Shown here piece by piece: positions 1-64,000 of a stretch of DNA of 64,000 nucleotides. The stretch is from an uncultured Pelagibacteraceae bacterium (GTDB lineage Bacteria > Pseudomonadota > Alphaproteobacteria > Pelagibacterales > Pelagibacteraceae). How positions within the stretch are numbered: the stretch's first letter is position 1; each line of letters begins with the position of its first letter. The stretch is taken from contig CACDUV010000003.1 of assembly GCA_902556065.1 (NCBI GenBank), positions 1 through 64,000 of the forward strand, in the 5' to 3' direction. Made by a program: the position numbers and the translations under genes. The notes beneath the pieces were generated by a model, which searched no databases, was not told the DNA's origin, and saw nothing but the letters and a program-made list of their open reading frames with translations.

Positions 1-893
1 AAACTTTCTTTTCCTTGAATTAATATTTCTTCTAATGTTTCTACACAATCTGATGAAAAACCTGGACAAATCATGAGAACATTCTTAATTCCTTCTTTGG
101 GTAAATTTTCTAAAGTTTTGTCAGTATATGGTTGAAGCCATTCTTGCGGACCAAATCTTGACTGAAAAGTAGTATTAATTTTAATATAGCTAAACTTTTC
201 TGAAATAAGTCTAGTTGTTTTGTGACAATAGCAATGATACGGATCCCCCTTATCAAAATATTTTTTTGGTATCCCATGATATGAGGCTATAATTAAATCT
301 GGTTTCCAATCAATTTGATTAATTTTTTTATTAATCGAACTGACTAGCGCATCAATATAGAGAGGATTAGACTCATAATGTGGAATTATTTTTAAAGAGG
401 GTTGCCATCTCATTTTCATTAAAGTTCTATAAACTTCATCACAAACTGTTGCGGTTGTTGCCGCTGCATATTGAGGATAAAGAGGAAGGATAATTAGATT
501 TTCACACCCCATCTCATGTAATTTGTGTATCTTTTTTTTGATACTTGGATTGCCATATCTCATCGCAAAATCCAAAACGATATTTTCTTTATGTAATGAT
601 TGAAAAGTTTTTTCGGTTTGTTTTTTAGTATAATAGAGAAGTGGAGACATATTTTCATTTTTCATCCAAATTTCTTTATAAGCCTTGGCAGTTTTATAAG
701 GTCTGAAAGTTAAAATAAACAAATTCAAAATTAATTGCCAAATTATAGGATTTACTTCAATCACTCTTCTGTCCGAAAGAAATTCTTTTAAATATTTTCT
801 AATATCAAACCAACTGGTTGAGTCTGGTGTGCCCAAGTTAATTATAAGTACCCCTGTTTTTCCGTATTTTATTGGTGGATGATTTTTATCCAT
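1..893 (-). CDS. hemH: Ferrochelatase, 3' end truncated by window edge
   Basis: Reverse-strand translation from ATG at 893 gives MDKNHPPIKYGKTGVLIINLGTPDS...ASYHGIPKKYFDKGDPYHCYC...; LINLGTP and SYHG(I/M)P ferrochelatase motifs; not in ORF track because open at the edge. Confidence 0.93.
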   Translation of the reverse strand, partial: MDKNHPPIKYGKTGVLIINLGTPDSTSWFDIRKYLKEFLSDRRVIEVNPIIWQLILNLFILTFRPYKTAKAYKEIWMKNENMSPLLYYTKKQTEKTFQSLHKENIVLDFAMRYGNPSIKKKIHKLHEMGCENLIILPLYPQYAAATTATVCDEVYRTLMKMRWQPSLKIIPHYESNPLYIDALVSSINKKINQIDWKPDLIIASYHGIPKKYFDKGDPYHCYCHKTTRLISEKFSYIKINTTFQSRFGPQEWLQPYTDKTLENLPKEGIKNVLMICPGFSSDCVETLEEILIQGKES

Positions 894-896
894 AGT

Positions 897-1898
897 TTAA
901 TTATTTTTTACTATTTTAATTAAGTTTTCAACCATTTCTGGATTGGTCTCAGGAAGAATACCGTGTCCTAGATTGAATATATATGGATGGTCTTTGAAAA
1001 TTTCTAAATATTTAGAAGTTTCTTTTTTTAAATTTTCATAATCTGTTAGAAGAACTTTAGGATCTAAACCTCCTTGAATTGGAATTTTAATATCTTTTAA
1101 TATTTTTTTTGGATCAATACTATAGTCGATACTTATTGCGTCAGGTTTAACGATTTCGCAAAATTCTTTATAATTTTTAATCTCTCTTGGGAAACATATT
1201 ACCGGTACATTTAAAGATTTAACATATTCCACTAAATTTAGAGTAGGCATATAAATATAATTTGGTAAATCATTCTCTTCGAGTAAACCGGCCCAACTAT
1301 CAAAGATTTGAATAACATTTGCTCCATTGTCTATTTGGTTTTTAATATGAACTTTTAAAAATTTTTCTATAATTAATAAAATTCTGTTTATTAAAAATTC
1401 ATCTTTAAAAAAATTTTCATTCAAGTGTTTTTTCGGAGATTTTAAATTAATCATATAAACTAAGAGTGTCCATGGAGCACCTACAAATCCAATAGTGTTT
1501 TTATCTTTTACAATTGGATTAGAGCTTACTTTTTTAATTGCTTTATAAACAGGATATATTTTTTCTACAAAATCTATTTCATCCAATTTTGCTATCTCGT
1601 TTAAATCTAGATTATCTAATTTAGGACCAAAATTTTTCTCGAATTTAACTTTTTGACCTAACCCGTAAGGTAACATTAAAATATCTGAAAAAATTATTGC
1701 AGCATCAATATCAAATCTTTTTAATGGTTGTAATGTTATTTCAGATGATAAATTTTCATTTAAACATAGTTTAATAAAATCAGGATTATTTTTTCTTATT
1801 TTTCTAAATTCAGGTAAATATCTACCTGCTTGTCTCATTATCCATATGGGATTAAATGAAGTGTCCTTATTGATAATTACTTTGTTTAAAGGTTTCAT
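897..1898 (-). CDS. hemE: Uroporphyrinogen decarboxylase
   Basis: PIWIMRQAGRYLPEFR and IIFSDILMLPYGLGQ motifs. Confidence 0.97.
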   Translation of the reverse strand: MKPLNKVIINKDTSFNPIWIMRQAGRYLPEFRKIRKNNPDFIKLCLNENLSSEITLQPLKRFDIDAAIIFSDILMLPYGLGQKVKFEKNFGPKLDNLDLNEIAKLDEIDFVEKIYPVYKAIKKVSSNPIVKDKNTIGFVGAPWTLLVYMINLKSPKKHLNENFFKDEFLINRILLIIEKFLKVHIKNQIDNGANVIQIFDSWAGLLEENDLPNYIYMPTLNLVEYVKSLNVPVICFPREIKNYKEFCEIVKPDAISIDYSIDPKKILKDIKIPIQGGLDPKVLLTDYENLKKETSKYLEIFKDHPYIFNLGHGILPETNPEMVENLIKIVKNN

Positions 1899-2165
1899 AT
1901 TAAAGCTTTATAAATTATTGTAGTTGTATTATATCCTGTGAATAAAGGTGATTATTTTTTATAAACATTATATTCCCAGTTTACCAACACGCCTGATAGT
2001 CAAAACTGTTTAAAATGAAGCTTTTTTTGTTATTTTAATTTTTGTGGATTGTTTTAGCCCATTTATTATTATTGTTAATAAAAATCAAGTTTTACAGGCA
2101 TTATTTGAGAAATTTAAAATTGTATATTCTAATTAAAATAATACAAATTTATTAACTATTTATTC
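1899..2165. other. Candidate chromosomal replication origin (oriC) region
   Basis: Very AT-rich divergent intergenic region between hemE and the ppsR/RP001-type gene; perfect DnaA box (TTATTCACA on minus) at 1937-1945; weaker 7/9 matches at 2043-2051 and 2160-2168. Confidence 0.65.
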
Positions 2166-2993
2166 ATGAGCAATACATACCAAATTTATTTAATATCTGA
2201 CTCAACTGGAGAAACTTTAGATAGAATATTTCTAGCATTAAAGGCTCAATTTTTAAACATAGAATACAAAGTTAATTCTTACTCATTTACAAGAACAGAA
2301 AATCAAATTTTAAAAATTTTGGAAGATGCAGAGAGAAATTCAAATTCTATAATTTTATACACTATTGTAGACAACAACTTAGCCAAGTATTTAGCAAACA
2401 TTAGTGATAAAAAAAAAATTCCATGCTTTGGTGTATTAGGTAATTTAATTTTAAATTTTTCTAAAATTTTAAATCAAAAAGCATCACACGAGCCAAGTGG
2501 ACAACACGTTTTGAATGATGAATATTACGATAGAATCGAAGCAATCCAGTTTACAATGAATCATGATGATGGAAACTTAATAGATGAAGTAGATAAATCT
2601 GATATTATCCTTGTTGGCGTAAGTAGAACAAGCAAAACTCCAACCTCTATTTATCTGGCAAATAAAGGCTTTAAAACTTCAAACATTCCTTTAGTAAATG
2701 AAAACTCTTTGCCAGAAAACCTTAAGAAGAATCCTCACAAAACTTGTGTTATTGGATTAAGTACAGAACCAGAAAGGTTGGCTGATTTAAGAAAAAACAG
2801 AATGAATTCTTTAAGGGAAACGGAAAATATGAATTATACCAATTTAGAAAGTATAAAAAAAGAAGTGCTCCAAGCAAAAAAAACATTTCAAAAATATAAA
2901 TGGCCACTTATTGACGTAACGAGGAAATCTGTTGAAGAAACCGCTGCTTCCATAATTAAAATTCACGAAATATATACAAACAATGCTAAATAA
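2166..2993 (+). CDS. ppsR: Pyruvate, phosphate dikinase regulatory protein (DUF299/RP001 family)
   Basis: YLISDSTGETL N-terminus, HEPSGQHVLNDEYYDRIEAI and GVSRTSKTPTSIYLAN P-loop. Confidence 0.93.
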   Translation: MSNTYQIYLISDSTGETLDRIFLALKAQFLNIEYKVNSYSFTRTENQILKILEDAERNSNSIILYTIVDNNLAKYLANISDKKKIPCFGVLGNLILNFSKILNQKASHEPSGQHVLNDEYYDRIEAIQFTMNHDDGNLIDEVDKSDIILVGVSRTSKTPTSIYLANKGFKTSNIPLVNENSLPENLKKNPHKTCVIGLSTEPERLADLRKNRMNSLRETENMNYTNLESIKKEVLQAKKTFQKYKWPLIDVTRKSVEETAASIIKIHEIYTNNAK

Positions 2994-3570
2994 AATTATC
3001 CTTGCATCTAAAAGCAAGGTTAGAAAAGATATATTAGATAAAAACGGTGTTAAAAGTATTATGGAGCCTTCAAATGTTGATGAAGAGATTGTAAAATCAT
3101 CTCTAATTAAAGAAAATGCAACGCCAGAAATTATATCAAAAAATTTAGCTGAATTAAAAGCAAATAAAGTTAGTTCCAAAAATATAGATCAAATAGTATT
3201 GGGAGCTGATAGTGTTATAGACTTAGACGGAGAGTTAATATCAAAACCAGAAAATAGAGATGAAGCGATGTCAATTTTAAAAAAACTTAATGGAAAGCAA
3301 CATTTTCTGATAAGTTCTGTTTGTATTTCTAAGAACGGCACAATGATTTGGAATTATACCGACAAAGCTATTTTGACAATGAAAGATTTTTCGGAAACAC
3401 AATTAAAAGAATATCTTGCAAAAATATCTGATGAAAATCTTTACGCTTATAATGTCTATCAAATTGAAGGAGAAGGAAGAAATTTATTCAGCAACATCTC
3501 AGGTGATGAAAATACAATAATGGGCTTACCAATTAAAAAAATTAAAGAATATCTATGTCTGCACAAATGA
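2983..3570 (+). CDS. maf: Maf-family nucleotide pyrophosphatase
   Basis: IILASKSKVRKDIL start and GADSVIDLDGELISKP motif. Confidence 0.93.
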   Translation: MLNKIILASKSKVRKDILDKNGVKSIMEPSNVDEEIVKSSLIKENATPEIISKNLAELKANKVSSKNIDQIVLGADSVIDLDGELISKPENRDEAMSILKKLNGKQHFLISSVCISKNGTMIWNYTDKAILTMKDFSETQLKEYLAKISDENLYAYNVYQIEGEGRNLFSNISGDENTIMGLPIKKIKEYLCLHK

Positions 3571-4361
3571 AAAATTATGTAGTTATTGGCAATCCAATTG
3601 CTCACTCATTATCTCCCGATCTTCATAATTATTGGTTAAAAGAAAATAATATCGATGCTGTTTATGATAAGATTAAATTGGAAAAAAGCGAAATTAAAGA
3701 TTTCATAAATAAAATAAAAAATCAAAAAATAAGTGGTTGCAATGTAACAGTTCCATTTAAAAAAGATGTCATCCCTTTTTTAGATAAATTAAGCGAAGAA
3801 GCAAAGAAAACACAGTCAGTAAACACCATAACCTTTGAAAATGGTCTTCTAGTAGGACATAATACAGATATTGTTGGTTTTCAAAAATCAATACAATTTA
3901 TAAACTACTCTATTAAAAATAAAAAAATTTTTATTTTAGGAGCCGGGGGTGTGGTGCCATCAATAATTTTTGCTTTAAACAAAATGGAAGTTTCTAAAAT
4001 TATAGTTAGCAATAGAACTGAAAAAAAAGCAAAAGATTTAAAAGATCAATTTAAGAATATCGATGTCGTAGAATGGGGTAGATCACAAGAATGTGATGTT
4101 ATTATAAATGCAACAAGCTTAGGTTTAAATAATGAAACTATCGATTTTGATTTTTCAAATAATCTAAATAATAAATTGTTTTATGATGTAATTTATAATC
4201 CTAGCGAATCTAATTTTTTAAAAGAGGCTAAAAAATTTGGACACAGGGCAGAAAATGGTAAATTAATGTTTATTTATCAGGCTTTTGAAGCTTTTAGATT
4301 ATGGCACAATGTTGAACCAAATATAACTAAAGAGACATTTAAATTATTAAAAAATGATTAA
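3567..4361 (+). CDS. aroE: Shikimate dehydrogenase
   Basis: VIGNPIAHSLSPDLHN, GCNVTVPFK, GAGGVVPSI motifs; start placed at the ATGA overlap with maf (track start 3555). Confidence 0.95.
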   Translation: MKNYVVIGNPIAHSLSPDLHNYWLKENNIDAVYDKIKLEKSEIKDFINKIKNQKISGCNVTVPFKKDVIPFLDKLSEEAKKTQSVNTITFENGLLVGHNTDIVGFQKSIQFINYSIKNKKIFILGAGGVVPSIIFALNKMEVSKIIVSNRTEKKAKDLKDQFKNIDVVEWGRSQECDVIINATSLGLNNETIDFDFSNNLNNKLFYDVIYNPSESNFLKEAKKFGHRAENGKLMFIYQAFEAFRLWHNVEPNITKETFKLLKND

Positions 4362-4923
4362 AATAGGTGTGGTCGGAGATATAGGGTCTGGAAAAACGTT
4401 TGTAGCAAACAGTTTTGGATATCCAGTGTTTAATGCAGATGATGAAGTAGTAAAAATATATAAAAAAGACAAAAAAATTTTTTTAAAATTAAAAAATAAA
4501 TTACCAAAATATATAACTAGATTTCCTGTAGATAAGGATGAAATTACAAATGCAATTTTAAATAATCAAAATAATTTAAATAAAATAATAAAAATTGTAC
4601 ATAAAGAAGTAAAAAAAAAACTTAATTTTTTCTTAATGAAAAATAAAAATAAAAAGATTGTAATTTTAGATATTCCATTACTAATTGAAAATAAACTTTT
4701 TAATAAAAAAGATTTATTAGTTTTCGTTGATTCAAATAAAAAAGATATTGATAAAAGAATTAAGAAAAGACCAAACTTTAATTCAAAACTTCTAAATATT
4801 TTTAAAAAAATTCAGCTTAGTCCAAGTTACAAGAAAAAAAAATCTCATTTTATAATTAAAAATACATTTACAAAAAAACCTGTTAAAGATGAAGTTAAAA
4901 AAATTATAAATAAAATTTTATAA
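4354..4923 (+). CDS. coaE: Dephospho-CoA kinase
   Basis: IGVVGDIGSGKTFVANSF P-loop, NADDEV, LDIPLLIE. Confidence 0.92.
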   Translation: MIKIGVVGDIGSGKTFVANSFGYPVFNADDEVVKIYKKDKKIFLKLKNKLPKYITRFPVDKDEITNAILNNQNNLNKIIKIVHKEVKKKLNFFLMKNKNKKIVILDIPLLIENKLFNKKDLLVFVDSNKKDIDKRIKKRPNFNSKLLNIFKKIQLSPSYKKKKSHFIIKNTFTKKPVKDEVKKIINKIL

Positions 4924-5583
4924 ATGAAAGAAATTGTTTTAGACACAGAAACAACTGGGATATCAGTTAAAGATGGTCATAGAATAGTTGAAATAGGATG
5001 TATCGAATTAGATGATTTGGTACCTATAAATAAATTTCACTCATATTTAAACCCTGAAAGAAAAGTTTCTGACAAAGCATTTGAGGTACATGGTTATTCT
5101 GACGAGTTTTTATCAAAACAAAAAAAATTTTCTGAAATAGTAAGTGATTTTTTAAATTTTATTGAGGGTAAAAACTTAATTATCCATAATGCAGAATTTG
5201 ATATTGCTCATTTAAACAACGAACTCTTTTTAGCTGGACATAAAAAAATTAGTAATAAAATAATTGATACTCTTGAATTAGCTAGATTAAAATTTCCAGG
5301 ATCATCATCAAGTTTAGATGCATTATGTAAAAGGTATAGAATTGATAATTCTAGAAGAATACAGCATACAGCCTTAATTGACTGTGATCTTTTATCAAAA
5401 GTTTATATAAATTTAATTGATCAAAAAGAGCCAACACTCGATTTTAAAAATGATGAAAAGATTGAAAAAAATAAATTAAATTCTAATGTTTATTATTTTA
5501 AGAAAGTCATTGTTCCATCAACAGATGAAAAATCAAGGCATCAGGAATATTTAAAAAATTTTTTGAAAAAGAATAATTATTAA
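4924..5583 (+). CDS. dnaQ: DNA polymerase III epsilon subunit
   Basis: IVLDTETTGIS ... RIVEIGCIEL ... LIIHNAEFDIAHLN exonuclease motifs. Confidence 0.95.
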   Translation: MKEIVLDTETTGISVKDGHRIVEIGCIELDDLVPINKFHSYLNPERKVSDKAFEVHGYSDEFLSKQKKFSEIVSDFLNFIEGKNLIIHNAEFDIAHLNNELFLAGHKKISNKIIDTLELARLKFPGSSSSLDALCKRYRIDNSRRIQHTALIDCDLLSKVYINLIDQKEPTLDFKNDEKIEKNKLNSNVYYFKKVIVPSTDEKSRHQEYLKNFLKKNNY

Positions 5584-6002
5584 TTAAATCTTTGCATGTA
5601 AAGATTTTCAAAATCTATTTTTTTTTCAAACTTAACACCCTTATAGCCCGAATTATGTAACATATTTAAAAAAGATTTTTCAAGATCAGGATATATTTTT
5701 AGTTGTACATCACACAAAATTATTTTTTCTAACTCTTTTTTTTCACTAACATCATTGTCAACCTTTACGATTGTTGCAAAATTCATTTCAAAATAAGATT
5801 TATGTTTTGATTGATCTATGTCTTCAAATTTCAAAATAGTATTTACTTCAACCATCTTATTTTTTAAAGGTTTTGAATTTATATCAATTTTTAGTTGATA
5901 TTTAGATATATTATCTCTGACATATATGTATGTTTCAGTGTTTTTTGTTTCACTTGACATATCTTTGATGAACTTTCCTAGTATTTTAAATTTATCTGTC
6001 AT
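5580..6002 (-). CDS. secB: SecB-like export chaperone (divergent)
   Basis: IKDMSSETKN start and beta-rich SecB-like pattern; conserved position beside dnaQ/fxsA. Confidence 0.75.
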   Translation of the reverse strand: MTDKFKILGKFIKDMSSETKNTETYIYVRDNISKYQLKIDINSKPLKNKMVEVNTILKFEDIDQSKHKSYFEMNFATIVKVDNDVSEKKELEKIILCDVQLKIYPDLEKSFLNMLHNSGYKGVKFEKKIDFENLYMQRFN

Positions 6003-6411
6003 TTTTGTCGTCTATATCTTCGTACTCTCCATCAATAATATTGTTTTTTTTTGTATTTATAGGATTCATTTTTTTAAACAAACTATTAAATATAAATTCT
6101 CTACTTAATGGAAAAATTAATAAGAAACCTAATAGGTCAGTAACAAAACCCGGTATTATTAGTAACAATGCCGCAAAAGCAATTGCTGCTCCAGATAACA
6201 TTTCATAAGTTGGAGTTTTATTTTGTTTTAATTGATTGAATCCTGATTTGAGGGTATTTAAACCCTCATATTTAGCATAATATATACCAACGATAGCTGT
6301 TGTAAAAATTAATAAAATCGTTGTTATTGCTCCTATTTGAGATCCTATCTTAATTAAAAGGTAAATTTCGATTACTGGAACGAGTATAATTGTTAAAAAT
6401 ATTGGGTTCAT
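5992..6411 (-). CDS. fxsA: FxsA-family membrane protein
   Basis: VPVIEIYLLIKIGSQIGAITTILLI...IPGFVTDLLGFLLIFP. Confidence 0.9.
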   Translation of the reverse strand: MNPIFLTIILVPVIEIYLLIKIGSQIGAITTILLIFTTAIVGIYYAKYEGLNTLKSGFNQLKQNKTPTYEMLSGAAIAFAALLLIIPGFVTDLLGFLLIFPLSREFIFNSLFKKMNPINTKKNNIIDGEYEDIDDKNDR

Positions 6412-6469
6412 TTGTCCTTACTCTAAATTGCCGGTTGAAATTAATCAACAGAGTAATTACTATTTAAAC

Positions 6470-7066
6470 ATGAATTATAGTTTTGAATATATCGACATCA
6501 TTTTACTTGCTATGATCGCAGGTTTCATTTTTTTAAGACTTAGAGGAATACTTGGTAAAAGAACAGGATATGAGGGAAAATCTCCAGCACAATTCCAAGA
6601 AGTATTAAAAAAAATTAAGGTTGATCAACATAAAAAAACTAGTGAGAAATTTGATGATGAAGCTAAAAAAGAATTTTTAAAAGGTGCGAGAATTGCTTAT
6701 GAAACAATTATTACTGATTTTAGTGACAATGATAATAAAATTACAAACGCCAAACCTTTATTGAATAGAGATATTTTTAACCAATTTGATGATGCATTAA
6801 AAGAAAGAGCAAAAAGAGGCCATGTTGCTGAAATCACTTTTATCGGAGTAAATAAAGCAGAAATAAAAGAACACAAAAAAACTGGAAACATTCTAAATGT
6901 AACAGTTGATTTTATTGCTGAGGTGATCACTTGTATTAGAGACAAAGAAAAAAAAATTGTATCAGGAGATCCTGAAAAAATTAAAAAAATCTACGATACA
7001 TGGGTTTTCTCTAGAGATACTACTTCGGCAAATCCTAATTGGCAGCTTGTTAATATTTTAACTTAA
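6470..7066 (+). CDS. Tim44-like domain membrane protein
   Basis: N-terminal TM helix then FLKGARIAYETIITDFSDND...LLNRDIFNQFDDAL Tim44-like domain; start at internal ATG (track start 6428 is an upstream TTG). Confidence 0.85.
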   Translation: MNYSFEYIDIILLAMIAGFIFLRLRGILGKRTGYEGKSPAQFQEVLKKIKVDQHKKTSEKFDDEAKKEFLKGARIAYETIITDFSDNDNKITNAKPLLNRDIFNQFDDALKERAKRGHVAEITFIGVNKAEIKEHKKTGNILNVTVDFIAEVITCIRDKEKKIVSGDPEKIKKIYDTWVFSRDTTSANPNWQLVNILT

Positions 7067-7489
7067 TTGAACGATAATATTTCAGATAAAGATAAAAAGG
7101 ATTGGCAAACTTTTATTTCGAGTAAAGAAAAAATTGAAGATAAAGATTTTAAACTTCAAATAAAAAATCATTTAAAATTTAGATCATTAGATCTTCATGG
7201 ATATACTCTTGAACAAGCAAATAATGCTATAGAAAAATTTATATTAAAAGCATTTGATGAAAATGTAAGTAAATTAATTATTGTTACTGGAAAAGGTATT
7301 CATTCAGATGTTGAAAAAGATCCTTATGTTTCTAAAGACCTAAGTATTTTGAAATATTCTGTGCCTGAATTTATTAATAATAATCAAAATTTAATGAGAG
7401 TTATAAATGATATACAAGATGCCAAAATCGAAGATGGTGGTAGTGGTGCTTTTTACATTCTTTTAAAAAAGAAAAGATCTACAAAATAA
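7067..7489 (+). CDS. Smr/MutS2-type domain protein
   Basis: [20 protein letters not shown] ... [14 protein letters not shown] start abutting upstream stop. Confidence 0.88.
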
Positions 7490-8852
7490 ACTTAGAAAGA
7501 TCAGTATCTTTTACTAAATTATCAAGATTTTTATTAATATATTCTTTATTTATTATAATTTTTTCTCCAGATCTGTCTGTTGCTGTGAAACTAATATCAT
7601 CTAATATCTTTTCAATAATTGTATGTAATCTCCTTGCTCCAATATTCTCAACTGTTGCATTTACTTCTGATGCAATATTTGCAATTGCGTCAATACCATC
7701 ATCAGAAAATTCAAGCTCTACATTTTCTGTTTTCAAAAGAGCTACATATTGTTTTATTAAACTGTAGTCTGGCTCTTTTAAGATTCTTTTAAAATCTTCG
7801 CTAGTTAAAGCTTCTAGCTCAACTCTTATAGGTAATCTTCCCTGTAACTCTGGTAGTAGATCAGATGGTTTTGCAAGTTGGAAAGCACCTGATGCAATAA
7901 ATAAAATATGATCAGTTTTAATTGGACCATGTTTTGTATTTACAGTTGTTCCCTCAATAAGGGGTAATAAATCTCTTTGCACACCTTCCCTAGATACATC
8001 ACCACCAACCCTATCGGTTCTTGCAGAAATTTTATCTATTTCATCTAGGAAAACTATTCCATTGTTTTCAGTTGAGAGTTTTGCAGTTTTAACAATTTTA
8101 TCTTGTTCAATTAGTTTGTCTGATTCATCATTGATTAAAATTTCATGAGATTCTTTAACTGTCATTTTTTTCTTTTTTTCTTTGTTACCCATAGATTTAC
8201 CAATCATTTCCCCAATGTTTATCATTCCAACATTAGCACCTGGCATTCCTGGGATCTCAAAAGACGCACCGTTTGAGCCTGTATCACTTACAGCGATTTC
8301 TATTTCATTGTCATCTAAATCACCATTTCTTAGTCTTTTTCTAAAACTTTCTCGCGTTGCAAGGCTTGCTTTTTTTCCCACCAAAGCATCTAGCACTTTT
8401 TCTTCAGCTGCTTTTTGAGCTTGCGCATAAACTTCTTTTCTTTTTTTTACTTTTTCCATTGCAATTGCAATCTCAATTAAGTCTCTAACAATTTGCTCAA
8501 CGTCTCTCCCAACGTATCCAACTTCTGTAAATCTTGTTGCTTCAACTTTAACAAATGGAGCCTCTGCTAATTTTGAAAGTCTTCTAGAAATTTCAGTTTT
8601 TCCAACTCCTGTCGGTCCAATCATTAAAATATTTTTCGGCAAAACTTCATTTTTCATTTCACCTTTTAAAGCCTGTCTTCTCCATCTATTTCTTAATGCA
8701 ACAGCAACAGCTTTTTTTGCTTTATTTTGTCCAACGACAAAACGATCTAATTCTGAAACTATTTCCCTTGGAGAAAGAGCACTTACTAAAGAAGACTCTT
8801 CCTTTTGAGTCTTTTCTTTTGGGTGCAAAGGTGTAACGTTTGAATTATCCAT
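7479..8852 (-). CDS. hslU: ATP-dependent protease ATPase subunit HslU
   Basis: [47 protein letters not shown]. Confidence 0.98.
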
Positions 8853-9367
8853 TATATTTTTTCAATTTTAACATTGTCATTTGTAAATACACAAATATCA
8901 GCTGCTACTTTAATTGCCTTTTTTGCAACTTCTTCTGCTGACATATCGCCTTCCATTAAAACTTTTCCTGCCGCTAAGGCATAATTTCCACCAGAACCTA
9001 TTCCTATTACATCACCTTCAGGCTCTAGAACATCTCCAGTCCCAGAAATTATATAACTATTATTTTTGTCACCTACAGCCATTAATGCCTCTAGTCTTCT
9101 TAAATATTTATCGGTTCGCCAATCTTTTGCTAACTCAACAGCAGCTCTAGACAAATTACCTGCGTGTTTTTCTAATTTTCCTTCTAATCTTTCAAATAAA
9201 GTTAGTGCATCAGCAGTTGACCCTGCAAATCCTGCAACTACATCTCTTTTTTCAATTTTTCTAACTTTTGATGCTGTACTTTTGACAACAGTATTTCCCA
9301 TACTTACTTGTCCGTCACCAGCAACCACAACTTCATTATTTTTTCTAACTAGTACAATTGTTGTCAT
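8852..9367 (-). CDS. hslV: ATP-dependent protease subunit HslV
   Basis: [28 protein letters not shown] catalytic N-terminus. Confidence 0.98.
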
Positions 9368-9456
9368 ATCTAATAAATGGTAACTATTTTTGATACTTCA
9401 AGTCTTTACACTAATATTGATATAGTTGGATTAAGTATGTATACAATTTAAATTAT

Positions 9457-10047
9457 ATGGCTAGAAAAGGAAAAGTTTCTCGAAAAACAAAAGAAACCAG
9501 TATCAATGTTGAATTAAACATTGATGGTAAAGGTAAATACCAAATTGATACTGGGATAGGTTTTTTAGATCATATGCTTGAACAACTATCAAAGCATTCT
9601 CTAATTGATCTAAAAGTAAAAGCAAAAGGTGATACTCACATCGATCTTCATCACACAACAGAAGATACAGGAATTGCAATTGGAGAAGCTTTAAAAAAAG
9701 CTGCAAAGAAATTTGTAGGTATTAAAAGATATGCACACAGAGTTATTCCTATGGATGAAACTTTAACTAGAGTTGCAATCGATGTTTCAAATAGACCTTA
9801 TTTAATTTGGAAAGTAAAATTAAAAGTTGAGAAACTTGGTGAGATGGACACAGAATTATTTAAAGAATGGTTCCAGGCATTTTCACAGGCCGCAGGTATT
9901 ACAATGCATGTCGAAAATATTTATGGTGATAACAGTCACCACATCATTGAGTCTTGCTATAAAGCTTTAGCAAGATCATTAAGAGAGGCACTAGAGATGG
10001 ACCCTAGAAGTAAAAAAAGTATTCCATCCACTAAAGGCTCATTATAA
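9457..10047 (+). CDS. hisB: Imidazoleglycerol-phosphate dehydratase
   Basis: [45 protein letters not shown]. Confidence 0.98.
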
Positions 10048-10052
10048 GTTTA

Positions 10053-10679
10053 ATGAACGTCACAATTGTTGATTATAATTCGGGCAATATAAGCTCGGTA
10101 ATAAACTCTTTTAAAGAGGTTGCTAAAGATAAGGTAAATATCGAGGTAACATCGGATATAAATAAGATAAAATCGTCGGACAAAGTAGTTTTGCCAGGCC
10201 AGGGTTCGTTCAAAAGTTGTGTTGATGCACTTACTAGTATTAATGGTTTGGTTGATACATTAAATGACTTTGCAATTAATAATAAAAAACCTCTTCTTGG
10301 AATTTGTGTTGGATTACAAATGTTTGCTGACGTTGGTTTTGAAGAAACTGAAACCAAAGGCCTTGGATGGATATCTGGCAAGGTGTCAAAAATAGATAAT
10401 CAGAATGGAAAATATAAACTTCCTCACATTGGATGGAACCAAATTAATATTGTTAAGGATAGTAAAATTTTTAAAGGTATAGAAAATAACTCTCACATGT
10501 ATTTTGTTCATAGTTATGAATTTGTACCAGAAGATAAAAATTTAATTTCAGCAACAACCGAGTATTCATCAAATATTGTTTGTTCAGTTGAAAAGGAAAA
10601 TATTTTTGGAACACAGTTCCACCCAGAGAAAAGTGATAAAACTGGACTTAAAATAATTGATAATTTTATAAGTATCTAA
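10053..10679 (+). CDS. hisH: Imidazole glycerol phosphate synthase glutaminase subunit
   Basis: VDYNSGNISSV, VLPGQGSF, LLGICVGLQ nucleophile, GTQFHPEKS. Confidence 0.97.
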   Translation: MNVTIVDYNSGNISSVINSFKEVAKDKVNIEVTSDINKIKSSDKVVLPGQGSFKSCVDALTSINGLVDTLNDFAINNKKPLLGICVGLQMFADVGFEETETKGLGWISGKVSKIDNQNGKYKLPHIGWNQINIVKDSKIFKGIENNSHMYFVHSYEFVPEDKNLISATTEYSSNIVCSVEKENIFGTQFHPEKSDKTGLKIIDNFISI

Positions 10680-11404
10680 TGAAAATATTTCCTGCGATAG
10701 ATATTAAAGATCGAAAGTGTGTGAGGTTAGTTAAAGGAGATTTTGATAACAAAACTGAATACGAAATGTCCCCAGTTGAACAAGCGGGCAAATACAAGGA
10801 TCATGGTTTTCAAAACTTACATATAGTTGATTTAGACGGAGCTTTGACTGGTGAAACAGTCAATTTGGATATTATTCAAGAAATAGTTACCAAATTTGAT
10901 CTTAAAATTGAAGTTGGTGGTGGTATTAGAAATTCTGATAGTATTCAAAAATACATTGATGCTGGTGTTGAAAAAGTCATTTTGGGAAGTGCTGCCATAA
11001 AAGATAAAAACTTTTTAAAAGAAGCATGTGAAAAATTTCCAAATAAAATTGCCTTAGGATTAGATGCTAAAGATGGATATCTATCAGTTTCTGGCTGGAA
11101 AGAAAATTCTAATCAATTAACATTAGATTACTTAAAAGAAGTGAACGAATATGGAGCAAGTAGACTGATTTATACTGATATTAATAGAGATGGAATGAAG
11201 CAAAGTCCTAATTTTGAAGACACAGCAAAGGTTGCTGATACATCTAATTGTCCAGTGATTATATCAGGTGGAGTTTCATCAATAGATGACATTAAAAAGG
11301 CTAAGGAATTAAATAATAAAAATATTGAAGGTATTATAGTTGGAAAAGCTATATATGATGGCGATATTAAATTGGATGAATTAGCTAAGGAAGTAAATGC
11401 TTAA
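10679..11404 (+). CDS. hisA: ProFAR isomerase HisA
   Basis: [25 protein letters not shown]. Confidence 0.97.
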
Positions 11405-12152
11405 AAATAGAATAATACCTTGTTTGGATGTTAAAAATGGCCGTGTTGTAAAAGGAATTAACTTTGTTGATCTGCAGGATGCAGGCGATCCAGTTGAACA
11501 GGCTAAAATTTATTCTGATGGAGGAGCAGATGAAATTTGTTTCTTAGATATCACTGCATCAAATGAAAATAGAGATACAATTTATGATGTCGTAGAGAAA
11601 ACTTCAAAAAAATGCTTTGTTCCATTAACAGTTGGGGGTGGCGTTAGAAGTGTTGATGATATAAATAAATTACTTAATTGTGGAGCAGATAAAGTTTCTA
11701 TTAATACTGCAGCAGTTCAAAATTCAGAGGTAGTAGTTGAAAGCTCAAAAAAATTTGGTTCTCAATGCATTGTTGTGGCTATTGATGCTAAAAAAAATGA
11801 TGACAAATGGGAAATTTTCACACATGGCGGAAGAAATAATACTGGAATTGATGCAATAGAATTTGCATCAAAAATGGAGAGTAGTGGAGCAGGTGAGCTA
11901 TTGGTAACATCAATGGATAGAGATGGCACTCAAGTAGGTTATGATACTGAACTTATGTATAAAATTTCATCCAAGGTAAATATTCCCGTCATTGCATCAG
12001 GTGGAGTCGGGAATTTAGATCATTTAGTTGATGGAATTAAATTAGGAAATGCTAGTGCAGTCTTAGCAGCATCAATATTTCATTATGGTAAATACTCTGT
12101 AAAAGAAGCAAAGGAATATTTGGATTCAAAAGGAATACCTGTTAGAATTTAA
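11397..12152 (+). CDS. hisF: Imidazole glycerol phosphate synthase cyclase subunit
   Basis: [37 protein letters not shown]. Confidence 0.98.
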
Positions 12153-12153
12153 T

Positions 12154-12426
12154 ATGCTTAATACATTAGAAAATCTAATCAAACTTGCAAGAGAAAGAAA
12201 AACTAATCCAGTTGAAGGTTCTTATACAAATAAGTTACTTTCAGAGAAATCTCTAAGTAAAGCCAAGGTTTTGGAAGAAATTGATGAATTAATTGATGCT
12301 ATAGATGAAAATACGAATAAAATTCATGAAGCGGCAGATGTATTTTATCATCTGTTAATGTATTTGGAAGCTAATGATGTAAAAATTGAAGAAGTAATGG
12401 AGGAATTAGAAAAAAGAAAAAAATGA
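12154..12426 (+). CDS. hisE: Phosphoribosyl-ATP pyrophosphatase
   Basis: Short MazG-like fold with EAADVFYHLLMYL; follows hisF. Confidence 0.9.
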   Translation: MLNTLENLIKLARERKTNPVEGSYTNKLLSEKSLSKAKVLEEIDELIDAIDENTNKIHEAADVFYHLLMYLEANDVKIEEVMEELEKRKK

Positions 12427-12788
12427 GCTACGATGACAACAATATTTTTGCTAAAATTTTACGAGGAGAAATACCTTGTAATAAAATTTATGAAGATGAT
12501 TTTGTTTTGTCATTCCATGACATTAACCCTCAAAAAAAAATTCACGCTTTAGTTATACCTAAGGGAAAATACATAAATCTTGATGATTTTAGTTTGAATG
12601 CATCTTCTGAAGAGATGGTGGGTCTTTTGAAAGGTATCAATATAGTTGCAAAAAAGCTAGGTATATCAACAGAAGTAGGCCAAGGTTATAGGGCACTTGC
12701 TAATATTAGTGAACATGGAGGTCAAGAGGTGCCTCATTTACATTTTCATTTATTTGGTGGTGAACGTGTTGGAAAAATGGTCGAGTGA
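12423..12788 (+). CDS. HIT-family protein
   Basis: NIFAKILRGEIPCNKIYEDD and HLHFHLFGG HIT motif. Confidence 0.95.
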   Translation: MSYDDNNIFAKILRGEIPCNKIYEDDFVLSFHDINPQKKIHALVIPKGKYINLDDFSLNASSEEMVGLLKGINIVAKKLGISTEVGQGYRALANISEHGGQEVPHLHFHLFGGERVGKMVE

Positions 12789-13288
12789 AAGAAGAAGTTA
12801 AAAGAAATTATCTAGAAATAAACTCACTTCATGATTTAAAAGAGTGTGAACAACCTTCAGAAGATTATAAAGTTAATTTAATTGAACCAACTGATTTTCA
12901 GTTAAATAAATTTTTTTATAAAAATATTGGTAAAAAACATAAGTGGATTGATAGATTGATATGGACAGAAGAGCAGTGGATCAAATACACGACCAATAAA
13001 AACGTCAAAACATTTGTATTAATGAATAGAAAAGATTTGGTAGGTTTTTTTGAATTAATTATCCATCTAGATAAAAAAGAGGTAGAGATCGCATATTTTG
13101 GAATATTAGAAGAATATCAAAATAAAAAATTAGGATCATATTTATTGTCTGATGCTATTAAAAAATCATTTCAAGAAAATGTAGATAGAGTTTGGCTTCA
13201 TACATGCTCATTAGATCATAAGAATGCACTTAATAATTACTTATCAAGAGGTATGAAAATTTTCAAATCTGAGATTATCAAAATTTAA
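12785..13288 (+). CDS. GNAT-family N-acetyltransferase
   Basis: EIAYFGILEEYQNKKLGSYLLSDAI acetyl-CoA binding motif; GTG start. Confidence 0.8.
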   Translation: MKEEVKRNYLEINSLHDLKECEQPSEDYKVNLIEPTDFQLNKFFYKNIGKKHKWIDRLIWTEEQWIKYTTNKNVKTFVLMNRKDLVGFFELIIHLDKKEVEIAYFGILEEYQNKKLGSYLLSDAIKKSFQENVDRVWLHTCSLDHKNALNNYLSRGMKIFKSEIIKI

Positions 13289-13830
13289 TTTTGAAGTGGA
13301 GTTTTAAATATTTTTTCATCAACTACTTGGTTTAATTTTATTGAATAAAGTAGTGTTACCGCAGTATTTTGATAGATATCTTTTGTTTGCCAACCAACTA
13401 ATTCATAATTCCTAATATCAAAAAAAATATCTATTAATTGATTATTCTCTTTTATTGTAAATTTTATCAGAGAATTATTAATTATTTCCTCATTTAATTC
13501 TGAAATTTTTTTTAATAAAAAATTTTTATCTAAAATAAAATTTAAGGGTGTTTTATTGAGGGCATATCTATAATAACTTAAATTTGATTTTATAACTAAA
13601 GATTTTCCATTAGAAACCATAACTTTATTTTTTTTATCATATTCACAGAACATTTTTTTTGGATACTGAATTGTACAATTACCTAATTCGATTTTACCAT
13701 TAATGTTTTGCTCAAAATCAAAATTTAAATTTGATATATTTTCTAACTTATTAATTATTTGATTTTTATTGTTTGCGTATACTTGATTAGATAAACTAAA
13801 CAGAAAAATTAGAAGAATAAACTTTAGCAT
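13285..13830 (-). CDS. lolA: Outer membrane lipoprotein carrier LolA-like protein
   Basis: Signal peptide, FDFEQNINGKIELG...CEYDKKNKVMVSNGKSLVI; adjacent to ftsK. Confidence 0.82.
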   Translation of the reverse strand: MLKFILLIFLFSLSNQVYANNKNQIINKLENISNLNFDFEQNINGKIELGNCTIQYPKKMFCEYDKKNKVMVSNGKSLVIKSNLSYYRYALNKTPLNFILDKNFLLKKISELNEEIINNSLIKFTIKENNQLIDIFFDIRNYELVGWQTKDIYQNTAVTLLYSIKLNQVVDEKIFKTPLQN

Positions 13831-15914
13831 TAAAGAACGTCTCTTTTACCTACATGGTTTGCTTTACTCACAATTCCATCAGATTCCATCATGTCAATTA
13901 TTCTTGCAGCTCTGTTATATCCAATTTGAAGTTTCCTTTGTAAAAAAGAGGTAGAAGCTTTTCCTTCAGATCTAATTATTTCAACAGCTTGTTGGTATAA
14001 TTCATCCTTATCTCCTTGATCTGTATTTGATCCTAACTCTTTTTCGTCTGCAAAATTTAAAATTTCATCTATATAATCTGGCTCCGCTTGAGATCTTAAA
14101 AAATTATTTATTTTTTCTATCTCATTATCAGAAACAAATGGAGCGTGAATTCTTACTATCCGGTTCGCAGAAGACATGTAAAGCATATCTCCTTTTCCTA
14201 ATAGTTGTTCTGCTCCTTGTTCTCCCAGAATTGTTCTACTATCTATTTTTGAAGTTACTTGAAAAGATATTCTTGTTGGAAAATTAGCTTTAATTGTACC
14301 TGTAATTACATCAACACTAGGTCTTTGCGTGGCCATAATAATATGAATTCCAGCTGCTCTAGCCATTTGAGATAATTTTTGAATATAATTTTCTATTTCT
14401 TTACCTGCCACTAGCATTAAATCTGACATTTCATCAACTACTACAATTATGTAGGGCATTGGAAGTTTGTGTTTGGTATTATAACCATCAATATTTCTAA
14501 CTCCTTCTTTTGTCATTAATCTGTATCTACTTTCCATTTCTTTAACTACCCAACCAAGTACAGATGCAGCTTTTTTCGCTTCAGTTATTACAGGGCATAG
14601 TAAATGAGGTATTCCTTCATATGTTGAGAGTTCAAGCATTTTAGGATCAATTAATATAAACTTACATCTCTCGGGTGTGTGATGATAAAGAAGTGATAAG
14701 ATAATTGTATTAATACATACAGACTTTCCTGAACCTGTAGTACCAGCAATGAGCAAATGAGGCATTGAGGATAGATCTCCTACAATGGGTTTTCCAGAAA
14801 TATTTTTACCGAGCGCTATAGGTAATTTTGTTTCCTTCTTTTTAAAATCTGCGTTATTTAGAATTTCACTAAGATAGACGTTTTCTCTTGAATTATTTGG
14901 TAATTCAATTCCTACGGTATTACTTCCTGGTATAGTTGAAATTCTAGCAGATTCAGAACTAGTATTTCTAGCAATATCATCTGATAAATTTATAATTTTA
15001 GAAACTTTTACTCCAGCAGCTGGCTCAAATTCATTAAGTGTTACAACTGGACCATAACTTACTTTCTGAATTTCCCCTTTAACTCCAAAGTCCATTAGAA
15101 TTTTTTCTAAAAATTTAGGATCATTTGTCTCATTTTTATTTGAGTTTTCTCTTTCCTTCTTAGTCGGAACTTTTAATAAATCTATTTTAGGTAATTGAAA
15201 TTTATTTTTATTACCCAATTTATTCTCTGCTTTAATAAATGGCAAATCTTCTTGTATTAAGTTTTTAATTTCTTCTTGAGGTATATATTCACTAATAAGT
15301 TCACTTTTATTTGTGTATGATTTATTTTCTTTTTTATTAAAAAATTTAATAATTTTAAATATCGAATTATAGAATTTAGTAGGGTGAAAATTGATACTTA
15401 ATAGAAATAAAGTAATTATAAGTATAATTAGAACATAATAAATTAATTTTTCATTTATAAGAATTATTGAATTTAAAAAAGTTTGTCCAAAATAGTCTCC
15501 AACAAAACCTCCATTTCCATTTATGTAAAGTGTAAAAGCGTCTGAATAAAAATGGTTTAAAAATAGTGTTCCAATTATAGTATACAATACTGTTATAAAA
15601 GTATTTTCAATTATTAAAAAAAATTCTTTTAGTCGAAATATATTGAGCCCAGTAATTATATATGTGAGAGATATTAGATAGGCAATGAATCCAAAAGATT
15701 GAAAAAATAGATCAGAAATAAAACTTCCTTGAAAACCTAACAAATTTTTAATTTCGGTATCTTTAGGAAAAATAAAGTTAGGGTCCTCAGGTGAATACGA
15801 AAAAAGTGCTATAAATAAGAGAATACCAGCAGAGAAAATTATGATCCCAGATATTTCTGCCAATCGTTTTAAAGTAAAATTAAGTAATAAATTAGCTGTT
15901 TTTTTAATGTCCAT
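13830..15914 (-). CDS. ftsK: DNA translocase FtsK
   Basis: N-terminal TM helices, LLIAGTTGSGKSVCINTII Walker A, C-terminal gamma domain STSFLQRKLQIGYNRAARIIDMMESDGIV. Confidence 0.97.
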   Translation of the reverse strand: MDIKKTANLLLNFTLKRLAEISGIIIFSAGILLFIALFSYSPEDPNFIFPKDTEIKNLLGFQGSFISDLFFQSFGFIAYLISLTYIITGLNIFRLKEFFLIIENTFITVLYTIIGTLFLNHFYSDAFTLYINGNGGFVGDYFGQTFLNSIILINEKLIYYVLIILIITLFLLSINFHPTKFYNSIFKIIKFFNKKENKSYTNKSELISEYIPQEEIKNLIQEDLPFIKAENKLGNKNKFQLPKIDLLKVPTKKERENSNKNETNDPKFLEKILMDFGVKGEIQKVSYGPVVTLNEFEPAAGVKVSKIINLSDDIARNTSSESARISTIPGSNTVGIELPNNSRENVYLSEILNNADFKKKETKLPIALGKNISGKPIVGDLSSMPHLLIAGTTGSGKSVCINTIILSLLYHHTPERCKFILIDPKMLELSTYEGIPHLLCPVITEAKKAASVLGWVVKEMESRYRLMTKEGVRNIDGYNTKHKLPMPYIIVVVDEMSDLMLVAGKEIENYIQKLSQMARAAGIHIIMATQRPSVDVITGTIKANFPTRISFQVTSKIDSRTILGEQGAEQLLGKGDMLYMSSANRIVRIHAPFVSDNEIEKINNFLRSQAEPDYIDEILNFADEKELGSNTDQGDKDELYQQAVEIIRSEGKASTSFLQRKLQIGYNRAARIIDMMESDGIVSKANHVGKRDVL

Positions 15915-15976
15915 TTATACAAATCAATTATACCACTTTGTATCATCTAATTTTTGTTGTTAAAATTAAAAATAAT

Positions 15977-17053
15977 ATGAGGATTTGTATAATAGGAAGT
16001 GGACTAACAAGTTTAGCTTTAGCAAAAGCTTTAGTTAATCAGAATATATATGTAGATATTTTAAGAGATAAAAAAAAACAAGTAATCGATCAATCTAGGA
16101 CTATAGGTATTACAAAAAGTAATGTTGAATATTTTAATGAAAATATAGTTAATATTAATAAAATAATCTGGAAATTAAATAAAATTGAAATTCTTTCTGA
16201 TAAATTAAATCATGAAAAATTGTTGGAATTCCAAAATAATAATCAAGAACTTTTTTCAATGGTTAGAAGTTTTGATCTTTATAATATTTTAGAAAAAAGT
16301 CTCAAAAAAAATAAATTTTTTAAAATACAAAATCTTATAAATTCAGAAAATATTCAGAAAAAATATAATCTTTTAATTAATTTAAATTTTTCAAACTTAA
16401 TTACAAAAAAATTTTTTAGTAAAAAAATTATCAAAAAATATAAAAGCTTAGCCTATACTTTAATACTAGAACATGAAAAAATTGATAATAAAATTGCAAG
16501 ACAAGTTTTTACAAAGATTGGACCTTTAGCATTTCTACCTATTTCCGATAAAGAAACCTCTATTGTTTATTCAATAAAAAATACTACTAAAATTAAAAAA
16601 GAAAATTTAATAGAATTAATTAACTTACACAATCAAGACTATAAAATTAAAAAAATTAAAAAAATTTCTTCATTTGAATTGATGTCTGTGAACTTAAGAA
16701 ATTATTATCATAAAAATATTTTAGCCTTTGGTGAATTAATTCACAAAATACACCCTTTGGCTGGTCAAGGTTTTAACATGACTGTCAGAGATATTAAAAT
16801 TTTATTAGAGATAATTCAAAATAGGATAGATCTTGGATTACCAATAAATAGTTCTGTTAATGAAGAATTTCAAAAAAATACAAAACATACAAACTTTATT
16901 TTTTCAAACGGAATTGATTTTATTTACGAATTTTTCAATTATGAAGGAAACTTAAAAAGCAATTTTTTTATTAATTCTATTAAATATTTTGGTAACAAAA
17001 ATTCTTTAAATAATATGCTAAAAAAAATAGCAGATACCGGTTTGAATTATTGA
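15977..17053 (+). CDS. UbiH/UbiF-type FAD-dependent monooxygenase (probable ubiquinone biosynthesis hydroxylase)
   Basis: ICIIGSGLTSLALAKAL FAD-binding motif and HPLAGQGFNMTVRDI; start at internal ATG (track start 15938). Confidence 0.8.
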   Translation: MRICIIGSGLTSLALAKALVNQNIYVDILRDKKKQVIDQSRTIGITKSNVEYFNENIVNINKIIWKLNKIEILSDKLNHEKLLEFQNNNQELFSMVRSFDLYNILEKSLKKNKFFKIQNLINSENIQKKYNLLINLNFSNLITKKFFSKKIIKKYKSLAYTLILEHEKIDNKIARQVFTKIGPLAFLPISDKETSIVYSIKNTTKIKKENLIELINLHNQDYKIKKIKKISSFELMSVNLRNYYHKNILAFGELIHKIHPLAGQGFNMTVRDIKILLEIIQNRIDLGLPINSSVNEEFQKNTKHTNFIFSNGIDFIYEFFNYEGNLKSNFFINSIKYFGNKNSLNNMLKKIADTGLNY

Positions 17054-17692
17054 TTATTGAATAGTGTTATTTTCATAGATATCGTGAGTATATGTTTTTA
17101 ATATCTCAGCAATTTTGTTTTTTCTAATTTCTAAATTTTGAGCTTCTAATAAAACTTGTTTTTCCTCAAGAGAGAAGGGTGATGCCATAGATAAGGCGTT
17201 TATTGTTTCATCTAAACTTTGTTTTTCTAGCGCTTTCCAGTTAATGATAAAACCTTTTTTTTCAAATAAAGACCTTAGATCTTTGAAAATTAATTCCAAA
17301 TCTGAAAATTTAAGATCTTCTTTTTTATTCTCTAAATCTTCAATATAATCCTCGTAGTTTACTTGCAAAATCCTGTATTTAGTCAAAGTCTCTAATTCTT
17401 TAATAGATTTAAATCTTGAGACCCCCTTTAATTCTATTAAATATCTGCCATCCTCTGTTTCTCTAAAACTAGTTATTTTCCCCATACAACCCACTTCATA
17501 TAATTCAGGATGATTATTTTCATTTGTAGTTTTTTTAGGTTGTATCATACCTATTAATTTATCTGACTTCATACTATCATTGACCATATCTATATATCTT
17601 GGTTCAAATATGTTTAATGGGACCGTAGTCTTTGGAAAAATAATAAAGTTACTCAGTGGAAAAATTGGTAATTTAGATGGAAGATTTTTCAT
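17054..17692 (-). CDS. Lon N-terminal (substrate-binding) domain protein
   Basis: LPIFPLSNFIIFPKTTVPLNIFEPRYIDMV; start at internal ATG 17692, which removes the track overlap with the sulfotransferase. Confidence 0.88.
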   Translation of the reverse strand: MKNLPSKLPIFPLSNFIIFPKTTVPLNIFEPRYIDMVNDSMKSDKLIGMIQPKKTTNENNHPELYEVGCMGKITSFRETEDGRYLIELKGVSRFKSIKELETLTKYRILQVNYEDYIEDLENKKEDLKFSDLELIFKDLRSLFEKKGFIINWKALEKQSLDETINALSMASPFSLEEKQVLLEAQNLEIRKNKIAEILKTYTHDIYENNTIQ

Positions 17693-17742
17693 ATATATAA
17701 TTATTAACAAAATATATATTAATCTTCTATAGTTTTTGACAA

Positions 17743-18600
17743 ATGATAATTTGGATAGCATCATACCCAAAAAGTGGAAATACATGGCTCCGAGCTATGA
17801 TAAGTGCTTATTATTATTCTAAAGATGGAACATTTAATCAAAGCTTATTAAAAAAAATTGATCAATTTCCTACTAATAAGTATTTGGAAGGTTATAAATT
17901 TGATAAAAAGATACCCGGAGAAACTTGTAAATTTTGGATTGATGCACAGGAAAAAATTAATTTAGACAAAAAAGTTAAATTTTTTAAAACTCACAATGCA
18001 TTTGGTAAATTAAATAATAGCGATTTTACTAACAATCAAAATTCACTAGGTTGTATATATGTTGTAAGAGATCCAAGAAATGTTATTACATCTTTAAAAA
18101 ATCACTATCAGTTAGACGATGAGAAAGCTTTTAGTTGGATGACGAATGAGAAAAATTATATATATAACATTCTTAAGTTTAATGAAATGGGATATAGCGA
18201 TTTTCAGTTTATAAGTTCTTGGAGTACCAATTATAAGTCCTGGAATATTCAAAAAAAAATACCCGTTAAACTAATAAAATATGAAGATTTATTAAATTCT
18301 ACTTATGCAGTTTTCTTAGATATACTTCATTTCATAAGTAAGATTACAAATAATTCTCAATCTATAAATAAAAATAAAATAAGAAAAACGCTTAGATCAA
18401 CTACTTTTGATGCTTTAAAAAAAAGTGAACAGGAACATGGATTTTCTGAAGCTGTCAGAGATAGAGAAGATAGAAACAAAACAGTCCCTTTTTTTAATCT
18501 TGGTCCCAAAAATGATTGGAAAAAAATTTTAGATGAAGAATTTAAAAAAAAAATACAAAAAGTTTTTGAAAAAGATTTAAAAGATCTAAATTATAAATAA
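17743..18600 (+). CDS. Sulfotransferase domain protein
   Basis: IASYPKSGNTWLRAMI 5'-PSB loop and VVRDPRNVITSLKNHY 3'-PB motif. Confidence 0.9.
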   Translation: MIIWIASYPKSGNTWLRAMISAYYYSKDGTFNQSLLKKIDQFPTNKYLEGYKFDKKIPGETCKFWIDAQEKINLDKKVKFFKTHNAFGKLNNSDFTNNQNSLGCIYVVRDPRNVITSLKNHYQLDDEKAFSWMTNEKNYIYNILKFNEMGYSDFQFISSWSTNYKSWNIQKKIPVKLIKYEDLLNSTYAVFLDILHFISKITNNSQSINKNKIRKTLRSTTFDALKKSEQEHGFSEAVRDREDRNKTVPFFNLGPKNDWKKILDEEFKKKIQKVFEKDLKDLNYK

Positions 18601-20198
18601 TGGATTTTAATAATCTAATTAAATTATCTGACAATGCCATTAAAAATAATAAGTTTATCCAAGCTGTAAAATTTCTTGAAGATGCAATAAAAATAAAACC
18701 AAATTCTTACGATCTGCATTTAAAATTAGGGTTATTGAATCAACATTTGAGTAATTATGAAAAATCAATTCACTACTTTGAAAAAAGTATCACTTTTGAT
18801 CCCAGATCTGTGTCAGCTCATTTCAATCTTGGACTGATTTATTTCAAGTTAAATAATAAAAATTTATCTTTAAAATATTATTTGAAAGCCATTGATCTAG
18901 ATCCAAAAAATTTTTTAGTAAGTTATAATTTGGGTAATTATTATTTCTCTATTGATGATATAGATAATTCTGAAAAATATTATTTAAAATCAATTGAAAT
19001 TGATCACAAACAATTCTATCCCTATAATAATTTATTTCAAATATACGACAGGTCTAATAATTTCATTAAGTTAAAAGAAATAATTAAAAAAATTATTTAT
19101 ATTTTTGGGAGGACACCATCAGTTAAATTTCTAGAAGGAATTTTTGAATTTAGAAAAAAAAATTATAGTAAAACTATTGAAATATTTAGAAACTTAGAAG
19201 TTGATAACAAAGATGTTCAACGCAGTTCCCTCAAAGAAAACATTCTTGCAAAAAGTTATGATTTTGTTGGATCTTATACTCAAGCATTTAAACATTTTTC
19301 TAAGTCAAATTTAATCGTTGAACAATCATTAAAATTAAATTCTAATAAAAATAAATACATTGAATTTATTAACCAAAGATTATCTCTTAATTTTGAAGAT
19401 TTAATTAATTTAGAGTTAGAAAGTGAAGAAATTGATGACCTCAAAGATCCTGTATTCTTAATTGGATTTCCTAGATCCGGTACAACTCTGTTAGATACAA
19501 TTTTAAGAACACATAAATCAATAAAGGTCATAGAGGAAAAATCTCTTGTTGATGAATTAATTAATCATCTAAATAAAAATACTGGTGGGGAACTCTTAAA
19601 ATTAAATACAATAGAAAAAAATTTTATTAGAAAATTAAGAAATTTTTATTTTGAGAGAAGAAAAGCTCTTGTAAGTTATGAAAAAAATACGATTTTTATT
19701 GATAAAATGCCTTTAAATATCTTTTATATTCCAGAATTAAAAAAAATATTTCCAAAGTCAAAGTTCATACTAGCTATAAGAAACCCATGTGATGTAGTAT
19801 TGAGTTGTTTTATGCAACCATTTTTGCCAAATGATGCTATGAACAATTTCTTTAATTTAGAAGATACTGCAGAATTTTATGATTTAGTTATGAAGCTATG
19901 GAAAAAATATTGTGCTACTTTCAATTTAAATCTGCACATTTTAAAATATGAAGAAGTAGTAAACAACTTTGATTATACACTAAAGAGTTTAATAAAATTT
20001 TTAGAAGTAGAATGGTCAGACGATTTAAAAAATTTTTACTTAACAGCAAGCAAAAGAGGTATTATTCAAACACCCAGTTATAATCAAGTAAACATGCCTT
20101 TGTATACAAATTCTATTGGTAGATGGAAAAATTATAGTAAACAGTTTTCTAACGTTGATCCTATATTAAGCAAGTGGATGAAAACTTTTGAATATTGA
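18600..20198 (+). CDS. TPR-repeat sulfotransferase
   Basis: N-terminal tandem TPRs (SVSAHFNLGLIYFKLNNKNLSLKYYLKAIDLDP) then FLIGFPRSGTTLLDTILRTH and LAIRNPCDVVLSCFMQ. Confidence 0.92.
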   Translation: MDFNNLIKLSDNAIKNNKFIQAVKFLEDAIKIKPNSYDLHLKLGLLNQHLSNYEKSIHYFEKSITFDPRSVSAHFNLGLIYFKLNNKNLSLKYYLKAIDLDPKNFLVSYNLGNYYFSIDDIDNSEKYYLKSIEIDHKQFYPYNNLFQIYDRSNNFIKLKEIIKKIIYIFGRTPSVKFLEGIFEFRKKNYSKTIEIFRNLEVDNKDVQRSSLKENILAKSYDFVGSYTQAFKHFSKSNLIVEQSLKLNSNKNKYIEFINQRLSLNFEDLINLELESEEIDDLKDPVFLIGFPRSGTTLLDTILRTHKSIKVIEEKSLVDELINHLNKNTGGELLKLNTIEKNFIRKLRNFYFERRKALVSYEKNTIFIDKMPLNIFYIPELKKIFPKSKFILAIRNPCDVVLSCFMQPFLPNDAMNNFFNLEDTAEFYDLVMKLWKKYCATFNLNLHILKYEEVVNNFDYTLKSLIKFLEVEWSDDLKNFYLTASKRGIIQTPSYNQVNMPLYTNSIGRWKNYSKQFSNVDPILSKWMKTFEY

Positions 20199-20285
20199 TT
20201 TTTTTTTAATTTTATAAATACAATAAAAATAGTCTCTTACAAAAAAATTAAATACTCTCTATTTTCAATTAATTTAAGAAGTAGT

Positions 20286-20327
20286 CATAGGTCAGTGGTA
20301 GAGCGTCTTGTTGCCAACCAGATAGTC
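20286..20327 (+). pseudogene. Truncated/degenerate tRNA-Gly(GCC) copy
   Basis: catagGtcagtggtagagcgtctTgttgccaacCaga closely matches 21463-21504 of the intact tRNA-Gly but has no acceptor-stem or T-arm match and a broken anticodon stem. Confidence 0.8.
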
Positions 20328-20378
20328 CACAATTTCTTTTTATTGCAAAGTCTAGTTAATTTTCAGCATTTATATTTT

Positions 20379-20399
20379 GGATCCATTATAGGATACAGT
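20379..20399 (+). repeat. Degenerate direct repeat copy 1 flanking the FkbM gene (partner 21365-21385)
   Basis: GGATCCATTATAGGATACAGT vs GGACTCACTGTGGGATACAGT, 16/21 by eye. Confidence 0.5.
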
Positions 20400-20426
20400 T
20401 GGTTGCAAATATCATGATTAATAATC

Positions 20427-21257
20427 TTAGGTTTTTTTTTTATAAGGATGATAGTCACTGTCTGTAATTTCAAATTTTTTCCAAATTTCGTTAAGTTTTA
20501 TTTTTGTACTACGATGAATGCAAAGCATGTTACATGAAACTATTTTAGGAAAAATATTTTTAGTATTTTTTAAAAAATTGTCTGGATTGTAAAGTGGTGG
20601 TAAATGCCAAAATAATATGTATCCCATATTTTTAATTATTTCTATCAAAGCTTTTGAAGTGTGAATGTCATCATTTTCAAAATAAAGATATGGTTTATAG
20701 TGATCTATTATTTTTTTGGATCCTAAGATAATATTAAGTTCTTGACCTTGCGCATCGCACTTTATTAATTTTATTGATTTTCTCTCTTTAATATTGTCGT
20801 AAAATAACTGGTCTAAAGTTTTTACAGGTACAGTTTCAGCATTATTAAAATTAGAACTAAAAATTCTAGAGTCCCCATAATTACTTGCAATATTTTCATC
20901 AAAAGTATTCATATATGCTTCACCTTCCTTTGATGATATTGCTATTTTTAAGACTTTAACATTTTTTACCTCATTGTTCTTAATATTATCTAAAAGTAGT
21001 TTATGATTTTGATATTGAGGTTCTATAGCGTATACGAAGCCACCATTTGAAACTTGTTTTGCTAATGGAATAGTATGGGTTCCAATATTTGATCCAACTT
21101 CGATCATATTTTCATTGTCAGCTAATAATTGTTTTACTAAACTTACCTCTGCTTCAGACCACTCCCCATATTCTGACAAACTTTTTCCAATATATTGGTC
21201 GTTTGAGTAATAGGAAAAAATTCCATGCTTAAATTTTTGTTTAATTATATTACTCAT
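20427..21257 (-). CDS. FkbM-family methyltransferase
   Basis: NMIEVGSNIGTHTIPLAKQVSNGGFVYAIEPQYQNHKLLLDNI SAM-binding region and IKLIKCDAQGQELNIILGS. Confidence 0.9.
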   Translation of the reverse strand: MSNIIKQKFKHGIFSYYSNDQYIGKSLSEYGEWSEAEVSLVKQLLADNENMIEVGSNIGTHTIPLAKQVSNGGFVYAIEPQYQNHKLLLDNIKNNEVKNVKVLKIAISSKEGEAYMNTFDENIASNYGDSRIFSSNFNNAETVPVKTLDQLFYDNIKERKSIKLIKCDAQGQELNIILGSKKIIDHYKPYLYFENDDIHTSKALIEIIKNMGYILFWHLPPLYNPDNFLKNTKNIFPKIVSCNMLCIHRSTKIKLNEIWKKFEITDSDYHPYKKKT

Positions 21258-21364
21258 AATTAAAATATATTATATCAAAACCAAATTTTAAAATTATAGT
21301 TAATTTTTTTAGTAAATATTTATTTATAAGTTCTCAAAATTTTTTTAAAATTTAAAAAAAAGCT

Positions 21365-21385
21365 GGACTCACTGTGGGATACAGT
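21365..21385 (+). repeat. Degenerate direct repeat copy 2 (partner 20379-20399)
   Basis: GGACTCACTGTGGGATACAGT. Confidence 0.5.
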
Positions 21386-21458
21386 AAGTATTTAATTTAA
21401 TTAATTTTCTTATTGCTTGCATTTCTAAAAACCGCTAACTATAATGTTTTTTAAACAA

Positions 21459-21533
21459 GCGGGCATAGCTCAGTGGTAGAGCGTCTCGTTGCCAACGAGA
21501 AGGTCGAGGGTTCGACCCCCTTTGCCCGCTCCA
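21459..21533 (+). tRNA. tRNA-Gly (anticodon GCC), CCA encoded
   Basis: Cloverleaf read by eye: acceptor GCGGGCA/TGCCCGC, D-loop AGCTCAGTGGTAGAGC, anticodon arm TCTCG-TTGCCAA-CGAGA, T-arm CGAGGGTTCGACCCCC, 3' CCA. Confidence 0.98.
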
Positions 21534-21539
21534 AATTTT

Positions 21540-21887
21540 ATGAGTGACGATTTATTAAATAAAAAATGTTTACCTTGTGAAGGAGGAGTTATTCCTTTTA
21601 ATATATCTGAAATTCATAAATATCAAAAAAAAGTTGATGGTTGGGATATTACAGAGGATAAAGATAAAGTTTTCTTTCTATCTAAAAAATTTAAATTTGA
21701 AGATTTTATAAAAAGTCAAAATTTTGTTAATGAGGTTGGTAAAATTTCCGAAGAAGAGGGTCATCATCCAGATATAAGTTTTGGTTGGGGTTATGCAGAA
21801 ATTAAAATTACTACTCATGCTATCAAAGGTCTCTCAGAAAATGATTTTATTTTAGCTGCTAAGATAGATAAGGCTGCTAATGCCTAA
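21540..21887 (+). CDS. Pterin-4a-carbinolamine dehydratase
   Basis: EEGHHPDISFGWGYAEIKITTHAIKGLSENDFILAAKID; ATG at 21540 is in frame (115 aa); the track start 21489 lies inside the tRNA. Confidence 0.93.
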   Translation: MSDDLLNKKCLPCEGGVIPFNISEIHKYQKKVDGWDITEDKDKVFFLSKKFKFEDFIKSQNFVNEVGKISEEEGHHPDISFGWGYAEIKITTHAIKGLSENDFILAAKIDKAANA

Positions 21888-23412
21888 AATGTCTTGTCTT
21901 AGAAAAGACTAGAATAGTATCTGTATCGTTTGCAAATTTAATAATTTCTTTGTCTCTAACAGATCCAGAAGGTTGAATTACAGCCTGAACTCCTGATTGA
22001 ACTAATTTTTCAATCCCATCTACAAAAGGAAAGAAAGCGTCTGATGCTGCAACCAAATTATTTCCAAATAAATTAAATTTTCTCATTTTATTAATTGCTA
22101 TTTCACAGCTGTCCAATCTACTTGGTTGACCTGATCCAATACCAACAATCGCATCATCTTTTGCAAGAACAATTGCATTTGATTTTACATATCTACAAAT
22201 ATTGAATGCAAAAATTAGATTTCTTAGCTGCTTCGAATTTGGTTTTCTTTTAGACACAACTTTAAAATCTTTATTTTTAAATATTTTTAAGTCCTCAGAT
22301 TGAACTAAAATTGCTTCATTTGAGGAATTGAATTTTATAATTTCACTAAGTGAATAATTTGTTGCATCAATTACACGTAAATTTTTTTTGTTTTTAAATA
22401 TTTTTAGGGCATTATTATCAAAACCATTAGCTATAATTACTTCTAAAAAAAGTTTATTTAGCTCTATTGCAAGATTTTTCTTTATTTTAAAGTTACAAGA
22501 AACAATTCCTCCAAAAGCACTTACGGGATCACATGCTAATGCAGAATTATAACTATCTACTGGATTAGATTTTACTGAAACACCACATGGGTTTGCATGC
22601 TTTACTATTACAGTACCTTTGTTTTTTGGTAAAGATTTTGAAATAGTTAAGGCAGCAAATATATCGTTGTAGTTGTTATAGCTTAATTGTTTTCCTTGAA
22701 TCTGCTTTAGGTTAGTTGTTAAATTTTTTGAATAGTATCCACTAAATTGATGTGGATTTTCTCCATATCTAAGTTTTTCAATTAAATTTGCAGAAAAAAC
22801 TTTTTTTTCTGGCAAGTGTATATTCACTTTTTTATTAAAATAACTTGAAATTACAGAGTCATAGTAAGCAGTTTCTGTAAAAGCTGTCCTAGATAGTTTC
22901 TCTCTGAATTTTAACGATGTAGTTCCATTATTTTTATTCATCTCATCTATTAACTCTTGATATTGATCTGTAGAAGTAATCACTGTTACATCATTATAAT
23001 TTTTAGCAGCAGACCTAACCATTGTGGGGCCTCCGACATCTATATTTTCAATTATTTTTTTGTGATTATTTGTACTTTCTAAAGTTTTTTCAAATGGATA
23101 AAAATTTACAATTACTAGATCAATATTTTCAAAATTATTTTTCTTTAAATCATTTAAATGTGTTTTATTATTTCTTTTATTTAGGATTCCCGCATGTATT
23201 TTTGGATGTAAGGTTTTAACTCTTCCCTCTAAAATTTCAGGAGAATCTGTAAAATCAGATACTTCTAAACAATTAAATTTTAATTTTTTAATTTCTTTAT
23301 ATGTTCCACCAGAACTAATAATTTTAATGTGATATTTTTTTAAAATTTCTAAAATTGGTTTTAAATTATTTTTATCTGATACAGAAATAAGAGCTGTCTT
23401 TATTTTTTTCAT
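21877..23412 (-). CDS. purH: Bifunctional AICAR formyltransferase/IMP cyclohydrolase
   Basis: ALISVSDKNNL, SSGGTYKEI, LRYGENPHQ, KHANPCGVS. Confidence 0.98.
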   Translation of the reverse strand: MKKIKTALISVSDKNNLKPILEILKKYHIKIISSGGTYKEIKKLKFNCLEVSDFTDSPEILEGRVKTLHPKIHAGILNKRNNKTHLNDLKKNNFENIDLVIVNFYPFEKTLESTNNHKKIIENIDVGGPTMVRSAAKNYNDVTVITSTDQYQELIDEMNKNNGTTSLKFREKLSRTAFTETAYYDSVISSYFNKKVNIHLPEKKVFSANLIEKLRYGENPHQFSGYYSKNLTTNLKQIQGKQLSYNNYNDIFAALTISKSLPKNKGTVIVKHANPCGVSVKSNPVDSYNSALACDPVSAFGGIVSCNFKIKKNLAIELNKLFLEVIIANGFDNNALKIFKNKKNLRVIDATNYSLSEIIKFNSSNEAILVQSEDLKIFKNKDFKVVSKRKPNSKQLRNLIFAFNICRYVKSNAIVLAKDDAIVGIGSGQPSRLDSCEIAINKMRKFNLFGNNLVAASDAFFPFVDGIEKLVQSGVQAVIQPSGSVRDKEIIKFANDTDTILVFSKTRHFRH

Positions 23413-25037
23413 TATATTTTAATTATTTCCCATCTGATTATTTGTTCAGTTTCATTATTCATGCCTGAAATATATATATTTTGGTTTTCCTGATACGAAT
23501 TTTTATTACCGAAATATAAACCATTATCAATATTTATATCATAGTTATCGCAACTAAATTGCCAACCTTCATCTTCTAATTGTATTAATATAAACTTACT
23601 ATTTTGTGTTTTCATAACTTTAGAGTCTGGATGAAGGTGAAACCTAATATCAAATTTAATTTGCTTATCAGGATCTTTTCTTACTATTTTATCATGACCA
23701 ATAAATTTAAATTGTTCAGGATAGAATTCTATTTCTCTATGATGATCTAATTTAAACTTTTTGAAGTAACCATTATGACTAGCTGAAATTTTCCAATAAT
23801 TTTTCTCAAAAACTATATTTTTATTTTCAATTTTAAGATCTTTTTGTATTAAAAAATTATTACTAGATTTAATAAAATCACTTGAAGAGTAATCTTCAAT
23901 TGAAAGTGTATTTTGTAAAGCAGTGCTTTTAGATAATTTATTTAGTCTGTTTTTTGTATCTGGATAGTAACCAGAATTTGAAATTAATTTTTTATCATTA
24001 GAAAAAATTTCAAAAGATAGGGCACCTGCTTGATAATCTTTCGTATATATTTTATCTGGATTTGACCCAATATCTGCTGCTAGAATAAATTTTTTATTTT
24101 GTAGTATTGCATATCCTGCTAATTCATTGATTTGATTTTTAAAAGTATATCCAAGTCTTTTTAAATATTGGTCGAATTCGTGATTATTAGATGAATAATT
24201 TCCATTAAAAAAAACATCTTGCTTTATGTTTTGCCATATAAAAGCATAACTGGATCCTAAATAATATATAGTTTCATCAACATATTCTGGAATTGGATTT
24301 TGAGACTCTTTAAACCACTCTCTAATAATTATGAGATATTTAAGATAAAAAACTAAGTTTTGTATGCTTCTTGACCTAGGAAATCCTTGTTTATCAAGAG
24401 ACTGTTTAATTATATTTTTTAATATATTTAAACCGCTGACTAAATAATTTTTTTCATCTTTATACGCTAAACCTGTTAAAATAATTGCAGCACAACCAAT
24501 TAGTTTTTCTTCTATTTCACTTAAATTTTTGATCTCATTCAATAAATGGTTAGTTTGTTTCTGAAGCATGTGATTAAAAAATAATCTATATTCCTCATTA
24601 CTATCCTCATAAGTTAACTGATGATTGGAAAGCCAAGCAATAATTCTTTTTGCAGTAATATTGAATTCCCAGATATTCTCATCAAATTTTTCATTCTTAT
24701 TAATCCAATTGAGAATAATTGATTGCGTGGTTTCTTTAGATGATTTTAAATCTAAACTAAAAAACCAAAAAAAATTGTTTAGTTTTTTAAAGTCCTTGGA
24801 GGAAATATTATTTTTCCACATAGCTTCTGTTGCAAAATCTTCAATTTTATATTTTTTTTTCTGATACCTTATAATTGAAGATAAAAGATGAGGACTTGGT
24901 TTATATTCAAAATTGTTATCAAAGGTTTTTGAAATTCGCTTTTCATAAAAATTTGAATTTTTATATAATTTTTTAAATGAAGATTTTAATTTAAAAAATA
25001 TTCCATTAGAAAGATTTAAGGAATTTTGAGATTGCAT
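23412..25037 (-). CDS. Heparinase II/III-family protein
   Basis: RIIAWLSNHQL, FPRSRSIQNLVFYLKYLIIIREW and C-terminal beta-rich domain (DHHREIEFYP, FHLHPDSKV) as in alphaproteobacterial homologs next to purH/rpe. Confidence 0.82.
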   Translation of the reverse strand: MQSQNSLNLSNGIFFKLKSSFKKLYKNSNFYEKRISKTFDNNFEYKPSPHLLSSIIRYQKKKYKIEDFATEAMWKNNISSKDFKKLNNFFWFFSLDLKSSKETTQSIILNWINKNEKFDENIWEFNITAKRIIAWLSNHQLTYEDSNEEYRLFFNHMLQKQTNHLLNEIKNLSEIEEKLIGCAAIILTGLAYKDEKNYLVSGLNILKNIIKQSLDKQGFPRSRSIQNLVFYLKYLIIIREWFKESQNPIPEYVDETIYYLGSSYAFIWQNIKQDVFFNGNYSSNNHEFDQYLKRLGYTFKNQINELAGYAILQNKKFILAADIGSNPDKIYTKDYQAGALSFEIFSNDKKLISNSGYYPDTKNRLNKLSKSTALQNTLSIEDYSSSDFIKSSNNFLIQKDLKIENKNIVFEKNYWKISASHNGYFKKFKLDHHREIEFYPEQFKFIGHDKIVRKDPDKQIKFDIRFHLHPDSKVMKTQNSKFILIQLEDEGWQFSCDNYDINIDNGLYFGNKNSYQENQNIYISGMNNETEQIIRWEIIKI

Positions 25038-25041
25038 TAAC

Positions 25042-25701
25042 TTATTTTGTTTTTAATAAATTAATATTCTTTTTAATATCTCCGTCATTGCTTTTAAAAA
25101 CTGTTGTACCAGATACAAGAATATTAGCACCAGCTTCAATTGCTATTTTGCAATTATCAAAATTTATCCCACCGTCTATTTCAATATCAAAGTTAAGTTT
25201 TTCTATTTCTCTAATTTTTTTTAATTCTTTAATTTTTTCTAAAACTTCTGGCATGAATTTTTGTCCACCAAATCCAGGATTTACACTCATTATTAAAACT
25301 AAATCAATTTTATTTAATAGATTTTTAATTAAATCTATACTTGTTTCAGGATTGAGGGAAACTCCTACCTTTTTCTTTAGATCTTTTATTTTATTTATTG
25401 AGTCTTCTAAATTATCAGTTGCTTCAGGATGTACAGTAATTATATCTGCTCCCGCATCAGCATAAGCCTCTATATATTTATGCACAGGAGAAATCATTAA
25501 ATGAACATCAAATTTTAATGAGCAATGTTTTCTAAGAGCTTTAATTACTGGAGGACCTATTGTTAAGTTTGGAACAAAGTGGCCATCCATTACATCTACG
25601 TGAATCATATCAGCCCCACCTTCTTCAAGTCTTTTTATTTCTTTACCTAATTGGCTAAAATCAGCTGATAAAATTGACGGAGATATTTGTATATTTTTCA
25701 T
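25042..25701 (-). CDS. rpe: Ribulose-phosphate 3-epimerase
   Basis: ISPSILSADFSQLGKEI, HVDVMDGHFVPNLTIGPP, VNPGFGGQKF. Confidence 0.98.
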   Translation of the reverse strand: MKNIQISPSILSADFSQLGKEIKRLEEGGADMIHVDVMDGHFVPNLTIGPPVIKALRKHCSLKFDVHLMISPVHKYIEAYADAGADIITVHPEATDNLEDSINKIKDLKKKVGVSLNPETSIDLIKNLLNKIDLVLIMSVNPGFGGQKFMPEVLEKIKELKKIREIEKLNFDIEIDGGINFDNCKIAIEAGANILVSGTTVFKSNDGDIKKNINLLKTK

Positions 25702-25729
25702 TGATATCTAGACTTACTAGTACCAATTT

Positions 25730-26086
25730 TTAAAATTTAATTGAATTAAAAAATTGATAAATCTGCCTAGAAATTTCACTTTCAAGAGGAAATGACAACA
25801 TACCCATTACTGAATATCCTAAAATCCAAGGCATCAAATAAAATCTAATCATGAAAAAGAACCAAGCCACATAAAGTGGTACCAATGGTTGAATTATGAA
25901 AGAAGGAGTAACAGGTCTAAAAATTCTTAATAGAGGATTAGTAAATTTTACAAAAGCTTTCATAAAGAAAAATCCAGAGTCTTCTCTTTGAAAGATGTTC
26001 ATTGCTACTCTTCCAACTAAAGTCCACATGATAATTCCAAGAATATAGTCAATTATATAAACTAAAGGATGAAAGTTAGCAGACAT
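25730..26086 (-). CDS. Small integral membrane protein, possibly YggT-like
   Basis: Several hydrophobic segments around FVKFTNPLLRIFRPVTP; family only tentative. Confidence 0.55.
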   Translation of the reverse strand: MSANFHPLVYIIDYILGIIMWTLVGRVAMNIFQREDSGFFFMKAFVKFTNPLLRIFRPVTPSFIIQPLVPLYVAWFFFMIRFYLMPWILGYSVMGMLSFPLESEISRQIYQFFNSIKF

Positions 26087-26120
26087 TAAGGAATTTATAT
26101 TTGATCTTAAAAAGAAATAA

Positions 26121-26144
26121 AAGGGGCGAAATTAATCGCCCCTT
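26121..26144 (-). terminator. Rho-independent terminator of the symporter operon
   Basis: Perfect 9-bp stem AAGGGGCGA/TCGCCCCTT with 6-nt loop, followed on minus strand by a T-rich tract, just downstream of the symporter stop. Confidence 0.8.
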
Positions 26145-26155
26145 AAAAAGATTAT

Positions 26156-27970
26156 TTATTTTTGGCCGCCGATTACAGATGCACCCGCAGGTACTCTAGA
26201 ATCATCAACCATTTTTTGTGTTGCAGCGCTAGGTGCTGAAGTCATTAAACTTACAACAACCATAGCTACTAAGCTAACAGTAGATCCGAAGATACCAAAT
26301 GTTAACTGAGTAATACCTAAGAATCCGCTTCCACCACTTCGTACCCAAACTAGATACGCAAATCCAGAAACTAATCCTAAGACCATACCAGCTATAGCAC
26401 CTTCTTTATTAGCTCTCTTCCACCATACACCAAGTACAAGTGGCCAGAACAATCCAGACATCGCAAAGTCAAAAGCCCAAATAACTGAACCTAAAATACC
26501 TTGGATCTCCATTGCTGCAATAGTTGCTCCTGCAAAACCAATCACTACAAGTAATACCCTTGCAACAACTAGTCTCTTAGCTGTCTCTGCTTTAGGGTCT
26601 ACCATTTTGTAGTAAACGTCATGCGAGATTGCATTTGCGATTGCAAGAATTAAACCATCCGCAGTTGACATCGCAGCCGCCAAACCTCCAGCAGCAACTA
26701 GACCTGAGATTACATAAGGTAATCCTGCAATTTCTGGTGTTGCTAATACAACGGCTTTACCACCCATGAAGAACTCGTTTAATTCAACAGTTCCATTTCC
26801 GTTAAAGTCGCTTACAAACATCAGATTTGCTTGGTTCCAGTTTTGATACCAATCGATTGCTTGAACTTCTGCAATTGATTTACCAATAATACCTGTTGGT
26901 AAGTTTGGATCAATCAAAGCAAGTTTAGATAGTGTCGCTAACATTGGTGCAGAAGAATAAAGTAGGAAGATAAAGAACACTGACCAACCTACTGATTTTC
27001 TAGCTGCTTTTACACTTGGAGTAGTAAAGAACCTCATCATTACGTGTGGTAATGAAGCAGTTCCCATCATCATTGCTAGTGCTAATGAGATGAAAGCCCA
27101 AGGTGTTGCGTTTACTTCAGAGTGAGCCTTAGTAATACCAGCCAAACCTTTAGGCACTGTAGCTAAATCAGCAGCAGAGTTTTTTACAAACCCAAACTGT
27201 TGTTCTAACTCACCGATTCTAGCAACTTCATCAGCTAACATGAAGTGTGGGAAGAAACCCGCACCAATGTTGTTACTGATCCAGAATACTGGAAGCAGGT
27301 AAGCTATAATTAGTACAATGTATTGCGCAACTTGTGTCCAAGTTACCCCTCTCATACCACCAAGCATTGAACATAATAAAATACTTACTAGTCCAACATA
27401 TACTGCGTATTGGAATGGGATATCTAAAGCAACAGCTGCAATAGTACCTGTAGCGTTAATTTGTGCAGTCACGTAAGTGAATGATGCAACAGTTAAAACG
27501 ATAACTGCCATCAATCTTGCAGTATTACCACCGTATCTAGTACCCACGAAATCTGGAACTGTGTAACAGCCAAATTTTCTTAAGTATGGTGCTAACAAAG
27601 TTGCAACTAACACATAACCACCTGTCCAACCTACAAGCAAAGCCATATATCCATAACCTTTGAAATAAATACCACCCGCCATTGCAACGAATGAAGCACC
27701 AGACATCCAGTCGGCTGCTGTTGCCATTCCGTTGAACACAGTTGGAACCGTTCTTCCAGCTACGTAATAGTTACTTGCTTGGGCTGTTCGAGATAGCCAA
27801 CCAATTAGTGCGTAGATGAAAATGGTAAAACCAACAAAGCAAATACCTATTGCTTTCGCCGTCATACCCATCGACTCACCAATTGCCATTAAGACTATGA
27901 AACCTATAAATCCACCAGTGTAGATTCCATAAACTTTAGGCAAGTTATCTATAAAATTACCTTTAATCAT
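26156..27970 (-). CDS. Sodium:solute symporter (ActP-like, VC_2705 type; probable acetate/monocarboxylate)
   Basis: NYYVAGRTVPTVFNGMATAADWMSGASFVAMAG, MRFFTTPSVKAARKS; paired with DUF4212 small subunit. Confidence 0.9.
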   Translation of the reverse strand: MIKGNFIDNLPKVYGIYTGGFIGFIVLMAIGESMGMTAKAIGICFVGFTIFIYALIGWLSRTAQASNYYVAGRTVPTVFNGMATAADWMSGASFVAMAGGIYFKGYGYMALLVGWTGGYVLVATLLAPYLRKFGCYTVPDFVGTRYGGNTARLMAVIVLTVASFTYVTAQINATGTIAAVALDIPFQYAVYVGLVSILLCSMLGGMRGVTWTQVAQYIVLIIAYLLPVFWISNNIGAGFFPHFMLADEVARIGELEQQFGFVKNSAADLATVPKGLAGITKAHSEVNATPWAFISLALAMMMGTASLPHVMMRFFTTPSVKAARKSVGWSVFFIFLLYSSAPMLATLSKLALIDPNLPTGIIGKSIAEVQAIDWYQNWNQANLMFVSDFNGNGTVELNEFFMGGKAVVLATPEIAGLPYVISGLVAAGGLAAAMSTADGLILAIANAISHDVYYKMVDPKAETAKRLVVARVLLVVIGFAGATIAAMEIQGILGSVIWAFDFAMSGLFWPLVLGVWWKRANKEGAIAGMVLGLVSGFAYLVWVRSGGSGFLGITQLTFGIFGSTVSLVAMVVVSLMTSAPSAATQKMVDDSRVPAGASVIGGQK

Positions 27971-28230
27971 TAGTCGTCTCCTTTTTCACTGAAGCCGAAC
28001 TCTTCATCAATTTTTTCTTGTCTACCCGCAAACCAGAAAATAAGGATTACAAATATCGCAAGAGAACCTTGACATGTGAACCAATAAGTTAATGGATACC
28101 CAAAAGGTCCAGTAACTTCGTTCATTTCAGCTCCGAAAAGGAATATACCCATTGAGAATACAGCCCAGATTGCTAATGTTACAAATAGCAAACCTCTGGT
28201 CTTTTCCCAGTGTTGAGCGTTTTTCGCCAT
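27970..28230 (-). CDS. DUF4212 sodium/substrate symporter small subunit
   Basis: Two-TM protein with GFPLTYWFTCQGSLAIFVILIFWFAGRQEKIDEEFG; immediately upstream of symporter. Confidence 0.9.
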   Translation of the reverse strand: MAKNAQHWEKTRGLLFVTLAIWAVFSMGIFLFGAEMNEVTGPFGYPLTYWFTCQGSLAIFVILIFWFAGRQEKIDEEFGFSEKGDD

Positions 28231-28351
28231 GTATACCTCTCTTTTTTAGTTATAACTGATAAAACCATAACCATTATGAGAGAGAATAAAAGTGTAAAAA
28301 TAGCCGTATTAGGTTAATTTTTTCAATTATTTTCAATAAAATTAACTTTTT

Positions 28352-28975
28352 ATGATTAAAAAAAAATTAAGTTGGAAAGATTTATCTTTGAGTGATTTCA
28401 AAGTTTATTTTTTTTCTTTGTTTAAAGCTTTGATTCCAAAATCAAAAATTAAAACTTTAGATGAGTTAGAAGAATTTATTCAAACAAAATCTGCGTGGGT
28501 ATCACAAGTTACACTTTATAGTTATTTAAAAACAAGAATGGGAACAAGATATGTTCTCCATTTTGATAATGATGAATTTATGAAATCTGTAAATGAAGCT
28601 AAATGGAATATCTATTCCGTTGCTCTTCAAGATTTAACTTTCTTCACTTTTTCTTATTTAAAAGTTAATTTTAGTTTCAGTGAATTAAATAAAGCTAAGG
28701 AAATTTTTTTAAAAATTTTAGATGACGAAACAACAAATAACATGCCTTTAAATATCATCGAAGAAGCGAAAAAAGAATTTGATGAAAGATTGATTAAAAT
28801 TGATTGGGAAAAGTATCATGATGATCGTCCCTTCAACCCGAGTGCATTATCATTATATAAATGGGCACCAATAGCTGACGAATTAAAAACTCTTGATAGA
28901 AAAATAGTTTTAAATTCTGTTATTTTAAAATGGGATGTTATTAAAAAAGAATATAAAGATAGAATACAGTTTTAA
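28352..28975 (+). CDS. Conserved hypothetical protein adjacent to acs
   Basis: 207-aa intact ORF, no confident domain. Confidence 0.7.
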
Positions 28976-31038
28976 ATATTTTTTCTGTTTTCAACCAAAC
29001 TTTCTACAACGCTAGGATCAGCTAATGTGGTTGTATCTCCCAATTGACCGTGTTCATTTGCAGCAATTTTTCTTAAAATTCTTCTCATAATTTTTCCAGA
29101 TCTTGTTTTTGGAAGTCCTGGAGTGAAATGAATTAAATCAGGTGTAGCAAGTGGACCAATTTGTTTTCTAACCCAAAGTTTTAGATCTCTTTCGAGTTCA
29201 CCAGTTTCTCTTTCACCAGCATTTAATGTTACATAACAATACAATCCATTACCTTTAATATCATGTGGGTAACCTACGACTGCTGCCTCTGCTACCTTTG
29301 GATGAGCTACAAATGCACTTTCAATTTCAGCAGTACCCAAGTTGTGTCCTGATACAATAATTACATCATCCACCCGACCTGTAATCCAATAATATCCATC
29401 TTTATCTCTTCGACATCCGTCACCAGTAAAATATTTGCCATCAAACTGAGAAAAATAAGTATCAATAAATCTTTGATGATCCCCATATACTGTTCTCATT
29501 TGTCCAGGCCACGATTGTGCAATACAAAGTCTTCCTTCTCCGGGTCCTTTTATCTCTTTGCCTGATTTATCAACCAACATAGGCTTTATCCCATAAAATG
29601 GCTTTGTTGCAGAACCAGGTTTTAAAGGAATAGCACCTGTTTGAGGAGCAATTAATATCCCTCCTGTTTCTGTCTGCCACCATGTATCTACAATTGGGCA
29701 CTTAGAATTTCCAACTGTTTTGTAATACCACATCCAAGCTTCAGGGTTTATTGGTTCACCAACAGTTCCAAGTAATTTTAAAGATTTTCTAGATGTTTTT
29801 TTGACAGGCCTATCACCTTCTCTCATTAGAGCTCTGATTGCAGTTGGTGCAGTATAAAAAGTATTTACTTTGTATTTATCTACTATTTGCCACCACCTAG
29901 AGCTATCAGGATAGTTTGGTATTCCCTCAAACATTATAGTTGTTGCACCGTTCGAAAGAGGACCATAGATGATATAACTGTGACCTGTTACCCAACCAAT
30001 ATCAGCAGTACACCAATAAATATCTTTTGGTTTGTAATTAAAAATATATTGATGAGTCATTGATGCATACACCATGTATCCTCCTGTTGTATGCAAAACG
30101 CCCTTTGGTTTTCCAGTTGAACCCGATGTGTATAAAATAAATAAAGGATCTTCAGCGTTCATTTCTTCTGGCTCACACTGAGAAGGAACATCTTTAATTA
30201 AATCATGATACCAAACATCTCTATCATAATTCCAACTAATTGAATTACCTGTACGTTTAACAACAATACATTTTTTTACATTAGGACAGCTCTCTAATGC
30301 TTCATCAGTTGTTTCTTTTAAAGGAATAGTTTTTCCACCTCTAACACCCTCATCAGCTGTAATTATATATTCAGATTCACAGTCATTCACTCTTCCTGAA
30401 ATTGAGTCTGCTGAAAAACCTCCAAAAATAATTGAATGGACTGCACCAATCCTAACACATGCTAACATTAAAATAGCAAGCTCTGGTATCATTGTAAGAT
30501 AAATCGTAACTCTATCTCCTTTTTTAATACCTAATTTTTTTAAACCATTTGCAGCTTTAGAAACTTTTTGGTGAAGTTGTTTGTAAGTTATTTTTTGACT
30601 ATCTTTTGGGTCATCACCAACCCAAATTATTGCTGTTTTATCTTTTTTGTCTTTTAAATGTCTATCGATACAGTTTGCAGACGCATTCAGTGTTCCATCT
30701 TCAAACCATTTAATTTTAACTTCTTTAGAACTATATTTAACATCTTTAATTTTTTTATACGGTTTAATCCAAGTAATTCTTTTTCCTTCTTTTTTCCAAA
30801 ATTCATCGTTACTTTTTATAGATTGAGAATATTTTTGCTCGTATTTACTTTTGTTAGCTAAGCCGCTTTTGATCCATTCAGGTTTAATTTTTATAACCAA
30901 TTCTTGATTAGCTTTTTCACTTTGTTTTAAAATTTTTTTTGATTTTTTTTTTTTACCTTTAGTTTTTTTCTTAACTGCAGTTTTCTTTCTTACTTTAGTT
31001 TTTTTTTTAGATTTTGCTTTTTTCTTTTTTTTTGGCAT
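28972..31038 (-). CDS. acs: Acetyl-CoA synthetase with Lys-rich N-terminal extension
   Basis: [58 protein letters not shown]. Confidence 0.97.
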
Positions 31039-31051
31039 GGATTATTTTTTT

Positions 31052-31465
31052 TTAAATTTTACTCATGTTATTTATAATTTTCCAGCTTTTATCATCAATT
31101 GGCATTACCGAAAGTCTACTTTGTTTTATGAGCGCTAAATCCCTTAAATCCTTATTTTTTTTAATATTTTCAAGAGTCACTGGTTTAGAGAACTTGCTTT
31201 TAAATTGGACTGTTACAGCAACAAATCTTCCAGACTTGTCAGTTTTATCTAAATAGTGTTCTTTTATTACTTTTACTATCCCAACTACTTCTTTGCCAAT
31301 ATTAGAGTGATAAAAAAAACATTTATCACCTTTCTTCATGCTTTTGAGATTATTCGCTGCTTGATAATTTCTAACACCATCCCACGGCGCACCTTTTTTG
31401 CCAGCTTTTATTTGTTGATCAATTGACCAAACATCTGGTTCAGATTTTAATAACCAGTATTTCAT
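31052..31465 (-). CDS. EVE-domain protein
   Basis: KYWLLKSEPDVWSIDQQ...APWDGVRNYQAANNLKSMKKGDKCFFYHSN. Confidence 0.95.
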   Translation of the reverse strand: MKYWLLKSEPDVWSIDQQIKAGKKGAPWDGVRNYQAANNLKSMKKGDKCFFYHSNIGKEVVGIVKVIKEHYLDKTDKSGRFVAVTVQFKSKFSKPVTLENIKKNKDLRDLALIKQSRLSVMPIDDKSWKIINNMSKI

Positions 31466-32538
31466 TACAGTTGTACTCCTGCTCCTTTTAAAAAAGCTGC
31501 ATCTTCATCTAAAGGCCATCTTGGTTTTGCTGGATAATCTAAATTATTAAATTCATTTAATTTATATTTTTCCAGACCTACCATTGCAATCATTGCAGCA
31601 TTATCCCCACAAAGTTCTATTGGTGGAAATATACTTTTGTAATTATTAGCTTCACATAAATTAATTAACATAGATCTAATTTTCTTGTTAGCAGCAACTC
31701 CACCAGCAACAACGAAAATTTTTTCATTTAATTCATTTATTTTTTCAAATTCAGTAAAAGCAATCTTTGTTTTTTTATATAAAATTTCCTCAATTGTTTT
31801 TTGAAAAGATGCTGCAAGATCATATTTATCTTGTTCTGATTTAATTGTTTTGCTTATCTTTAATACGGCAGTTTTTAGACCTGCAAAAGAAAGATTGCAT
31901 CCTCCTTTACTGAAAATTGGTTTTGGTAAATCATATTTTTCTGGATCACCTTTTTTAGCTAAAATTTCTATTTGAGGTCCTCCTGGAAATTCTATTCCTA
32001 AAAGCTTTGCCGTTTTGTCAAACGCCTCACCTAATGCATCATCAATAGTTGTTCCTAATCTTTTATATTTACCAAGGTTCTGAACACTTAAATATTGTGA
32101 GTGCCCACCTGAAATTAAAAGAAGTAAATATGGATAATTTAAATTTGTATTTAGTTTTGGACTTAAAGCATGTCCCTCTAAATGATTAACAGCAATAAAA
32201 GGTTTATTCATTGCTGTTGCAAAAGCTTTACCAAAACTTAATCCAACTGATAGACAAACAATTAATCCAGGGCCAGCGGTAGAAGCAACTGCGTCTATTT
32301 CTTCAATTTTTCTTCCACTCTCATCAATAGCTTTTTTGACAATCCAATCAATTTTTTCAATGTGTGAACGAGCTGCTAGTTCTGGAACTACACCACCAAA
32401 CTCCTTATGAACCTCCACTTGACTAGAAACAATATTAGACAAAACTACCGGGAGTCCCTCTTCATTTTCAGTTATTAAAGAAGCTGCAGTTTCATCACAG
32501 CTAGATTCTATTCCAAGAATTAAGGGTTTTTTGCTCAT
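31465..32538 (-). CDS. tsaD: tRNA threonylcarbamoyladenosine biosynthesis protein TsaD
   Basis: LGIESSCDETAASL, NHLEGHALSP, ISGGHSQYL, GGVAANKKIRS. Confidence 0.98.
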   Translation of the reverse strand: MSKKPLILGIESSCDETAASLITENEEGLPVVLSNIVSSQVEVHKEFGGVVPELAARSHIEKIDWIVKKAIDESGRKIEEIDAVASTAGPGLIVCLSVGLSFGKAFATAMNKPFIAVNHLEGHALSPKLNTNLNYPYLLLLISGGHSQYLSVQNLGKYKRLGTTIDDALGEAFDKTAKLLGIEFPGGPQIEILAKKGDPEKYDLPKPIFSKGGCNLSFAGLKTAVLKISKTIKSEQDKYDLAASFQKTIEEILYKKTKIAFTEFEKINELNEKIFVVAGGVAANKKIRSMLINLCEANNYKSIFPPIELCGDNAAMIAMVGLEKYKLNEFNNLDYPAKPRWPLDEDAAFLKGAGVQL

Positions 32539-32592
32539 TCAAATAGTTTTTAATAATTGTACAATCTTAATACAAGTAAGAAATAAATTTTT

Positions 32593-33510
32593 ATGAATAA
32601 AAAAATAATAATAGGATCTAGAGGCAGCAAGCTTGCCTTACTTTATGCTCAACAAGCTAAAGATAAAATTATTGAAAATACCAATCTAGACAATGATGAT
32701 ATTTTAATTAAATCAATCACAACCAAAGGTGATGAAGTTCAGGATGTGAGATTGTCGGATGTTGGTGGTAAAGGTTTGTTTTCAAACAATATTGAAAAAG
32801 AACTTCAGTTAAAAAATATTGATATTGCAGTTCATGCGCTGAAAGATATGCCTGCTAACGAGACAGAAGGATTAAGGACAGATTCTTTTCTTGAAAGAAA
32901 TGACCCTAGAGAGATTTTAATTACAAAGAACAAAAAAAAACTTAGAGATTTAGATGAAAAGTCAATTGTTGGAACTTCATCATACAGAAGAGAATTTCAA
33001 ATAAAAAAAATTAGACAAGATTTAAACTGCAAATTAATTAGAGGAAATGTAGATACTAGAATTAAAAAATTAAATGAAGGAATGTATGATGCAATTATAT
33101 TATCTTATGCAGGTATCAAATTTTTAAAATTTGAAAATGAAATCTCAGAAATTTTTTCAGCTGAAGAAATAATTCCTAGTGCAGGACAAGGTGTAATTGC
33201 TCTTCAGTGTAGAGAGAATGATGATGAGACAATTTCTATTTTAAACAAAATTAATCATGAGGAAACACATAAAAGAGCTCACCTTGAGAGAAATATTTTA
33301 AAAGTTTTAGATGGAGATTGTGAAACAGCAATTGGTGCTCATTCAGTTGTTGATGGAGATAAGATTACGGTGGAGGCTGAACTTTTTTCTTTAGATGGCA
33401 AACAAAGGTTTTATGAAAAAAAAGTTGGTAATTTGAATGAGTTTAAAGAAATTGGTAAAGAAGTTGGAATACTTTTAAAAACAAAATCAAATAATTCATA
33501 TAAAAGATAA
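32593..33510 (+). CDS. hemC: Hydroxymethylbilane synthase
   Basis: IIIGSRGSKLALLYAQQ, DIAVHALKDMPA, LDGDCETAIGAHS. Confidence 0.98.
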   Translation: MNKKIIIGSRGSKLALLYAQQAKDKIIENTNLDNDDILIKSITTKGDEVQDVRLSDVGGKGLFSNNIEKELQLKNIDIAVHALKDMPANETEGLRTDSFLERNDPREILITKNKKKLRDLDEKSIVGTSSYRREFQIKKIRQDLNCKLIRGNVDTRIKKLNEGMYDAIILSYAGIKFLKFENEISEIFSAEEIIPSAGQGVIALQCRENDDETISILNKINHEETHKRAHLERNILKVLDGDCETAIGAHSVVDGDKITVEAELFSLDGKQRFYEKKVGNLNEFKEIGKEVGILLKTKSNNSYKR

Positions 33511-33511
33511 T

Positions 33512-34210
33512 ATGCATATTTTGTTAACTAGACCACTGGAGGATTGTTCTGAAATGATATTAAAATTTCAATCATTAGGACATCAAGTTTCTCATCTTCC
33601 CTTAATAAGAATTGAAAAGGTTAATTATGAAGAAATTAACTTTTCTGAATATGGTGGAATTGTTTTTACTAGTGCAAATGCAGTAAAATTTTTGAACAGA
33701 GTAAAATTAGATAAAAATATTAAATGCTTTTGTGTTGGAAATGCTACAGAAAATAAAGCAAGAAGTGTTGGTTTTCAAAATACAATTGCGGCTGAAGGAA
33801 ATGTTACAAACTTAAAGGAGTTAATTATACAAAGTTATGAATCCAAAAATAAAGAATTACTTTACGTTAGTGGTGAAACAATATCGGTTGATTTAGATCA
33901 GCAGTTATTAAGCGAAGGTTTTAAGGTAAAAAGAATTATTAATTATAGAGTAGATCATAATCAAAAATTTGAAGAGAAATTTGTTAATGAATTAAAATTA
34001 AATATGCCTGATATGGTCTATGTTTACTCTCAAAATAGTGCGTCAAGTTTCTTAAATTTCATAAAGATTTACCAAACCGAAAATTTATGGATGAATACAA
34101 ATTTGATGTGTATAGGCGAAAAAACCTCGTCAATACTGAACGAAATCAAATGGAAAAAGATTTTTCTTTTTAACCCTGGAGAAGAAGAGTTTTTGTTATA
34201 TAAAATTTAG
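33512..34210 (+). CDS. hemD: Uroporphyrinogen-III synthase
   Basis: LLTRPLEDCSEM...IVFTSANAVKFL...CVGNATENKA; follows hemC. Confidence 0.9.
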   Translation: MHILLTRPLEDCSEMILKFQSLGHQVSHLPLIRIEKVNYEEINFSEYGGIVFTSANAVKFLNRVKLDKNIKCFCVGNATENKARSVGFQNTIAAEGNVTNLKELIIQSYESKNKELLYVSGETISVDLDQQLLSEGFKVKRIINYRVDHNQKFEEKFVNELKLNMPDMVYVYSQNSASSFLNFIKIYQTENLWMNTNLMCIGEKTSSILNEIKWKKIFLFNPGEEEFLLYKI

Positions 34211-34212
34211 AA

Positions 34213-35298
34213 ATGGAATTAATTAATAATTTTTCAGAGATATTTTTATCAGTATGGAATAAAGGAATTCTTGGTGTTGATATTTTTCAAATCTTAATTG
34301 GTATTGGAATATTTTTACTATTCTTAATTTTTAGAGGTCTAATAAGTAAATTAGTTATTAAAAAATTAGAAATTATCTCGAAAAGAACAACGAATAAATT
34401 AGATGATACTTTTGTTCAATCACTTGTAGGTCCAGCAAGATTTTTACCAATTGTATTAGGATTTTTTATTGCAAGCTACTACATGACTTTCTCACTAGAA
34501 GGAAGAGAAGTGGTAGATACAATTAATAGAACGTTGATCACTATTTTAATTTTTTGGATAATTCACCAAATCATAGAACCAATCTCATACATACTTAGTG
34601 GTTTAGACAAATTGTTAACAAGAGAACTTATTGGCTGGATAATTAAATCGCTAAAAATTCTAATTTTTATTTTAGGTTTAGCAGCAGTTTTAGAATTGTG
34701 GGGAATAAAAATAGGTCCAATCATTGCAGGTCTTGGATTGTTTGGTGTTGCTGTAGCATTAGGGGCACAAGATTTATTCAAAAATTTAATATCGGGAATT
34801 TTAGTTTTAGTTGAAAAGAGATTTAAAATTGGAGACTGGATAGCTGTCGAGGGTATTATTGAAGGTGTAGTAGAAAAGATTGGATTTAGATCAACAACAA
34901 TTAGAAAGTTTGATAAATCTCTTGCTATTATTCCAAATTTTCAATTTGCCGAAAACGCAGTTGTAAATGTAAGTGAAACTTCAAATTGGTTAATCAGTTG
35001 GATTATTACACTTCAATATGACACTACGGTAGATCAGTTAAAAAAAATTAGAGATGAAATCGAAAGTCATATTAATTCAAGCGAAGATTATAATACCTCA
35101 ATTGGTGTTGCGGTAAGAGTTGATAAATTTTCTGATAGTTCAATAGATATGTATGTAAGATGCTTTACAAAAACAGGAAGTTGGAATAATTGGTTAGATG
35201 TTAAAGAAAGATTAGCAATTGCGATCAAAGAAATTGTTGAAAAAAACGGTGCTTCATTTGCTTTCCCAAGTCAGTCGATTTATGTTGAGAAAAAATGA
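34213..35298 (+). CDS. MscS-family mechanosensitive channel
   Basis: GLGLFGVAVALGAQDLFKNLISGILVLVEKRFKIGDWI. Confidence 0.95.
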   Translation: MELINNFSEIFLSVWNKGILGVDIFQILIGIGIFLLFLIFRGLISKLVIKKLEIISKRTTNKLDDTFVQSLVGPARFLPIVLGFFIASYYMTFSLEGREVVDTINRTLITILIFWIIHQIIEPISYILSGLDKLLTRELIGWIIKSLKILIFILGLAAVLELWGIKIGPIIAGLGLFGVAVALGAQDLFKNLISGILVLVEKRFKIGDWIAVEGIIEGVVEKIGFRSTTIRKFDKSLAIIPNFQFAENAVVNVSETSNWLISWIITLQYDTTVDQLKKIRDEIESHINSSEDYNTSIGVAVRVDKFSDSSIDMYVRCFTKTGSWNNWLDVKERLAIAIKEIVEKNGASFAFPSQSIYVEKK

Positions 35299-35585
35299 TA
35301 GCTATTTTTTATTTAGTTTTACAAATTTTAAAATTGTACTCTTATGTTGTAATCGCCAATGTTATTGTAAGTTGGTTAATAGCTTTTAACGTTCTTAATA
35401 CTCAAAATAGGTTTGTGTATGCAATTTTAGAGTTAAGTTACAAATTAACTGAGCCTTTTCTGAATAAAATTAGACGTTTTTTACCAAATTTAGGTTCACT
35501 AGATATTTCTCCAATCATTCTTCTTTTATTGATTTGGTTTATTGAAATGTGTATGAAGCTGTACATTGCACCAATGATTTTTTAA
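35295..35585 (+). CDS. YggT-family membrane protein
   Basis: VIVSWLIAFNVLNTQNRFV...LTEPFLNKIRRFLPNLGSLDISPIILLLLI. Confidence 0.92.
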   Translation: MIAIFYLVLQILKLYSYVVIANVIVSWLIAFNVLNTQNRFVYAILELSYKLTEPFLNKIRRFLPNLGSLDISPIILLLLIWFIEMCMKLYIAPMIF

Positions 35586-35594
35586 GAGAGAAAT

Positions 35595-36440
35595 ATGATT
35601 TTAATTGATGGAAAAAAAGCAGCGGCAGAATTAAGAGTAGAGTTAAAGGAAGAAGTTGCAGAGTTAAAATCAAAACATAATAAAGTACCAGGTTTAACAG
35701 TAATACTGATTGGTGATTTAACACCTAGTCAGATTTATGTAAGAAATAAAGAGAAGTCAGCAAATGAGGTGGGATTAAAATCTGAAGTAATTAAATATCC
35801 AGATTCAGTTGAAGAGAAGACTGTTCTAGAAAAAATTCAAGAACTAAACAGTGATGAAACTGTTTCGGGTATTTTAGTTCAACTTCCTTTACCTAAGCAT
35901 ATTGACAAGCAGAAGGTCATAGAAGCTATTGATCCCTCAAAAGACGTAGATGGATTTCATCCAATGAATGTAGGTAATCTTTCATCTGGTTATGAAAGTT
36001 CGATACCTTGTACTCCGCTTGGATGTTATTTGTTGATAAAAAAAATTGAACCTAATTTAAGTGGTAAAAAAGCTGTAGTTGTGGGTAGATCAAATTTAAA
36101 TGGTAAACCAATGACACAACTTCTTTTGAAAGAAAATTGTACCGTAACTATAACACATTCAAAAACTAAAGATTTAAAAGCTGAATGTTTAGAGGCAGAT
36201 ATAATTGTTGCAGCTGTAGGTATACCCGAACTTGTTAGAGGAGATTGGGTTAAGAAAGATGCTATTGTTATTGATGTTGGTATAAATAAAACTGATAACG
36301 GTATAGTTGGTGATGTTCATTTTGATGAAGTTTCAAAAAATGCAAAAGCACTTACGCCAGTTCCGGGTGGAGTTGGACCAATGACCATCGCTTGTTTACT
36401 TAAAAATACGATCGACTGTTTCAAAAGATCGCAAATTTAA
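35595..36440 (+). CDS. folD: Bifunctional methylenetetrahydrofolate dehydrogenase/cyclohydrolase
   Basis: GILVQLPLPKHID, DVDGFHPMNVG, VVVGRSNLNGKPMTQLLL, TPVPGGVGPMTIA. Confidence 0.98.
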   Translation: MILIDGKKAAAELRVELKEEVAELKSKHNKVPGLTVILIGDLTPSQIYVRNKEKSANEVGLKSEVIKYPDSVEEKTVLEKIQELNSDETVSGILVQLPLPKHIDKQKVIEAIDPSKDVDGFHPMNVGNLSSGYESSIPCTPLGCYLLIKKIEPNLSGKKAVVVGRSNLNGKPMTQLLLKENCTVTITHSKTKDLKAECLEADIIVAAVGIPELVRGDWVKKDAIVIDVGINKTDNGIVGDVHFDEVSKNAKALTPVPGGVGPMTIACLLKNTIDCFKRSQI

Positions 36441-36478
36441 TAATTAAACCATAAGCTGTAATCTGTTAATTTATTAGG

Positions 36479-36682
36479 ATGAAAAAACCTAAACGACCAT
36501 ACAGATTTGGTATAATTTTTTTGCTTCTTACAGTTCCACCTATTGGGGCAACACAATTAGGTTGGTATTTGCATGACAAGCAAACTGGTTTTGATTATGG
36601 TATGATTGTAGGTACTGTATCAGTAATATACGCTGCATATTTAATGTATGAAAAAAACTGGCGTGAAGAAGATGAAGATTAA
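36479..36682 (+). CDS. Small hypothetical membrane protein
   Basis: 67 aa, two hydrophobic segments, between folD and SHOCT ORF. Confidence 0.6.
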   Translation: MKKPKRPYRFGIIFLLLTVPPIGATQLGWYLHDKQTGFDYGMIVGTVSVIYAAYLMYEKNWREEDED

Positions 36683-36685
36683 ATT

Positions 36686-36961
36686 ATGGAAAAAATAATT
36701 TTTTTTGGATTGGTTATTCCTATTATGGCTTATGTTTTATATTTAGGTGGAATGGCGATAATGAATGGTTTTAAATCTAAGGAAGCTAATAGAGCTGAAA
36801 AGGAGCAATCCGAAAGTGAGACTGATGAGATAAGCGAGTCTGCTTCTGAACAAACTAGCAATTTAAGTGATGAACTCAGTAAATTAAATGATTTAAAAGA
36901 AAAAGGAATTATTTCTCAAGAGGAATTTGAAAAGGCGAAAAATAAACTATTAAATAATTAA
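36686..36961 (+). CDS. Membrane-anchored SHOCT-domain protein
   Basis: N-terminal TM, C-terminal LNDLKEKGIISQEEFEKAKNKLL SHOCT motif. Confidence 0.8.
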   Translation: MEKIIFFGLVIPIMAYVLYLGGMAIMNGFKSKEANRAEKEQSESETDEISESASEQTSNLSDELSKLNDLKEKGIISQEEFEKAKNKLLNN

Positions 36962-36972
36962 ATAGTTTAATC

Positions 36973-37860
36973 ATGTTTAATAGTTTTAAAAAAAAATTTG
37001 TTAAAGTAAGCAAGGGTAAAATTTTTTGTAGATTTAAAGGTAACGGTCCTCCCTTATTATTACTTCATGGATATCCCCAAACACATGTGATGTGGCACAA
37101 GACTGCCCCTGAGCTTAGTAAATATTTTACTGTAATAGTTGCTGACCTTAGAGGATATGGAGATAGTTTAGTTTTACCTGGTGGTACTAATCATAAAAAT
37201 TATTCTAAAAGAGAAATGGCTAAAGATATGGTTCAATTGATGAGTAAATTAAATTTTAAAAAATTTTTTGTTGCTGGACATGATAGAGGCGGGAGAGTTG
37301 CACATAGAATGGCAAGAGATTATAGAAATAAAATTATGGCATTAAGTGTATTAGATATTTGTCCAACTCTAGATATGTACGAGCATACTGATATGAAATT
37401 TGCAAAAGGATATTTTCACTGGTTTTATTTAATACAGCCAGCACCTTTACCAGAGAAAATGATAATGGCAGATCCTAAAAGATGGTTAAAAAGTCGTTTT
37501 AATAGGTCATCAAAACGTGCGATTGGAAAAGTTGAAGATGAATATTTTAGAGCCTTTAAACAAAAAAAAAGAATTCATGCAACTTGTGAGGATTATAGGG
37601 CTGCGGCTACTATAGATTTAGAGCATGACAAAAAAGACAGAAAAAAAAAATTAAACATTCCTATACAAGTTTTGTGGGGTAAAAAGGGAGTTGTTGGAAC
37701 ACAATTTAAATCAGTTAAAATTTGGCAAAAATACACAAACAAAAAAGTTTATGGAGCAGAAATTAATTCAGATCATTTCATTCCAGAGGAGAGTCCTAAA
37801 CAAACGATTAATCACTTAAAAAAATTTTTTTTAAAAAATGTTAAAAATAATTCCAAATAA
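36973..37860 (+). CDS. Alpha/beta hydrolase (haloacetate dehalogenase-like)
   Basis: PPLLLLHGYPQTHVMWHKTAPEL, VADLRGYGDS, VAGHDRGGRVAHRMA with nucleophile Asp in GHDRGG. Confidence 0.9.
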   Translation: MFNSFKKKFVKVSKGKIFCRFKGNGPPLLLLHGYPQTHVMWHKTAPELSKYFTVIVADLRGYGDSLVLPGGTNHKNYSKREMAKDMVQLMSKLNFKKFFVAGHDRGGRVAHRMARDYRNKIMALSVLDICPTLDMYEHTDMKFAKGYFHWFYLIQPAPLPEKMIMADPKRWLKSRFNRSSKRAIGKVEDEYFRAFKQKKRIHATCEDYRAAATIDLEHDKKDRKKKLNIPIQVLWGKKGVVGTQFKSVKIWQKYTNKKVYGAEINSDHFIPEESPKQTINHLKKFFLKNVKNNSK

Positions 37861-38629
37861 AAAAAATATTGGAGCTGAAATAATTGTAAATTTAAAAGAT
37901 ATTACGAATAAAGATATTTTAAAAATTAAGAAAGCACTGAATAAATATGGAATGTTGTATTTTAAACAACAAGAATTAACTTCTAAATTTTATATTCAGT
38001 TTGCGAAATATTTTGGAAAATTAGCCAACTATCCAAGACTAAAAGGTTTAAATAAAAAATTTCCTCAAATTACTGTGGTGCAAAGAAAATCAACTGATAA
38101 AGGACCAAGTTTTGGTGAACAATTTCATACAGACTCGATTTATACAAAAAAACCACCAAGATTTACAATGTTGCTTTCTAAACTTGTGCCAAAAAAAGGA
38201 AAAGCTAATACAGAATTTTGTTCTCAATATCTTGCTTATAAAGAATTACCAAGTCCAATAAAAAGAAAATTTAAAAATATTAAAGGTAAATATTCCTCTG
38301 AGGGTCCAATCTCGGTTACAACAAAAGAAAGAGTAAAAGAAAAAGGAAAAAATATTAAAGAGCTTAAATCTTCACATAAAATAATTAGGAAAATCAGCAC
38401 AAATTATTCTATTTATTGCAGTCCAGGACATTTTGTTGGTTTTAGCTCAAAGATAAACAATCAAGAAAAGTTAAAAAAATTTTTATTTAACCATCAAATT
38501 AAGAAGAAGTTTCAATTTTCATTGCCTTGGGAAAAAAATCAATTGGCTATATGGGATAATAGATCTATGCTTCATCAAGCAACACCTTTCAAAGGAAATA
38601 GAATAATGCATAGAATAACGATTAAATAA
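37838..38629 (+). CDS. TauD/TfdA-family Fe(II)/2-oxoglutarate dioxygenase
   Basis: EQFHTDSIYTKKPPRFTML (HxD) and LAIWDNRSMLHQATPF distal His. Confidence 0.9.
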   Translation: MLKIIPNKKNIGAEIIVNLKDITNKDILKIKKALNKYGMLYFKQQELTSKFYIQFAKYFGKLANYPRLKGLNKKFPQITVVQRKSTDKGPSFGEQFHTDSIYTKKPPRFTMLLSKLVPKKGKANTEFCSQYLAYKELPSPIKRKFKNIKGKYSSEGPISVTTKERVKEKGKNIKELKSSHKIIRKISTNYSIYCSPGHFVGFSSKINNQEKLKKFLFNHQIKKKFQFSLPWEKNQLAIWDNRSMLHQATPFKGNRIMHRITIK

Positions 38630-38632
38630 TTT

Positions 38633-39559
38633 ATGTTCACAATTTTTTTAGGACTAACACCATTTATATTTATTACTTTTTTAGGGTTTGTATTTGGTAA
38701 GTTAAAAGTCTTAGACCTTAGTCATGCTAAAATTTTAAATCTTTTTTTGTTCTATATTGCAGTTCCAGCATTGATAATTAAACTAATAGCACAAAATGAA
38801 ATTGGACAAGTAGATTTCAAACAAATTTTTTCTTATTTAATTATGCAATCGATATGTGGAATTATCGCTTACTTAATTACTTCAAAATATTTTAAAAGAT
38901 CAATCCCAGAGTCTATAATTTGGGCTTTAACAGTTGCATTATCAAACCATGTGACTTTGCTTTTGCCAATAACAGAAATTTATTTTCAACAAAATGTAAT
39001 TACACAAGTTGCAAGTATTATATTAATGGATGGGATAATTTTATTATCTATAATTGCTTTTTTTCTTGAATTATCTACAAAAAAAAATGTAAATTTATTT
39101 AATTTTATTAAAAATTTATTTTTAAACCCATTTATTCTTTCAATAATTATAGGTCTATTATTTTTATTATTAAATTTTAATATTGATCAAACACCGATTG
39201 AATACACTTTGTCTAAACTTGCAGCATGTGTTTCACCAGTTGGATTGTTTGCAATTGGCATAATTCTTTCGTTTTATACTAAAAATGTAATTAATAAATT
39301 ATCTGTTTCTATTTCAGTTTTAAAATTAGTCATTTCCCCAATAATTTTATTGTTAATTGGATTAGTGATTTTTAATACAGGATTGCCAGCTGAAATACCA
39401 GGTGCTTTCTTTGTGAGTGTTGCGCCTTGTGGAGTTACTTCTATAGTTTTATGTGCTGCTTATAATGTCAGTCCCGAAAATATAATTAAAGCAATTTTTG
39501 TTTCTACTATTGCTTCTATAGGGACTATATTTTTTGCAATTAAGTATTTAACCCTATAA
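38633..39559 (+). CDS. AEC-family transporter (auxin efflux carrier type)
   Basis: Two hydrophobic halves; FLFYIAVPALIIKLIA; C-terminal FVSVAPCGVTSIVLCAAYNVSPE. Confidence 0.88.
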   Translation: MFTIFLGLTPFIFITFLGFVFGKLKVLDLSHAKILNLFLFYIAVPALIIKLIAQNEIGQVDFKQIFSYLIMQSICGIIAYLITSKYFKRSIPESIIWALTVALSNHVTLLLPITEIYFQQNVITQVASIILMDGIILLSIIAFFLELSTKKNVNLFNFIKNLFLNPFILSIIIGLLFLLLNFNIDQTPIEYTLSKLAACVSPVGLFAIGIILSFYTKNVINKLSVSISVLKLVISPIILLLIGLVIFNTGLPAEIPGAFFVSVAPCGVTSIVLCAAYNVSPENIIKAIFVSTIASIGTIFFAIKYLTL

Positions 39560-40537
39560 CAATTTGTCTAGAGGACTAACTTCTCCAATTTTAAAAATAA
39601 TTGCATCTTCTTTATTAAAACCATATTTTTCAGCACTATCTTTAAATCTAATTGGGGGTTCCATAATCGGCTCTAATGACAAAACAAATGTTCCCCAATG
39701 CATTCCTAATACTTTTTTACTTTTTAGGTCTTGTGCAACATTCAAGGCTTCTTCTGGTGTAGTATGATAAATAGTTTTATCAAACATTGGTTTAAAATTA
39801 TAAGCCCCAATATTAATCATTGTCAGATCTATAGGACCATATTTTTCACCTAGTTTTTTGTAGATTTCCCCATATCCAGTGTCACATGCGAATAAAATTT
39901 TTTTATTTTTATATTCTATAAGAAAATTACCCCACAAAGTTTTATTAGTGTCTGTTAAACTTCTCTTTGACCAATGAACTGCAGGAAGTAAAGATATTTT
40001 TAAATCCTCATTTATAATTATTTTATCATACCAATCCATTTCATTTACATCTTTATATCCTTTAAAATATTTACCAAGATTTAGTGGTGCTAATACTTTT
40101 GCACTTTTAAAAGGAAAATTTCTAATTGTTGACATGTCCTGATGATCGTAATGATTATGAGTGAGTAAAAATATATCCGTTTTAGGTATCTCATTTAATT
40201 TTATTGCAGGATTAGTAAATCTTTTTGGACCAAAGATTAGTGGTCCAGCATTCTTTGAAAATACAGGATCTGTTATAATTGTAGTTGCACCTAATTTTAT
40301 AAGATATGTCGCGTGACCTATCCAAGCAATATAATCATTATCTTTATATTTTTCTAAATCAGCTAATACTTTTTGTTTTTCAATAACATGTTCTTTTGGA
40401 TAAGTTAAATCAACTTTTTTTCTCAATTTACTGAAAATTCTATAAGAAAATTTTCCTGACCTAGATATTATTACCGGAGATCCTTTTGGATTCCTGAAAG
40501 TACCATCAGGCAAATGATGATAAGGTCTTTCTTTCAT
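39554..40537 (-). CDS. Metallo-beta-lactamase-fold hydrolase (NAPE-PLD/UlaG-like)
   Basis: AWIGHATYLIKLGATTIITDPVF, LLTHNHYDHQDMSTI, LGMHWGTF. Confidence 0.92.
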   Translation of the reverse strand: MKERPYHHLPDGTFRNPKGSPVIISRSGKFSYRIFSKLRKKVDLTYPKEHVIEKQKVLADLEKYKDNDYIAWIGHATYLIKLGATTIITDPVFSKNAGPLIFGPKRFTNPAIKLNEIPKTDIFLLTHNHYDHQDMSTIRNFPFKSAKVLAPLNLGKYFKGYKDVNEMDWYDKIIINEDLKISLLPAVHWSKRSLTDTNKTLWGNFLIEYKNKKILFACDTGYGEIYKKLGEKYGPIDLTMINIGAYNFKPMFDKTIYHTTPEEALNVAQDLKSKKVLGMHWGTFVLSLEPIMEPPIRFKDSAEKYGFNKEDAIIFKIGEVSPLDKLL

Positions 40538-40538
40538 A

Positions 40539-41633
40539 TTATTTTTTTTTCTCCATTAACCATAAGCTATTTCCCGCAAGAAAATATATTTTTCCATTAA
40601 CAGGATGAACTTGTATATCTCTTATTCTTCCAATTTTATCTTTGAAAATAATTGTTTCTTGAATGTTAGATGAATTTTGAAAGTTTAATTTTCTTAATGA
40701 TTTATCTTTTAAAGAAGTAATGAGCGCTTCGCCATTCCACTCATCAAATTCTTTTCCTTTATAAATGGTTATTGCACTTGCAGCTATAGAAGGTACCCAG
40801 TATTGGAGTGCCTTAGTAAAACCTGGTTTCCATTTAGGTCCAATCTTTGACCCTGAATAATTTGTTCCACCCCAACCTAAAATTTTCCAACCATAATTCT
40901 CTCCCTTTTTTACTTCACCAAACCAATCACCACCTTTTGCACCATGGTTGCTTGCATAAATTTTTCCATCAAAAGAGGAATAGGTTAGACCTTGAGGATT
41001 ACGAACACCTATTTGATAAATTTCTGGTAACCAATCTGATTTACCTCTAAATTTAGGGTTATCTTTTGGAATACTACCATCTAAATAAATTCTGATAATA
41101 CTTCCAGGATGGCTTGTCGGATCTTGAGCAATCATACCCCCACCTCTTTCACCAGCAGATGCAAAAAGATAATTGTCTTTAATAGCCAGTCTAGAACCAA
41201 AATGATAACCAGATTCTATTGGAGGTTCAGCTTGAAATATATTTTTAAAATCTAAATTTTTTTTATTTAATTCAGCTTTTGCAATTGATGTACTGGTTTT
41301 CCAATCCCCTCTATTTTCTGAATAAGAAATCCATAAGTAATTATCTTGGTAAATAATATCTAATAAACCTCCTTGTCCATGTACAAAATAATTTAAGTTA
41401 TGTTCAACTTCATAAACTTCTTCAGAAATAATATTTACTATTTTTATTTTTCCAGTTTTTTCAGTGATAATAAGTTCTTCATTATTTATAAAAGATGATC
41501 CCCATGGGTCATTTAAATCTGTAAATTTTTTAAAAGTAAAATTTTCAGAAAAACTTTTCGATGAAAATAGTAAAAAGAAAAATATCGATAAAAAATATTT
41601 GATCACTTTATGAAAGTTTAGATCTACCACCAT
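40539..41633 (-). CDS. PQQ-type sugar dehydrogenase (glucose/sorbosone dehydrogenase), secreted
   Basis: Signal peptide, GLLDIIYQDNYLWISYSE, GVRNPQGLTYSSFDGKIYASNHGAKGGDWFGEVKKGENYGW. Confidence 0.92.
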   Translation of the reverse strand: MVVDLNFHKVIKYFLSIFFFLLFSSKSFSENFTFKKFTDLNDPWGSSFINNEELIITEKTGKIKIVNIISEEVYEVEHNLNYFVHGQGGLLDIIYQDNYLWISYSENRGDWKTSTSIAKAELNKKNLDFKNIFQAEPPIESGYHFGSRLAIKDNYLFASAGERGGGMIAQDPTSHPGSIIRIYLDGSIPKDNPKFRGKSDWLPEIYQIGVRNPQGLTYSSFDGKIYASNHGAKGGDWFGEVKKGENYGWKILGWGGTNYSGSKIGPKWKPGFTKALQYWVPSIAASAITIYKGKEFDEWNGEALITSLKDKSLRKLNFQNSSNIQETIIFKDKIGRIRDIQVHPVNGKIYFLAGNSLWLMEKKK

Positions 41634-42318
41634 CTACAGCAATTATTTGGCCTGTAACCCAAGAACTATCTTCTGTTAGCAAGAATTTAGCAAGAGCAGC
41701 AGAGTCTTTACCTTCGCCTAATCTTTTAAGGGGGTGTGCTTTTGCAATACCTTCGGCTATAGCAGTATTTTTTAACATTGGTTCTGCTATTTTAGATTTT
41801 GTTAAACTTGGTGCCACACAATTTACTCTTATGTTCGGAGCAAATTCTGCTGCAAGAGAAACCGTCAATCCTTCAACAGCAGCTTTTGCTGAGGCTATGA
41901 TTGCATGGTTAGTAAAACCTCTTTGGGCAGCAACGGTCGAAAATAATACTATCGAACCTTTATTTTTTTTTAAACTTTCTTGAAATCCTTTAATAGCTTC
42001 TACAGCAGAATAAAGATTAAGTTTCATGCATTTCTGAAAGTCTTGTTCATTTACCATTCTTAATGGTTTCAAATCAATTGAACCAACACAATAAGCTAGG
42101 CCTTTAATTTCAGAAATATCTGATTTAACTTTTTCTATAAACCCATCCTCTAAAACATCTACAACGGTATGTGAGCATCCAAGTTTTTCAGAGACAGAAC
42201 TAAGTTCACTTTCATTTCTTCCAACTAAATGAATATCGTTTCCAGAGTTTTTTAATTGTTCTGCTAAACTTGACCCAATAGAACCTGTCGCACCAAAAAT
42301 TACATATTTTTCTGACAT
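41608..42318 (-). CDS. SDR-family oxidoreductase
   Basis: YVIFGATGSIGSSLAEQL; catalytic-region divergence noted; C-terminal SSWVTGQIIAVDGGRS. Confidence 0.92.
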   Translation of the reverse strand: MSEKYVIFGATGSIGSSLAEQLKNSGNDIHLVGRNESELSSVSEKLGCSHTVVDVLEDGFIEKVKSDISEIKGLAYCVGSIDLKPLRMVNEQDFQKCMKLNLYSAVEAIKGFQESLKKNKGSIVLFSTVAAQRGFTNHAIIASAKAAVEGLTVSLAAEFAPNIRVNCVAPSLTKSKIAEPMLKNTAIAEGIAKAHPLKRLGEGKDSAALAKFLLTEDSSWVTGQIIAVDGGRSKLS

Positions 42319-42345
42319 AAAAAATTTTATTAGTTATATTTAACT

Positions 42346-43836
42346 ATGAAGTTATTTTTTATACTTGGTAATCAATTATTTCCAATAAAATACCTAGACC
42401 GCTTCAAAAAAGACCACCTATTTTTTATGGCTGAAGATAAGGGTTTATGCACTTATGAAAAGCATCATAAACAAAAAATTTTATTATTTTTATCTTCAAT
42501 GCGTTCTTATGCAGACGGATTAAGAAAAAACAAATTTAAATTAGATTACTTTAAAATCGAAGATAAAGAATTTAATGAAGATTATTTAAAAAAATTAAAA
42601 AAAATAATTACACAAAAAAAAGTAAAAGAAATTTCAAGTTTTGAAGTAGAAGATAAATTTTTTGAAAAAAAAATTTTACAATTTTTAAAAAAAGAAAACA
42701 TACACTGGAATGTTATTCAAACTCCTATGTTCTTAAATTCAAGAGCAGAATTTAAAAATTATTTATCAAAATCAAAAAAACCTTTTATGGCAACTTTCTA
42801 CAAAGATGTTAGAAAAAAATCTGGAATATTGATGGGGTCAGATGGTGATCCAATCGGGGGGAAATGGAGCTTTGATGAAGATAATAGAAATAAATTACCT
42901 AAAAATATTTCAATTCCTAAATTTCCAAAAATAAATGAAACCAGTTATACAAAAAAATTAAAGCCTATTATTGAAAAGGAATTTAAAAATCACCCAGGGA
43001 GTACAAATAATTTTTGGTTTGCAACGGAATATGAAGATGTAGTTAAACTATTGAATTTTTTTATAAAAGAAAAATCTAATCTTTTTGGTGATTATGAGGA
43101 TGCAGTTGATCAAAAAGATAATATCCTGTTCCATAGTGCATTAAGTCCTTACATAAATTTAGGTTTAATAACCCCTGAATTTGTTGTCCAAAAAGTTTTA
43201 GACTTTCACAAGAAAAATAAAATTAGAATGAATTCTTTAGAGGGTTACATTCGTCAAGTGATTGGTTGGCGAGAATTTATGCGAGGAATTTATCAGTCAT
43301 ACTCTCAAGAAATGGAAACTGGAAATTTTTTCAAACAAAATAGAAAAATGAAAAATTCTTGGTACGATGGAACCACTGGTCTTCCACCTTTGGATTATGC
43401 AATTAAAAATGCCGTTAATCATGGTTGGTCACATCATATTGAAAGATTAATGATCTTATCAAATATTATGAACCTTTGTGAAATCAAGCCAACAATTGTT
43501 TACAAATGGTTCATGGAAATGTTTGTGGATTCCTCAGATTGGGTAATGGTTCCTAATGTTTATGGAATGGGATTGTTTAGTGATGGAGGAATTTTTGCAA
43601 CAAAACCTTATATTTGTGGATCAGCATATTTTATGAAAATGATGGATTTTAAAAAAGGAGAGTGGTGTAACACAATGGATGGCCTTTATTGGAGGTTCAT
43701 AGACCGAAACAGAAAATTTTTTTTAAAAAATCCTCGTCTATCTATGATGGTAAGGATATTTGATAAAATGAAATCTGAGAGAAAAAAATTAATTTTATCA
43801 GAAGCTGATAAATTTATAAAACAAAATACAATTTGA
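42346..43836 (+). CDS. Cryptochrome/photolyase family protein (FeS-BCP/CryPro-like)
   Basis: [81 protein letters not shown]. Confidence 0.93.
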
Positions 43837-43964
43837 TGAAAAAAGAAAATTTACCAACCAAAACTTGTCCAATTTGTAAAAGACCATTTACTTGGCGCAA
43901 AAAATGGAAGTTGAACTGGGAGAGAGTAAAATATTGTTCAAAGAAGTGTTCTAAGCTAAGCTAA
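43836..43964 (+). CDS. DUF2256-like small Cys-rich (zinc-ribbon-like) protein
   Basis: 42-aa ORF absent from the track: [42 protein letters not shown]; CxxC...CxxxC; ATGA-type overlap with cryptochrome stop. Confidence 0.9.
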
Positions 43965-43969
43965 ACTTA

Positions 43970-44689
43970 GTGAACATAATAGTATTACAACATATCAAAA
44001 TAGAAGACCCAGGTTACATTAAAGATTTAATGCTGGCTGATGGATTTAAGCTCACCACTATTGAATTAGATGAAGGTGAAAAAATACCAAAGGATTTAGG
44101 TAAATTTGATGGAATGTTTTGCATGGGAGGTCCAATGGATACCTATATGGAACAAGAATATCCTTGGTTAATAGAAGAAAAGAAAGCAATTAAAGAATTT
44201 GTTGTTAATCTAAAAAAACCTTATTTAGGTTTTTGTTTAGGTTGTCAGCTTTTAGGAGAAGTGGTGGGCGGAAAAGTAGTTAAATCTAAACCAGCAGAAA
44301 TAGGAATTATGGATATTAATTTCTCTAATGAAAAAGATGAAGATAAATTATTTTCAAAATTTCCTAATACAATTAAAAGTTTGCAATGGCACTCTTATGA
44401 GGTTCAAGGTATTGAAAATAATAATGATGTAACTTTATTAGCTTCCTCCCCAATTACCAAGTATCAAATCTTTAAATATCAAAACCATGCTTATGGAATT
44501 CAATTTCATATAGAAATAAAAGATACTACAGTCAATGAGTGGGGATGTGTACCGGAATACAAAAAAGCTCTGCAAGATCAGCTTGGTAATGGTGCATTAG
44601 AAAAGTTTGATCAATCTGCAAAAGATAACATGAAAGATATGAATAACTACTCTACAATCCTTTATAATAATTTTAAAAAACTTTTATGA
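43970..44689 (+). CDS. Class I glutamine amidotransferase (GMP synthase-like)
   Basis: YLGFCLGCQLLGEVVGGKV nucleophile elbow, YGIQFHIE; GTG start. Confidence 0.92.
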   Translation: MNIIVLQHIKIEDPGYIKDLMLADGFKLTTIELDEGEKIPKDLGKFDGMFCMGGPMDTYMEQEYPWLIEEKKAIKEFVVNLKKPYLGFCLGCQLLGEVVGGKVVKSKPAEIGIMDINFSNEKDEDKLFSKFPNTIKSLQWHSYEVQGIENNNDVTLLASSPITKYQIFKYQNHAYGIQFHIEIKDTTVNEWGCVPEYKKALQDQLGNGALEKFDQSAKDNMKDMNNYSTILYNNFKKLL

Positions 44690-44907
44690 ATAATAAAATT
44701 TTTGAATGGGCAGGGGTTATAACTGCAATATTGTATTCTTTGTTTGTTGCTTTAAACATAGGAATAGAATTTTTTGGTTTTTGTTTACTGTTATTGTCAG
44801 CCATTTTAATTGGAATTTGGGCCTATAGAGGTGGTCATAAAGGAATTTTATTTTTGCAATTTTTTTATGCAACCGCTGGAATTATTGGAATGGTTCGTTG
44901 GTTTTAA
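44686..44907 (+). CDS. Small hypothetical membrane protein
   Basis: 73 aa, about three hydrophobic segments; 4-bp overlap with upstream gene. Confidence 0.7.
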   Translation: MNNKIFEWAGVITAILYSLFVALNIGIEFFGFCLLLLSAILIGIWAYRGGHKGILFLQFFYATAGIIGMVRWF

Positions 44908-46043
44908 TTAAAGCTTGAAACTATTTTAGGGATATAATTTTTAAAATTAAAAAAACCTTTATTACAGTATTGCCAAGCTAATTGATCAAGATTTCTATAT
45001 AAAAAATCTATCTTTAAATTATTAGAATTTAAAAAATCTAAATTTTCACCTACTGTTGGATACAAACTGTAATAATTTTCAATATTTGTTAATTCACTTA
45101 TATCTATAATTTGACAATCAATAGATTGATTTTTTAATCTCTGTACTTGGTCTTCTATTAAATGAGATTTAAATTTCACTAACTTTTCACTGAGTTTTAT
45201 TGCTCTATTTTCATTTTTATTAGAGACTAAGTAAATTTTTTTAAAATTGTTTTCCTTAAAGTCAGTGATTTCAAACGAGAGATTATTTTCAAAAATTAAA
45301 AGATTCTTATTCTCAATCTTTTGTGGGTTATTGAAATCCTGTTTAATTATTTGATAAGATTTTTCAGATATTTTTGGAGGAGCATTTTCATTTAATTTTA
45401 TATTTTGAAATCTATTGTTAGTGAATTTTTTAATATTACATTCACTTGCAAGGTAATGTTTTCCTTGAGTTTGAACACCCGCAACCCATCGCCACCCAAG
45501 AGTATTTGATGCAGCATCTCCATCATAAAGATGTTGCATAAAAAATTCTGCACCTAATTGCCAAGGCAATTCTAAAGTAAAAATCCAAATACTTGCAAAC
45601 CACATTCTTGTGTGATTATGCAAATAATTGTTTTCTTTAAGCTCTTTCACCCACTCATTAAAGCAATTTACTTTTGTTTTTCCTTCGATTGCTGCAATAT
45701 AATCTTTATTATCTTTTAATTCGTTTTTGATTTGATTTAATTCGATAAGATAATCTTTCCAAACATTTGGTCTTAGTTCCAACCAGCCTTTCCAATAAGT
45801 TCGCCATAGAACTTCTTGAATAAACTTTTCATTTTTTGAAAAAGAAAATTTACTCAGCGCTCTCTGAATGACTTCTTTTTCATTAATTATTCCATGAGTT
45901 ATGTATGGTGATAAGCAAGATATATTAGATCTATTTTCAGGCCCAAAATCAAAATTTCTTAATTTTGAATATTCTCCAAGATTATTATCAACAAAATTAT
46001 TTAATTGATTTAAGGCCTTAGCCCTTGAAGCTTCAAATATCAT
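44904..46043 (-). CDS. Photolyase/cryptochrome FAD-binding-domain protein with the FAD domain N-terminal
   Basis: SCLSPYITHGIINEKEVIQRAL, FIQEVLWRTYWKGWLE, LHNHTRMWFASIWIFTLELPWQLGAEFFMQHLYDGDAASNTLGWRWVAGVQTQGKHYLA; about 170 aa further C-terminal. Confidence 0.9.
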   Translation of the reverse strand: MIFEASRAKALNQLNNFVDNNLGEYSKLRNFDFGPENRSNISCLSPYITHGIINEKEVIQRALSKFSFSKNEKFIQEVLWRTYWKGWLELRPNVWKDYLIELNQIKNELKDNKDYIAAIEGKTKVNCFNEWVKELKENNYLHNHTRMWFASIWIFTLELPWQLGAEFFMQHLYDGDAASNTLGWRWVAGVQTQGKHYLASECNIKKFTNNRFQNIKLNENAPPKISEKSYQIIKQDFNNPQKIENKNLLIFENNLSFEITDFKENNFKKIYLVSNKNENRAIKLSEKLVKFKSHLIEDQVQRLKNQSIDCQIIDISELTNIENYYSLYPTVGENLDFLNSNNLKIDFLYRNLDQLAWQYCNKGFFNFKNYIPKIVSSFN

Positions 46044-46049
46044 TTAAAA

Positions 46050-46430
46050 TTATTTTGATTTTTTTTTCTTAAGACCCAATTTGTCACTATGTCTTAATCT
46101 TAAAACAACAATTGCTCCAGCAATTAACAAAATAGCTACTGCTTCATAAACAAGTGCAGTAGGATCCATTTCTTTACCTTGTAGAATAATAAATCGTGCA
46201 AGGGCGGTAATTGCAATAAGAAGTGGTAGGGTAATACTAATAGATTGTTGGTTCCAAAAAACTCTAACCATTGCTAGAACCTCTAAATAAAGAAACATTA
46301 ATAATAAATCTGCTAAAGTTACAGATTGATTTAAGAACATATTTTTCATTTCAATCCCAACAGCAATAACAGTACTGATTAGGATAATAACCATTAATGC
46401 TAACTGTAAGTTTTTTGCTATCTTATCCAT
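46050..46430 (-). CDS. PsiE-like (phosphate-starvation-inducible) membrane protein
   Basis: Four hydrophobic segments, LLMFLYLEVLAMVRVFW...PLLIAITALARFIILQGKEMDP. Confidence 0.8.
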   Translation of the reverse strand: MDKIAKNLQLALMVIILISTVIAVGIEMKNMFLNQSVTLADLLLMFLYLEVLAMVRVFWNQQSISITLPLLIAITALARFIILQGKEMDPTALVYEAVAILLIAGAIVVLRLRHSDKLGLKKKKSK

Positions 46431-46888
46431 TATTTATTTTTACTAAAAGGTAACCATTTTTCAATTGCAGATTTTAAGGGACCATCATAAGGGATTGAAT
46501 AAGAGTTTGGATTTGGACTTGTCAAAACCTCAATTCCTTTTGAAAATACGAATATAAATACTATTACAAAAACTATGACCATGATTTTAAAAGGATCAAA
46601 ATTTTTTGTTTGAAAAACACTTGCAGACTTCTCCTCTGCTCTATGGAATTGTTTAAAAGTCATATAGACGGCAAATATTAAACCTATATGAGCTAAAAAA
46701 AGTCCAGCCCATCCAAAAGCGAAAGTTGTGTAAGAAAAAACATATAAACTAAAAACAGTAGTCCAAATAAAACTTAAAACCAAAAGAATTTGTAATCTTA
46801 CTGTCTTAGGAAGTGCACGCAGATCATTTTTACTATCATCAAATAAAATATTTGCAGCATCTTTCATCCAATTCTTTATTGATTCCAT
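46430..46888 (-). CDS. Conserved hypothetical membrane protein
   Basis: Three or so hydrophobic segments; overlaps psiE-like gene. Confidence 0.7.
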   Translation of the reverse strand: MESIKNWMKDAANILFDDSKNDLRALPKTVRLQILLVLSFIWTTVFSLYVFSYTTFAFGWAGLFLAHIGLIFAVYMTFKQFHRAEEKSASVFQTKNFDPFKIMVIVFVIVFIFVFSKGIEVLTSPNPNSYSIPYDGPLKSAIEKWLPFSKNK

Positions 46889-46945
46889 GATTAAAGGATA
46901 TAATTTTTAGTGATTTAAACAAATGTCAATTTGTCCTAAACGTTA

Positions 46946-48133
46946 CTAAGAACGGAGCTTTTTCTTATGAAAATTGATAAATTTCTCAACGTTAGATTTG
47001 TTAAATGATTTATTTTCTTCAAAAGATACCTTCTTCATTGAATATGCGTTGCTATTAGTAACTCTTGATTGAATTGTAATATTCCCTTTGTATAATTTAA
47101 GTTTAACTGAACCATTAACTTTACTTCTTTTTTGATCAACAATTTTTTGAAGTTTAAACCTTTCCTTTGAATACCAATAACCATTATAAATTAACTCAGC
47201 ATATCTAGACATTACCTGATCTTTTTTGTGCATAGTTTCTTTATCTAAGGTAACAGACTCAATTGCTCTATGAGCATTTATTAAAAGAGATCCACCAGGT
47301 GTTTCATATACTCCTCTAGATTTGATACCTAAAAATCTATTCTCTACTAAGTCAACTCTTCCAATTCCATTTTTACCCGCAAGGTCATTTAGCTTCGTTA
47401 ATAATTTAGCTGGAGACATTTTTTTTCCATTGATTCCAAAAGGATCTCCATTTTTGAAATTGATAGTAACAAATGAAGGTTTGTTTGGAGCTTTTTCTGG
47501 AGAGATTGTTCGCTGAAAAATAAATTCTGGTGCAGTATTTTTTGGATTTTCCAATACCTTACCTTCTGTTGATGTATGAAATAAATTATCATCTACTGAA
47601 AAAGGTGGGGCACCTTTTTTATCTTTTGGTATTGGTATTCCATGTTTTTTTGCATAGTTAATCAAATCTGTTCTTGATTTTAATTTCCAAATTCTCCATG
47701 GAGCAATAATTTTCATTTTAGGTCCAAAATAATGATAGCCTAACTCAAATCTTACCTGATCATTCCCTTTCCCAGTTGCACCATGCGAGACTGCATTTGC
47801 TTTAAATTTTTTAGCTATTCTTATTTGATCTTTTGCAATTAACGGTCTAGCAATAGAAGTACCTAGTAGATACACTCCTTCATAAATCGCATGTCCTCTA
47901 ATCATTGGGTAAACGTAATCTTTTACAAAAGTATCTTTTAAATCTTGGATAATAATATTTTTAACACCAAATTTTTTTGCATTCTTAAAAATTTTTTTTC
48001 TATCGATTTCTTGACCAACATCAGCAGTGTAACAAATTACTTCAGCTTTATAATTTTCTTGAAGCCATTTTAAAATTATGGACGTATCCAAGCCGCCCGA
48101 GTAGGCAAGTACAATTTTATTTTTTGATTTCAT
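46946..48133 (-). CDS. argG: Argininosuccinate synthase
   Basis: KIVLAYSGGLDTSIILKWL, SHGATGKGNDQVRFELGY; start corrected to ATG at 48133 (track start 48217 overlaps the next gene). Confidence 0.98.
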   Translation of the reverse strand: MKSKNKIVLAYSGGLDTSIILKWLQENYKAEVICYTADVGQEIDRKKIFKNAKKFGVKNIIIQDLKDTFVKDYVYPMIRGHAIYEGVYLLGTSIARPLIAKDQIRIAKKFKANAVSHGATGKGNDQVRFELGYHYFGPKMKIIAPWRIWKLKSRTDLINYAKKHGIPIPKDKKGAPPFSVDDNLFHTSTEGKVLENPKNTAPEFIFQRTISPEKAPNKPSFVTINFKNGDPFGINGKKMSPAKLLTKLNDLAGKNGIGRVDLVENRFLGIKSRGVYETPGGSLLINAHRAIESVTLDKETMHKKDQVMSRYAELIYNGYWYSKERFKLQKIVDQKRSKVNGSVKLKLYKGNITIQSRVTNSNAYSMKKVSFEENKSFNKSNVEKFINFHKKKLRS

Positions 48134-48137
48134 TTGA

Positions 48138-48647
48138 TTATTTACAAGCTTTTTTTGATGCGTTGTAAGCTTTGGTAAATCCAAGCAAAGAATAATGATC
48201 AATTGTTTGAGATCCATTTTGATTGTACCCAGTAATCATTATTCTTGAACCTTTCTTCATTCTACTAATCATTTTTACTTCAATTTTATTATCAGCAATC
48301 CATGCAAATCCTTGTTGCATTATATCAAACTTAAATTTGCTCTTTCCAGATGCCGCAATAACTGAATTCTTGCTATTAAATTCATATCCAGGAGTAACAC
48401 TAATTTCATTTGAAATATTTTCTTCTGGTCTAAAAGTTACAAATAATTTTGCATCTCTTTTGTTCGATTTTGGCGCTTGAAGTATAGGTAATGATTGAGC
48501 AAAACATATTTTGCCATTGGGCTCATAAGCCTCCATTGCCTCCCAATCTTTATATTTACCAATTTTTTTTACTTCCTGAGCAAATACATGATTTGAACTT
48601 AAGATAAATATAGTTGATAAAATTATTATTTTTTTAATTAAGGACAT
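48138..48647 (-). CDS. Invasion-associated locus B (IalB)-family protein
   Basis: Signal peptide, YKDWEAMEAYEPNGKICFAQSLP...PGYEFNSKNSVIAASGKSKFKF. Confidence 0.85.
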   Translation of the reverse strand: MSLIKKIIILSTIFILSSNHVFAQEVKKIGKYKDWEAMEAYEPNGKICFAQSLPILQAPKSNKRDAKLFVTFRPEENISNEISVTPGYEFNSKNSVIAASGKSKFKFDIMQQGFAWIADNKIEVKMISRMKKGSRIMITGYNQNGSQTIDHYSLLGFTKAYNASKKACK

Positions 48648-49672
48648 GGATTTGGATAAATTGTTTGAACTTGATTGATTTCTTCGATGATATCATTAGA
48701 CAAATTTACATTTACACTTTCTATGTTTGTTTTCAACTGCTCCATTGTGGTAGCACCAATAATTACACTTGTCATAAAATCTTGCATTTCGCAAAATTTT
48801 AGAGACATTTTTGTGAAATCAAGACCATATTTTTTGCTAATATTAAAATATTCTTCAACCGCGCCTTCAGTATTTGGTTTTCTATATCTTGTCCAAAAAT
48901 CCCAATCTCTTTGCATTCTTGATCCTTTTGGAAAATTTTTATTTCTATATTTTCCGGTTAAATATCCACTTGCTAAAGGTGAATAGGCAAGGCATCCAAC
49001 TTGCTCTCTAATTGAAACTTCGGCCAATCCAACTTCATATGTTCTGTTTAATAAGTTGTATGGATTTTGAATAGACATCATTCTTGGTAGATTTTTATCT
49101 TTTGATAACTGTAGGAAATTTAATGTTCCCCAAGGAGTTTCGTTTGAAAGACCAACGTATCTTATTTTTCCAGCTTTAATATATTTATCTAGATCGCTAA
49201 GAACATCTACAAATTGATTCCAATCATTTTCTTTATGAACATAACCAAGTTTTCCAAAATTATTTACATTTCTTTCTGGCCAATGAAGTTGATATAAATC
49301 AATATAATCTGTTTTAAGTCTTTTGAGACTATTGTTTAAAGCTGACTCCAAGTTTGGACCTGTAAAACTATTTTCTCCATTTCTTAAATAATCTCTTGCT
49401 GGACCAGCAACTTTTGTAGCTAGAATAACTTCTTTTCTTTTTTTTGTTTTTTCAAACCAATTACCAATTATTTCTTCAGTGTCTCCATAAGTTTCTTTAC
49501 GAGGAGGAACAGCATATACTTCAGCTGTATCCCAAAAATTAACTCCGTTGCTTAAAGCAAAGTCCATTTGTTCAAAGGCTTGATCTTGAGTATTTTGCTC
49601 TCCCCAAGTCATTGTACCGAGACAAATTGTGCTCACATCAAGATCAGTATTTCCTAATTTTTTGTAATTCAT
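48638..49672 (-). CDS. Aldo/keto reductase (Tas-like)
   Basis: MNYKKLGNTDLDVSTICLGTMTWGEQNTQDQAFEQMDFALSNGVNFWDTAEVYAVPP. Confidence 0.95.
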   Translation of the reverse strand: MNYKKLGNTDLDVSTICLGTMTWGEQNTQDQAFEQMDFALSNGVNFWDTAEVYAVPPRKETYGDTEEIIGNWFEKTKKRKEVILATKVAGPARDYLRNGENSFTGPNLESALNNSLKRLKTDYIDLYQLHWPERNVNNFGKLGYVHKENDWNQFVDVLSDLDKYIKAGKIRYVGLSNETPWGTLNFLQLSKDKNLPRMMSIQNPYNLLNRTYEVGLAEVSIREQVGCLAYSPLASGYLTGKYRNKNFPKGSRMQRDWDFWTRYRKPNTEGAVEEYFNISKKYGLDFTKMSLKFCEMQDFMTSVIIGATTMEQLKTNIESVNVNLSNDIIEEINQVQTIYPNPCP

Positions 49673-49749
49673 TATGTTTTATGTTAACTTTTATTAATTT
49701 ATTAAGGTATCTTGAATAATTGTCAAAAGACTATTATATCTAACATATT

Positions 49750-50511
49750 ATGGAATTTGATAAAAATGGAATATTAAACAGAGCAAAAGCAGCAAAACAA
49801 ACTGCAGCTGTAATGGATGAAGGCTTAAGAGCCTACATGTTAAAAGTTTATAACTACATGGCAACAGGTGTGTTACTAACAGGGATCATCGCACTTATAA
49901 CATTTAAGATGTCAGTCATAACTGATCAATCGGGTGCAATTGTTGGATTAACACAAATGGGTAATGCAATTTATTTATCAGGGCTTAAATGGGTGGTAAT
50001 GTTAGCTCCTTTAGGTATCGTTTTTTATATGAGTTTTGGGATAAATAAGATGAGTGCTTCAAAAGCCCAAACAACATTTTGGGTGTTTGCGGCTTTAATG
50101 GGACTTTCGCTGTCTTCAATCTTATTAGTTTACACTGGCTTGAGTGTTACTAGAGTATTCTTCATAACTTCAGCAACTTTTGGAGCGATGAGTATTTATG
50201 GTTATACAACTAAAAGAGATTTAACAAAGTTTGGATCATTTTTAATGATGGGATTAATTGGAATTATTATTGCATCAATCGTTAATATTTTCCTAAAATC
50301 TTCAATGATGTATTTTGTAATATCAATTTTAGGTGTTTTAATTTTTGTAGGTCTAACAGCTTATGATACTCAAAAAATTAAGAACATGTATGTTGCAAGT
50401 GACTCTGGTGAAATCGTTGGAAAAAAAGCAGTAATGGGTGCTTTAACACTTTACCTAGACTTCATTAATCTATTTATAATGTTGTTAAGACTTTTTGGTC
50501 AAAGACGATAA
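49750..50511 (+). CDS. Bax inhibitor-1/YccA family membrane protein
   Basis: Seven hydrophobic segments, YDTQKIKNMYVASDSGE...ALTLYLDFINLFIMLLRLFGQRR. Confidence 0.95.
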   Translation: MEFDKNGILNRAKAAKQTAAVMDEGLRAYMLKVYNYMATGVLLTGIIALITFKMSVITDQSGAIVGLTQMGNAIYLSGLKWVVMLAPLGIVFYMSFGINKMSASKAQTTFWVFAALMGLSLSSILLVYTGLSVTRVFFITSATFGAMSIYGYTTKRDLTKFGSFLMMGLIGIIIASIVNIFLKSSMMYFVISILGVLIFVGLTAYDTQKIKNMYVASDSGEIVGKKAVMGALTLYLDFINLFIMLLRLFGQRR

Positions 50512-50512
50512 T

Positions 50513-50860
50513 TTATTTTTGAAGTTTCTTCCAATTAGTATTTTTAAGCAAAGACTTAAGATCGTAAGAATTTTTTAGAATTTTGCCACTTGTATCTGTG
50601 ATTAAATATTTTAAATTTTTATTTCTTGGCTTAAAATTTTTACAGATTTTATAGAGTGCATTTTCTGCTGCATTCCTAAATACACTAAAGCTAACTTGCT
50701 TGCTTGATATGTTGAGGCCATAATCTTTCCAAGATCCTTCAGAAACCATCTTTGCATAAAGATCTAAAATAATTTTAAGTTCGTCTTTTTCAAAAAATTG
50801 TTTTTCCTCAATTTTGTTATGTTGATTATTTACTACTAATCTTAAGTTATTACGCATCAA
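50513..50860 (-). CDS. DUF2794-family protein
   Basis: FFEKDELKIILDLYAKMVSEGSWKDYGLNISSKQVSFSVFRNAAENALYKICK. Confidence 0.85.
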   Translation of the reverse strand: MMRNNLRLVVNNQHNKIEEKQFFEKDELKIILDLYAKMVSEGSWKDYGLNISSKQVSFSVFRNAAENALYKICKNFKPRNKNLKYLITDTSGKILKNSYDLKSLLKNTNWKKLQK

Positions 50861-51401
50861 TTTTATGTTTATTTATTAATGGTATCTGAAATCCAGTAAA
50901 TACTATTGTTATTGGAAGCATTCCCCAAACTTTAAAATTTACCCAAAATTCTTCAGTTTGAGTTCTCCAAACAAATTCATTTAGCAATGCAAGACCGAAG
51001 AAAAAAAACATCCATCTTCGATTTAAAATTTCCCATCCAATATCTGTTAAAGGTATTGATTTACCCATAACTTTTTTAAGGATCGGTTCTTTTGTAAAGT
51101 ATTTTCCAAAATATAAAGCTAAAGCAAACATAATATTTATTATTGTAGGTTTTAAGTAAATAAATATTGGATCATTAAAATATATAGTGAGTCCTCCAAA
51201 AAAAGTTATCAAAATTCCACTCAACAAAGGCATTGGTGGTATTTTTTTTTCAAAAAACCAAACGATGGCTAATGCAATGATAGTTGCAACTATTAAGGGA
51301 GGTATTGCTACTGATAAATTTTTTCCACTGTTGTAATAATAGAAAAAAAATATTGCTAGAGGTCCAAAATCAGTAACAAATTTTAAAAAAGATTTATTCA
51401 C
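50850..51401 (-). CDS. yciB: Intracellular septation protein A (YciB/IspZ family)
   Basis: FVTDFGPLAIFFFYYY, GKSIPLTDIGWEILNRRWMFFFFGLALLNEFVWR. Confidence 0.93.
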   Translation of the reverse strand: MNKSFLKFVTDFGPLAIFFFYYYNSGKNLSVAIPPLIVATIIALAIVWFFEKKIPPMPLLSGILITFFGGLTIYFNDPIFIYLKPTIINIMFALALYFGKYFTKEPILKKVMGKSIPLTDIGWEILNRRWMFFFFGLALLNEFVWRTQTEEFWVNFKVWGMLPITIVFTGFQIPLINKHKIDA

Positions 51402-51488
51402 TTAAAAGATATTAACATATTTGCCACATCACAAAACATTAATATTTTTTACATTGATTTTTATTTTTAAATACCCATACTAACTATT

Positions 51489-51809
51489 ATGGCAATTCAA
51501 AAAGCTAAATTTTCAATTGGAGATATTGTAAAACACAAGCACTTCGAATTTAGAGGTGTTATTTATGATGTAGATTTTGAGTTTAATAATTCAGAGGAAT
51601 GGTATCAGTCTATTCCAAAAAATGTTAGACCGAGAAAAGATCAGCCTTTTTATCATCTACTTGCTGAAAATGATGAAATTACTTACGAAGCCTACGTTTC
51701 AGAGCAAAATCTTTTGATGGATGACTCTGATGAGCCTATAAAACATCCGTTAATTGAGGAAATTTTTTCAGGCAAAAAGGGCTCAAGTTATTTCAAGCTT
51801 TCTAATTAG
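51489..51809 (+). CDS. hspQ: HspQ/YccV-family (hemimethylated DNA-binding domain) protein
   Basis: AKFSIGDIVKHKHFEFRGVIYDVDFEFNNSEEWYQSIPKNVRPRKDQPFYHLLAE. Confidence 0.93.
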   Translation: MAIQKAKFSIGDIVKHKHFEFRGVIYDVDFEFNNSEEWYQSIPKNVRPRKDQPFYHLLAENDEITYEAYVSEQNLLMDDSDEPIKHPLIEEIFSGKKGSSYFKLSN

Positions 51810-51875
51810 CCACCATTATTCAAACACATTTATTTCCAATCTAGGCCACACTAATTTTTTATTTAATGGTTATAT

Positions 51876-51940
51876 TCTGATCAAGAGTGTTAAAAGTTAG
51901 TCTTTCTTTATTATCTCCCCCCTCTCCATTCTTGATCAGA
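51876..51940. repeat. Perfect 11-bp inverted repeat TCTGATCAAGA/TCTTGATCAGA with a 43-nt C-rich loop; possible sRNA hairpin or paired operator
   Basis: Arms 51876-51886 and 51930-51940; loop contains CTCCCCCCTCTCC; right arm followed by TAATTTTT. Confidence 0.7.
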
Positions 51941-51987
51941 TAATTTTTCACAATAGTATTTTTTAAATAAATCCCTAAATTAGAGAT

Positions 51988-52695
51988 ATGTTTAAACTTC
52001 TAGAGCCAAATAAAATTTTTCAAATTACTTCGAAGGCGCCAAAATATGTTTTGTTTTTATTTATTATTGTCCTATCTGTTGGATTAGTTGAAGCACTTAT
52101 ATTGTCTCCGGAAGATTACAAGCAGAGTGACGCTGTCAGAATTATGTATGTTCATGTTCCTGCCGCTTGGATTTCTCTTGGAATTTTTTCTTCAATAACT
52201 TCTTTATCAATTTCAGGATTTATTTTTAAAAACAAAAATTTTTTTTTAATATCTAAAAGTTTAGCACCCTCAGGCTTTGTTTTTAATATTATTGCTTTGG
52301 TAACTGGTTCTATCTGGGGCAAACCCACTTGGGGTACATGGTGGGCCTGGGATGCGAGAATTACTTCAATGTTAATTTTAGCTCTATTTTATGCTTTATA
52401 TTTAATCTCTTGGAGAATTTATGAAAATGAGGAAAAAGTTTTTAAAATCTCAACTTTTATTACTATTCTCGGAATTATTAATGTGCCGATAATTAAGTAC
52501 TCTGTTGATTGGTGGAATACACTTCACCAGCCTGCTTCAATAAATATCTTGTCAAAAAGCTCGATCCATTCATCAATGCTTTATCCGTTATTGATAATGA
52601 CTGCGGCATTTGCTCTTTTTTCGTTGTTAATTTTCTTAATGAAATATAATACAGAACTGATAAAAATTAAAAATAAAGGCTTAGATAGATTATGA
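51988..52695 (+). CDS. ccmC: Heme exporter protein CcmC
   Basis: MYVHVPAAWISLGIF, WGKPTWGTWWAWDARITSMLILALFYALYL WWD-type heme motif. Confidence 0.97.
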   Translation: MFKLLEPNKIFQITSKAPKYVLFLFIIVLSVGLVEALILSPEDYKQSDAVRIMYVHVPAAWISLGIFSSITSLSISGFIFKNKNFFLISKSLAPSGFVFNIIALVTGSIWGKPTWGTWWAWDARITSMLILALFYALYLISWRIYENEEKVFKISTFITILGIINVPIIKYSVDWWNTLHQPASINILSKSSIHSSMLYPLLIMTAAFALFSLLIFLMKYNTELIKIKNKGLDRL

Positions 52696-52919
52696 TTAAC
52701 GAATTATTATTTATGAATGGATATGCAGTGTACGTATTATCTGCATTTGGTTTTACCTTATTGAGTTTCCTAAGTTTATATTTGGTAACAAAAGTTCAAT
52801 TTATTAAAGAACAAAATAAATTTGTTGCTAAATTTGGATCACTTAACACTGAACAAGCTAATTCTGCAAAATCACAAAGAATAAATAAAGAAATTTTAGC
52901 TAACGTAACAAATAATTAA
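52692..52919 (+). CDS. ccmD: Heme exporter protein CcmD
   Basis: Short single-TM protein MNGYAVYVLSAFGFTLLSFLSLYL between ccmC and ccmE. Confidence 0.88.
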   Translation: MINELLFMNGYAVYVLSAFGFTLLSFLSLYLVTKVQFIKEQNKFVAKFGSLNTEQANSAKSQRINKEILANVTNN

Positions 52920-52929
52920 TTTTTGATCC

Positions 52930-53349
52930 ATGTATGGTCGAAAAGTTAAGTTAAGGTTTCTGTTTGTATCGACCATTTTATTAATTTTGATATTAACAGT
53001 TTTTTTAGTTTTAAAGTCTTTAGAAGAAAACGTTGTTTATTTTCAATCTCCTTCAGAGATTAATTCATTAACTGAGCTGACAAATAATAAAATCAGAGTA
53101 GGTGGAATGGTTAAAAAAAATTCTATCAGTATGAATTCTAATGAAGTGAATTTTATTATTACAGATTTTAAAAACGAGATTAACGTAACTTACTCAGGCG
53201 TAGTTCCAAATTTGTTTGAAGAAGGAAAAGGAGTTGTAGCTGAAGGTGTTTTGAAAGACAGAAATTTTTTTTCAGCAACAAAAATTTTAGCAAAGCATGA
53301 TGAAAATTATATGCCTCCAGAGGTTAAAGCTGCATTGGAGGAAAATTAA
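52930..53349 (+). CDS. ccmE: Cytochrome c heme chaperone CcmE
   Basis: N-terminal [46 protein letters not shown]. Confidence 0.97.
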
Positions 53350-55224
53350 TTGATTTATAGCGTTGTTGGATATTATGCACTAATTTTAGGATTAATTAGT
53401 GGTTCAATTTTGATCTATTTTTCAATTCAAAATTTTAGAAATTCAGAAATTTTAGATGCTAAAATATTATCGTTATCATTTTTACAATTACTTTTTGTTG
53501 TTATTAGCTTTTTTGGTTTAATTTTATCTTTTGTAGTTTCAGATTTTAGTAATGAAACAGTATTTAATAATTCCCATACTACAAAACCTTTATTTTACAA
53601 AATTACAGGAACTTGGGGAAACCATGAGGGTAGTTTGTTGCTGTGGTTGTTGGTTTTAACATTATTCATTTTCATTTTTTTATTAAGAACAAATAATCAA
53701 TCAATAAAATACAAAACTTTAACAACAATATTCCAGCAGATAATAATTGTTGGTTTTTTCATTTTTTTATTAAAAACTTCTAATCCATTTAATTATTTAT
53801 TTCCAATTCCTGAGGAAGGTTTAGGTTTAAATCCAATATTACAAGACCCTGCATTAGCAATTCATCCACCTATTCTATATTTAGGCTATGTAGGTTCATC
53901 AATAATATTTTCCTCAGCACTAGCAGCAACAACTTTAAAAATGGTATCAGGAAGCTGGGCAACCCATATAAAAAAATGGACTTTAGTTTCATGGATATTT
54001 TTGACGTTAGGAATTTTACTTGGTTCTATTTGGGCTTATTATGAGCTTGGGTGGGGAGGATTTTGGTTTTGGGATCCGGTTGAAAATGTATCTCTCATGC
54101 CTTGGTTAGCATTAACAACATTGTTACATTGTATATTGGTCCTAGAAAAAAAATTAATTTTAACTTCTTGGGTTATAATTTTATCTATTGCTACATTTAC
54201 ACTTAGTATGTGTGGAACTTTCTTAGTTAGATCAGGTATACTTAATTCAGTTCATACTTTTGCTAACGATCCCGAAAGAGGTTTGTTCATATTGATTTTC
54301 TTATTTGTTTTAATTTTTATGTCTTTATTTATTTTTTTCTTTTTTCATAAAGAGGATCAAAATAATTCAATTAATCTTTTTTGGCTGAGTAAAGAAAGTG
54401 CAATTATATTGAATAATTGGTTTATGATGTATTTTTTATCTGTAGTTTTAATTGGTACAGTATATCCAATTTTTTTAGATGTAATTTCTTCAGAAAAAAT
54501 TTCGGTAGGTCCGCCATTTTACCATAAATTAATTGTCCCTTTCTTAATACCATTTTTAATTGCTATGGCAATTGGACCTCAATTAAAGTGGATTAAATCT
54601 AATTTAGATAGTAAAAAAATCCTTATTTTTTTGTTACTTGTATCTATTTTAATATCTTATTTAGTTGTTAAAAATTTTAATAAAAATTTACTTGTAAATA
54701 CTATTTTAATCTCAAGTGCTTTTTATTTGTTTTTTATTACTGTAAGAGATTTTTTTACAAAAAAATTTAAAAATGTTTACCAAAATATAGCTCACTTTGG
54801 ATTTAGTTTATTAATTTTAAGTATTTTATTCAATAATTTACTTTCTAGTGAAGTAATAACTAATCTTAAAGTTGGTGAAAGTTATGAAAATTCAAAAATT
54901 AAAATTATACTTGAAGATATAAACCAAACAGAAGAAAAAAATTATAATTCAGTAGTAGCAAATTTTAAAATTATTTCTTCAAATGGGAAAATTAATAAAA
55001 TGTCTCCTGAGTTAAGAATTTATAATCAGCCAAGTATAGTAACTAGTGAAGCTGATATTAAAACTTCTTTAATGAAAGATAAATTTATTGTCATAAACTT
55101 AGTACAAAATCAGGAATATTTTAATGTTAGATATCAAGACAAACCTTTCATGCTTTGGATATGGTTATCAGTATTATTATTTAGTATGGGTGGAATATTA
55201 AGTTTTTTTAAAAAGAAAATATGA
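53350..55224 (+). CDS. ccmF: Heme lyase CcmF
   Basis: GTWGNHEGSLLLWLLVL, GWGGFWFWDPVENVSLMPWL, SMCGTFLVRSGILNSVHTFANDPERG; TTG start. Confidence 0.97.
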   Translation: MIYSVVGYYALILGLISGSILIYFSIQNFRNSEILDAKILSLSFLQLLFVVISFFGLILSFVVSDFSNETVFNNSHTTKPLFYKITGTWGNHEGSLLLWLLVLTLFIFIFLLRTNNQSIKYKTLTTIFQQIIIVGFFIFLLKTSNPFNYLFPIPEEGLGLNPILQDPALAIHPPILYLGYVGSSIIFSSALAATTLKMVSGSWATHIKKWTLVSWIFLTLGILLGSIWAYYELGWGGFWFWDPVENVSLMPWLALTTLLHCILVLEKKLILTSWVIILSIATFTLSMCGTFLVRSGILNSVHTFANDPERGLFILIFLFVLIFMSLFIFFFFHKEDQNNSINLFWLSKESAIILNNWFMMYFLSVVLIGTVYPIFLDVISSEKISVGPPFYHKLIVPFLIPFLIAMAIGPQLKWIKSNLDSKKILIFLLLVSILISYLVVKNFNKNLLVNTILISSAFYLFFITVRDFFTKKFKNVYQNIAHFGFSLLILSILFNNLLSSEVITNLKVGESYENSKIKIILEDINQTEEKNYNSVVANFKIISSNGKINKMSPELRIYNQPSIVTSEADIKTSLMKDKFIVINLVQNQEYFNVRYQDKPFMLWIWLSVLLFSMGGILSFFKKKI

Positions 55225-55739
55225 AAGATAAATTAATACCTTCAATAATAATAATAAGTTTTATTATTATTTTTTTAATATTTTATAAAGGTTTACAGGA
55301 AACGAATATTTATATTCCTAAGTCAGAAATAAAAAAAGATATTCCAATTTTTTCTAGTGTTAAGTTTGATAGCAACGAAAATATTAATTCGTCAGAAATA
55401 TTTAATTCAAATAAATTTTATTTGCTGAACATATGGGCTTCTTGGTGTGTACCTTGTAGGCAAGAACATACTTATTTAATGAGATTAAGTGAAAATAATA
55501 AAGTAACTTTAATTGGATTAAATTATAAAGATAATTTTAATAATGCTCAAAATTTTTTAATGAAATTGGGAAATCCATATGAAGTAATATTCTTAGATGA
55601 AGATGGTACAATTTCAATAGAGTGGGGAGCCTATGGTGTGCCAGAAACTTTTTTGATTCATAAAAATAAAATAGTCGCAAAATATATTGGACCATTAAAT
55701 GAAAAATTAATTAATGAGATTAATTCTATTGTAAAATGA
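55221..55739 (+). CDS. ccmG: Thiol:disulfide interchange protein CcmG/DsbE
   Basis: LLNIWASWCVPCRQEHTYL, GAYGVPETFLI. Confidence 0.95.
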   Translation: MKDKLIPSIIIISFIIIFLIFYKGLQETNIYIPKSEIKKDIPIFSSVKFDSNENINSSEIFNSNKFYLLNIWASWCVPCRQEHTYLMRLSENNKVTLIGLNYKDNFNNAQNFLMKLGNPYEVIFLDEDGTISIEWGAYGVPETFLIHKNKIVAKYIGPLNEKLINEINSIVK

Positions 55740-56095
55740 AAAATTTAAAAATTTTTTTGATTATTTTATTAATAATTCCAAATTTATCATTTGCAGATAA
55801 TCAACTTGAAAGAAACAAGATTACTAAAAATTTAAGATGTTTAATTTGTCAGGGTCAATCTGTATACGATTCTGACTCAGACTTTGCAAATAGTATGAAA
55901 ATTTTAGTTGATAAAAAACTTGAAGAAGGATTATCTGAAAATGAAATTTATGATTTTTTTAAAGAAAAATATGGAGAATGGATTTTGTATGATCCTGGTT
56001 TAAATAAAAACACTTATATTCTTTGGTTATTGCCATTATTGATATTTTTACTTGGAGGTGCAATAATCATGAAAAAACTTAGATTTAAAAACTAA
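55736..56095 (+). CDS. ccmH: Cytochrome c-type biogenesis protein CcmH
   Basis: LRCLICQGQSVYDSDSDFANSMKILV...KYGEWILYDPG. Confidence 0.96.
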   Translation: MKNLKIFLIILLIIPNLSFADNQLERNKITKNLRCLICQGQSVYDSDSDFANSMKILVDKKLEEGLSENEIYDFFKEKYGEWILYDPGLNKNTYILWLLPLLIFLLGGAIIMKKLRFKN

Positions 56096-56101
56096 TCCAA
56101 A

Positions 56102-56608
56102 ATGTATTTAAAAAAAATTTTAATTTTATTTTTAGCATTTATGATCTCATCAAATGCGGAGGAAATTAAACAGAGAGATTTAAACAACCAGTTTAATGTT
56201 TACACTGGAATGTTTGATTTCAGTGATGACGGAAAAAAGTCAGAATTAATTGGTTTTCAGCATCAAAATGAAAATTTAAATAGAGATACTTTTTTAGGAA
56301 ATTTATCACCTATTACTGGTGCCCTTATTACTGCTGATAGTGCGGCTTATATTTATACAGGAGTAGAAGCTCAATATAAAATAGGATCTTTAAATTTTAA
56401 TCCAAGTTTTGCTCCTGGATTATATCATGAAGGTGATGGAAAAGATCTTGGCCATGTTTTAGAATTTAAAACTGAACTTCAGATATCATTTGATATGTCC
56501 GAAAATAGTCAATTTGGCTTTTCATATAACCACTTATCTAATGCTAGTTTAGGAAGTAAAAATCCTGGGGCAAATAGTTATATGTTTAATTTCTTCAAAA
56601 GCTTCTAA
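56102..56608 (+). CDS. PagL-like acyloxyacyl hydrolase / lipid A 3-O-deacylase
   Basis: Signal peptide, PSFAPGLYHEGDGKDLGHVLEFKTELQISFDMSENSQFGFSYNHLSNASLGSKNPG. Confidence 0.88.
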   Translation: MYLKKILILFLAFMISSNAEEIKQRDLNNQFNVYTGMFDFSDDGKKSELIGFQHQNENLNRDTFLGNLSPITGALITADSAAYIYTGVEAQYKIGSLNFNPSFAPGLYHEGDGKDLGHVLEFKTELQISFDMSENSQFGFSYNHLSNASLGSKNPGANSYMFNFFKSF

Positions 56609-56618
56609 TTACCTTTTT

Positions 56619-57770
56619 ATGAATTTAAATGATTGTTATAATTTTGATGATTTTAGAAAACTAGCAAAGAAGAAACTTCCAGCGCCCATATTTCATTACA
56701 TTGATGGAGGCGCTGATGACGAAATAACATTAAATAGAAATACAGATTCATTTAATGACTGTGATTTAGTTCCTAATATTTTGAATAGTGTTGGAGAGCC
56801 AGATCTATCCACAAAAGTTTTTGGTAGGAAAATTGATATGCCATTATTTTTATCTCCAACTGCAATGCAAAGTTTGTATGATCCAGAAGGTGATAAAGCA
56901 TCTGCTAGAGCAGCAGAAAAATTTAATACAATTTATAGTATGTCTACAATGGCATCATTTTCTATTGAAGAGGTTGCAAATATTTCTAGTGGTCCAAAAT
57001 TATTTCAACTTTATATTCATAAGGATAAATCAATTACTGATGATTTAATTGAAAGATGTAGTAGAGCAAATTTTGATGGTATGTGCATTACTGTTGATAC
57101 TTTAGTTGCCGGTAATAGAGAAAGAGATCACAGAACTGGTTTTACAACCCCACCTAAACTTACTTTAGATAGTTTATTAAGTTTTGCTATGAGACCAGGA
57201 TGGGTTTTTAAATATTTCACTAATAGGAAATTTGAATTAGCAAACATCAAAAACAAAACTGATAAGGGAACAAACATAGCTAAGTCAGTAATGGATTACA
57301 TTAATGAACAGTATGATCCAGCGATGAATTGGAAAGATGCAGAATATTGTATTAAAAAATGGAATAAACCAATGGCTTTAAAAGGAGTTATGTCTGTTGA
57401 AGATGCAAAGAGAGCAATTGATATAGGTTGTACAGCAATAATGATATCTAATCATGGTGGAAGACAATTGGATGGATCTAGATCACCTTTTGATCAAGTA
57501 AAAGCGATTTCAGACGCGGTAGGAGATAAATTAGAAATTATCCTTGATGGTGGAGTAAGAAGAGGAACGCATGTTCTCAAAGCTCTTGCAGCTGGTGCAA
57601 CAGCTTGTAGTTTTGGAAAAGCCTTTCTTTTTAGTTTAGGAGCTGGAGGCCAAAAAGGTGTTGAAAGATTGTTAGAGAACATGCAAAAAGAAATTAGAAG
57701 AAACATGATTTTGATGGGATGTAAAACTGTAAGAGATCTAGATGAGACAAAAATTATCTACAGAAACTAA
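56619..57770 (+). CDS. FMN-dependent alpha-hydroxy acid oxidase/dehydrogenase (LldD-like)
   Basis: PIFHYIDGGADDEITLNRN, ISNHGGRQLDGSRSPFD, ILDGGVRRGTHVLKALAAGA. Confidence 0.94.
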   Translation: MNLNDCYNFDDFRKLAKKKLPAPIFHYIDGGADDEITLNRNTDSFNDCDLVPNILNSVGEPDLSTKVFGRKIDMPLFLSPTAMQSLYDPEGDKASARAAEKFNTIYSMSTMASFSIEEVANISSGPKLFQLYIHKDKSITDDLIERCSRANFDGMCITVDTLVAGNRERDHRTGFTTPPKLTLDSLLSFAMRPGWVFKYFTNRKFELANIKNKTDKGTNIAKSVMDYINEQYDPAMNWKDAEYCIKKWNKPMALKGVMSVEDAKRAIDIGCTAIMISNHGGRQLDGSRSPFDQVKAISDAVGDKLEIILDGGVRRGTHVLKALAAGATACSFGKAFLFSLGAGGQKGVERLLENMQKEIRRNMILMGCKTVRDLDETKIIYRN

Positions 57771-57843
57771 GAGAATATAAAGAAATTTATAATAATTCTA
57801 AATAGACATTCATTCTTTTTTATGTATATTTTCCAATTTTATT

Positions 57844-59007
57844 ATGAAATTAGCAGCATCACTTGATAGACTTGGAACAGAGAGTGCTTTTTCGGTTTTA
57901 GCAGAAGCTAAAAAATTAGAAGCACAAGGAAACCCAATGATACATCTTGGCTTAGGTCAGCCAGATTTTAAAACACCTAAGCATGTAGTTGAAGCTGCAA
58001 AAAAAGCTTTAGACGATGGTCACCATGGTTATGTGCTTTCAAATGGAATTTTAGAATGTAGACAAGCAGTTAGTAGATGGATAAAGAAGAGATATAATAC
58101 CGATGTAGACCCAGAAAGAATTTTTATAATGCCTGGTGGCAAACCAACGATGCATTATGCGATTCAGTGTTTTGGTGAGCCAGGAGCTGAAATTATTCAT
58201 CCTACACCTGCATTTCCTATTTATGAGTCCATGATTAATTACACAGGTTCTACTGCTGTACCTTATGACTTAACAGCAGATAAAGATTTAAAATTTAGTG
58301 CAGATAAAATTTTATCTTTAATAACTGAGAAAACTAGATTGTTAATTCTAATCAATCCAAATAATCCAACGGGAAGTTTTGTTGAGAAATCCGAGATAGA
58401 TAAGTTAGCAGAGGGATTAAAAAAACATCCTCACGTAACTATCTTAAGTGATGAAATTTATAGTAGACAAATATTCGATAATAAAGAGATGCCAACATTT
58501 TTTAATTATCCAGAGTTAAGAGAAAGACTAATTGTTTTAGAAGGTTGGAGTAAAGCATATTCAATGACTGGTTGGAGATTAGGGTGGAGTTTTTGGCCTG
58601 AAAATTTAATTGAACATATTAATAAATTATTAATCAATAGTGTTTCTTGTGTTAATGCAGCGGCTCAATTTGCGGGAATAGCTGCACTTGATGGACCTGA
58701 TGATTCGATTGATTTAATGATGGAAAAATTTACTCAAAGAAGAAAATTAATTCATGAAGGCCTAAATAGCTTACCAGGAGTAGAATGTAGTTTGCCTGGT
58801 GGAGCATTTTATGCTTTTCCAAAAGTTATAGGCACTGGAATGAATGGATCAGAATTTTGCAAAAGAGCTATGCATGAAGCAGGTGTTGCAATTGTACCTG
58901 GTACTGCATTTGGAAAAACATGCCAAGATTATGTAAGATTTAGCTTTGCTGCATCTCAAGATAACATTTCTAACGCATTGGAAAATATCAAAAAAATGCT
59001 AGGTTAG
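57844..59007 (+). CDS. PLP-dependent class I/II aminotransferase
   Basis: MIHLGLGQPDFKTPKHV, LINPNNPTGSF, LSDEIYSRQIF, GWSKAYSMTGWRLGW. Confidence 0.95.
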   Translation: MKLAASLDRLGTESAFSVLAEAKKLEAQGNPMIHLGLGQPDFKTPKHVVEAAKKALDDGHHGYVLSNGILECRQAVSRWIKKRYNTDVDPERIFIMPGGKPTMHYAIQCFGEPGAEIIHPTPAFPIYESMINYTGSTAVPYDLTADKDLKFSADKILSLITEKTRLLILINPNNPTGSFVEKSEIDKLAEGLKKHPHVTILSDEIYSRQIFDNKEMPTFFNYPELRERLIVLEGWSKAYSMTGWRLGWSFWPENLIEHINKLLINSVSCVNAAAQFAGIAALDGPDDSIDLMMEKFTQRRKLIHEGLNSLPGVECSLPGGAFYAFPKVIGTGMNGSEFCKRAMHEAGVAIVPGTAFGKTCQDYVRFSFAASQDNISNALENIKKMLG

Positions 59008-59010
59008 ACT

Positions 59011-60507
59011 ATGTCTGAATTAGCTCTACCAAAAATTGATCAAACTATTTTAAATAGAAAAAGTGAGATAGTTAAAAATCTTTCAAAATTAACTGATAAA
59101 GAAAATGTTCTAAGTGAAGCTGATGAATTGAGACCTTATGAAACTGATGCTCTCTCAGTTTACACACAAACACCTCTAGCAGTAGTGCTTCCAGAAAATA
59201 CTGATGAGGTTAGTGAGATATTAAAATATTGCTATAGTGAAAACATAAAAGTTGTTCCAAGAGGAGCAGGTACAGGCTTATCTGGAGGAGCATTACCTCT
59301 TCAAGATGCTATTCTTATTGGCTTAGGAAAATTTAATAAAATATTAGAAATAGATTATGAAAATAAATGTGTTGTGACTCAGCCAGGAGTAACTAATCTT
59401 GGAATTACTCATGCAGTTCAGCATAAAGGATTTTACTATGCGCCAGACCCTTCGAGCCAGTTAGCATGTTCTATCGGTGGAAATGTTGCTGAAAATTCTG
59501 GTGGAGTTCACTCATTGAAGTATGGAACGACCACAAATAACATATTGGGTGTGCAGATGGTTATGATGGATGGAACGATTTGTAGATTTGGAGGAAAATC
59601 TTTTGATCAAGAGGGATACGATCTTATGGGCTTAATTTGTGGTTCAGAAGGTTTATTAGGAGTTGTCACTGAAGTCACAGTAAAAATTTTAAAAAAACCT
59701 GAAGTGGTAAAAGCCGCTTTAATAGGCTTTCCATCTATAAAGGAAGGTGGAGATGCAGCCTCAGAAATTATTTCAAGTGGAATAGTTCCTGCAGGAATGG
59801 AAATTATGGATAAAGCTTTGATTGAAGCAACAGATAATTTTAGTAAAGCAGGATATCCAAGAGATGCAGAATTGTTATTGATAGTTGAACTTGATGGGAC
59901 AGAATCAGAGGTTAATGAATTAATTAAAAAAGTAGAGGTAATTTGTAAAAAAAATAATTGTTCAAGTCTTAAACTTAGTAATAGTGAGAAAGAAAGACTC
60001 TCATTTTGGGCTGGAAGAAAAGCTGCTTTTCCCGCATGTGGAGCTATGGCACCTGATTATTATTGTATGGATGGATCTATTCCAAGAGGTAAACTTGCCG
60101 AAGCATTGTTAGAAATAAAAAAATTATCGGAAAAATATGAATTACCCGTTGCAAATTGTTTTCACGCAGGCGATGGAAATTTACACCCACTTATTATGTT
60201 TGATGGAAATGATAAAGAACAACTTAGAAAAACAGAGGAGTTTGGTTCTGAAATATTAAAAACATGTGTAAGACTTGGAGGAGTAATTACAGGAGAGCAT
60301 GGCGTTGGTATAGAAAAAAGAGAACTTATGTGTGAAATGTTTAATGATAATGATATTCAACAACAGTTAAATATAAAAAAGTCATTGGATGAAAAAAATT
60401 TATTAAATCCTGGAAAAGTTTATCCTATACTTAGAAAATGTGCAGAGGAGGGAAGGGTTCATGTCCACAAAAATAAAGATAAATTCCCAGATCTTCCAAG
60501 ATTCTAA
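59011..60507 (+). CDS. glcD: Glycolate oxidase subunit GlcD
   Basis: VVPRGAGTGLSGGALP, APDPSSQLACSIGGNVAENSGG, FHAGDGNLHPLIMFD. Confidence 0.96.
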   Translation: MSELALPKIDQTILNRKSEIVKNLSKLTDKENVLSEADELRPYETDALSVYTQTPLAVVLPENTDEVSEILKYCYSENIKVVPRGAGTGLSGGALPLQDAILIGLGKFNKILEIDYENKCVVTQPGVTNLGITHAVQHKGFYYAPDPSSQLACSIGGNVAENSGGVHSLKYGTTTNNILGVQMVMMDGTICRFGGKSFDQEGYDLMGLICGSEGLLGVVTEVTVKILKKPEVVKAALIGFPSIKEGGDAASEIISSGIVPAGMEIMDKALIEATDNFSKAGYPRDAELLLIVELDGTESEVNELIKKVEVICKKNNCSSLKLSNSEKERLSFWAGRKAAFPACGAMAPDYYCMDGSIPRGKLAEALLEIKKLSEKYELPVANCFHAGDGNLHPLIMFDGNDKEQLRKTEEFGSEILKTCVRLGGVITGEHGVGIEKRELMCEMFNDNDIQQQLNIKKSLDEKNLLNPGKVYPILRKCAEEGRVHVHKNKDKFPDLPRF

Positions 60508-61741
60508 TAAAGTTTATTATCCTAAAGATGAGGCGGAAGTTTCAGATTTAATTAGAGAACTATACAAACAAGACTCTCCGACAGAAATTATTGGCAACAA
60601 TTCAAAAAGCTTTATTGGAAATAAAACGCAGTCAGCTAATACTACGTCTCTATCAAAAATCTCAGGTATTATCGATTATAGACCTGAAGAATTGTATATT
60701 AAAGTTAAAGCCTGCACACCAATTAATGAAATTGAGGAAGTATTAAGTGAAAATAATCAAGAGCTAGCTTTTGAACCAATAGATTTTGGGTATATTAAAG
60801 AAGGTAAGTCAAATAAAGGAACAATAGCAGGCTACTTAAGTTGTAATTATGCAGGTTCACGAAGATTTAAAGTTGGTAGCGTAAGAGATCATGTCCTAGG
60901 TTTTAAGGGAGTTAATGGAAAAGGAGATATAATTAAATCAGGAGGTACTGTTGTAAAGAATGTTACAGGTTATGATTTATCAAAACTAATAGCAGGCTCA
61001 TTTGGTACTCTTGTTGCTTTAACTGAAATTACGTTAAAGGTGTTACCTAAGAAAGATTCTTCTAAAACTGTAATAATTTATCCAGGTGACTTTGAACAAA
61101 TTTATGATTTTTTAAACAAACTATCTAGCTCAAGTAGCGAAATTTCTGGTGCTGTTTTTGTTCCTGAACAATCAAAGGATAAAGATTTTGTTATTAAAAA
61201 AAATTCTGTTTTTAAGTTTAATGATCTTAAATCAAATTTTTCTTTTTTAGCATTTAGGGTTGAAGGGGACAAAATTTCAATTGAAGAAAAAATTAACAAT
61301 TTAAAAAAAGAACTTGAATTAAATAATTCAGATATTTCTACTCTTGATGTTTATCAATCAGAACCATTTTGGAAAAAAGTAAATAATTTAGAGGTATTTG
61401 AAAATACCGAGCATAATTTAATACGAATGGTAATACCACCTGCAAATGGTTCAAAACTATGCAAATATTTAGAAAATAACCATAACTATTTTGTTGATTG
61501 GTGTGGGTCGTTATTCTGGATTGAAATTAATAGTAAAAAAGAGGAAAAGATTAAAGACTTAAAAAAAATGGCAAAAGAGTTTGGAGGTTATTTGACAGTA
61601 ATTAAAACCTCATCAGAATATGATTACGGAGAGGCTATCTTTACTGTTGATAAAGTACGTTTAATGATTTCTGAAAAAGTAAAACAAAGTTTTGATCCTA
61701 AAAGAATTTTAAACCCAGGGAAAATGTATAGAGGAGTTTAA
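60461..61741 (+). CDS. glcE: Glycolate oxidase subunit GlcE
   Basis: FAD-binding protein, GSRRFKVGSVRDHVLGFKGVNGKGDIIKSGGTVVKNVTGYDLSKLIAGSFGTL; start at internal ATG 60461 after a GAGGAGGGAAGG tract. Confidence 0.95.
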   Translation: MSTKIKINSQIFQDSNKVYYPKDEAEVSDLIRELYKQDSPTEIIGNNSKSFIGNKTQSANTTSLSKISGIIDYRPEELYIKVKACTPINEIEEVLSENNQELAFEPIDFGYIKEGKSNKGTIAGYLSCNYAGSRRFKVGSVRDHVLGFKGVNGKGDIIKSGGTVVKNVTGYDLSKLIAGSFGTLVALTEITLKVLPKKDSSKTVIIYPGDFEQIYDFLNKLSSSSSEISGAVFVPEQSKDKDFVIKKNSVFKFNDLKSNFSFLAFRVEGDKISIEEKINNLKKELELNNSDISTLDVYQSEPFWKKVNNLEVFENTEHNLIRMVIPPANGSKLCKYLENNHNYFVDWCGSLFWIEINSKKEEKIKDLKKMAKEFGGYLTVIKTSSEYDYGEAIFTVDKVRLMISEKVKQSFDPKRILNPGKMYRGV

Positions 61742-63030
61742 TGCAAACAAAATTCACTGAAGAACAACTTAGAGATCCTGACAATTTTGCAAACGAAAAA
61801 GTTTTTAAAAAGTGTGTGCATTGTGGAATGTGTAATGCTACATGCCCTACGCATCAACTTTTAGGTGACGAGTTAGATGGTCCTAGAGGACGTATTTATC
61901 TTATTAAAGATATGTTGGAAAATAATAGGAAACCAACTGAAAAGGTTGTAAAGCATATCGATCGATGTCTATCATGTTACAGTTGTATGACTACTTGTCC
62001 TGCAGGAGTAAATTACATGCATATAATTGATCATGGAAAAAAATATATCGAAAAAAATTATCAAAGATCTCTCTTTGATAAGCTAATAAGGTATTTTTTA
62101 TCTATTACTCTTCCAAATACAAAAGTTTTTAGAATTTCAAGTTTATTAGTAAAATTATCGAAGCCATTCAAATTCTTAATGCCTTCAAAAATTAAGGACA
62201 TGATTGAGTTAATGCCTACAAAATTTCCTAAAAAAAGCCTACCAATTAAAGAAGTTTACAAAAACTCTACTAAAAAAAGAATTGCTAGAGTTGCTCTTTT
62301 AACAGGATGTGTACAAAAAGAAATATCTCCTCAAATTAATGAAGCAACAATAAGGCTATTAAACAGACATGGAGTAGAAGTAGTTGTTCCAAAAAAAATT
62401 CGTTGTTGTGGATCTTTAAATCATCATCTTGGAAAAGAGGAGGATGCACATCAAGATTTTAAGAACAATATAAACACTTGGTATGAGGAGTATCAAAAAG
62501 GAAATTTAGATGCAATTTTATCAAATACATCAGGTTGTGGGACAACAATGAAAGATTATGGATTTATTTTTCGTGAAGACAAAGAATTAAGTAAAAAAGC
62601 AAAAGTAATATCAGAGCTTACAAAAGATATATCAGAATATATATTTGAAAGTTTAAAACTTGATATTAAAGATAAAGGAAAAAAATATAAAGTAGCTTAT
62701 CACTCTGCGTGTTCTATGCAGCATGGTCAAAAAGTTCATTCTCAGCCTGTTTCGTTACTTGAGAAAACTAAAAATGAAATTATGGAAATTCCTGAAGGAC
62801 ATATATGTTGTGGATCAGCTGGCACTTACAACATATTACAATCAAAAATTGCAAAACAATTATTGAAGAAAAAAGTAAATAATATTGAAAGTTTAAATCC
62901 AGATTTTATTTCTACTGGAAATATTGGTTGTATTACCCAAATCGCTCATGGTACAAAAGTTCCTATATTACATACAATTGAAGTTTTAGATTGGTACACA
63001 GGTGGACCAAAACCTGAAATTTTAAAATAG
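61741..63030 (+). CDS. glcF: Glycolate oxidase iron-sulfur subunit GlcF
   Basis: CVHCGMCNATCPTHQLLGDELDGPRGRIYLIK, CLSCYSCMTTCPAGVNY, two CCG motifs. Confidence 0.97.
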   Translation: MQTKFTEEQLRDPDNFANEKVFKKCVHCGMCNATCPTHQLLGDELDGPRGRIYLIKDMLENNRKPTEKVVKHIDRCLSCYSCMTTCPAGVNYMHIIDHGKKYIEKNYQRSLFDKLIRYFLSITLPNTKVFRISSLLVKLSKPFKFLMPSKIKDMIELMPTKFPKKSLPIKEVYKNSTKKRIARVALLTGCVQKEISPQINEATIRLLNRHGVEVVVPKKIRCCGSLNHHLGKEEDAHQDFKNNINTWYEEYQKGNLDAILSNTSGCGTTMKDYGFIFREDKELSKKAKVISELTKDISEYIFESLKLDIKDKGKKYKVAYHSACSMQHGQKVHSQPVSLLEKTKNEIMEIPEGHICCGSAGTYNILQSKIAKQLLKKKVNNIESLNPDFISTGNIGCITQIAHGTKVPILHTIEVLDWYTGGPKPEILK

Positions 63031-63035
63031 AAATT

Positions 63036-63989
63036 ATGAAAAAAGTTTTAATTACAAGACGCTTGATCAGAGAAAGTGAAGACAAAGCATCTAAGTTATT
63101 TGATGCTAAATTTAATAGTAATGATGAACTTTATTCACAAAAAAAAATTATTGAAATGAGCCAAGGATTTGATGGCATATTATCATCACTAACTGAAAAA
63201 TTAGATGCAGAAACAATCAATCAATTGCCAGATTCGGTTAAAATAATTTCTAATTTTGCAGTAGGATTTGGAAACATTGATTTAGAAGCAGCAAAGAATA
63301 GAGATATAGCAGTAACAAATACACCAGAAGTTTTATCAGATGCTACAGCAGAAATTGGAATTTTATTAATTTTGGGAGCTTGCAGAAGAGCTTCTGAAGG
63401 AATTGAATCTGCTCGAGAGGGTGGATGGAAATGGTCTGCAGATTATTTAATAGGAAAACAATTAACAGGAACAAGATTAGGAATTCTGGGTATGGGGCGT
63501 ATTGGCCAAAAAATTGCAAAAATTGCAAAATCTTTAGGTATGGTTATTCATTACCACAATCGTTCCAAATTAAGTGAAGATAAAGAGCAAGGTGCATCGT
63601 ATCATGACAGTATAAAGAGTCTTTTTGCGGTCTCAGATGTTTTGTCAATTTGTTGTCCAGCAACTAAAGAAACAGAGAATTTAATTAATAAAGAGACTGT
63701 TGAGTATTTTCCAAAAGGTGCTGTGATAACTAATGTTGCTAGAGGTGACATAGTTGATGATGAGGCTTTGATTGATGCATTAAATAGAAGAAAAATTTAT
63801 GCTGTAGGATTAGATGTTTATAAAAATGAACCGAATTTAAATCCTGGTTATTTAAAAATACCAAGTGCTTTTGTTTTACCTCATCTTGGGAGTGCAACAA
63901 AAGATACAAGGATTGCGATGGGAAATTTAGCAATTGATAATCTAGATGAGTTTTTTAGAACTGGAAATTGTATCAACAAAGTAAATTAA
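63036..63989 (+). CDS. D-2-hydroxyacid dehydrogenase (glyoxylate/hydroxypyruvate reductase type)
   Basis: TNTPEVLSDATAEIGILLIL, LGILGMGRIGQKIAK, NVARGDIVDDEALIDAL, LDVYKNEP, LPHLGSAT. Confidence 0.95.
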   Translation: MKKVLITRRLIRESEDKASKLFDAKFNSNDELYSQKKIIEMSQGFDGILSSLTEKLDAETINQLPDSVKIISNFAVGFGNIDLEAAKNRDIAVTNTPEVLSDATAEIGILLILGACRRASEGIESAREGGWKWSADYLIGKQLTGTRLGILGMGRIGQKIAKIAKSLGMVIHYHNRSKLSEDKEQGASYHDSIKSLFAVSDVLSICCPATKETENLINKETVEYFPKGAVITNVARGDIVDDEALIDALNRRKIYAVGLDVYKNEPNLNPGYLKIPSAFVLPHLGSATKDTRIAMGNLAIDNLDEFFRTGNCINKVN

Positions 63990-64000
63990 AGTCTCAATCG

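Follow-up and report, generated by a model that had tools for sequence, protein, structure and literature searches.

Comparative sequence evidence for a structured RNA behind hspQ in the Pelagibacteraceae, with a C-rich loop resembling an anti-Shine-Dalgarno sequence

Described C-rich small RNAs and the hspQ-ccmC gap

The C-rich small RNAs (sRNAs) of the RsaE/RoxS type in Firmicutes carry UCCC-type seeds aimed at ribosome-binding sites (RBSs). In rhizobia, the silencing of transporter mRNAs by sRNAs with anti-Shine-Dalgarno (anti-SD) loops is established (PMC8844928, PMC10746234). NfeR1 presents very conserved CCUCCUCCC motifs in hairpins on variable stems, silences mRNAs at the RBS, and is not bound by Hfq, and AbcR1 and AbcR2 silence ABC transporter mRNAs via the RBS (PMC10746234, PMC8844928). 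From the lineage studied here, Meyer et al. (2009; PMC2704228) listed structured RNAs of P. ubique that are conserved and lie in long gaps between genes.

The window (the whole 64,000-nucleotide stretch analyzed) comes from an uncultured Pelagibacteraceae bacterium and contains a 178-bp gap, at 51810 to 51987, between an hspQ-like gene and ccmC, both on the plus strand and both where the preliminary description had placed them (Table 1). SAR11 bacteria rank with the most abundant cells of the ocean; their regulators are very few, and their noncoding DNA is scarce. The inverted repeat first noticed in this gap was recovered exactly, with TCTGATCAAGA at 51876 to 51886 and its perfect reverse complement at 51930 to 51940 after a spacing of 43 nt, as were the C-rich loop string CTCCCCCCTCTCC and TAATTTTT after the right arm. 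The full stem comprises 14 bp with one G-U (51876 to 51889 with 51927 to 51940). A perfect 11-bp inverted repeat with a spacing of 3 to 60 nt arose in 7 of 2,000 dinucleotide shuffles of the gap, the predicted fold of the plus strand is more stable than those of the shuffled gap (z = −2.7), and only two of the 13 comparable 11-bp repeats in the window have at least 4 G/C, this one among them. Taken alone, the rarity of the repeat in shuffles is only suggestive. The decisive argument against a chance repeat is the comparison with relatives, which identifies the inverted repeat, on sequence grounds, as part of a previously unrecognized structured RNA.

Table 1. Features of the hspQ-ccmC region of the window
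Feature	Positions	Strand	Sequence	Basis or remark
hspQ-like gene, 106 aa	51489–51809	+		ORF; constant 5′ neighbor of the hairpin
Conserved upstream block	51820–51850	+	TCAAACACATTTATTTCCAATCTAGGCCACA	Alignment of 89 distinct gaps, upstream frequencies, other genera
5′ stem arm	51876–51889	+	TCTGATCAAGAGTG	Fold, genus covariation
Loop, 37 nt	51890–51926	+		Single-stranded in predicted fold; 17–52 nt across genera
Loop core	51910–51925	+	AUUAUCUCCCCCCUCU (genus consensus AUUAUCUCCCUCU)	Invariant alignment columns; kept in all genera
3′ stem arm	51927–51940	+	CATTCTTGATCAGA	Fold, genus covariation
AT-rich tail	51941–51955	+	TAATTTTTCACAATA (genus consensus TTTTTCATAATAAA)	Conserved in genus alignment
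ccmC	51988–52695	+		ORF; 3′ neighbor of the hairpin here and in most genera

The SAR11 RNA resembles NfeR1 and its αr14 family (Rhizobiales) in having a conserved unpaired C-rich anti-SD motif on widely variable stems. However, αr14 RNAs have three hairpins, each with CCUCCUCCC, whereas the SAR11 RNA has one hairpin with one (AU)CUCCC(UC) motif, sits behind hspQ, and has a target that is only a candidate. With AbcR1 and AbcR2 (αr15) it shares single-stranded anti-SD motifs and transport-gene RBSs as would-be targets (PMC8844928), but the AbcR RNAs are 114 to 121 nt long, lie in tandem beside lsrB, and bind Hfq, whereas the SAR11 RNA is predicted to be shorter, is present in a single copy behind hspQ, and occurs where no Hfq was found. 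Judged by the features compared, it is outside both families, and by analogy it may work like them. Searches of Rfam gave nothing relevant at the gathering threshold and no bacterial RNA family at an E value of ≤5, although the αr14 model may not be in Rfam 15. The hspQ-ccmC gap is not in Table 1 of Meyer et al., which starts at 26% G+C, and neither ccmC nor hspQ is mentioned there (PMC2704228). The hairpin RNA is thus uncatalogued in Rfam and in the 2009 P. ubique survey; the ocean small RNAs of Shi et al. (2009) could hold reads from it.

Conservation of the hairpin and the strand under selection

A blastn search with the region found a match in 206 of 300 genus genomes. We aligned the gap (89 distinct loci) and the hairpin (70 sequences). 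Within the genus, 99.1% of the 980 stem cells are paired, and 8 of the 14 stem pairs show compensatory changes on both sides with pairing kept. There are 17 double-changed paired cells, whereas shuffles give 2.4 and none of 500 reached the observed count, and sliding one arm by 1 to 3 columns lowers pairing to 34 to 46%. The unpaired invariant residues cluster in the loop core AUUAUCUCCCUC, which is the most conserved unpaired segment both within the genus and across genera. The preliminary description had made its RNA reading depend in part on pairing and loop being conserved in relatives, and both are. Among named Pelagibacteraceae or Pelagibacterales loci in the public collection, the hairpin with CTCCC is found in 79 of 80, and the remaining locus has TATCCC at the same place. 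A covariance model built from the genus alignment finds one true copy per genome, with second matches on the opposite strand of the hairpin locus or within coding sequence. Extra matches in three genomes (G081, G477, and G106; L154 to L156) and at L150, L152, L153, L157, L168, and L169 lie inside or overlap coding sequence and were set aside as chance.

Covariance-model and HspQ searches reached all 14 sampled genera (g1 to g14), and in 14 of 14 the hairpin lies directly 3′ of hspQ. The stems are unrelated between genera: TCTGATCAAGAGTG in the window, GCCTAGTTAGGGAC in g6, AGTCCAGTTTGAAG in g9, and TGTCTGGTTTGGAG in g12. When one hairpin per genus is considered, 12 to 14 of the 14 positions are paired (11 of 14 in L370, whose arms the search displaced); these counts are model-free but biased toward structure, as the best arms were chosen. 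We also aligned 24 distinct sequences from across the genera. Double changes affect 11 of 14 pairs, and covariation is 0.630, versus 0.376 in shuffles; this alignment was fitted to the model and so leans toward structure. The loop keeps CUCCC near the 3′ arm in all genera, usually as AUCUCCCUC. A stem rewritten in 14 of 14 genera with pairing and loop intact points to strong selection on an RNA that has no database entry.

Outside the family, the CTCCC-plus-arms test found no hairpin behind hspQ at any of 27 loci from other Alphaproteobacteria. A class-wide search with the covariance model returned SAR11-like genomes only, apart from one match that was dismissed as chance after inspection revealed no CUCCC loop. 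Phage copies were sought by exact pattern in viral contigs and by blastn of phage records, and none was found. One assembly filed in another family of the class (G776; L208 and L369) has very Pelagibacter-like hspQ, ccmC, and hairpin sequences and is probably misfiled or mixed. In one g6 genome (L140, 722 to 870), the 3′ half of the hairpin is tandemly duplicated just downstream.

The wobble pairs indicate which strand is selected, since G-U is tolerated in a plus-strand RNA, while A·C on the plus strand corresponds to G-U in a minus-strand RNA. In the genus stem, there are 116 instances of G-U or U-G and 6 of A·C or C·A. The wider cross-genus alignment has 51 G-U and no A·C, and when limited to one or two loci per genus, the counts are 26 and 0. 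As G-U far exceeds A·C, we conclude from the alignments that selection acts on RNA of the plus strand and not on a DNA operator. An open frame can also be read on the minus strand through the window's hairpin. By inspection, any such frame is broken by variation in the C run (3, 4, 5, or 6 among relatives) and in loop length (17 to 52 nt). The preliminary proposal of a structured RNA with a C-rich, anti-SD-like loop is therefore borne out as to structure, strand, and loop conservation, and we infer that the RNA is a separate, trans-acting sRNA.

Biogenesis and mode of action

We hold with moderate confidence that the gap encodes a separate plus-strand sRNA whose anti-SD loop acts in trans without Hfq. 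Its transcription would begin at or just before 51876, from its own promoter at the conserved block 51820 to 51850, and yield an RNA of about 70 to 80 nt whose body would be a single hairpin holding the (AU)CUCCC(UC) loop single-stranded. The loop core is a candidate anti-SD-like seed. As in anti-SD sRNAs generally, a structured RNA here carries a conserved CU-rich seed that is single-stranded. By analogy with NfeR1 and AbcR1/AbcR2, the CUCCC loop would pair in trans with G-rich RBSs and block translation. The pairing would be independent of Hfq or aided by another chaperone, because Hfq (PF17209) was found in none of 30 Pelagibacteraceae genomes, several of them complete, with positive controls in E. 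coli, Caulobacter, and others; SAR11 appears to lack the protein. Should the RNA prove to be an anti-SD sRNA, it would give posttranscriptional regulation to a lineage in which Hfq was not found.

The upstream block follows a pattern of about AACA-N9-CAAA-N4/5-GACA, lies 30 to 60 nt 5′ of the stem, and is conserved through the family. It is probably a promoter −35 region and possibly an activator site, since its position fits either role for a start at the stem base. A scan with the sigma-70 consensus gave no match at this block, and there is no clear −10 box upstream of the hairpin. On the other side of the stem, no strong terminator is seen, and the AT-rich tail is possibly a weak terminator or a 5′ leader of ccmC. 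The lack of a clear −10 box and of a strong terminator weighs against a separate sRNA, as does the absence of the U-run after the stem in g2 and g4. The loop core itself has a run of 6 C in the window, compared to the usual 3. Among relatives (window 51913 to 51922), the run is 3 in most and 4 to 6 in the window's clade and its neighbors, an odd change of length in an otherwise invariant seed.

The hairpin could instead act in cis as the 5′ leader of the ccm operon or its replacement gene, exerting control through a protein or another factor that binds the C-rich loop; we regard this as unlikely, although several observations agree with it. A same-strand gene follows the hairpin within about 20 to 100 nt in all cases, and several genera have no convincing terminator. 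On published P. ubique arrays, sulfur-limited cells in stationary phase had about 5- to 10-fold more ccmC transcript (PMC5069961); the locus is therefore regulated, with some control acting at this start site. However, the neighbor that stays constant in every genus examined is hspQ, on the 5′ side, and the gene on the 3′ side varies. ccmC follows in most genera, but in g3, g6, and g8 its place is taken by a lipid A deacylase-like gene, so that the constant association expected of a ccmC leader is not seen and the hairpin appears to be kept independently of ccmC. The original placement "upstream of ccmC" accordingly holds for the window, where the hairpin adjoins that gene, and fails as a general rule. 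Moreover, none of 82 loci has a GGGAG or GAGGG that could partner the loop in the stretch from the hairpin to codon 20 of ccmC. The missing cis partner and the variable downstream gene together favor action in trans. The argument from the downstream gene is not absolute, because loss of ccm from a single operon could explain the change in g3, g6, and g8: the gene that follows there is a homologue of the one behind the window's ccm cluster (56102 to 56608). The loci in which hspQ and the lipid A deacylase-like gene have no ccm cluster between them are L138 to L141, L143, L144, L370, L372, and L373.

Another reading, which we consider quite improbable, is that the hairpin is the 3′ untranslated region of hspQ and is processed from the hspQ mRNA into a trans-acting sRNA, which differs from a separately transcribed sRNA solely in the biogenesis of the RNA. 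The position of hspQ directly 5′ of the hairpin in every genus is the tightest linkage found, and hspQ was also missing from the assembly in those genus genomes that gave no hairpin match and were checked, but the block 30 to 60 nt 5′ of the stem is promoter-like and conserved beyond the needs of a spacer. It is very improbable that the hairpin serves hspQ solely as a simple intrinsic terminator. It does lie 60 to 70 nt past the hspQ stop codon, with T-rich sequence after it in several genera. Termination, however, needs neither a 17- to 52-nt loop nor its conserved CUCCC core, nor would it call for the conserved block upstream; the U-run near the stem is absent in g2 and g4, and a terminator scan that admits only loops of 3 to 8 nt did not call it. 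Finally, the earlier suggestion of a DNA dyad, in which two TGATCA-centered transcription factor sites control ccmC, is barely credible, since the window's arms are indeed palindromic at TGATCA and conserved within the genus, but other genera have unrelated yet pairing arms (GCCTAGTTAGG, GTCCAGTTTG, and TGTCTGGTTTGG) and G-U freely replaces A-U and G-C where A·C does not, and paired operators would neither give such a wobble bias nor survive the replacement of their arms.

Candidate targets

For the separate trans-acting sRNA, we conjecture that the mRNA of proteorhodopsin and some transporter mRNAs are among the targets. A broader proposal is rather unlikely as a whole. Under it, a family-wide, probably single-copy, Hfq-independent anti-SD sRNA, kept despite extreme streamlining of the genome, would set how far SAR11 translates proteorhodopsin and nutrient transporters and would couple this to the signal that drives the hspQ-ccmC locus; sulfur or stationary-phase stress would be one candidate for that signal. 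We scanned one complete relative (G297), using a simple script to call its start sites. Those best matching the loop include the sites of proteorhodopsin, a Na/solute symporter, TRAP solute-binding proteins, and amt. SD motifs are weakly used in this genome, with AGGAG in 40 of 1,159 start regions, which makes the few genes with a strong G-rich RBS of interest.

Proteorhodopsin is the leading candidate by sequence match. The RBS in its leader, AGAGGGAG, is an exact 8-nt complement of CUCCCUCU, and in G297 the exact AGAGGGAG occurs at the RBS of proteorhodopsin only. The RBS GAGGGAG is kept in 24 of 24 genomes checked (the genus and g4) and is absent from the proteorhodopsin leaders of g6, g9, and g5, which carry the hairpin. 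In genomes whose loops have 4 or 5 C, the RBS stays GAGGGAG and thus does not covary with the C run, and the predicted pairing there is reduced, in two genomes to about −11 kcal/mol, with no compensating change. Genome-wide, RBS complementarity to the loop core is not significantly enriched (7 7-mers compared to 3.3 in shuffles, with 140 of 1,000 shuffles as high). The G-rich sites, that of proteorhodopsin included, may be ordinary conserved SD sequences. A contact at the proteorhodopsin start site, if real, would bear on the control of light-energy capture.

Other candidates were rejected. RBS complementarity is not conserved for isocitrate lyase (aceA) and is variable for the TRAP protein DctP, and the conserved GGAGG site of amt looks like an ordinary SD. 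A general preference for solute-binding proteins was also discarded, as their genes are equally common among AGGAG-type start sites and the enrichment is not significant. Separately, the proteorhodopsin leader (L285 to L308) is strongly conserved about 40 to 120 nt 5′ of the start, with a TAGTTTATATAAACTA-type palindrome followed by ACTAAC and then by AGAGGGAGTTTTTT before the ATG, and it may be a regulatory leader in its own right.
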